Source of the DNA: Thermoplasmatales archaeon
GTDB taxonomy: Archaea; Thermoplasmatota; E2; DHVEG-1
DNA length: 35,363 nt
NCBI GenBank assembly: GCA_020350365.1
Contig: CP070712.1
Coordinates: 274,922-310,284, forward strand
Direction: 5' to 3'
Part shown: positions 1-35,363 of the stretch, piece by piece
Layout: each line of letters starts with the position of its first letter
Numbering within the stretch: the first letter of the stretch is position 1
Notes under the pieces: generated by a model
Databases searched by the model: none
What the model saw: only the letters and a program-made list of their open reading frames with translations
Told to the model about the DNA's origin: nothing
Program-made: the position numbers and the translations under genes

Positions 1-1680
1 CTTGATGGCAATTACCTTACCTTTGCTAATAGGTTCTCCTTCTAATCCTGTGGTTGTTACCTTCTGACCGATTTTAATGACTCCTTCTGGTAGCTCCCAA
101 GGAATTACTATCCTAGCTGTCTTTTTTGTCTTGTCATAATCCCTATCAACAAGAGTAATTGCTAGTCCAGGGCATAACGAAACACATCTATTACATGCTA
201 AACAATCATATTCAAATTGAGGTATTCCCATTATGCTGGAATCCTTAATCTTGATACTTTGTAGAACACAAGCCTCCGTGCATGGATTACAAGGGATTTC
301 CTGGGCACAATGAATCATAGGGTGAACATTATTTTTTGTTTGAGGTTTATGAGGTTTTTTAACAGACCCAGGCTTACTACACAGGATATTTAACATATCA
401 TTCCATTCTGATGGAGTATCTACATCGTAACCCATATCGATGAGAATACTTCTAGCAGTGATGCGTCCTGAAAACATTGCAGCTGAAGCCTCCGCAATTA
501 CATTAGCATCACCGGCAGCATAGGTTTTAAAGCCAAAGTTTTCAGCCTGTTTTTTAAGTTCATCAACAGGAGTGAGTCCTACAGCAATAAGTAGTGTATC
601 TGCCTCAAAAATCGCCTCTGTTCCCTTAATTGGCCTGAACTTGTCATCGATCTCTGTGATTATTACACGTTCAAGATGATCCTTTCCTTCAGCTCTTAAA
701 ACTGTATGAGACGTATAAATCGGAATTCCAAGTCGTTTAATCTTATCTAGGTGAACCTTGTAGCCTCCACATTGTGGTAAAGCTTCAACAATACCCATGA
801 CATCCACACCTGCTTGAAGTGCATGGTAAGCGCCAATTAAACCAACATTTCCTCCTCCAATTACAAACAATTTATCTGTAGGTTTTATAAGATCCCTATT
901 GACCAGAGTTTGAAAAGCCCCTGCCCCATATACCCCTGGAAGATCACAACCCGGGAAAGCAAGTGTTTTTTCTCTTGCTCCTGCAGTTACGAGAAGAATC
1001 TCAGGTTTTACCAAAGTGTACTTTCCATCTTTTACGACACCTACAAGTCCATCAACAAATACTCCTACAACAGAAGAATCCGTCCAAACTTCTACGTTTG
1101 AGTCTTCTTCTACTAGAGATGCAAGATTGTCGCCGATATCCATCCCACGGCTTCCCGCAAAGCAATCTCTTATAGACCCAAAGAAATTATGCGTTTGAAG
1201 CCCTAGTTTCCCACCTAAATCCTGCTTATCATCACAAATAATGCACTTTTGACGCATTTTTCCTAATTCTATTGCAGCTGACATACCTGCAGGTCCACCA
1301 CCAACAATTAAAACAGTTGTTTCGACAGTAGGTACCTTTCCAAATTTTTTTACAGCTTTATCATCTTCTAAAAGACTAGGAAATCCCTTTGCGGATCTTA
1401 CATCCATGCCCTCTTTTATTGGAGTAACACATGATTTTACAGGAACACCATCTGCAATAACTAAGCACTGTGCGCATTGGCCATTAGCACAAAATATCCC
1501 TTGGGGTGAGTTGTCCTTTTCATGATTGCCAAAAATATGTATTCCATTGGCAAACAACGCTGATGAGATCATCTCTCCAGATTTTCCACTGAGTTTCTTA
1601 CCATTAAAAGTGAAATTAACAGAACCAATTGTTAATTCAATAGACAATATCGGATGTTTAGTGATTCTAGCATTATCCAT
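1..1680 (-). CDS. 2Fe-2S / FAD / 4Fe-4S oxidoreductase (partial, 3' end outside window)
   Basis: The reading frame is open for 560 codons from an ATG at 1680 to the window edge, so the C-terminus is missing. An N-terminal [2Fe-2S] domain of the Fer2_4 type has C64, C69, C72 and C84. An FAD-binding GGGPAG follows near residue 128 and a second dinucleotide site (GGGNVG) near residue 275. Two ferredoxin-type clusters lie at C458/C464/C467/C471 and C493/C496/C499/C503. This order resembles the alpha subunits of sarcosine, opine and proline/hydroxyproline dehydrogenases (HcnB/SoxA-like), which pass electrons from an amine or amino-acid oxidising partner. Substrate and partner are not visible here. 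Its start codon overlaps the stop of the upstream gene by one base (TGATG), so the two are probably translationally coupled and act in one redox complex. The family call is sound; the function is inferred. Confidence 0.85.
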   Translation of the reverse strand, partial: MDNARITKHPILSIELTIGSVNFTFNGKKLSGKSGEMISSALFANGIHIFGNHEKDNSPQGIFCANGQCAQCLVIADGVPVKSCVTPIKEGMDVRSAKGFPSLLEDDKAVKKFGKVPTVETTVLIVGGGPAGMSAAIELGKMRQKCIICDDKQDLGGKLGLQTHNFFGSIRDCFAGSRGMDIGDNLASLVEEDSNVEVWTDSSVVGVFVDGLVGVVKDGKYTLVKPEILLVTAGAREKTLAFPGCDLPGVYGAGAFQTLVNRDLIKPTDKLFVIGGGNVGLIGAYHALQAGVDVMGIVEALPQCGGYKVHLDKIKRLGIPIYTSHTVLRAEGKDHLERVIITEIDDKFRPIKGTEAIFEADTLLIAVGLTPVDELKKQAENFGFKTYAAGDANVIAEASAAMFSGRITARSILIDMGYDVDTPSEWNDMLNILCSKPGSVKKPHKPQTKNNVHPMIHCAQEIPCNPCTEACVLQSIKIKDSSIMGIPQFEYDCLACNRCVSLCPGLAITLVDRDYDKTKKTARIVIPWELPEGVIKIGQKVTTTGLEGEPISKGKVIAIK

Positions 1681-4600
1681 CAGATATCGCCTCCCTCAAT
1701 AGAAGAAACAAGTAGTTTATACACATCGGTTATCTTGATATTAACTAAGCGCCATGAGCCCTCTCCTTGACACATAAGCAGATGTGATTCGCAGTAGGGA
1801 GAAGTGCATAAAACCATATCAGCGCCTTTTTCTTCAGCTTTTTTCATAAGATTTAACGCGTTTTTCTTAGAGTCTGCATTCAAGCTTTCAAAACCAGTAT
1901 GCCCACATTTATCATTTATATTAAATACTTTAATACCTGGAATAAGCTTGAGAAGTTTTAATGTTGATTCATAGAACGGATCTTTATCCATCATACATGA
2001 ATGATGAACCGCTATTGTTTTATTTATAGGAGAGTAATCTTTTAAGTCCTTCAGTACATTTAACAATTCATCAACGATTGAGGTTACTTTTCTAAAGTCT
2101 TTTTCCTTAGAAAAAGTATAGAATGATTCAGGTGTTCCAAGAATTAAATTCTTGGGATTTGCTTTTTTAAATGATTTGATATTATTTTCTGCTATCTTAG
2201 AAACAATGTCTTTTATTCCTTCTATTTTTGTTTTCAATAATCCTTTTGAAGGGCAGGATAAGCCTTCAATCGATCCATGTTTAATCTTTGCCTTGTCTAG
2301 GAGTTTAAATATCGCTTGGCGTGTTGGACCTAGATCAAATAGTTTATGTGTTTCTCCTATATATTGCAACATTGGTAGGCATCCTTCAAAGAAGCCAATT
2401 CCCCCAGATTTTACAGATGAAGAGAAATACATATCTGTAGGTTTTTCATCAGGGTTTGCTCCTAGTATTCTTAGAGTTATTACTGCCTCGCCTATTGGAC
2501 ATTCAATCGATTTTGGTAATAAGATTTTGATCTCTTTTAATCCTTTTTTATCAAGAGATTTTGAAAACTTTCTCAGAACAGAGGCTGGATTTATCCCTGT
2601 AGTTACATCTCTATATTGTATCCTATCTGGAGATATACCAATTAATTTCAATAGATTCTGTGCTTTGTTAACTATTATCTGCGGATGCTCTTCCCAGGGC
2701 AGATAATGCGAACCGGTTTTTTCATCTGGACCAATTAGCAATAGCCCTTTACCTGAGCGTGCTAATGCCCTTATTAAGAAGGACGGTGAAGGCTTTCTTG
2801 CAGACATCACCTCAACTATGCCTTCAAAACTTTCGAAAGAATGTGAAGGTGTGCTCCAGTAACTCATTAGGGCCTTAACACCTTTATAAGGTGTTTTTTT
2901 CTCAAGTAATCTAGATAAAATATAATCATCTGACATATATCCCTGAGTTATCGCTCCAGATGGGCATACAGAGATACAAGCACTACACGATGCACATGCA
3001 TCATGGTCTATTTTGGAAAACGGTATTTCATCTTTTTTAAAAACATTATTAACTGCCCTATAAGCACAAACTTCTTCGCATCGTCCACAACTTATACACA
3101 AATCTTTATCAACCTCAGCTGTTAAGCTTTGAAGATTAATCGACTTTGTTGTATTGTCTGTTTTTATCTCAAACTCAGATGGTCCTTTTTTTGATATCCT
3201 CTTTGATAAATCACATGGTACTTTCAGAAGAAAAGTTATATCCTCTACTTTAGCTGCTAACTGTTTATGCTCACAATTTGGAAGACATTTATCACAAAGA
3301 TAACAGGGTCCACAAGTAAAACATCTAGAAGCTTCTTCAACTGCCTCATAATCTAAAAATGATTTTTCTACTTCATCAAATGATTTAGTTCTAAATCTTT
3401 TATCTAATCTTTTAGGTGAATGAATTAATTTATCATATTTTGGAGTCTCAGTCACTATGGGGATTTGTTTTTCTATATCTGTAGTGGTATTTTTTCCTCT
3501 CAAATATTTATTAATACCTTTTGCTGCCTCATGCCCGCGACCGATAGCCTCCACAACGGATGAAGGTCCTGTTTCTACATCACCGGCAGCAAAGATACCT
3601 TTTATTTTTGTGTAACCTTTTTCTTTAGTTTCTATCCTTTCTCTTTTATTGGTAATTTTTACATTTCCAACTGGTCCAACATCTGGTTTTGTTCCAACAG
3701 CAGGTATGATAATATCAGCTTTTAAAACAAATTCACTATCTTTTATAGGAATGGGTCTTTTTCGTCCTGATTTGTCAGGTTCTCCAAGCTTAGCTTTTAG
3801 AAGTTCTAAACCTGTTATCATTCCATTTTTTACTATAATTTTCTTAGGAATCGCTAATGTTACAATGTTCAAACCTTCTTCTTTTGCATCCTCGATTTCT
3901 TCTTTTTCAGCAGGCATTTCCTCTAAACCACGACGGTATGCTAATGTGACCTTTTTTGCCCCAAGTCGAATAGCAGATCTGGCAACATCAAATGCTGTTG
4001 AACCTCCTCCAATAACTACTATTTCACCTTTAGTAATCATTGGTTGATCAATATTTAATTCTTGTAAAAACAATAGGGGATCAATGATTCCATCTGCTTC
4101 TTCCCCTTCACCTTCAATACCTAGAGGTAATGACTTTGGCGCTCCACCAGCAATTAGAACCGCAGAATATCCTTTTTTCAGTAAAGTTGCAGGGTCATCA
4201 ATTTTTTTTCCTGTCTCAATTATAATTCCTAAACCTTTAATCCAATCGATTTCTCGCTTTACTATTCTCTTAGGTAAACGATATGAAGGTATTGCATAAC
4301 GAAGCATACCTCCAGGTTCATCTTGCCTTTCAAAAACCGTAATTGAATATCCAGTTCTTACCAGATCCACAGCTGCTGAAAGCCCTGCTGGCCCTGCTCC
4401 AACTATTGCGATTTTTTCTTTGTAAACCTTTTCACATGGTTCCATAAAAAGAGACCTACGAGCAAGCTCGTAATCTGTTGCATATCGTTTTAGAGCTCTG
4501 ACAGAAACAGAATCTCCTTCTATTCCTTGTTCACAATTATCCTCACAAGGTCTAGTACAAACCCTTCCGCAAATAGCTGGAAATGGATTATTTTGCCTAA

Positions 4601-4814
4601 TAACGTCAACAGCTTCCTCAAATTTTTTGTTTGCAATTAAATTTACATAAGCTTTGACATTAACTCCTGCGGGACACGCATTGCTACATTCAGGGAGACC
4701 TTTTAACTCAATCTTATATTTTTTACCATCAACCTTGAGAACGTTTTCCTTTCCGCCAAATAATGATTCAAAATTTAGATTTAAATCTGGTTTTTTTTCT
4801 GATTTCAGAGACAC
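1680..4814 (-). CDS. GltD/NfnB-like flavoprotein fused to ferredoxin, FlpD-like and CCG (HdrB/D-like) domains
   Basis: This is a 1044-residue multi-domain redox protein. Residues 40-100 hold the Cys-rich Fer4_20 segment typical of glutamate synthase small subunit and NfnB. An FAD site (GAGPAG, 139-144) and an NAD(P)H site (GGGSTA, 269-274) follow, and the GltD-like part ends near residue 440. A Cys cluster at 498-514 and two 4Fe-4S motifs (C573-C583 and C607-C617) come next. Residues 641-745 resemble the FlpD/MvhD delta domain but contain no cysteine. Residues 803-905 and 930-1035 look like the two CCG domains of HdrB/HdrD, with only C812, C854, C940, C970, C1003 and C1008 left. A GTG start is chosen because AGGAG lies 6 bases upstream. 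The likely role is electron transfer from NAD(P)H into a heterodisulfide-reductase-like module; the acceptor is unknown. The flavoprotein and ferredoxin parts are certain, the C-terminal assignments are by motif shape. Confidence 0.8.
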   Translation of the reverse strand: MSLKSEKKPDLNLNFESLFGGKENVLKVDGKKYKIELKGLPECSNACPAGVNVKAYVNLIANKKFEEAVDVIRQNNPFPAICGRVCTRPCEDNCEQGIEGDSVSVRALKRYATDYELARRSLFMEPCEKVYKEKIAIVGAGPAGLSAAVDLVRTGYSITVFERQDEPGGMLRYAIPSYRLPKRIVKREIDWIKGLGIIIETGKKIDDPATLLKKGYSAVLIAGGAPKSLPLGIEGEGEEADGIIDPLLFLQELNIDQPMITKGEIVVIGGGSTAFDVARSAIRLGAKKVTLAYRRGLEEMPAEKEEIEDAKEEGLNIVTLAIPKKIIVKNGMITGLELLKAKLGEPDKSGRKRPIPIKDSEFVLKADIIIPAVGTKPDVGPVGNVKITNKRERIETKEKGYTKIKGIFAAGDVETGPSSVVEAIGRGHEAAKGINKYLRGKNTTTDIEKQIPIVTETPKYDKLIHSPKRLDKRFRTKSFDEVEKSFLDYEAVEEASRCFTCGPCYLCDKCLPNCEHKQLAAKVEDITFLLKVPCDLSKRISKKGPSEFEIKTDNTTKSINLQSLTAEVDKDLCISCGRCEEVCAYRAVNNVFKKDEIPFSKIDHDACASCSACISVCPSGAITQGYMSDDYILSRLLEKKTPYKGVKALMSYWSTPSHSFESFEGIVEVMSARKPSPSFLIRALARSGKGLLLIGPDEKTGSHYLPWEEHPQIIVNKAQNLLKLIGISPDRIQYRDVTTGINPASVLRKFSKSLDKKGLKEIKILLPKSIECPIGEAVITLRILGANPDEKPTDMYFSSSVKSGGIGFFEGCLPMLQYIGETHKLFDLGPTRQAIFKLLDKAKIKHGSIEGLSCPSKGLLKTKIEGIKDIVSKIAENNIKSFKKANPKNLILGTPESFYTFSKEKDFRKVTSIVDELLNVLKDLKDYSPINKTIAVHHSCMMDKDPFYESTLKLLKLIPGIKVFNINDKCGHTGFESLNADSKKNALNLMKKAEEKGADMVLCTSPYCESHLLMCQGEGSWRLVNIKITDVYKLLVSSIEGGDI

Positions 4815-4872
4815 TCCCCGCTCCTGAATATAGCCTCTGTTTAATAACTATTATGTTGGAAGGTAAATAACT

Positions 4873-5298
4873 CTATTTAATCTGAACATCCTTGATTGAG
4901 TGATGTCTTCGGGCAAGATTGCGGATTATTTCAATATTTCTTCCACCCTTACCTATTATTTTTGATTTATCACTGACATCCACATCAACTTTTACAACGG
5001 TTGAATCATTATCTCCTTCTAATGTAACATTATTAATTTTGTAAGGTTTGAAAAGATTAATTATAAATTTCTCTTTATCTCCATCAAATTCTACAAATTT
5101 TATTGTCTTTTTAAAAAGGGAACGTAGTTTCTCTAAATTTTTTGCCTTAATACCAATTGCTGCACCAAGTTGTCCTTTTTTTACAATAAAAATTATCCTA
5201 TCCTCAATGCTTAAACAATCCAGGATATGTGTTTTAGTTACATTGCTTGCCATATTTATGTACTGCATTTCTTCATTTGAAAGCATTATATCTGCCAT
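4873..5298 (-). CDS. nusA: NusA-like KH-domain transcription factor
   Basis: Archaeal NusA is a short protein of two KH RNA-binding domains, without the S1 and N-terminal parts of bacterial NusA. KH1 carries GAAIGIKAKN and KH2 carries the GxxG loop in IIGKGGRNIE near the C-terminus. The length of 141 residues fits the family. It directly follows rpl30e, the conserved archaeal order rpoH-rpoB-rpoA1-rpoA2-rpl30e-nusA. A TTG at 5304 would also be in frame, but the ATG at 5298 is better placed behind AAAGGTAG (about 8 bases), which lies over the end of rpl30e. It is expected to bind nascent RNA and act with RNA polymerase; its exact role in archaea is less clear than in bacteria. It is apparently the last gene of the RNA polymerase operon here. 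Confidence 0.9.
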   Translation of the reverse strand: MADIMLSNEEMQYINMASNVTKTHILDCLSIEDRIIFIVKKGQLGAAIGIKAKNLEKLRSLFKKTIKFVEFDGDKEKFIINLFKPYKINNVTLEGDNDSTVVKVDVDVSDKSKIIGKGGRNIEIIRNLARRHHSIKDVQIK

Positions 5299-5304
5299 GA
5301 GCAA

Positions 5305-5604
5305 CTACCTTTTTTTAATATGGTTTATTATATTTGATCCGCCGTCATCTAGAACTGTAAAAACAGAAACTGCAAATGTTTTTCCACAAGTATAGCCAAG
5401 GTCAATAGCATTTGAATTAAAGTTATAGACTGGTATATTTTTCTTTTTTGCAAGCTTATCGATCTCCATCTGATATGGAAAATTTTTTGCCATTATAACA
5501 AGCTTTGCAGATCCGTCATTAATTGATGATTTAGTCTCTTTTGTTCCAATCTTTACTTTTCCTTTCTTTACTGTATTTTTCAAAATCTTATCTATATCTA
5601 CCAT
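5305..5604 (-). CDS. rpl30e: Large-subunit ribosomal protein L30e
   Basis: The 99-residue protein matches the L30e/L7Ae/S12e fold family in length and motifs: an N-terminal VKIGTKET helix start, the AKLVIMAKN strand, the IPVYNF strand and a central LGYTCGK segment before the last strand. It belongs to the large ribosomal subunit and, in archaea and eukaryotes, contacts helix-junction RNA. It sits between rpoA2 and nusA, its normal archaeal place. The start ATG follows the rpoA2 stop after three bases, with GAAGGAATAA upstream as ribosome-binding site, so it depends on operon transcription. The stop codon lies just before the nusA start region. Confidence 0.93.
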   Translation of the reverse strand: MVDIDKILKNTVKKGKVKIGTKETKSSINDGSAKLVIMAKNFPYQMEIDKLAKKKNIPVYNFNSNAIDLGYTCGKTFAVSVFTVLDDGGSNIINHIKKR

Positions 5605-5607
5605 TTA

Positions 5608-7041
5608 TTATTCCTTCTTTTTACTTCTCTTCATTACTAGCTCAACTGCACCAGTTCCAAGGTTTACGGGTTGTCCTACGATAATGTTTTCTGCAACACC
5701 TCCTAGTTTATCGGTTTCACCTCTTCTTGCAGCCTGCAATAAATGAGAAACAGTTATTTCAAAGGCAGCACGAGAAAGTACTGATTCCTTTTCTTTACTT
5801 ACACCATGCCTTCCGATGGCTCTAATTGTTCCGTCAGCAGTCATTACATCTGAAACAAGCATTATGTGCCTTAAATCAACATTTAAACCCTGTTCTGATA
5901 ACGTATTATAAGCTTCTTGAATTATCATATTTCTTGCAGCCTCTATTCCAAGGGTTCTTCCAACTGCTTGTATATCATTTGTTGTTGTTCTATATGGGTC
6001 AACACCATCTACTTGCAAGACCTTTTCCAGGTTACTACCTTCACTATAAATTACATATCCCTCATTTGGTTCATTTCTTATGATAATTCGCTTGATACCA
6101 TCTATTCCTTTTACTTTAAGGTCTTTTAATGTTTCATTTACATCTAAAAGTTTTTTATAACTTGGCTCATCAAGTGATATCTTTATACTATCTTTATCAA
6201 CTTTTGCATCTATTCCTCTGATTTTCTGAATAATTTCTCCAACTTCCTTAATTGATATATTTTTACTTTTTAAGGTTTTCATATTTGGTTTAACATAAAT
6301 TACTAGGTTTGTTAGATCTGTTTCAATGTCTGCTATACTATTTAAACGTGTAATTTCTATCTGATTTGCTACTTCTTTTGCAAGATCAGAATTTAATTTG
6401 TATTCATCACGTAAATAAATATTCATCATTGGTGTTGATGGAATTGATCTTGCATCAACAATTTCAATTAATCGTGGTAGTCCCAAGGTAACATTAATTT
6501 CAGCAACTCCTGCGTAGTGAAATGTTCTCATTGTCATCTGGGTACCAGGTTCTCCAATACTTTGGGCTCCTACAATTCCACAGGCTTCAGATGGATCAAC
6601 GGCATTTTTATCATATTCTTTCAGGGCTTTAGAAATGATATCTTTTAATTTTGATTGAAGAGTCTTTTCTGTTGAGACCATAGATATAATATCATCGATT
6701 ATTGCTTTAGGAAAAAATCTGCCATCCAGGATTTTTAAAATCTCTGATCTTATTTTTTTATGTTCAGGAGATTCCTCAATTGGTTTTGGGAGTTTAATTT
6801 CTCTTTTTTCTACTACCTTTTCCTCTTTTTTTTCGGGTTTCTTTGTAGATTTTTTAATAATCTTTTCCTTTTTCCCCGTCTTTTTTGTTTTCTCTTTTAA
6901 AATGGTCTTTTTTTGGGGAGTTTTTTCAGGTGAAATTTTTGTTTTCTTTTCTTTTTTTACAGGTTTTTTTGTAGTGGTATCTTTTAAGATTTCTTTTTTA
7001 GTTTTAGTTTTTACTGGTTTTTTTACTTGTTTTTTAGCCAT
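5608..7041 (-). CDS. rpoA2: DNA-directed RNA polymerase subunit A'' with long basic N-terminal tail
   Basis: This is the C-terminal part of the largest RNA polymerase subunit, split from A' as in other archaea. The core begins near residue 90 and holds the trigger-loop region ([20 protein letters not shown]) and a C-terminal block ([16 protein letters not shown], then [20 protein letters not shown]) typical of A''. In front is an unusual tail of about 90 residues made almost only of Lys, Thr, Glu and Pro in KKP/KKTK-like units. The usual archaeal A'' has no such tail. The start ATG overlaps the rpoA1 stop (TAATG) and has GAGGGG upstream, so the tail is in frame and starts at the coupled position. 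The tail could bind nucleic acid; that is inference. Confidence 0.95.
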
Positions 7042-9710
7042 TAAATCCCCTCTTTAATATCTGTTATTATTCGATTTATGTCAACTGCATTTCCATTAGT
7101 GCTTCTTGCGGGGTCTATTCCATCTTCCCCATAAATAAATTGTATTATCTGACCACCCGAATGTCTAACAGTTCCATCATTTTCAACCTTAACGTCTTCA
7201 AGTGCATTGATAAGTCGTCTCTGCATATAACCAGATCTTGATGTTCGTACTGCTGTATCAACTAAACCTTCTCTTCCACCCATTGAATGGAAGAAATATT
7301 CTGTTGGAGTAAGACCTGTTTTATAACAAGATGCAACAAATCCCTTTGCCCTTGCCCCAAGATCTCCTTTTTTGAAATGTGGTAATGTTCTATATTGATA
7401 TCCTCTATGAATTCTCTCGCCTCTAACAGCCTGTTGTCCTACACAACCTGACATCTGCGAAAGATTAAGCATTGAACCACGAGCACCAGATTTGGCCATA
7501 ATAACTGCACTATTGTTCAGTCCAAGATGTTTGCCTGCTATTTCCCCGGCCATATCTCTTGCTCTACCTGTAACTCTCATTATTTCCATTTCCAATGTTT
7601 CTTCAATGCTTCTTCCAGGAAGGGACTCTAGTTCATTATTTTCATAAGCTTTCACAAGACTTCTAATTTTATTCATAGCTTTTTCAAGACCTTCTTGTAT
7701 CTGCCTTTTTGCTTCTTCAGGGATATCTTCATCATCAATGCTTGTGGTAAAGCCAAATAATGTAATGGAGTTTATTCCCATTCTTGTAACATTATCAATA
7801 AACGACCTACCTGCATCCATTCCATGGTCTCGAATGATTCTATCAAGTATTTTTCCTTTAAAAGCACCTATACTATTTTCATCTACCGTTCCTTGTTTTA
7901 GTATACCCTTTTTAATTATCACATGTGCATCATTAGGGCATTTTGGTGCTGTGCAAACCTCACAGTTGAGACATGTTTTAGCTCTATACTCTAGATTTAG
8001 GTCATCAGGAAGTAGTGTGCTAAAAATGTCCTTTCCACTCATATATCTATTCCCATTCTCCTCTATAATATTTGGTGTTTTTCCTTCATATTTAATTGCT
8101 GACAAAATATGTGATGCATCATCATAAGATATCTTTTTATTTTGATGTGTAAGAAGGAAACAGCCAGATATATGATCATGTATTCCTCCAATAATTGCTC
8201 CTCCAAATCTGGGAGATAAAATATTTTCCTGAACCTTCATTAGTATTTCTGCCTCAGCTTGTGCTTCCTCCCCTTGTAAAAGATGTAAATTCATCTCGTC
8301 TCCATCAAAATCAGCATTATAAGGAGGACAAACACTCAAATTAAATCTAAAGGTTTTGTTTGGGACAACTTTAACACGATGTGCCATCATTGACATACGA
8401 TGAAGAGATGGTTGTCGATTAAATAAAGAAAGATCACCATTCATAAGTTGTCTTTCAATTATCCCACCAATCTCCAATTTTTCCGCTACATCTTCTGCAT
8501 TTTTTTCGGTTATTTTAATTCGTTGTTTCATCCCTTCGGTTTCCCGAATGACATAATTAACTCCTGGTCTATACTGATCTGGATCATCAGACATTTCAAC
8601 CTTTTGCCGAATCAGATTTTTACACCAATCAATATTGTGAGTTGTTACTTTTATAGGAATAGTTAGTTCTCTTGCTATTTGAATAGGTACACCTATTTCA
8701 TTTATACTTAAATTTGGGTCTGGAGAAATTACAGTACGTGCTGAAAAGTTAACACGCTTTCCAGAAAGATTACTTCTAAACCGCCCTTCTTTTCCCTTTA
8801 AACGCTGTGCAAGAGTTTTAAGTGGTCGACCTGACCTATGACGAGCTGGCGGTATTCCCGATGTTTGATTATCTAAATATGTTGTTATATGATATTGTAA
8901 TAACTCCCAAAGATCCTCAACAATAAGTTGTGGTGCACCAGCATCTCTATTTTCTTGTAATCTTTGATTTATACGAATAACATCTACAAGTTTATGTGTA
9001 AGATCATCTTCAGATCTCTCACCAGATTCAAGTGTAACAGAAGGTCTTACTGTAACTGGTGGAACTGGAAGAACTGTTAAAACCATCCACTCTGGTCTTG
9101 CAGATCTTACGTCAATATCTAAAAGTGGAAGATCTTCATCTGGAATTTTTTCAAGCCATTCTCTTACTTCTGAAGGTGTAAGTTTTTTTCCATTTTCTCT
9201 TATTGAGGTTGGTTTGTCTAGTTCTATTTTTCCAACCTCTCTGTCACAATAAGGACATTTTTCTGCCTTTACGGATTCTTTTATTATCTGTTTTAATACA
9301 AAAGTTGGGTCCCGTCCTTCACTTTTGTATTTTTTAAGTTCATCCATATATTCCTGTCTTTGTTTTTCAGTAAGTAATATTTTACCGCATCCTCTACAAG
9401 ATGCACGAAGACTGTCACGAATAGATTTTACTAGGCCAACATGAATTACAGGCATTGCTAAATCAATATGGCCGAAATGACCTGGACATTTGTCTTTTCC
9501 AACTCTTAGTCCACATGTTTTACACCGAAGACCTGGTTCAACAACACCAAGTCTTGGGTCCATAAGTCCCATAGCAATTGGAAATCCATCATCATCATAG
9601 GTGTCTGCAGTTATTACTTTTGTAGCACTCATCTTTCTTATTTCATTTGGTGAAAGAAGTGAAAATGAAATTGCACCTATTTTTTTTGTAATACTTCTTG
9701 CTCTTTCCAT
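7041..9710 (-). CDS. rpoA1: DNA-directed RNA polymerase subunit A'
   Basis: This is the N-terminal two thirds of the largest subunit. The clamp zinc site shows C63, C66, C75 and the CPGHFGHI motif, and a second CxxC pair set follows near residues 105-170. The catalytic Mg-binding motif NADFDGD lies near residue 465. The bridge-helix region near the end ([11 protein letters not shown], then [26 protein letters not shown]) is intact. The length of 889 residues is normal for a separate A'. An AAGGT ribosome-binding site precedes the ATG. It lies 20 bases behind rpoB and overlaps rpoA2 by one base, so B, A' and A'' are made in a coupled series. Nothing suggests loss of function. Confidence 0.98.
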
Positions 9711-9729
9711 AATTTAACCTTCAATTTAT

Positions 9730-12700
9730 TTATACTAATGATTCTAATTTTATTCTTGGTGCTATAACCAAAGACTTTAATTCATCAATTAAAAGTTTGA
9801 ATGCATAGCTCATTTCAATTGGATAGATATCTGCCTTGTCTCCACAAACAGGACAACGCAAAGCACCATGTCTATCATGAATTGCAACATGTCCACAGGT
9901 ATTACATATATATTTCACAGTTAGGTCTGATTCATCAAGAAGTCTATCTTTTATAACCATTGAAGCACCATGACCAATTAGACAGTCTCTCTCCATTTCT
10001 CCAAATCTAAGCCCTCCTTCTCTGGCTCTACCTTCTGTTGGTTGTCTTGTTAAAATCTGAACCGGACCTCTAGAACGAGCATGAATTTTACCTGCCACCA
10101 TATGATGAAGTTTCTGGTAATAAATACATCCAACAAAAATATCTACTTCAAGAGGTTTACCTGTTTCGCCATTGTACAATAATTCTTTACCATTATGCTT
10201 AAATCCATTTTCTACTAAAGCATTTCTTAAAGCTTCCTCAGATTGTCCCCCAAAAGCAGTTCCATCAACAATTCCGCCATTTAGGGCACCAACTTTTCCA
10301 CCTATCATTTCAAGGACGTGACCTACAGTCATTCTACTTGGAATTGCATGAGGATTAATTATTAGGTCAGGAGATATTCCATCCTCATTAAAAAGCATAT
10401 CTTCTTGAGAAACTAAAAGTCCAATGACTCCTTTTTGTCCATGTTTTGATGCAAACTTATCTCCATATTCTGGTATTCTTTCTTCACGAACAGTAATCTT
10501 AACCATTCTTGAACCATTTACTGATTCAGATAGCATTACTTTATCAACAGTTCCTCCTTCACCATGTTGAACAGTAACTGAAGTTTCTCTTCTTTTCTGC
10601 GGAGTTAGAAAATCTGTTGGTTCTTCTAAAAATCTTGGGGGAGAAGTTTTACCTATTAAAACATCTGCACTTTTTACATCACATTCTGGCGAAATAAGCC
10701 CATCTTCACCAAGATTGACATAGGCTTCCTCGCTTCTGACTCCCCTGCAGTCTGGATCTGGCACTTCAAAATGATCTTCTTGTCCACCAGGGTATCTTTT
10801 CTCTTCACTGCTATATGTTCTAAAAAAACTACTTCGACCCATTCCCCGTTCTACGCTAGCTTTGTTCATCACTAGTGCATCTTCCATATTGTATCCTCTA
10901 TAAGATGCAACTGCAACAACTAGATTCTGACCTGCTGGTCTTTCTGCAAATTTAATATATTTTACCGGATGAGTTTGAACAACTGGTGCTTGAGGATAAT
11001 GAAGTAAATGCCCTCTGGTATCAGGTCGTATTCGATAGTTTGCTGCTCCAAAACCCAACGATTGTTTACCCATTCCAGCACCCATGGTAATTCTAGGGGA
11101 AGAATTATGTTCAGGATACGGAACTAGAGATGCACCTATTCCTAGTATGCACATTGGGTCCATTTCCATGTGTGTATAATCTGATGTAATATCTTCTTCT
11201 TTTAATGCAATTAATGTGTTTTCTTCTTCTTCAGCATCAATATATTCTACAATACCTTCATTAATTAGATCTACCCATCTCTTTCTGCCTGTTAAAAGAT
11301 CGCTAACATATTTCTTAGTCAACAATAGTTTACCATTTTCAACAATTACTAATGGTCTTCTTAGTCTACCACAATCACAATTTACAATTAAGTCATTTGC
11401 TTCTTCATAATAAGCAACATTTACCTCATTATTTAGAAGTCCTTTTCTTCGTCTCTCTCTTAGTTTTTGAGCTAGTTCTTTACCGTTTGGATGCATCCCA
11501 ATAAGGTCTCCGTTAAGATATACTCTTGCCCCAGTTGATTTCTTTGTTATTTCTCTTATTCCTAAATCCTTTAGTATATTTTCAACTTCTTTTTCTGAAA
11601 AACCTTCAGATATTTCCACAGTTAGTGCAAGATTTTTAACTAGACCGCAGTTCGGGCCTTCGGGAGTTTCATTGGGACAAAGCCTACCCCATTGTGTAGA
11701 ATGTAAGTCTCGGGCCTCAAAATGAGGTTGTGATCTGGTTAATGGTGATGTTACTCTTCTTAAATGACTGAGGACTGCTAAATTACTTGTTCTATCAAGT
11801 AGTTGTGATATTCCTGCTCTTCCACCTACCCAATTTCCTGTGGCTAAGGCATGATGGATTCGTTGACTTAAAACGTCAGACCTAAGTGATGAACTAATTT
11901 TTATTTCTTTTCCTTTTGCATGAATTCTTTCTATTTGATATTTAAGGTCCTTGCAAAGGGCTGTAAAAGCAACACGAAAAAGATCCTCCATGAGGTCTCC
12001 TGCAAGTTTCAATCGTTTATTTGCGTAATGATCCTTATCATCTTCTTCCCTTTTTCCGAGAGCAAGCTCTAACACAGCCATTCCCATACGTGCCATAAAA
12101 ATTGCTTTAGTAAGTCTATCAACAGATTCATTACCAAGGTGAGGTAAGAGATTTTTATCCATCAAGGTCTCGACTCTTTTAACCCGATACTCTTTTGCTT
12201 GGCCACCAGCAAACTTTTTTCCAAGATATGCAACAGCCTCTTCCTTTGTTGTAATTCCGTACTCATTAGCGCATTCTTCAATATTTGCAAGAACATAAGG
12301 TTCCATCTTTGGATCTACACTTATCACATCAACAATTTCTTCATCATCTTCCATTCCAAGCGCTCTTAGAAGTATCATTAAAGGTATCTGACCATATGTG
12401 GTTGGAAGAGAAACCATGAGCATACCATCATTTTTCTTTTCAACGACGGTTAAAGCTCGATACCCTTCCTTTTGAGAAAATACTTTGGCAACCTCAATAT
12501 CTCTACCATACCTGCTTGATCTTTCTACAAGAACTCTATTTGGAGCAAGATCTTCAACTGTAATAAGAACTCTCTCAGTACCATTACTGATGAAATACCC
12601 ACCTGGATCTAAAAAATCTTCCTGCATTTTCTGGAGCTCTTGTTTTGTTTCCTCATCTGAGAGTTCATGACCTTTTTTTTCTTCAATACTATGTCTTGCT

Positions 12701-13092
12701 AGATTACAAGCTCTTGATTTAATCATTATCGGAAGCTCACCGATTCTTACTTCCTCAGGGTCATATTCAACATCATCTTTTACAGGTATAAATTCTAAAG
12801 ATATTGGAGCCTCATAGGTTAAATCTCTTAAACGCGCTTCCATCGGTGTTAACCTTCTAACTGTTCCATCTGCTTCTTTTACTTCTGGTTTACCAACTGT
12901 TATTTTACCAAATTTGATTTTATAATTTTCAATTTCTGGGTAAATATAGCCTCTTTCCATTTCTTCTTCTTGGCCAATTATTGTACTGTCAACAATGCTT
13001 TGTAACCTTCGTTCTAGAAAATCATTATATGAAGCAATCTGGTGGTTAACAATGCTACGCTCTTTATAAAAAGAATCGATAAGTTCTCTCAT
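9730..13092 (-). CDS. rpoB: DNA-directed RNA polymerase subunit B (undivided)
   Basis: The second largest polymerase subunit is encoded as one 1120-residue chain. Many methanogens and haloarchaea split it into B'' and B'; Thermoplasmata and some others do not. The N-terminal protrusion and lobe, the [15 protein letters not shown] segment in the fork region, the [13 protein letters not shown] active-centre lysine region, and the C-terminal zinc ribbon (CNTCGH...CPVCGD, about residues 1063-1085) are all present, followed by the clamp peptide [11 protein letters not shown]. The ATG has AAAGGTG five bases upstream, and the rpoH stop is 11 bases before it. It forms the catalytic centre together with A'. 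Confidence 0.98.
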
Positions 13093-13103
13093 TTTTACAC
13101 CTT

Positions 13104-13367
13104 TTATTCGTTACTTTCTACTACAAGTCTGTATGCTACTGCTTCTTTTGCAGTGTGGCTTTTTCTAATAATTTTTACAATTTGTCCCGGCTTTGCATCG
13201 ATATAAATTGCGACAGGATCTGTATTAAGTATCTTAGGTAACTGATCAGGTGTTATCTTAAAATTTTTTAAGAATTCCTCTCTTTCTTTTTCAGAAAGTA
13301 CTAAATGAAGTGGAACTAACTTATGGTGTAGAATATCAAGTTGTTTTTTTTCAATTGTTTTTGCCAT
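13104..13367 (-). CDS. rpoH: DNA-directed RNA polymerase subunit H
   Basis: Subunit H is the archaeal counterpart of the C-terminal domain of eukaryotic RPB5 and sits at the jaw of the enzyme. The 87-residue length fits, and the family motifs [14 protein letters not shown] near the N-terminus and [11 protein letters not shown] followed by [12 protein letters not shown] are clear. It is the first protein gene of the operon, in the usual archaeal position ahead of rpoB. A strong AGGAGG at 13380-13385 and an AAGG closer in precede the ATG. No TATA-like box is visible in the 37 bases between it and the tRNA gene upstream, so transcription probably starts before the tRNA. Confidence 0.95.
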
Positions 13368-13404
13368 TATATATTCCTTCCTCCTAGTGATTTCAGAGTG
13401 AAGG

Positions 13405-13479
13405 CGGGCCTGAAGGGATTCGAACCCTTGGCCACCTGGTTAAAAGCCAGATGCTCTACCTAGCTGAGCTACAGGCCCA
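13405..13479 (-). tRNA. tRNA-Lys (anticodon TTT)
   Basis: The 75-base sequence folds as a full cloverleaf. The acceptor stem pairs GGGCCTG with CAGGCCC, with G as discriminator. The D-arm is GCTC...GAGC, and the anticodon loop CTTTTAA sits on a 5-base stem giving anticodon TTT. The T-arm is AAGGG-TTCGAAT-CCCTT. There is no intron and CCA is not encoded. It decodes AAA/AAG lysine codons, which are frequent in this AT-rich genome. It lies just 37 bases before rpoH on the same strand, and the only clear promoter is on its 5' side. Confidence 0.97.
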
Positions 13480-13512
13480 TAATAGGCCGGGACTCAAGCT
13501 TTAAATTATTAT

Positions 13513-13524
13513 CTTTATATATTT
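13513..13524 (-). promoter_or_regulatory. TATA box for tRNA-Lys / RNA polymerase operon
   Basis: On the minus strand the sequence reads AAATATATAAAG, centred near 13518. The archaeal spacing of about 27 bases puts the transcription start near 13491, 12 bases before the tRNA. A weaker AT box (13500-13509) lies closer. No other TATA-like box lies between the tRNA and rpoH, so this box probably serves both. Confidence 0.55.
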
Positions 13525-13703
13525 CACTCTAATCAACATTAACAATGAAGCAGTCTACCCGCTATATCAATCTATATATTTATAATTTATGGATTAAGCA
13601 GTAGTTCAAAAAGTTTAGTTCTGAAATATTTTTTAGATCTTATCTTGAGAAGATATTAATCTAGTATTTAAAGGTAATAATTAATAACTTATTTTTTTTG
13701 AAA

Positions 13704-14114
13704 TCAATTTTTTGAACTATTTTTATATTGTTTTAATAGTAATTGATTTTTTTGTTTTTTAAATGTAATTTCATAATCTTCAAAAATTGGATGCCGTCCA
13801 AGTAAAACTGGAATGTCATCTCTTCCAGAAACATGTATTAGTATATTAGTATAGGCTGCATTTTTTTTCTTATTGCCCATAAGCATACTTAATTTTGCTT
13901 TAAAGAGAGATGTTGTACCACCTGCAGTATCAACATCTCCAGCTTTTTTTATTTTTAACCCTAAATACCGTGCTATTGGCATAGGTATTACAATAAAATC
14001 ACCACCAGAATCAAGTAAAGCATCAATAAAAGGAGTTTCTTTGTCTTTATAATAAAATTTAACAGGGATTACTGGATATCTAAAGTAATTAAATACAAAT
14101 GCGGATTCTGGCAT
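13704..14114 (-). CDS. Small retropepsin-like aspartic protease domain protein
   Basis: The 136-residue protein has the layout of a single-lobe, retropepsin-like (clan AA) aspartic protease, which would have to dimerise to be active. The catalytic motif ALLDSGGD is at residues 32-39 (active Asp35), followed by the IPMPIARYLGL segment. The second signature VLLGRHPIFEDYEITF lies near the C-terminus. No signal peptide is seen, so it is probably cytoplasmic. A TTG at 14123 is in frame, but the ATG at 14114 is preferred: it has no ribosome-binding site and a TATA-like box (14138-14149) lies about 29 bases upstream, as expected for a leaderless transcript. The substrate is unknown. The small gene directly upstream (14238-14429) looks like a frequent companion of such proteases. 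Confidence 0.75.
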   Translation of the reverse strand: MPESAFVFNYFRYPVIPVKFYYKDKETPFIDALLDSGGDFIVIPMPIARYLGLKIKKAGDVDTAGGTTSLFKAKLSMLMGNKKKNAAYTNILIHVSGRDDIPVLLGRHPIFEDYEITFKKQKNQLLLKQYKNSSKN

Positions 14115-14237
14115 AAGAAGCAATGTAAATGAATATCTTTAGATAATACTTTTGATATTTTATTACAAAGAACTAAAGCTCAGAATAATAGATTTAAAAA
14201 CCCAGTAACATTAAATGTTCATATAAACTAGTAAAAA

Positions 14238-14429
14238 TTAAAAATCTCTTAATCTTCTATCTAATACCTTCGATATTTTTATTTGATCCTCTGGAAATTT
14301 ATCTGCCGGAAATTTCTCTTCAGCTAATTTTAGTATATCTTCAACGTTGGCACTATGATCAATAATCTCATCGTTGAATAATAAAATCCATTCGCCAGAA
14401 AACTTTTTAATTATGTTTTCTTGTTTCAT
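14238..14429 (-). CDS. DUF5678-like small protein
   Basis: The 63-residue protein has a beta-hairpin start (GEWILLFNDEIIDHS) followed by a helix (NVEDILKLAEEKF) and a final strand (DQIKISKVLD). This is the pattern of the DUF5678 family, whose members carry a W(V/I)A-type strand, a short turn and an acidic helix. Function is unknown. The same-strand neighbour downstream encodes a retropepsin-like protease; to my knowledge the two families are often adjacent in archaea and bacteria, which hints at a functional pair. A TTTTAAATATC box centred near 14456 lies about 27 bases before the ATG and no ribosome-binding site is seen, so the mRNA is probably leaderless. Confidence 0.65.
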   Translation of the reverse strand: MKQENIIKKFSGEWILLFNDEIIDHSANVEDILKLAEEKFPADKFPEDQIKISKVLDRRLRDF

Positions 14430-14602
14430 CTATTAAGACTTACCATCTATTGATATTTAAAATTTACCCCATTTTTGGCTATTTTTTACAGTATTATGCA
14501 AGTTTAATAGGAGAAATTACCAAAAACTATATATATTAGAACATACAAAATAATAGAGCAATACAATTTTATACAATAATACAGGAAGAGGGTGTATAGA
14601 TT

Positions 14603-15010
14603 ATGAACATTATAACACTTGATGATTTATCTAAAGCAATAGCAAATAGGGTTGGAATAAATATTGAAGAAGCCCGGAGGGACGCTGGTTTCGTAATGGA
14701 TATTTTTGGTTTTCAGGACAGGGTTATAGACAATGTTTTAGACCCTGAGGATAGACAATTGTTTTATATCTTAGAAGAAGAAGGAATGCTTACAACGGAA
14801 CGAGAAGAAACGACGCTTTATGACGGGAGAGAATGGAGAACTCACTATTGGGTTATAAGAAAGGATATTATATTAAAATATGCTAAAGATGAAAATAAAA
14901 GAATAAGAAGTGTCTTGTCTGATAAGCAGACAATTGAAGATATTTCTGATGAGGCAATTTATGATGCCCTAGATGATAAGACTTGGGTGTCAAGGAAAAT
15001 TGACGAATAA
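14603..15010 (+). CDS. DUF6015-like conserved protein
   Basis: I recognise this 135-residue acidic protein as a DUF6015-type protein, a family I associate with Thermoplasmatota. It begins with a helical segment (LDDLSKAIANRVG), then a highly conserved-looking core: FGFQDRVIDNVLDPEDRQLF, LEEEGMLTTEREETTLYDG and REWRTHYWVIRK. The core reads like a winged-helix with a wing formed by the TTLYDGREWR hairpin, so a regulatory role is possible but not shown. It has its own promoter: a CTATATATATTA box at 14528-14539 and an AAGAGGGTG ribosome-binding site about 9 bases before the ATG. A long T-rich stretch follows the stop. Confidence 0.7.
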   Translation: MNIITLDDLSKAIANRVGINIEEARRDAGFVMDIFGFQDRVIDNVLDPEDRQLFYILEEEGMLTTEREETTLYDGREWRTHYWVIRKDIILKYAKDENKRIRSVLSDKQTIEDISDEAIYDALDDKTWVSRKIDE

Positions 15011-15018
15011 TTAATCTA

Positions 15019-15050
15019 ATTTTTTTTTTCTTTTTTTTTTATTTTCTATT
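15019..15050 (+). terminator. T-rich terminator after the DUF6015-like gene
   Basis: Two runs of about ten T (with single C and A interruptions) follow the stop codon directly. Archaeal polymerase terminates at such tracts without a hairpin. The next gene, metK, has its own ribosome-binding site and about 80 bases of leader after the tract. Confidence 0.55.
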
Positions 15051-15129
15051 TTAAAAAAGTTAATAACCAGGTTTTAGTTTCATAACTTCCACAAATTTGG
15101 AGGCTAAGTTATAATTTGAAGGTGAAAAA

Positions 15130-16305
15130 ATGGTAAAAGGAAAGATACTAATAAGTTCAGAATCCGTAACTGAAGGTCATCCTGATAAGATGTGTGACTT
15201 AATATCTGATGCTATTCTTGATGAGGCGTTAAGACAGGATAAATTTTCACGAGTGGCAATAGAGACGGGTACAAAGAATGGAGGAGTAATGGTTTTTGGA
15301 GAAATGACTACAAAAGGTTATCTTGATATCCCTAGAATTGTTCGTGATGCTATTAAGGAAATAGGTTATACAAAGGCAGAATATGGAATCGAATGGGAAA
15401 CCTGTTCTGTATGGGTTCAAATAACTGAGCAAAGTCCAGATATTTCAATTGGTGTTACTGAAGGAGATGGTCTACATAAAGAACAAGGCGCTGGCGACCA
15501 AGGAATGATGTATGGATATGCATGTAATGAGACCAAAGAACTAATGCCTCTTACAATTTCTCTTGCTCATAAACTTACAAAAAAACTTTCAGAGGTCAGA
15601 AAGAAAAATGAGATACCCTACTTAAGACCAGATGGTAAATCGCAGGTTTCTATTGAATATGATGGAAATGGAAAACCGATTAGAGCAGATACAATTGTTG
15701 TTTCAACTCAGCATGATGGTGGTATCTCTCATGAAAAAATTAGAAATGATGTCATTGAAAAGGTTATCAAACCAATTTGCAATAAATGGATTGATAAAAA
15801 CACTATCTTTCATGTCAATCCAACAGGTGCTTTTGTTAGAGGAGGACCATATGCTGATGCAGGTCTTACTGGTAGAAAAATAATTGTAGACACATACGGA
15901 GGAATTGGTCGACATGGAGGAGGCGCTTTTTCTGGTAAAGATCCTTCAAAGGTTGATCGTAGTGCTGCATATATTTCACGATATATAGCAAAAAATATCG
16001 TTGCGGCAGGGATTGCTTCAAAATGTGAGATTCAAATAGCGTATGCAATAGGCGTTGCTGAACCTGTTTCAATAAATATAGATTGTTTCGGAACAAATAA
16101 GATACCTATAGATAAAATTGAAAAATTAATAAGAGATTTGTTTCCTCTTAAACCTAGTAAAATAATTGATCATCTGAATTTACGAAGACCAATTTATACA
16201 AAAACTGCAGCTTATGGGCATTTTGGTAGAGATGATCCTGATTTTACATGGGAAAAAACAGATAAGGTGGAATTACTTAGAAAAGAAGCAGGAATTAAAA
16301 AATAA
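15130..16305 (+). CDS. metK: S-adenosylmethionine synthase, bacterial type
   Basis: The enzyme makes S-adenosylmethionine from ATP and methionine. The sequence is the bacterial/eukaryotic form rather than the archaeal form (COG1812): it has SVTEGHPDK at 12-20 with the catalytic His17, [12 protein letters not shown] in the middle, [20 protein letters not shown], and the [19 protein letters not shown] loop binding metal and phosphate. The length of 391 residues is full. One visible deviation is the GGPYADAG segment, where bacterial enzymes usually have GGP-x-GDAG. The ATG has GGTGA seven bases upstream. Most archaea use the unrelated-looking archaeal enzyme, so this gene was probably acquired from bacteria at some point. 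Base composition looks like its neighbours. Confidence 0.96.
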
Positions 16306-16317
16306 TTCCTTTTATAC

Positions 16318-16324
16318 TTTTTTT
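16318..16324 (+). terminator. Short T-tract after metK
   Basis: A run of seven T lies 13 bases after the metK stop. It fits a simple archaeal oligo-T terminator, but it is short and could be chance in this AT-rich DNA. Confidence 0.3.
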
Positions 16325-16422
16325 AATAATATACTTGCTAAAATACCATGATATTATAAATAATTATATTAATTAGTAATAACATAATATAATATATTTA
16401 AGAGATTCTAAGGTGATATTAA

Positions 16423-16659
16423 ATGGTTGAATTTGAGACTCTAAAGTCTAAGGAAGTAAAATTTGGAAAAAATAGTTTTATCGAGATCTCAAAAAGAAAG
16501 GTAAAAACACCTATTGGTGAAAATGAATTTATTGCAATTTCACGTGGTTATTATTTACCAGACAAAACTAAACGGTGGAGAGCCTCGATTGCTTTACCTA
16601 ATGAAAAAGACAAACGTAAAGAAATTGCAGAAATTATTACTTCATTTGATAAGGATTAG
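16423..16659 (+). CDS. Small conserved archaeal protein of unknown function
   Basis: The 78-residue protein has a compact, strand-rich core: FGKNSFIEISKRKV, NEFIAISRGYYLPDKTKRWRASIALP, then a C-terminal helix (KRKEIAEIITSF). The RGYYLPDKTKRWR segment reminds me of single-strand DNA-binding PC4-type proteins and of a small conserved archaeal family, but I cannot place it firmly. There is no signal peptide or membrane segment. It has its own TATA-like box (AATATATTTAAG, 16391-16402) and an AAGGTGAT ribosome-binding site about seven bases before the ATG, which supports it as a real, separately transcribed gene. Confidence 0.65.
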   Translation: MVEFETLKSKEVKFGKNSFIEISKRKVKTPIGENEFIAISRGYYLPDKTKRWRASIALPNEKDKRKEIAEIITSFDKD

Positions 16660-16748
16660 TGTATAAAGATTATTCACACTTTTTTTGCTGACTCCTTTTT
16701 ATTTTTGTTTTTCGTTAATTTAAAGTAGCACAGAAAATATTAAGAGGT

Positions 16749-17381
16749 GTGATTTTAAAGGGTGGTGAAAGAGAGAATAGGATTTACATCATCATAGCAG
16801 TTATTATAATAGTAGTCATTATCTTTACAATATTTTTTAGCACAAATACATTAAAAAAGGCATTTATTGAGGATAGTTTTCTTGATGATTCTTGGTTTGA
16901 GGATATTATTGAGCGTAGGGAAGGATCACAGCTTTTTGGTTTAGAAAATTGGGCAAGTTTCACATATAAAAATGATAATCTTAGTTATCCTGCCTATGTT
17001 ACTGTTACATCCATTAAACTTTTATTTATGATGAATGAGGAAGACCTTTTAGAAAAAACAGAGGATACCATAAAAAGGATTTCGGAACAAGGTATTTTTA
17101 TTGATATAAGTTCAAGAATTTCTGATAAAAGAGAACTAAAAAATGGACATAAAACAACATACGTCATCTATGACGGTAATGATACTTCTGAAGAACCTTC
17201 GGAAAGAATAAAAATCATTGGTGAAACCTGGAATTGTGGTAATTCAGGCACTTCAATAATTTGTATAGGTGTTGCACAGGTTACAGATAATGCAAGTAAT
17301 AATTCAAAGATTAATATTGTTAATTGGGAAAGAATAATTGGTTATCAGAATGGACTTATCTATAATGTAAAATGCCACTGA
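16749..17381 (+). CDS. Membrane-anchored protein of unknown function
   Basis: I do not recognise this 210-residue protein. A single very hydrophobic segment (residues 12-30, rich in Ile and Val) after a short charged start marks an N-terminal anchor, with the remaining about 175 residues outside the cell. The outer part has two cysteines close together (WNCGN...IICIG) and one at the very end, and several N-x-S/T sites. The start is a GTG with an AGGTG directly abutting it, too close to act as ribosome-binding site. A TTAATTTAAAG box at 16715-16725 lies about 29 bases upstream, so a leaderless mRNA starting at this GTG is plausible. It ends one base before the convergent UPF0179 gene. Confidence 0.6.
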   Translation: MILKGGERENRIYIIIAVIIIVVIIFTIFFSTNTLKKAFIEDSFLDDSWFEDIIERREGSQLFGLENWASFTYKNDNLSYPAYVTVTSIKLLFMMNEEDLLEKTEDTIKRISEQGIFIDISSRISDKRELKNGHKTTYVIYDGNDTSEEPSERIKIIGETWNCGNSGTSIICIGVAQVTDNASNNSKINIVNWERIIGYQNGLIYNVKCH

Positions 17382-17382
17382 C

Positions 17383-17808
17383 CTATTCCTCTGATACCTC
17401 TGCCTTTTGTAGGTCATGATCAATTGGACAGTCTATCTTTTCTATTACTTTTGTTACTTTAAAATTTTTATCCTTATTAATAGGGATGCTACAAAATTCA
17501 TAATAATTACAACCAATATTGCGACATTCTTTATTGTTAATTTTTATTTTTGAACCTTCAGAAAGCTTTTTTTCAACAGCTATCAGAATTGGCATTTCTT
17601 GAACTTCAACAACAGCCACAGTGCCCTCATGGATATTGCAGTTATGGCGTTTTTCTCTAATATTTGTAATTTTGTATTTTCGTCCAATTTTTAAATTAAA
17701 ACAAACTGTTTTTAATTTACAGTTTCTGCATTCGTTATTTGGGCCTATATAAATAAATTCAGCATCCTTTTTTGCTATTTTTTCACCGATTAGAGTAACT
17801 AATGGCAT
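17383..17808 (-). CDS. UPF0179 family protein
   Basis: The 141-residue protein matches the archaeal UPF0179 family: it starts with VTLIGEKIAKKDAEFIYIGP and then shows ECRNCKLKTVCFNL, RHNCNIHEGTVAVVEV, ECRNIGCNYYEFCSIP and a final DCPIDHD. Nine cysteines and several His arranged in pairs suggest one or more metal or iron-sulfur sites; this is inferred from spacing. Function is unknown. It follows egsA after a one-base gap (TGA, then ATG), so it belongs to the egsA transcript. The gene ends next to the convergent 16749 gene. Confidence 0.85.
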   Translation of the reverse strand: MPLVTLIGEKIAKKDAEFIYIGPNNECRNCKLKTVCFNLKIGRKYKITNIREKRHNCNIHEGTVAVVEVQEMPILIAVEKKLSEGSKIKINNKECRNIGCNYYEFCSIPINKDKNFKVTKVIEKIDCPIDHDLQKAEVSEE

Positions 17809-17809
17809 C

Positions 17810-18898
17810 TCATATTACTCCTGTAATTTTTGCAAGTCTTTTTGCCGCATCATTAGTTAGACCAGTTTCCCCCAGTATTGAATATCTCTCAGGTCTAATT
17901 TCTTGTGCCCTTACCAATGCTTCAACAATTTTTTTCTTGGAAACTCCTAATTCGGTTGAAGTAGTTGGCGCACCGATTTTTTTTAAGGCGTCTCTTACTT
18001 TTTCCCAGTCTCCGCCATGTAGATAAACCATCATTATTGCTCCCACCCCACATTGTTCACCGTGCATTGGTTTCTTGTATTTTTTTCCTTTAAGCATTAT
18101 TCCTGGACCTAAATGATCTAGCATATGGGAAAACATATGTTCAGATCCAGATGCAGGACGTGTATTTCCTGCAACGCTCATTGCAACTCCTGATACTATC
18201 ATGGCTTTTACTCCATACCATGATGATTCTTCGGTATTGACTCTAATATCTTCTGCATTTTCAATTAAAAGTTGAGCTGCAGTTTTTGCAAGAACTGCAG
18301 AGTGGCTGCTATATTCTTCCCCTTTTAATCTATATGCAAGTTCCCAGTCCATCACAGCGGATATATTTGATATAACATCAGCACAACCAGACGCAAGCAT
18401 CCTGTAGGGTGCTTTATTGATTATTTTTGTATCTGCTAGTATAGCTAAGGGAGATACTGCAGTTTTTGATACAGATCCTTTACTATGCTTTAAAGATGCA
18501 CGTGGAGAAGCAATGCCGTCATGAGCAGCAGATGTTGGAACACTTATAAAAGGTTTTGAAAGCTCAAATGCTGCTAGTTTGGTTACATCAATTACAGTTC
18601 CTCCTCCTACTCCTAGTAGAAGATTTATATTTTGTTTATGAGCAAATTGAATTAATCTATTTACCTCCCCAACTGTTGGAGCGGAGACTGTTTTTTCCTT
18701 GACATCATAATCTGCTTTTTTGAGAATTTTAAAGATTTCATCTCCAGAAAGTTTTTTTGTCTTTTTATCATCAACAATTAGAACAGTTTTTCCTCTACCT
18801 ATTCTATCACATAACTCTGCTATCTGTGTAGTGGTATTATGTCCAACTATAATCTCTCTTGGAAAAACCATTGTTTTTGATTTTACGAATCGTTCCAT
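17810..18898 (-). CDS. egsA: NAD(P)-dependent sn-glycerol-1-phosphate dehydrogenase
   Basis: The enzyme reduces dihydroxyacetone phosphate to sn-glycerol-1-phosphate, the backbone of archaeal ether lipids. The motifs fit: PREIIVGHNTT at the start, the nucleotide-binding GVGGGTVIDVTK, PTSAAHDGIASPRAS, SGCADVISN, and the metal-binding histidines in GSEHMFSHMLD and KPMHGEQCGVG. The 362-residue length is slightly above the usual 350. An in-frame GTG at 18916 would add six residues, but the ATG at 18898 lies about 28 bases from a clear TATA box (18921-18932) with no ribosome-binding site, so a leaderless start at the ATG is preferred. It is followed at once by the UPF0179 gene. Confidence 0.95.
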   Translation of the reverse strand: MERFVKSKTMVFPREIIVGHNTTTQIAELCDRIGRGKTVLIVDDKKTKKLSGDEIFKILKKADYDVKEKTVSAPTVGEVNRLIQFAHKQNINLLLGVGGGTVIDVTKLAAFELSKPFISVPTSAAHDGIASPRASLKHSKGSVSKTAVSPLAILADTKIINKAPYRMLASGCADVISNISAVMDWELAYRLKGEEYSSHSAVLAKTAAQLLIENAEDIRVNTEESSWYGVKAMIVSGVAMSVAGNTRPASGSEHMFSHMLDHLGPGIMLKGKKYKKPMHGEQCGVGAIMMVYLHGGDWEKVRDALKKIGAPTTSTELGVSKKKIVEALVRAQEIRPERYSILGETGLTNDAAKRLAKITGVI

Positions 18899-18920
18899 AC
18901 CTGACCGGTAAACCACGAAT

Positions 18921-18932
18921 TTAATATATAAT
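18921..18932. promoter_or_regulatory. TATA box of egsA, also inside the repeated leader cassette
   Basis: The minus strand reads ATTATATATTAA, centred near 18926, about 28 bases from the egsA ATG. The motif is nearly symmetric and could be read in both directions. The same box recurs in the cassette at 21413-21424. Confidence 0.6.
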
Positions 18933-19004
18933 AATTACGTCGAACAAAGGAATTTTACTTTTCATAACCTAATTTTCACTGTCTTACTCCATATCTTTTA
19001 TTGT

Positions 19005-19019
19005 AACATTTAAATATCT
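19005..19019 (+). promoter_or_regulatory. TATA box of the exported-protein gene at 19054
   Basis: AACATTTAAATATCT is centred near 19014, which predicts a start near 19041, just at the GGGAGGT ribosome-binding site (19042-19048) and 13 bases before the ATG. The core TTGTAACATTTAAATATC is identical in three places in the window. Confidence 0.6.
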
Positions 19020-19053
19020 ACAACTGGATGTAAAATATTAAGGGAGGTAATAT

Positions 19054-20103
19054 ATGAAGAAAATTGCAATAATCGGAATTCTTGTATTATTGATAGGTAC
19101 AACAACAGCTGTAACAGATGATAGCACTATTGTTAATGAACAATTAACCTCCTCTCTTGGAGATTTTTATGAAGTTTCCTCATTTTCTAATGGAATATAT
19201 ACTTCAACAAATATCCAAAATAGCAACAATGAACCTCATTCAATAAATGGAGATATCTATCCATATCATTGGGAGAGTAATGAATCCCTTTTTATTGTGA
19301 AAGTTACTTCTTCTAATTCATTTTATCTTGAAGATTTTTCATATAATCATGGTTGGAATATAATAACAGAAAAGCCAATTACAACTACGAGATATAGGTA
19401 TTGTTTCCTTACAAATAAAACAGAATTGGAGACACTAAAAGGAATTGGAAATGGTGCATTTGATTTAGGAAAACTAAGATATTTTCAAATTCAATTGGGA
19501 AAACTAAAGCTAATTAAAGATTATAGGAATCTTACTAACATGAATGGCAGCAGTTGGATAGATAGGATGATCTATGATAATCCAGTTTCGATACCATCAG
19601 GTACCTGGTATTTTGTTTTTGTTGGAACAATTTTTAATTTAGATCAAGATGAAGTTTTATCAGACATTTCAATATGGATGAATTTTAGTGGTACAGATTT
19701 AGATATAACTAGTTCAGAAGGAGGAAAGGTTTATGGAATGTGGTTTGGAGAATTTAATGCCAATCTGATCGTTAGTAAAGCACTTACTTCAGAAACAATG
19801 ATTGGGGGAAAAACTCAATTTAATGTTCATGATACATTCATCTATAAGTTTACACTCTTTAGACCAAAAAATCAAGGATTTTGGACTATGAAATGGATTA
19901 CTCCTTCAGGTTCAAAAAGAATGAGGATCATTATGATTGATGGAACAGAATATGGAAATCTAGATAATTATTATAGATGTACTGCTGGAATTGGAGAAAG
20001 TGGAGAATATAAACTAAGAACAAACTATTATGATACTATAACTGGAGGTATTAACCTTCCATCACCCATATATTTTGTAGGAATAGATGTAAAACTAAAT
20101 TAG
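19054..20103 (+). CDS. Exported protein of unknown function
   Basis: The 349-residue protein begins with a clear signal peptide (MKKIAIIGILVLLIGTTTAV, cleavage likely near residue 19-20). No further membrane segment and no C-terminal anchor is visible. The mature part is rich in Asn, Ser, Thr, Gly and aromatic residues, as in beta-sandwich surface proteins, and has several N-x-S/T sites for archaeal N-glycosylation. Segments such as SIPSGTWYFVFVGTIF and MIGGKTQFNVHDTFIYKF suggest two beta-rich domains. I cannot assign a family. Strong GGGAGGT precedes the ATG. Its promoter and leader are duplicated in front of the exported-protein gene at 21549, so the two may be expressed together. Confidence 0.7.
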   Translation: MKKIAIIGILVLLIGTTTAVTDDSTIVNEQLTSSLGDFYEVSSFSNGIYTSTNIQNSNNEPHSINGDIYPYHWESNESLFIVKVTSSNSFYLEDFSYNHGWNIITEKPITTTRYRYCFLTNKTELETLKGIGNGAFDLGKLRYFQIQLGKLKLIKDYRNLTNMNGSSWIDRMIYDNPVSIPSGTWYFVFVGTIFNLDQDEVLSDISIWMNFSGTDLDITSSEGGKVYGMWFGEFNANLIVSKALTSETMIGGKTQFNVHDTFIYKFTLFRPKNQGFWTMKWITPSGSKRMRIIMIDGTEYGNLDNYYRCTAGIGESGEYKLRTNYYDTITGGINLPSPIYFVGIDVKLN

Positions 20104-20522
20104 GAATCAGCATTTTTTATGGATTGTATCCAATGCTTGCTTTTTTATATTCTACAGCCTATAGTATATATAATTGGTTAGCTTTAACTCTGATTATTAT
20201 CTTTTTAATAATAATTCTTTTATGTGCTGACTGAGGATTCACACCTTATATTTTTTATAATTAGTCTTCATAATTAAAATCCATATACACAATATCATAA
20301 ACAAAAGATATTGGCAATATTGCAAAGGTTTCTGCGTGCCTACAAGAATAACCATCCTGTTTCCACAAATTGTAACATTTAAATATCTTAAATCAATCGA
20401 TGAAATATGTCAAAATAATTGAATTTTCGTCAAAATTTGAATATTTTATCCTTTTTGGTCAATTACTTTTTAACCTTTTATTTTATTCATATTATTAGTT
20501 AATAATAAGAGGGAGGACTAAA
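20104..20522 (+). other. Intergenic region with TATA core and no convincing gene
   Basis: These 419 bases separate two exported-protein genes. A T6 run at 20112-20118 may end the upstream transcript. A 33-codon hydrophobic frame (20133-20234) has no ribosome-binding site and is not called. The identical TATA core TTGTAACATTTAAATATC (20370-20387) lies about 140 bases before the next ATG, so the predicted mRNA would have a leader near 115 bases. GGGAGG stands just before the ATG at 20523. Confidence 0.5.
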
Positions 20523-21275
20523 ATGAATAATAAATTGTATAAAAAGACGCTGGTTTTAGGGACAATAATTTTACTTTTTGGAATGAGTACTGTATCAGCT
20601 CTAAACAATTATTCAGAGCCAACCAAAATGATTGAAACCATTGTAACTCCTACCACGGATGTAGATACTTTTAATCCAACCGATGATGCGACTATATTGC
20701 AACCGAAACCTAATGATCCAAATACCGGTTTAAAAATAAGAAATCATGGTGATGGAGGTTGGACTTGGCAAGGATTGATAAAATTTGATATATCCACTAT
20801 ACCATCAAATGCTGAAATAATATCTGCTACATTAAATTGTTTTTACAGGACTTTTGCAGATAATAATCCTACTGGTCACGTAATTAATCTCTATAGATTA
20901 ACCAGTGATTGGATGGAAGAAACAGTAACATGGAATACACAACCAACTTATGTATTTCAGCCTACTAGCTATATAATAATGCCAAGCTCACCTGGTGTTT
21001 GGCTTCAATGGGATGTTAAAAGCGATATTGAGAATTTTGTTAAAGGTCTAGAAGATAATTTTGGATGGAAGATTTCAGATGATACATTATGGCCATGGCC
21101 TGATATTCCAATAACTCGCCTTAACTACAAAGAATACGAAAGTGATATTCCTTATCTAGAAATTGAATTTACCAGGTCAAGAAGCAGGGAGATAACAAAT
21201 CCATTTTTAATTCGATTATTTGAATGCTTTCCAAATGCATTTCCAATACTACGACAACTTTTGGGATTCCAGTAA
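20523..21275 (+). CDS. Exported DNRLRE-domain protein with C-terminal PNAFPILRQLLG motif
   Basis: The 250-residue protein has a signal peptide (residues 1-26, ending VSALN). The mature part fits the DNRLRE / CBM96-like beta-sandwich domain: DDATILQP near the start, LIKFDISTIPSNAEIISATL, LYRLTSDWMEETVTWNTQP, and WDVKSDIENFVKG. Such domains occur in archaeal surface and disaggregatase-related proteins. After the domain comes an Arg/Ser-rich linker (TRSRSREITNP) and the C-terminal motif LFECFPNAFPILRQLLGF. I have an impression of similar endings (LFERFPN-type) on other exported proteins of Thermoplasmatota and some methanogens, so it may be a sorting or anchoring tail; this is inference. GGGAGG lies before the ATG. 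Confidence 0.75.
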   Translation: MNNKLYKKTLVLGTIILLFGMSTVSALNNYSEPTKMIETIVTPTTDVDTFNPTDDATILQPKPNDPNTGLKIRNHGDGGWTWQGLIKFDISTIPSNAEIISATLNCFYRTFADNNPTGHVINLYRLTSDWMEETVTWNTQPTYVFQPTSYIIMPSSPGVWLQWDVKSDIENFVKGLEDNFGWKISDDTLWPWPDIPITRLNYKEYESDIPYLEIEFTRSRSREITNPFLIRLFECFPNAFPILRQLLGFQ

Positions 21276-21318
21276 TTCCAAAATCCTTCTATTTCTTTTT
21301 TATTTGTACAGTTAGATT

Positions 21319-21420
21319 CTATTTGTCGGTATCTCTCTAGTATGTACAATAATTTTTGCCGTTCATTTTTAGAGAATTAGAATATTTACAATTTTACTTT
21401 TCGACAGTTCAATTAATATA
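21319..21420 (+). repeat. Intergenic repeat, copy C (upstream half)
   Basis: These 102 bases align without gaps to 23060-23161. Both begin CTATTTGTCGGTATCT and end TTCGACAGTTCAATTAATATA, with a more diverged middle, roughly three quarters identical overall. The two copies flank the exported-protein gene at 21549. Confidence 0.8.
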
Positions 21421-21538
21421 TAATATTTCCTTCGAACAAAGGAATTATACTTTTGAAAATCTTATTTCTGTTAACATTCTCCATATCTATTATTGTAACA
21501 TTTAAATATCCCTTAATGTATGTAAAATATGAGGGAGG
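21413..21538 (+). repeat. Leader cassette, copy C (downstream half)
   Basis: These 126 bases match the cassette at 18921-19047, including the TATA core TTGTAACATTTAAATATC at 21493-21510 and the GGGAGG ribosome-binding site. This intergenic region is therefore a hybrid of the two repeat families. Confidence 0.75.
21498..21510 (+). promoter_or_regulatory. TATA box of the exported-protein gene at 21549
   Basis: AACATTTAAATATC predicts a start near 21531, at GGGAGG (21533-21538) and 18 bases before the ATG at 21549. It rules out the longer reading frame starting at 21453, which would begin upstream of the promoter. Confidence 0.6.
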
Positions 21539-21548
21539 ACAAGAAAGC

Positions 21549-23006
21549 ATGGTTAGAAACCCTGTCTTGTTATATAAAATATTGGTATTTGGGATTATTA
21601 TTCTGTTCATTGGTTTTATAGTTCAACCAGAAGGAAATTTTTCCAATGAACCTGCAATGCAATTCATAAAAAATAGAGCATTAATTAATGAAAAACCCGT
21701 TGGTATGTGCCAATCATCTTATAATGAAGATTGTGAATATATGTGTGGGTTCAATGTATATCCTAGCCCTGGAGAAATTGTTTGTTTTCCGGTTTATGAT
21801 CCTTCAGAATGTTCGTCGTATTGTGAATTGGATGTGACTTTGTATTCTGGTACATACGGTTGTGATGGTATATGGTATTCAACAGAATATGAGACTGGCA
21901 TTTTATATGGTATAAATCCCTTTGATTGTGAAATATGGTTAATTGGTGGAGGTGGTGTCGATATTTTGGATTTAGCATACAATCCTAATAATTATTACAT
22001 GTATGGTAGTTCAGATAACAATTATCTCTATAAAATTAACCAATATACTGGTGAGCAGGAACAAATAGGTCCTTTCGGTGGAAGTGTCGGCTATATGATA
22101 GGTATGGCATTTGACGCCGATGGTGTATTATATGGTTGGGATCTTGCATCAGATAAACTTTGGACAATTGACACAGAAACTGGTGAAGCAACAGAAGTTG
22201 GACCTTTAGGTATAAACATTAACTATGCTCAAGGTGGTGATTTTTGTAGAGCAACAGATGTCTTGTATCTAACTGCCTATACAACTACTGGACAATTATA
22301 TGAATGTGATGAAGATACTGGAGAATGTACCCTTATTGGTAACTTTGAAGGTGGTGTGGAAATTACTGGAACCATAATCATTCAAGATTGCACATATTAT
22401 CCAGCACCACCTAAAGCACCCCAAATTTCAGGGCCAGATAATGGAGTAATAAACCAAGAATATAATTTTACCATTAATACTACTGATCCCAATGGAGATG
22501 ATATATCCTACTACATTGAGTGGGGTGATAACACTAGCAGTGGATGGATTGGCCCCTATCCTTCAGGTGAAGAGATAACAGTCAATCATACATGGTCTGA
22601 ACATGGAGTTTATGAAATAAAGGCAAAAGCTAAAGATAATTTTGATTTGATTAGTAAATGGTCAGAGTCTTTTTTTATTGATATTATCAAAGGACCAGAA
22701 ATTGAGATAGATTCATTCAAAGGTGGATTATTCAGGGTTAGTGCACAAATTAAAAATATTGGTGGTTTAGAAGCAGTCAATGTTAGTTGGAAAATCACAC
22801 TTGAAGGTGGTGCATTTTTTGGTAAAGAAACAACTGGTGTTGTAAATATTCCTATAGGTGGAAATATTACAATTAATTCAAATTTTATATTTGGATTTGG
22901 ACCAACTAAGTTAACTATAACAGCCGATATACCTGAATCTTCTGATTCACAAAGCAGAGGCGGGTTTGTTCTATTGATCTATACTCATGTTAATGTTGGA
23001 GGTTAA
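21549..23006 (+). CDS. Exported beta-propeller / PKD-domain surface protein
   Basis: The 485-residue protein starts with an N-terminal signal or anchor (LLYKILVFGIIILFIGFIV). A short Cys-rich block (about ten Cys, pattern CxxxxxxDCEYMC...CSSYC) follows. Next comes a propeller-like region with repeated YxIDxxTGExxxIGP-type blades (LYKINQYTGEQEQIGP, LWTIDTETGEATEVGP). A PKD-type domain follows (DPNGDDISYYIEWGDNTSSGW...VNHTWSEHGVYEIKAKAKD). The end is a CARDB-like beta-sandwich (VSAQIKNIGGLEAVNVSW...GGFVLLIYTHVNVGG). It is a likely cell-surface binding or adhesion protein. An in-frame ATG at 21453 exists, but the promoter and GGGAGG lie between it and 21549, so the later ATG is used. Repeats flank the gene on both sides. 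Confidence 0.8.
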   Translation: MVRNPVLLYKILVFGIIILFIGFIVQPEGNFSNEPAMQFIKNRALINEKPVGMCQSSYNEDCEYMCGFNVYPSPGEIVCFPVYDPSECSSYCELDVTLYSGTYGCDGIWYSTEYETGILYGINPFDCEIWLIGGGGVDILDLAYNPNNYYMYGSSDNNYLYKINQYTGEQEQIGPFGGSVGYMIGMAFDADGVLYGWDLASDKLWTIDTETGEATEVGPLGININYAQGGDFCRATDVLYLTAYTTTGQLYECDEDTGECTLIGNFEGGVEITGTIIIQDCTYYPAPPKAPQISGPDNGVINQEYNFTINTTDPNGDDISYYIEWGDNTSSGWIGPYPSGEEITVNHTWSEHGVYEIKAKAKDNFDLISKWSESFFIDIIKGPEIEIDSFKGGLFRVSAQIKNIGGLEAVNVSWKITLEGGAFFGKETTGVVNIPIGGNITINSNFIFGFGPTKLTITADIPESSDSQSRGGFVLLIYTHVNVGG

Positions 23007-23059
23007 AAAATAAGTACTCAAAAAATCCAATCTCTTTTTTTTACTTTTCCAGTAAAACT

Positions 23060-23161
23060 CTATTTGTCGGTATCTATCTAGCAAGTACAAAATGATTTGT
23101 CATACAATGATTGAGAATTAAAATTTTTACTATGTTACTGTTCGACAGTTCAATTAATATA
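23060..23161 (+). repeat. Intergenic repeat, copy D
   Basis: This is the second copy of the 102-bp element at 21319-21420. Its end carries the TATA box of the DUF63 gene. It lacks the downstream CGAACAAAGG/TTGTAACATTT half found in copies A and C. Confidence 0.8.
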
Positions 23162-23163
23162 TT
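23153..23163 (+). promoter_or_regulatory. TATA box of the DUF63 gene
   Basis: ATTAATATATT is centred near 23158; the predicted transcription start is near 23185, a few bases before the ATG at 23189. This supports a start much later than the open frame begins (23111). Confidence 0.5.
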
Positions 23164-23188
23164 ATTTTTTCCTTTCATGCAAAGAAAT

Positions 23189-24226
23189 ATGAAACTAATA
23201 GAGGTTTATAGAAGAAACCCAATATCATTTTCTTTATACATACTCCTAATCATAATAGTTGTAATAATTGCTGGACTTGTATTTGCTCCATCTGTGTTTT
23301 ATGATCAATGGATTTGGAAATATTATTGGGGTCCTATTGTAGCAGATGCTTCTGGTAGTGTTGCTTATCATAATGGAGTTGAAGCTAGAGAAGGTTATAC
23401 AATAATATCCGAGATAACTTATGGAATAATCCTGGTTTGTGCTTTATATGCTATCTATAAACTTTTGAAAAAACTCAATATTACAGTTGATTGGAAATTT
23501 GCTCTAGCATTAATGCCTTATTATTTATTTGGACCTATTAGTAGGGTTCTTGAAGATTCAGATTATTTTCATGAACCTGTTGAATATTGGTTTATTTCGC
23601 CATTAATATATCTTCAAATTGCATTTTATGCAATATTTTTCTTATTACTTGGTTATTATCTTGAAAGGAAATTTAAAAATAAAATTTTTTCAGTAAATAT
23701 TATTTTATTTTTAGGAGGTTTAATTTTCTTTATTCCATCAATATATTTGATTTCAATTTGGATATTGGGTGATAGATGGGGATATACTACTGGTGTAAGA
23801 TTTGATGTTTTTTTAATTGTTTTAGGTTTAGTATTTTTAATTGTTGGCCTTGTTTTTCTGGTATCATATATCTTCAAAAATAACAAAAAAATCTCTGTTT
23901 ATAAAAATCCTCTTAATTTAGCAATGCTCTCAGGCCACCTAATAGACGGAATTACTAGCTATATAAGCATAAAAGATCCTTTTTCAATGGGTTTATCATA
24001 TGCTGAGAAACATCCAGCATCAAATGTTTTATTAAATATTTGGGGTCCATTGTTTCCTATAGTAAAATTTTTACTGATAATATTTGTTATTTATGTTTTT
24101 GATATAATGTTTAAAGATGAATTAAAAGATCATATTACTCTTGTTAATCTTCTAAAAATCGGTATCCTCATTCTTGGTTTTTCACCAGGTTTACGTGATC
24201 TTTTAAGAGTTACAATGGGTGTATAA
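23189..24226 (+). CDS. DUF63 family membrane protein
   Basis: This 345-residue integral membrane protein has about eight to nine hydrophobic segments. Family marks of the archaeal DUF63 proteins are seen: WKYYWGPIVAD near the start, EGYTIISEITYGI, the FGPISRVLEDSDYF segment, GHLIDGITSYISI, EKHPASNVL, and the ending LGFSPGLRDLLRVTMGV. Function is unknown. The frame is open from 23111, but the promoter lies inside that stretch, and ATG 23177 or, better, ATG 23189 fits the TATA box spacing. No ribosome-binding site is seen, in line with a near-leaderless mRNA. It is followed closely by lipA (stop at 24226, next ATG at 24231), so lipA probably uses the same transcript. Confidence 0.8.
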   Translation: MKLIEVYRRNPISFSLYILLIIIVVIIAGLVFAPSVFYDQWIWKYYWGPIVADASGSVAYHNGVEAREGYTIISEITYGIILVCALYAIYKLLKKLNITVDWKFALALMPYYLFGPISRVLEDSDYFHEPVEYWFISPLIYLQIAFYAIFFLLLGYYLERKFKNKIFSVNIILFLGGLIFFIPSIYLISIWILGDRWGYTTGVRFDVFLIVLGLVFLIVGLVFLVSYIFKNNKKISVYKNPLNLAMLSGHLIDGITSYISIKDPFSMGLSYAEKHPASNVLLNIWGPLFPIVKFLLIIFVIYVFDIMFKDELKDHITLVNLLKIGILILGFSPGLRDLLRVTMGV

Positions 24227-24230
24227 TCAT

Positions 24231-25076
24231 ATGAGACGTCATCCAGATTGGTTAAAAGTCAAAATTGGGGGTGGGGAGAATTATGTTAGGATGAAATCTC
24301 TTTTAAGAGATGCTAAGCTTCATACAATTTGTCAAGAAGCAAAGTGTCCTAATATTGCAGAATGTTTTGGTACTGGAACTGCTGTATTTTTAATTTTAGG
24401 AGATGTTTGTACTAGAAATTGTAGATATTGTTATGTAAAACATGGGGTGCCTTCAAAATTAAATATTAATGAACCAAAAGATGTTGCATTGAGTGTTGAT
24501 AAATTAGATCTTAAATATGTTGTAATCACATCTGTTACTAGAGATGATCTAAAAGATGGTGGAGCAAATGTTTTTAATAATACTATTAAGGAGATTAAAA
24601 AAATCAATAAAAACTGTTATGTAGAAGTATTGATACCAGATTTTAATGGTAGAATAGAATCTTTAAAAAAAATTATTATCGCAAAGCCAGATGTTATCAA
24701 TCACAATATTGAGGTTGTAAAAGATTTATTTAAAGAAATGCGACCTCAAGGTAATTATGATATCAGTTTAAAAATTTTAAAAGAAATCAAAAAAATAAAA
24801 AATGATGTAAAAACAAAATCTGGTTTTATGATAGGTCTTGGTGAAACCGAAAGTCAAATCTTGAATACGATGAAAGATTTAAGAAATGCAAATGTTGATT
24901 TTTTAACAATTGGTCAATACTTACAACCTTCAAGAAATCATGCACAAATTAGAAAATATTATACTCCAGATGAATTTGAGCAATTTAAGAAAATTGCTCT
25001 TGATATGGGTTTTGCACATGTTGAATCCGGACCACTTGTTAGAAGTTCTTATCATGCAGAAAAAGTAATTTCTTAA
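24231..25076 (+). CDS. lipA: Lipoyl synthase (radical SAM)
   Basis: LipA inserts two sulfur atoms into a protein-bound octanoyl chain to make the lipoyl cofactor. Both iron-sulfur sites are complete: the auxiliary cluster at C34, C39 and C45 (CQEAKCPNIAEC) with the RSSY serine motif near residue 272, and the radical SAM CxxxCxxC at C60, C64 and C67. TSVTRDDLKDGG and ETLG-like GLGETESQ are also present. At 281 residues it is full length. An in-frame GTG at 24219 overlaps the DUF63 gene, but the ATG at 24231 has GGTGT about nine bases before it. The two following genes encode a split lipoate ligase, so this is a lipoylation cluster. Confidence 0.95.
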   Translation: MRRHPDWLKVKIGGGENYVRMKSLLRDAKLHTICQEAKCPNIAECFGTGTAVFLILGDVCTRNCRYCYVKHGVPSKLNINEPKDVALSVDKLDLKYVVITSVTRDDLKDGGANVFNNTIKEIKKINKNCYVEVLIPDFNGRIESLKKIIIAKPDVINHNIEVVKDLFKEMRPQGNYDISLKILKEIKKIKNDVKTKSGFMIGLGETESQILNTMKDLRNANVDFLTIGQYLQPSRNHAQIRKYYTPDEFEQFKKIALDMGFAHVESGPLVRSSYHAEKVIS

Positions 25077-25095
25077 AACCATAAAAAAGAAGAAA

Positions 25096-25104
25096 TTTAT
25101 AAAT
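25096..25104 (+). promoter_or_regulatory. TATA box ahead of lplB
   Basis: TTTATAAAT is centred at 25100, 27 bases before the ATG at 25127. No ribosome-binding site is present, which fits a leaderless transcript and favours that ATG over the earlier one at 25103. Confidence 0.45.
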
Positions 25105-25126
25105 GATAAATAAATGCATTATTATA

Positions 25127-25411
25127 ATGCAATCGCAGTCTACTTATAAAGTTCCAAATGGGAAACTTCTAAAAATATTTTTAAAATATAATGAAAATGA
25201 GAACTTAATTGATGATTTAAAAATTACAGGTGATTTTTTTGCTTATCCTGAAGAAGCAATAGAATTAATCGAACACAAACTTAAAAATGCTTTTTTAAAA
25301 AAAGAAATTTTAATTGAAAAAATTTACTCAATCATTGAAAAAAATCATATTGAATTTATTGGTTTAGATGCAGAGAGTTTGACAAAAGGAATATTGATGT
25401 GTTTGAAATGA
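25127..25411 (+). CDS. lplB: Lipoate-protein ligase, C-terminal subunit
   Basis: The 94-residue protein equals the C-terminal domain of bacterial lipoate ligase, which in Thermoplasma and several other archaea is a separate subunit needed for the adenylation step. Motifs: YKVPNGKLLKIFLKY at the start, LKITGDFFAYPEEAIELIEHKL in the middle and IEFIGLDAESL near the end. Starting at ATG 25103 would add eight residues; the TATA spacing favours 25127. Its TGA overlaps the lplA ATG (ATGA), so the two subunits are coupled in translation and expected in equal amounts. Confidence 0.88.
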   Translation: MQSQSTYKVPNGKLLKIFLKYNENENLIDDLKITGDFFAYPEEAIELIEHKLKNAFLKKEILIEKIYSIIEKNHIEFIGLDAESLTKGILMCLK

Positions 25412-26172
25412 AAGAACAATGGAGATTATTGATTACTGAAAATAATTCAGCTTACACCAACATGGCAATGGATAGAGCTGAACTTGTTAGTGTTAGTGAG
25501 GGTAAAGCTCCCCCTACTGTTAGATTTTTTACATGGAAGCCCGCTGCAATATCAATTGGATATTTTCAAAGTTTAAATGAAGAGGTCGATCTTGCTGCCT
25601 GTAAAAACCTTGGTGTTGACTATGTTAGAAGAATTACCGGAGGTGGGGCTGTGTATCATGATAAAGAACTTACTTATAGCATTGTAATCCCCGAATCTCA
25701 TGGTCAAATTCCAAAAAATATTATGCAGAGCTATGGTAGAATTTGTAGAGCAATAATAAAGGGTTTAAATCAACTTGATATCCAAAGTAAGTATGTGCCA
25801 ATTAATGATATAATTGCTAATGGAAAAAAAATCTCAGGTAATGCGCAGACAAGAAAATTAAAAACAGTTCTACAGCATGGTACTATTCTATTGGATGTTG
25901 ATGTTGAGGAAATGTTTTCTCTTTTAATTGTGCCAAATGAAAAGATAAGAGATAAGATGATTTCTGATGTAAAACAAAGAGTTACATCTGTAAAACATAT
26001 TTTGGGTAAAGACATTGGTTTTAAGAATATTGCTGATGCAATGAAGATTGGTTTTGAAGAGGAGTTTAATATTGAACTTAATGAAGGTACTTTTACAGAA
26101 GAGGAAATTGAACTTACTAATAAATTTGAAAGAGAATTTTTTTCGACAAAGGAATGGAACCATAAAAGATAA
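25408..26172 (+). CDS. lplA: Lipoate-protein ligase, catalytic subunit
   Basis: LplA activates lipoate (or octanoate) with ATP and attaches it to a lysine of 2-oxoacid dehydrogenase E2 or glycine cleavage H protein. The lipoate-binding motif RRITGGGAVYHD is at residues 74-85 and the conserved lysine lies in GKKISGNAQ near residue 135. The protein (254 residues) lacks the C-terminal domain of bacterial LplA, which is supplied by lplB just upstream. A GTG at 25399 is in frame, but the ATG at 25408 with the 4-base overlap is the normal arrangement. Together with lipA it would cover both salvage and new synthesis; no LipB-type octanoyltransferase is seen here. Confidence 0.94.
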   Translation: MKEQWRLLITENNSAYTNMAMDRAELVSVSEGKAPPTVRFFTWKPAAISIGYFQSLNEEVDLAACKNLGVDYVRRITGGGAVYHDKELTYSIVIPESHGQIPKNIMQSYGRICRAIIKGLNQLDIQSKYVPINDIIANGKKISGNAQTRKLKTVLQHGTILLDVDVEEMFSLLIVPNEKIRDKMISDVKQRVTSVKHILGKDIGFKNIADAMKIGFEEEFNIELNEGTFTEEEIELTNKFEREFFSTKEWNHKR

Positions 26173-26196
26173 TAATTTTAAAGTTATTGAATAATT

Positions 26197-27072
26197 ATGA
26201 AAGTATTAACTAAGGTAGTAAATGCATTCACTGATTCTGTAAGTGGTGGTAATCCTGCTGGAGTTGTGTTAAATTCACCTGATCTTACTGATAATCAAAT
26301 GGCAAGTATATCAAAACAATTGAATGTTTCAGAAACCGCTTTTGTCTTTTCTAGCAATAAAGCTGATTTTAAGATTAGATTCTTTTCACCTGAACTCGAG
26401 GTTGATCTTTGCGGTCATGCTACAATTGCCACGTTTTACGCAATGGCCGTGGAAGGATTTTTTCCGAATACTAAAAACTCTGTTGTAACGCAGGAAACCA
26501 AAGTGGGAATCCTACCTGTGTCAATAGAATTTTTCGAAGATCGAAATATCAATCGAGTGATGATGACTCAGGAAAAACCTATATTAAAAGATATATCTTT
26601 AGATATATTTGAAATTGCAGACTCATTAAATATTTCTGAAGAATACATTGACAGTTCTCTTCCAAAACAAGCTGTTTCAACAGGTTTATTTACCTTACCC
26701 ATTTGTATAAAAACTTTTGAGATTTTAAAATCAATTAAACCTGATTTTGATAAAATAAAAAAAATTTGTGAAAAATTTGGTTTAGGAAGTTTTCATCTTT
26801 TTACTTTTCAAACACTTGAAACAAGATCCATCTATCACTCTAGAAATTTTCCTCCTGTTTATGGAATAAATGAAGATCCTGTCACAGGTACTGCAAATGG
26901 AGCAGTATGTAGTTATTTATTATTGAATAAAATAATACATGAAAATAATTTAATTTGTGAGCAGGGAGATATAATAAATAGACCCGGTAGGGTATTTGTA
27001 GAAATCAGTAAAAATTCTGTAAGGGTTGGCGGAAAAGCAAGAATTGTAAAGGAAAAAGAAATAATATTGTAA
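26197..27072 (+). CDS. PhzF family isomerase-like protein
   Basis: The 291-residue protein has the two-domain PhzF/diaminopimelate-epimerase fold signature: VNAFTDSVSGGNPAGVVL at the start, the catalytic glutamate E46 in LNVSETAFVF, DLCGHATIA, and NEDPVTGTANG near the C-terminus with a final GRVFVEI strand. Members act on small metabolites by moving protons; the substrate of this one is unknown, and a phenazine pathway is not implied. It lies 24 bases after lplA on the same strand, so it may share the transcript, although an AT-rich box lies in the gap. It ends at a convergent neighbour. Confidence 0.88.
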   Translation: MKVLTKVVNAFTDSVSGGNPAGVVLNSPDLTDNQMASISKQLNVSETAFVFSSNKADFKIRFFSPELEVDLCGHATIATFYAMAVEGFFPNTKNSVVTQETKVGILPVSIEFFEDRNINRVMMTQEKPILKDISLDIFEIADSLNISEEYIDSSLPKQAVSTGLFTLPICIKTFEILKSIKPDFDKIKKICEKFGLGSFHLFTFQTLETRSIYHSRNFPPVYGINEDPVTGTANGAVCSYLLLNKIIHENNLICEQGDIINRPGRVFVEISKNSVRVGGKARIVKEKEIIL

Positions 27073-27089
27073 AAAAAAAGTAATTTTTT
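27071..27089. terminator. Bidirectional oligo-A/oligo-T terminator
   Basis: Nine A then six to seven T lie between the two convergent genes. The T run can end the plus-strand transcript; the A run reads as nine T on the minus strand just after the convergent gene's stop. Confidence 0.5.
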
Positions 27090-28158
27090 AGTTAGTATAA
27101 TACTCCTCTAGCTCGATAGTCATTCCTTCATAACTAATTGAAGAAGTACTAATACTTCCTATTTGCATTTTAGGACAAATACCATTTTCATCTATCCATA
27201 TTGTTGATGTTGAATTTATATATCCCTGATCTTGATCGATTTGTACTATATAACAATCTTCAAAGGTTCCTTTTTTAACTGTTACATCTTCCTTGCCAAC
27301 AACACTAATTTTTAGACTTACTTCAGTATCATAACCCAATACGTTCATTGTATAGCTTATTTCATTTAGATATCCAACAAATAAATCATCTTTCAATAAT
27401 GTACAATCCCAATACTCTTCTGAGGTTTTAATAATTGTTGATGAACTACCTATCATACTGCTATCTACAGTAACAGTTATTTCTCCATTCTCTTTATTTA
27501 TATCCATTGTCATATCCATGTCTATATTAAATGGTTGATTTATATCAAAATTATAGTAAAAATAAACCAATTTTCCATCACTTTGTGAAATATACGCATC
27601 AATGTTAAAATCAACACTCATTGACTGTCCATAAATATCAAAATTGAAATTTCCATCACCTGTTATTTTATAGCATTGTTCACCGTTATAATTTTCTTCA
27701 CCGACTGTCGTGAACGATACTTCTCCTAGTCTAACACCACTTAAATAATATCCATAAACAGCAGTATGTCCGAGATCAGGTGATGTAAAAGCATTTCCAC
27801 TATTAACAATCGATTCAATGTTAAATTTAGGCCCTCCTTTAACAGGTATTTTATTTATAGATGGATTATTTATACTTTCATCATAAAAAGATCCTGAAAT
27901 AAGAAACACTCCTATAAGAATTGATACTACAGTTATTACAGAAACAACAGTTATGATTTTATTTTTTTTAATTAGCTTTTTTGTTGTTTGATATGTTTTA
28001 TTCGTTTCATAGTATTGATAGTTATTAGACTCATTATTTCTCTCATGATAAGCTGTAATATTTTGTTGTTGATTTAATTCTAATTTATTTCCACAGTTTA
28101 AACAAAAACTTGCTTCATTAGTGTTATTAGCTTTACATTCTGGACAATATTTATTCAT
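27088..28158 (-). CDS. Zinc-ribbon, single-pass membrane protein with outer domain
   Basis: The 356-residue protein begins with a short zinc ribbon (YCPECKAN...FCLNCGNK, four cysteines), followed by an Asn/Tyr/Gln-rich linker, a Lys-rich stop and one membrane segment (IITVVSVITVVSILIGVFLIS, about residues 68-90). The following about 260 residues lie outside and are rich in beta strands with Ser, Thr, Asp and Asn. Repeated phrases such as YKITGDGNFNFDIYG and VSFTTVGEENYNGEQCY fit a lipocalin-like or DUF-type sandwich, but I cannot name a family. GAGGG precedes the ATG. A 25-bp element shared with the 31609 gene lies upstream of a candidate TATA box. A role as sensor or surface protein is possible. 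Confidence 0.7.
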   Translation of the reverse strand: MNKYCPECKANNTNEASFCLNCGNKLELNQQQNITAYHERNNESNNYQYYETNKTYQTTKKLIKKNKIITVVSVITVVSILIGVFLISGSFYDESINNPSINKIPVKGGPKFNIESIVNSGNAFTSPDLGHTAVYGYYLSGVRLGEVSFTTVGEENYNGEQCYKITGDGNFNFDIYGQSMSVDFNIDAYISQSDGKLVYFYYNFDINQPFNIDMDMTMDINKENGEITVTVDSSMIGSSSTIIKTSEEYWDCTLLKDDLFVGYLNEISYTMNVLGYDTEVSLKISVVGKEDVTVKKGTFEDCYIVQIDQDQGYINSTSTIWIDENGICPKMQIGSISTSSISYEGMTIELEEYYTN

Positions 28159-28226
28159 TTCTTTCCCTCTTCTTTACCATTTTTCTAAATTATATTTTAT
28201 TGTTTTTCTAACCAATATATTTAAAA

Positions 28227-28251
28227 CTGTCCTGTAAAAATGTCAAAGTGA
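28227..28251 (-). promoter_or_regulatory. Conserved 25-bp element, copy 1
   Basis: It matches 31962-31986 at 21 of 25 positions. On the minus strand it reads TTTGACATTTTTACAGGACA plus flanks and stands directly upstream of an AT box (TTTAAATATATT) leading into the 27088-28158 gene. It could be a regulator-binding site. Confidence 0.45.
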
Positions 28252-28346
28252 AAAAATTGCTAAATATAAATCCTAATTTTTTTTTAAAGAATATACATTA
28301 TTTAACAACTATAATAGCATATAATAATATATTTAAAAATATATCT

Positions 28347-29120
28347 TTAATAATCTGAATAGTTGTCAAGGTCTATTTCCATTCCATCGTTAGCTGCAAT
28401 AATTTTTACCCCTAATTTTTTTGAAAGTTTTTCAGTAATCTCCCATGGTTTAGCTTTTATTATTGTCATACCAAAATGTGTAAGAATAGTTAATTTCGGT
28501 TTTTTTATTGATATAATCTTTTCAACATCATTTAAAGATAAATGATTAATATAATCTTTACTTTCAATCAAAACAGAATTAATGATGAAAATATCGCCAT
28601 TATAATATGATTCAATCCCATCAAAATATTTTGTATCGGTGATATATGAAATAGAACAATTCTCTCCATTAATATTTAAACCATATGTTTCAACACCATG
28701 GATATGTTTAACTGGAGTAGAAAATGAAATCTTACCAATTTTATAAGTTCTATTTTCTTTTAGAATCTCAATTTTTTCAACATATGTCCTAATATATTTC
28801 AAGATTACCGGATCTTCATCTAATGCATCTTTAGGAGCAAATACTATTCCTTTTTTCTTAAATCCTCCATTTGTCATTGCTTCAATTAAAATATTGATAT
28901 CATTTGAATGATCCAAGTGACGATGTGTAAGTATTATTCCATTAAGATCTAAGGGATTTAGCTTTGGTTTACTTGAGAGGCATCTGTTTAGAGAACCTGG
29001 ACCTGGGTCAATTAGAATATTTGTATCATCAAGAGTTAACCATATTCCCCCGGATTTTCTTAGTTGTTTAGTTACAACAAATCTAGCACCTGCAGTCCCT
29101 AAAAATTTAACCTTATTCAT
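28347..29120 (-). CDS. Metallo-beta-lactamase fold hydrolase
   Basis: The 257-residue protein has the metal-binding motif HRHLDH (H66, H68, D70, H71) after the IDPGPGS turn, a third histidine in VKHIHGVE, an aspartate in YITDTKYFD and a last histidine in LTHFGMT. The layout is that of phosphodiesterase-like members of the fold (PhnP, RNase Z and cyclic phosphate hydrolase relatives) with two metal ions. The KFLGTAGARF start, where such proteins often read LGTG, is a small family mark. The substrate cannot be read from the sequence. It is divergent from the DNA repair fusion gene, with only 50 bases between the starts, so their promoters overlap. Confidence 0.85.
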   Translation of the reverse strand: MNKVKFLGTAGARFVVTKQLRKSGGIWLTLDDTNILIDPGPGSLNRCLSSKPKLNPLDLNGIILTHRHLDHSNDINILIEAMTNGGFKKKGIVFAPKDALDEDPVILKYIRTYVEKIEILKENRTYKIGKISFSTPVKHIHGVETYGLNINGENCSISYITDTKYFDGIESYYNGDIFIINSVLIESKDYINHLSLNDVEKIISIKKPKLTILTHFGMTIIKAKPWEITEKLSKKLGVKIIAANDGMEIDLDNYSDY

Positions 29121-29170
29121 TTCAATCAGTTTTAAGAAAACTATTTACAGGGTATAGCTTATCGTTATTT

Positions 29171-30094
29171 ATGAATCTTTTTGATTACACATATAATCTA
29201 GTACGACAAATCCCAGAAGGTAAAATCTCATCATATGGTGAGGTGGCAAAGGCATTAGGAGATATAATTGCTTCTAGAGCTGTTGGGAGAATGATGAATC
29301 AAAATCCCAACGCTGACGATATGCCTTGTTTTAAAATTGTTCATTCAGATGGAAGAATTGGAGGTTTTGGATTAGGAATAGATGATAAGATTAGACGTTT
29401 GGAAGATGATAGCGTATTTGTGAACGAAAATAAAATTGTTAATTTTGAAAATGTTTTATTTAAAGATTTCAAAACACAATATCCATTAAAAAAACTAAGA
29501 AAGGAACAAATAGAATTAAGTAAAAAAGTAATCCTAAAGGATGATTTTCCCAAATTGGAGACAGTCGCCGGAATCGATGTTTCTTATCCAAAGAGTGAGT
29601 TTGAAAATGCTACTGGCGCATGTGTTGTTATGGATTATAAAACAAAAGATGTTATTGATCAAATAACAATCAATGTTAAGACTGAATTTCCTTATATTTC
29701 AACTTATCTTGCTTATAGAGAGTTGCCAGTTATAAGTCAAATATTTAAAAATTTGAAAACTAAACCTTCTATTTTTATGTTTGATGGAAACGGAATTTTG
29801 CATCCTTATGCTTTCGGCTTGGCATCTCATGCAGGTGTTTTTTTTGATGTTCCTAGTATAGGAGTAGCAAAAAGATTGTTGTATGGTGATGTTATTGATA
29901 ACGATGTTCTAATTAATGGTAAAAAAAGAGGATTTATCTATTACTCGTCAGATAGAGTAAAAAATCCTATTTATGTTTCTCCAGGTCATAGAATCTCTTT
30001 TAAAACTTCTTTAGAAATTGTTAAGCATCTTAGTTTTTACAAAATCCCTGAACCACTGAGAAAAGCACACATTCTAGCTTCAAAAAAAGACTAA
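29171..30094 (+). CDS. O6-alkylguanine alkyltransferase-like domain fused to endonuclease V
   Basis: Residues 1-90 form the DNA-binding domain of O6-alkylguanine-DNA alkyltransferase: VRQIPEGKISSYGEVAKALG, the arginine finger in SRAVG (R36), the Asn in NQNP, and C53 in the active-site position. The normal PCHRV motif reads PCFKIV here: the acceptor cysteine is present but the histidine is replaced by Phe. Residues from about 105 form endonuclease V, which nicks near deaminated purines: GIDVSY, YISTYLAYRELP, MFDGNGILHPYAFG, SIGVAKRLL and the late SPGHRIS. A fusion of these two repair functions is known from Ferroplasma. Whether the first domain still transfers alkyl groups or only senses damage is open. 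The gene overlaps the convergent dtdA by four bases. Confidence 0.92.
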   Translation: MNLFDYTYNLVRQIPEGKISSYGEVAKALGDIIASRAVGRMMNQNPNADDMPCFKIVHSDGRIGGFGLGIDDKIRRLEDDSVFVNENKIVNFENVLFKDFKTQYPLKKLRKEQIELSKKVILKDDFPKLETVAGIDVSYPKSEFENATGACVVMDYKTKDVIDQITINVKTEFPYISTYLAYRELPVISQIFKNLKTKPSIFMFDGNGILHPYAFGLASHAGVFFDVPSIGVAKRLLYGDVIDNDVLINGKKRGFIYYSSDRVKNPIYVSPGHRISFKTSLEIVKHLSFYKIPEPLRKAHILASKKD

Positions 30095-30975
30095 TCAAGA
30101 TCTGGCATTTCCTTACTTGATATTGAAGGTATTCCTCTATTTTGGAACCATAGTTTATATTTTGATAATTGAGATTTTTTCAAAGCCTTTCTGTGGAAAT
30201 AAACACCTTCAACATTTGGTGTTTCTTTTATTGTTTTTTCAAGTATCTCATCATCAATATTTCCTGAATCAATGTGATATGAGGGAATCATATGACCAAA
30301 AGCAATTTTCCTTTCGAGGGCTACATCAGTGAATCTTGGCGCATAATGCCCCCCTCCAAATCCAATAAGAACAGGTATTTTGTCTTTGAAATCCTCTTCA
30401 TAATGATATGCTGAAAGTAAAGATAAAACAGATTTTGCAACAATATTTGCTGGTTCTTTTTTTATCCATTCTTCTTTGTTACTACCTACTTCAATAAAAA
30501 GAGATGGAATGTTCATATATGGGCCATGATGTGTAACTTCAAAACATACTTTATGATATAGATTTGCCAGCTTAGCATTCTTTTTTAAGATTCTAAGTAG
30601 CTCTGTCATTATCTTAGGTGATGATTTTGTCAGAGTTTTTTTTATCCCTCCAAACTGAGCATCTCCATAATTCCCGATCGCATGAGTTGTTAGAGTTGGT
30701 GCTCCTGATTTACTTGTATGCCTAGAAATAAAGATTGCTTGTTTAGGTTTTAATTTTAATTTTTCTTCTACTTCCATATCAAGATTTTCGTGCGTTATTT
30801 TCCTATCATTTATTGTAATAATTACAATATCCTTCATGTTTGAATGTTGGTAAACTGGATTATTACAAAAGATATCTATTTCTTCCCAATCTGATATATC
30901 TAAAATTTGATTTTTTATATTTATACTGGCAATATCACATGAAGAAGATATAATTAAAACACTAATGGGTTTCAC
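30091..30975 (-). CDS. dtdA: D-aminoacyl-tRNA deacylase, archaeal type
   Basis: DtdA removes D-amino acids wrongly attached to tRNA; it is the archaeal/plant form (GEK1, formerly DUF516) unrelated to bacterial Dtd. Motifs are clear: FISRHTSKSGAPTLTTHAIGN with GDAQFGG, EVTHHGPYMNIPSLFIEVGS, and the metal-binding GFGGGHYAPRFTD. The length of 294 residues is slightly above the usual 275. The start is a GTG; a box reading AAATTTATAAGG on the minus strand lies about 30 bases upstream and no ribosome-binding site is seen, so a leaderless GTG start is likely. Confidence 0.94.
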   Translation of the reverse strand: MKPISVLIISSSCDIASINIKNQILDISDWEEIDIFCNNPVYQHSNMKDIVIITINDRKITHENLDMEVEEKLKLKPKQAIFISRHTSKSGAPTLTTHAIGNYGDAQFGGIKKTLTKSSPKIMTELLRILKKNAKLANLYHKVCFEVTHHGPYMNIPSLFIEVGSNKEEWIKKEPANIVAKSVLSLLSAYHYEEDFKDKIPVLIGFGGGHYAPRFTDVALERKIAFGHMIPSYHIDSGNIDDEILEKTIKETPNVEGVYFHRKALKKSQLSKYKLWFQNRGIPSISSKEMPDLD

Positions 30976-31346
30976 CTAAGGTATGTGAAACATAAAATAT
31001 CCTTATAAATTTAGTCCTTTTGACATTCCGTTTCTTTATTTAATAATTCTTTTAATTTTTGCATTCTAACAACAAGACGAATCCTATCCTCAACATCACA
31101 GATTTTTACTATGTATTTTATTTCTTCTACTTCCTGTTTTGTTGATAATAATCCTATGACAATCATAATGCAACGTGTTTTTTTATATTTGTGAGTATAT
31201 AATAGTTATTGTACAAATGTTATCATAGGAATTTTTACTTTTCAAATAGAAAAATAAAAAAGGATTTTTTATAGGATTCATGAATTTTCTATATATTCAA
31301 AAATATATATCTTTAAATCTCTTTTTGTATATTTAAAAAGTTATCT
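30976..31346. other. Long intergenic region between dtdA and the small membrane protein gene
   Basis: These 371 bases hold the dtdA promoter at the left and one small candidate gene (31011-31166). The rest (31167-31346) is very AT-rich with several TATA-like boxes (31182-31191, 31196-31205) and A/T runs near 31252-31275. I see no RNA gene or repeat. Confidence 0.5.
31011..31166 (-). CDS. Candidate 51-residue small protein
   Basis: An ATG at 31166 opens a 51-codon frame ending at TAA (31011-31013). The product starts MIVIGLLSTKQEVEEIKY and then is charged and helical, with two cysteines (one mid-chain, one near the end) and a Lys/Glu/Leu-rich second half suited to a coiled coil. Two TATA-like boxes lie 20-35 bases upstream. 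No ribosome-binding site is seen. Its end overlaps the region just before the dtdA promoter. Support is limited to the open frame and the plausible composition. Confidence 0.35.
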   Translation of the reverse strand: MIVIGLLSTKQEVEEIKYIVKICDVEDRIRLVVRMQKLKELLNKETECQKD

Positions 31347-31541
31347 TTAATCTGGTCGCATATATTTTATTATTGCGACAAAAAAACCAAGTACAATAGG
31401 AATTAATACGATATAATAAAGGATATTAATTTTTCTAAAAAATTCTGTCAGATCATAACCATAGTAATATAACAATACAATAAACACTAATATAACAGGA
31501 ACTAAAAGTGTTAGTAATAGTGGTATAGATTCCCTATTCAA
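31347..31541 (-). CDS. Small two-helix membrane protein
   Basis: The 64-residue product consists of two membrane segments (residues 6-27, LLLTLLVPVILVFIVLLYYYG, and 39-58, NILYYIVLIPIVLGFFVAII) joined by a short charged loop (DLTEFFRK), ending in a few charged residues. I do not recognise a family. The start is a TTG with AAGGG seven bases upstream; there is no closer ATG. The next gene upstream on the same strand (31609-31902) is 67 bases away, and the two could form a short operon. Confidence 0.5.
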   Translation of the reverse strand: MNRESIPLLLTLLVPVILVFIVLLYYYGYDLTEFFRKINILYYIVLIPIVLGFFVAIIKYMRPD

Positions 31542-31608
31542 TATTTATCCCTTCTCTATTTATCAGCATATGTTGATATATACTTTAATATATACCAAAT
31601 GATATATG

Positions 31609-31902
31609 CTAATTATAATTTTTATCCTTTTCTATTGATGAATATTTTTCTGTACCTGAAAATACCTCCTTTTGTTGGCAATTTGAAAATGCTATATCCA
31701 TATCATCAGGTCTGTATTTTCCATCTATAGAGTCCCAGTAGATTTCTATACTATTCTTATCAATTGCTAATACTATTCCTTTATACTCTTTATTTTTTCC
31801 ATTTTTATCTTTATAAATTCTTTTTACTCTATCTCCTAGTTCGAATACATCATATAAAGAAGGATAATCCTTTATTTTCTTTTTAATTCTTCCTTTATTC
31901 AT
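31609..31902 (-). CDS. Small basic protein with a possible SH3-like barrel
   Basis: The 97-residue protein has a Lys-rich start (MNKGRIKKKIKDYPSLYDVF) and a central segment of short strands (LGDRVKRIYK, KEYKGIVLAID, SIEIYWDSIDGKYRPDDMDI) that looks like an SH3/Tudor-type small barrel, with a loose polar C-terminus. No family is recognised. The ATG at 31902 has GGTGG five bases upstream and is preferred over a TTG at 31914. A TATA box (ACTTTATATATC, near 31955) and the 25-bp element next to it lie upstream, as they do before the zinc-ribbon membrane protein gene. Confidence 0.55.
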   Translation of the reverse strand: MNKGRIKKKIKDYPSLYDVFELGDRVKRIYKDKNGKNKEYKGIVLAIDKNSIEIYWDSIDGKYRPDDMDIAFSNCQQKEVFSGTEKYSSIEKDKNYN

Positions 31903-31961
31903 AGAATCCACCAATTTTTAACTATCTTTATGATAATTTTTAAAAATAATGATATATAAAG

Positions 31962-31986
31962 TTGTTCTGTAAGAATGTCAAAATGA
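31962..31986 (-). promoter_or_regulatory. Conserved 25-bp element, copy 2
   Basis: It is the partner of 28227-28251 with 21 of 25 bases the same. On the minus strand it reads TTTGACATTCTTACAGAACA plus flanks, next to the TATA box of the 31609-31902 gene. It also lies within about 20-40 bases of the promoter of the divergent 32033 gene. Confidence 0.45.
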
Positions 31987-32032
31987 ATTTTTTACAAAAA
32001 TATAAGTTATAATATAAGTTACATCCAAGTTG

Positions 32033-32914
32033 ATGTTAATAAAAAGAACATTAATACCTCTTATATTTTGTATAATAATTGTAAATATTATTACAAATTT
32101 TCAAATTTATGAATTTGCAAATGGAAAAGTATTTTATGTAGGTGGAAGTGGAGACGGTAACTACAGTATTATTCAGGATGCGATAAATATCTCAGATATT
32201 GGTGATATAATTTTTGTTTATAATGGGATATATAATGAAAATATTGAAATAAATAAATCAATAAGTATCATTGGTGAAAATAAAGATAGTACCATAATAA
32301 ATGGAAAAAAATCCAATATTGTAATAATTTTAAAAGCACCAAATATTAACATATCAGGTTTTACTATTGAAGATGGATTAATTTCAGGTATATTAATTGA
32401 AAGATCTGAAAATTGCAAAATTTTTCAAAATATTATTGATAGAAATTTAATTGGAATCAATGTTATTTCCTCAAATTACACAATAATTTTTAATAATACA
32501 ATATCAAATAATACTGCTGTTGGAGTAAATATTACAAATAATAAAGAACCTTCATACTTTTCAAAATATAATACAGTTTTTCATAATAATTTTATAAATA
32601 ATAAACAAAATGCATATGATGAAGGAATTAGCAATAATTGGTCTTATCAAGATGAAGGAAATTATTATGATGATTATATTGGACTTGATAAAAATAACGA
32701 TGGTATAGGCGACAAGGCTTATTTTATTCCTGGTGGCGAAAGCATCGATAATTATCCATTGATGATGCCATATAATGGTAATATTAGATTAAAAGAATTC
32801 TACGTTGATGATGAATCGCTCTATACAATGCTTATCATTGGTATGGTTGTTGCAATTCTATTTCTTTTACCAATAGCATATATTTGGTATAGGAAAACAA
32901 AACATCTGAAATAG
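32033..32914 (+). CDS. Surface beta-helix (NosD-like) protein with C-terminal anchor
   Basis: The 293-residue protein begins with a signal peptide (LIKRTLIPLIFCIIIVNIIT). The body is a right-handed parallel beta-helix of the NosD/CASH type, visible as repeats of the form N-x-I-x-x-N-x-I: YSIIQDAINISDIGDIIFVYNG, ISIIGENKDSTII, ISGFTIEDG, IFQNIIDRNLIGINVISSNY, NNTISNNTAVGVNIT. The DGIGDKAYFIPGGESIDNYPLM end is typical for archaeal NosD-like surface proteins. A membrane segment (TMLIIGMVVAILFLLPIAYIW) and basic tail anchor it. There are many N-x-S/T sites. The ATG lies about 27-30 bases after an ATATAAG box with no ribosome-binding site, so it is probably leaderless. Confidence 0.8.
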   Translation: MLIKRTLIPLIFCIIIVNIITNFQIYEFANGKVFYVGGSGDGNYSIIQDAINISDIGDIIFVYNGIYNENIEINKSISIIGENKDSTIINGKKSNIVIILKAPNINISGFTIEDGLISGILIERSENCKIFQNIIDRNLIGINVISSNYTIIFNNTISNNTAVGVNITNNKEPSYFSKYNTVFHNNFINNKQNAYDEGISNNWSYQDEGNYYDDYIGLDKNNDGIGDKAYFIPGGESIDNYPLMMPYNGNIRLKEFYVDDESLYTMLIIGMVVAILFLLPIAYIWYRKTKHLK

Positions 32915-32922
32915 AAATATTA

Positions 32923-33879
32923 TTATGTTGTTTTTATCGTCCCAAGTACAGGTTCATAGATTAGACCTTTATCCATAAGTGAATTTAGTGCTTCTTCGAT
33001 TGAATCTTCATCTAGACCTGCTTTCTTACAATTATCAGTTATCAAATCCCAAGGTGCTCCATTCTCACCTTCTATTTTTTTTATTGTTTCAAGAACATTA
33101 TTTTCGATATCAGCAAATTTTTCATCTACTTCCTCTTTGGTTTCTTCAGTTTGTACTATTTCTTTTTTTTCCTTGGTTTCTTGCTCCTTTTCTTGTGTGT
33201 CATCATTTTCTTCTTCGACTATTTCTTTTTCTTCGTCATCTATTTTAAGATTAGGTAAGGTTTCTTTGCTGGGTCTGAGGTATTGAAGTGATTCTTTTAT
33301 TAGTGTTACATATTTTTCTAAATCAATATTTTCATAACTTTTTAAGGCCTCAACTATCCCTTCAGAGAGCTCTTTGCTATAACCAAGTTTTGTGAGTTCA
33401 TTTATTTTTGACTCATCCATTTTCATGGCTTCCATAATAGCTTCGATTCTGTTTTTTGTATTTTTACACGTTTCAAAAATCCATTTGTCTCTTATATCAG
33501 CACTTACCTCTAATATTTTTTCAGGTCTTATAGATACATACATTAATCCTTCCTCAGGGTTATAGGTACGTGCCTTTCCAATAACTGCAACAAATGTTGG
33601 AACGTCAATGTTTAAGAGTGCATCAGTTACATCTTTTTGATACTGTCCAGAATATACTGTGAAAACCCCAGTAGGATCGGATATATGAGCTCTTACTAAT
33701 TCTCCTTCCTGGGAAATATTTTCTACATCTGTAAGAACACCAATTATAAACAATCTATTTACTTTTGCACCGAGAGGAGTAACAACAAAAGAAGGTGTCA
33801 TTTCCCCTTCACCTTTAATTTCAACTGTTGAATCATTAAACTCTCCAGCAAAAACCCTCCAAGCAGTTTGTCTTTTCAA
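32923..33879 (-). CDS. RPA-associated OB-fold protein (COG3390 type)
   Basis: The 318-residue protein matches the euryarchaeal RPA partner family (Rpap, RPA32-like). It starts KRQTAWRVFAGEFNDS, continues with an OB fold (RLFIIGVLTDVENI, VRAHISDPTGVFTVYSGQY, TFVAVIGKARTY), then helices, a long Glu/Lys-rich acidic linker and a C-terminal winged-helix-like segment (NGAPWDLITDNCKKAGLDED...LMDKGLIYEP). It binds single-stranded DNA together with RPA. The start is a TTG inside the last codons of the RPA gene (4-base overlap) with GGAGG seven bases before it. The gene ends eight bases from the convergent surface protein gene. Confidence 0.88.
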   Translation of the reverse strand: MKRQTAWRVFAGEFNDSTVEIKGEGEMTPSFVVTPLGAKVNRLFIIGVLTDVENISQEGELVRAHISDPTGVFTVYSGQYQKDVTDALLNIDVPTFVAVIGKARTYNPEEGLMYVSIRPEKILEVSADIRDKWIFETCKNTKNRIEAIMEAMKMDESKINELTKLGYSKELSEGIVEALKSYENIDLEKYVTLIKESLQYLRPSKETLPNLKIDDEEKEIVEEENDDTQEKEQETKEKKEIVQTEETKEEVDEKFADIENNVLETIKKIEGENGAPWDLITDNCKKAGLDEDSIEEALNSLMDKGLIYEPVLGTIKTT

Positions 33880-35189
33880 AGTAATTCCTCCAATTCTTGA
33901 TACAAATTGTCTGCTTCATCTTCTATATCGAAATCAATAATTTTTGCATTTTTTGCAATCAAGCTCGTACCAAATTCATCACCTAATGCATTACCCTGCA
34001 AAATAATTCTATGAGCAAACAATTTCTTGTTTATGTCTTCAATCATGGTTAATTCATCCATTTTTTTATATTCTTCGAGAGTCTTTCCAAGTAAATTTTC
34101 ACTTAATTCTTTGTTTAATGAGCTAGTCACCGATCCAGTTCCATCATCCAATACTAATTTTACTCTAAAATCTTGCTTTCCTTCCACCTTTCCATGGATA
34201 CTGCATTCATTATTTATAATAGCTCGATTGCATTCAGGACATCTTTCAATAATACCCGAACCTTGTCTAATCTCAATAACTGTACCTTCAACTTCAATAT
34301 CAAGTGCACCTCGTTTTTCTATTATCTTATAAAGAGGCATTTTATTTATCTGCAAATCTTTTTTTGGTATCTTTTTCTTGTCCAACTTTTTAACTGTTGC
34401 TTTCTCATCAAATGTTAATTGAGGAATACCTTTCCAAGACTTTACATATCCTCCTGTTATTTGTAAAACGTCATCTTCCTTTATTTTAAAATCATGCCAA
34501 GATGTATATTGAGCCTTACCTGTTTCATCAGCAAGTATTCCTGAAAAAACCTTTTTTGTCTCACCATCAACTTCAGTCGTCCGTTCATTTATCTCCAAAA
34601 TTCTAGCTGTAACATCAACTGCCCCGACACCAGAGCGCAAATCTATAACTTTCATTTTTCTTGGCTCAAAAGCACTTTCAGGAAGTTTTTCTTTATCTGT
34701 TTTTTTAATGCTAACTCGATCACCTAGATTTAATTGTACAGATCCCTGCCATTCCCTAGTGTAGGCATTTGATATCTCTACAACATCACCTTTTTCTATG
34801 TCAAGTTCACTACTCCAGGCAGTAAAAGAAATGGTACCACTTTCATCTCCTAAAATACCATAAAATATCTTACGGATTTCTCCTTTTACAGTAATCTCTT
34901 TTGGATTTACAGAGATTACTCGGCAAAGTAGATTTACACTTCGCTCATTAGGTTGAAGATCTGAAATAAGCTTTCGTTCAGATGATTGTTCATAAGAAGT
35001 AGGCGCAGTTTGTCCTCCATATTTCTTAATTAAAGTCTGTTTGGCTTGATCAATAGGAACTCCATATTCCATAAATTTATTGAGCTCTTTTTCGATATTT
35101 TCCCTTGAAATTTCTTCATCTAAATCATCACTTAGAGCGTTTATGATGTCATCTATATGAGAACTAAGATTATCCTTACCCACAAGCAT
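33876..35189 (-). CDS. rpa: Replication protein A (single-stranded DNA-binding, multi-OB)
   Basis: RPA coats single-stranded DNA during replication and repair. The 437-residue protein has a helical N-terminal part (residues 1-70), then three OB folds: VNLLCRVISVNPKEITVKG...GDESGTISFTAWS, VDVTARILEINERTTEVDG...ADETGKAQYTSW, and LDIEVEGTVIEIRQGSGII, the last carrying a zinc finger (CPECNRAIINNECSIHG, C-x2-C-x8-C-x2-H). The second and third blocks resemble repeats of each other. The ATG has GGGGGT four to five bases upstream. The downstream RPA-associated gene overlaps it by four bases, the usual euryarchaeal pairing. Confidence 0.95.
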   Translation of the reverse strand: MLVGKDNLSSHIDDIINALSDDLDEEISRENIEKELNKFMEYGVPIDQAKQTLIKKYGGQTAPTSYEQSSERKLISDLQPNERSVNLLCRVISVNPKEITVKGEIRKIFYGILGDESGTISFTAWSSELDIEKGDVVEISNAYTREWQGSVQLNLGDRVSIKKTDKEKLPESAFEPRKMKVIDLRSGVGAVDVTARILEINERTTEVDGETKKVFSGILADETGKAQYTSWHDFKIKEDDVLQITGGYVKSWKGIPQLTFDEKATVKKLDKKKIPKKDLQINKMPLYKIIEKRGALDIEVEGTVIEIRQGSGIIERCPECNRAIINNECSIHGKVEGKQDFRVKLVLDDGTGSVTSSLNKELSENLLGKTLEEYKKMDELTMIEDINKKLFAHRIILQGNALGDEFGTSLIAKNAKIIDFDIEDEADNLYQELEELL

Positions 35190-35246
35190 AACCCCCGAAA
35201 AATGGATGGACTATTTGGTATTTCAATTTATCCTTATTTTTTTGAC

Positions 35247-35363
35247 CTAATATAGTCCAAAAATGTTACCATTCTCATCAATATCAATACTTTCTGAAGT
35301 TGGCTTTTTTGGAAGACCAGGCATTGTTGTTATCTTACCAGTCATTGGAACAAGAAATCCTGC
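35247..35363 (-). CDS. fhs: Formate-tetrahydrofolate ligase, C-terminal end (partial)
   Basis: Only the last 38 codons are in the window; the gene continues beyond its right edge. The translated end, [20 protein letters not shown] followed by [18 protein letters not shown], is the characteristic C-terminus of formate-tetrahydrofolate ligase (MPGLP, IDID and G-x-I-x-GL). The enzyme joins formate to tetrahydrofolate using ATP, the entry to the methyl branch of folate one-carbon metabolism. The stop (TAG) lies 57 bases before the RPA start on the same strand, so both could share a transcript. The enzyme occurs in only some archaea. Confidence 0.85.

Follow-up and report, generated by a model that had tools for sequence, protein, structure and literature searches.

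The window, a stretch of 35,363 nucleotides from a Thermoplasmatales archaeon (assembly GCA_020350365.1, contig CP070712.1), carries on the reverse strand at positions 1680..4814 a gene for a fused electron-transfer polypeptide, supported by its open reading frame, domain matches and homologues. The frame is uninterrupted, starts with GTG and encodes 1044 amino acids, in which a GltD-type FAD/NADP module, a six-cysteine motif, a ferredoxin domain with two [4Fe-4S] clusters, an FlpD/MvhD domain and two CCG domains follow one another. Pfam, profile and fold matches confirmed the joining of these parts in one polypeptide that a preliminary description, made from the sequence alone, had put forward. 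In the open-access literature that we found, neither a single chain with GltD, MvhD and HdrB parts nor a link between such an Hdr/GltD chain and PDH1-type enzymes is described. Next to the fused gene, on the same strand at 1..1680, lies a partner gene of the PDH1/SoxA alpha type, cut at the window edge by a run of Ns. A structure model of the full-length fused protein was weak (pLDDT 65.6, pTM 0.51) and was dropped as a guide to the arrangement of the modules. Upstream of the fused gene, window positions 4873-13092 hold a NusA-type KH protein and RNA-polymerase genes, a gene order that recurs in the family members G034, G028, G027 and G016.

Residues 41 to ~517 are spanned by GltD/StnC-like FAD-NAD(P) protein matches in Pfam and NCBIfam. 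The N-terminal two-cluster domain (Fer4_20, residues 41-118; 4461..4694, reverse strand), recognized by Pfam and by alignment to 8oh5_C, 9bov, 9n5u and NfnB, contains C43, C47, C82, C86, C90 and C94. It is followed by the FAD and NADP(H) module (Pfam Pyr_redox_2, residues 134-427; 3534..4415, reverse strand), with the nucleotide motifs GAGPAG at 139 and GGGSTA at 269, then YRR. The latter, an NADP-type motif conserved across the window clade, together with the GltD-type domains bears out the earlier proposal of an NAD(P)H-linked module. The six-cysteine motif, C498-x2-C-x2-C-x2-C-x2-C-x3-C514 (3273..3323, reverse strand), is invariant in the relatives spanning it; the six N-terminal and eight ferredoxin cysteines are likewise kept in relatives that span them, except in G116, whose frame begins inside the first domain and which is missing the first two N-terminal cysteines. 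The best solved matches of the GltD part are 9bov, NfnA (9n5u) and StnC (8oh5_C), all of which, like the fused protein, place Fe-S domains after a GltD-FAD-NADPH module, and the StnC match extends over residues 41-628. K109, invariant in relatives of the fused protein, aligns with K170 of StnC, which serves the FAD-adjacent cluster where NfnB has Glu, and the FAD concerned is non-bifurcating in StnC (PMC10482914). All the marks of a GltD/StnC-type module, namely Fer4_20, Pyr_redox, the NADP motif and a Lys at the FAD-proximal cluster, are thus found here. The arginine used in the debate on bifurcation does not discriminate, because StnC and NfnB alike possess it. No NfnS- or StnAB-like bifurcating partner gene adjoins the fused gene in the genomes read. 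StnC retains an inactive FdhF domain that is needed for its assembly (PMC10482914), a precedent for the survival of a catalytically inactive domain in a scaffold role; the tail of StnC is FdhF-like, whereas that of the fused protein is MvhD-HdrB-like.

The ferredoxin-type domain with two [4Fe-4S] clusters (Pfam Fer4_21) occupies residues 566-623 (2946..3119, reverse strand). Because an HdrA2 model matches residues 557-756 (7e-24), this domain and the FlpD domain behind it form a unit that resembles the C-terminal end seen in HdrA2-type proteins. The FlpD/MvhD-like domain itself (residues 645-745; 2580..2882, reverse strand) was delimited by Pfam, MvhD profile matches and alignment. The preliminary description had made its reading depend on profile matches to FlpD, and these were obtained: Pfam FlpD (PF02662) scores 26.6 bits at residues 666-739 against a cut-off of 22.3, and a profile of the C-terminal part (620-1044) finds the MvhD chains 7bkb_F (5e-7) and 5odc_D (8e-7). 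None of the four [2Fe-2S] cysteines is present in the window protein, S651, S671, P696 and S702 standing in their positions, while W653, H703 and R731 are invariant wherever covered and Y704 is nearly so. The cysteine-free stretch had been given as 155 residues at 618-771; the absence of cysteine holds, and the run counts 154 residues. With 30 cysteines placed at random, such a run arises by chance with P ~0.23, and its significance by itself was rejected; it is significant because of the FlpD homology and the conservation in relatives, not because of its length.

The fused gene occurs in at least 19 other Thermoplasmatota genomes; in two of these the copy is fragmentary or split. In four members of the window's family the gene is full-length, with 60-67% identity, and in G016 it is split between contigs; more distant copies are found in G084, G095, G103, G116, G088 (pieces), G321, G356, G391-G393 and G395-G398. 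The distribution is patchy, since only 6 of the 45 genomes of the window's GTDB family carry the gene. One GTDB scan, whose patterns find close relatives only, returned Thermoplasmatota-type MAGs only and one weak Bacillota stretch. In a rooted tree of the GltD part, a clade without FlpD cysteines that includes the window (clade A) is supported at 100/100. G088, which keeps two of these cysteines, at positions 671 and 696, is sister to clade A (95/89), and G116, without any, is sister to G398, which has four (99/94). All four are kept in G321, G356, G391-G393 and G395-G398. The rooted tree thus shows the FlpD cysteines to be an ancestral feature, with at least two independent losses. The series of four, two and no cysteines would offer a living case of a redox domain becoming structural.

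Conservation of the cysteine losses in other Thermoplasmatota, which the preliminary description had asked about, was observed for clade A as a whole. The same description had held that homologues with the full cysteine set would mark this copy as decayed. One clade does keep the FlpD cysteines; the whole window clade lacks them, so their absence reflects the evolution of a lineage and not the decay of a single copy. The idea that the fused gene is decaying could draw on the cysteine losses and on the weak conservation of the first CCG domain in distant relatives, and we regard it as extremely improbable, in view of the intact frame in many genomes, the conserved operon and the clade-wide pattern of loss. 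Within the window's family, identity to the window copy is 60-73% in FlpD as against 24-56% in the linker 441-490. In the close pair G321/G397, both of them copies with four FlpD cysteines (no close pair was found inside clade A), dN/dS lies well under 1, at 0.01-0.20 for every domain, indicating purifying selection. The constraint on FlpD and the low dN/dS of this pair argue against gene decay. For the window clade, these observations support the earlier suggestion of an FlpD domain that has no cluster and acts as a spacer or scaffold.

The C-terminal CCG tandem consists of a CCG-like domain 1 (residues 801-925; 2040..2414, reverse strand), in which only C812 and C854 are kept, and a CCG domain 2 (residues 930-1035; 1710..2027, reverse strand), which keeps H937, C940, C970, C1008 and H1011. 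As with FlpD, profile matches had been proposed as the deciding evidence, and Pfam, the HdrB profile and the predicted fold agree: Pfam CCG (PF02754) scores 33.1 bits at residues 934-1012 (cut-off 20.6), hhalign with the HdrB profile covers both domains (97.7%, E 1.7e-12), and an AlphaFold model of residues 620-1044 (pLDDT 86.7, pTM 0.87) finds LutA (TM 0.69) and HdrB (0.53-0.62, both by target length) as its best folds in Foldseek. A racemase function, suggested by Foldseek matches ranked under HdrB, was rejected on account of low TM scores and the lack of paired catalytic cysteines. Of the five canonical cysteine ligands, two remain in domain 1 and three in domain 2 (cysteines 1, 3 and 5, corresponding to C940, C970 and C1008, with 2 and 4 lost), in agreement with the altered CCG site that had been claimed. 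The six cysteines that had been listed for the tandem are all present; they are not the only ones, since domain 2 also contains C1015, which is not conserved. HdrB, LutA and EtfD share the fold and the tandem arrangement, and EtfD, FadF and DgcB provide known examples of CCG sites whose cysteines are changed or absent (PMC13083937); domain D1 of EtfD loses CCG position 3, whereas domain 2 of the fused protein loses positions 2 and 4. Proteins of ~940 residues in other Thermoplasmatota (L061-L071) carry full HxxC...CCG...CxxCxxH motifs and are possibly a relative of the source of the CCG tandem.

All 16 sequences from the two clades, a count that sets G095 aside, share H937, C940, C970, S1005, C1008 and H1011 without variation, and so does G088. 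The domain 2 cysteine ligands are missing together in G095, G116 and G398. C854 and C1003 are confined to clade A, where the FlpD cluster was lost. This joint retention and joint loss, the confinement of C854 and C1003, and the altered clusters with a His ligand in CCG sites of EtfD (PMC13083937) would suit a tail that is functional and more than a scaffold, in which domain 2, together with C854 and C1003, builds a new metal site with an active or relay role, either a Cys/His-ligated Fe-S cluster or zinc. We consider this possible but rather unlikely: the gene is still kept in G095, G116 and G398, where the set is lost, and both histidines also occur in full five-cysteine CCG proteins of the same phylum and are hence not new. 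For the latter reason the change in domain 2 lies in the loss of cysteines 2 and 4 and not in a gain of histidine, and H1011 was dropped as a new ligand. Domain 2 would represent a new ligand set. Domain 1 is poorly conserved in distant relatives. In G116 (L075 7377-10151) and G095 (L034 8398-11322), the FlpD and domain 2 ligand sets are both lost and the operon is kept.

The Hdr-derived portion of the fused protein comprises residues 557-1035 only. HdrA models match it at 557-756 (HdrA2) or 553-634 only, the thioredoxin-reductase-like bifurcating FAD domain of HdrA is absent, and the sole flavin domain is of the GltD type. The HdrB motif, two copies of CX31-39CCX35-36CX2C (PMC5296606), is not found in the fused protein. 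No HdrC lies beside the fused gene, its neighbours in 12 relatives being alpha, beta or unrelated genes. The premise that the Hdr/Mvh parts occur as separate subunits was too strong as stated, because HdrA-MvhD fusions (HdrA2; PMC5296606) and GltD-inserted HdrA (type III; PMC12054007) are known. The fused protein matches the ferredoxin-MvhD end of HdrA2, a type Ia HdrA-MvhD fusion, and combines GltD with Hdr parts as type III HdrA does (PMC12054007), but differs from both in having no HdrA flavin domain and in carrying the HdrB part at its C terminus, and from HdrA2 in the loss of the MvhD cysteines in its clade. A rewired heterodisulfide reductase, in which NAD(P)H electrons would reach the CCG tail and reduce a disulfide or thiol carrier, would agree with the ferredoxin-MvhD-HdrB order, as in HdrA2/HdrB, with the HdrB/LutA fold of the tandem, and with C1008, which aligns with the last, bridging cysteine of the HdrB CXXC. 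Such an enzyme nevertheless appears quite improbable, as the HdrA flavin domain and the HdrC partner are lacking, the clade is without FlpD cysteines, the CCG motifs retain two and three ligands out of five, and G095 and G116 have lost the domain 2 set yet keep the operon. In addition, the same genome already has complete Hdr operons, with two normal MvhD genes retaining all five cysteines and three HdrB genes whose motifs are intact. Because of these normal genes, the fused protein is a specialized paralogue in a cell that has other Hdr as well. The earlier assignment to a relative of heterodisulfide reductase was therefore not upheld for the enzyme as such, given also its PDH1-like partners.

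These partners are best seen in the relatives, where alpha and then beta follow the fused gene in all 12 that could be read far enough (G034, G005, G028, G027, G016, G084, G095, G103, G321, G356, G116 and G088). The alpha gene encodes a Fer2_4 [2Fe-2S] domain, an FAD/NAD fold and two [4Fe-4S] clusters; in relatives it spans ~694 residues and ends in a BFD [2Fe-2S] domain, and the adjacent beta gene encodes a DAO-family protein of ~392 residues. The pairing typical of PDH1, a DAO-type beta with a Fer2_4/Pyr_redox alpha, is complete in relatives, and the window shows alpha only: a run of ~100 Ns just outside its left edge (L028 12822-12922) interrupts alpha and the operon, which is why beta is not seen in the window genome. 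The best solved matches are 1y56_A for alpha and 1y56_B for beta (2e-50), from the PDH1 complex of P. horikoshii. That complex and the opine dehydrogenase/sarcosine oxidase family have homologous alpha and beta subunits; the PDH1 alpha has 493 residues versus ~694 here, where two [4Fe-4S] clusters and the BFD domain are added. To our knowledge, PDH1 has no counterpart of the 1044-residue NADP(H)/Fe-S subunit. The alpha-beta pair is also found in genomes without the fused gene, in two of which it adjoins a divergent P5C-dehydrogenase-like gene (L121 3543-7386; G341 contig 3). No P5C dehydrogenase was matched in any of the 13 fused-gene genomes searched, and proline was for that reason dropped as a certain substrate.

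On the basis of the domain content, the homology and the conserved operon, we favor the reading, which we hold to be reasonably probable, that the fused protein handles electrons on the NADP(H) side of an alpha-beta amine or imino-acid dehydrogenase, as a subunit with an Hdr-derived and largely structural tail. An enzyme of the PDH1/sarcosine-oxidase type would thereby have a third subunit, which faces NADP(H). An amine or imino acid would yield electrons to the DAO-type FAD of beta; alpha, through its [2Fe-2S] cluster, flavin, two [4Fe-4S] clusters and BFD [2Fe-2S] cluster, would hand them to the fused subunit. There, after the two-cluster ferredoxin domain, they could pass the six-cysteine motif and then both N-terminal clusters before reaching the FAD, a StnC-like and presumably non-bifurcating flavin that would exchange hydride with NADP(H). 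The oxidation of amines with NADP+ is energetically uphill unless it is otherwise driven. The energetics instead favor imine reduction driven by NADPH, and the enzyme could accordingly run in reverse, the alpha-beta pair serving as an electron sink. The NADP-type motif of the GltD part and the P5C dehydrogenase result would suit this reversed operation, which we nonetheless judge unlikely, because the characterized relatives, PDH1 and opine dehydrogenase, are dehydrogenases (PMC4575208).

Under the favored assignment to an amine or imino-acid dehydrogenase, the C-terminal third would derive from the ferredoxin-MvhD end of an HdrA2-type protein and from an HdrB-like tandem. In the window clade, the MvhD part, now without its [2Fe-2S] cluster, may act as a scaffold or docking surface; the noncubane, disulfide-cleaving site of the CCG tandem would have been lost, and the altered ligand set of domain 2 may bind a cluster that relays electrons or a metal with a structural role. 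Most metal-binding cysteines are gone from the parts borrowed from Hdr, yet these parts have been retained in evolution, probably as scaffold. We propose more tentatively, as a history that is plausible but somewhat doubtful, that an NADPH-linked amine dehydrogenase acquired an Hdr-derived redox tail, which was then remodeled stepwise, with at least two losses of the FlpD [2Fe-2S] cluster, a three-cysteine site in CCG domain 2, flanked by His and of a type undescribed for CCG domains, and the new C854 and C1003. The assignment joins PDH1-type amino-acid dehydrogenases with Hdr/GltD electron-transfer modules, which are not paired in the literature searched, and, if true, would let uncultured sediment Thermoplasmatota connect the oxidation of amines to NADP(H). 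Elsewhere in the window, at positions 24219-26172, a lipoyl synthase-like radical SAM protein is encoded near a lipoate ligase.
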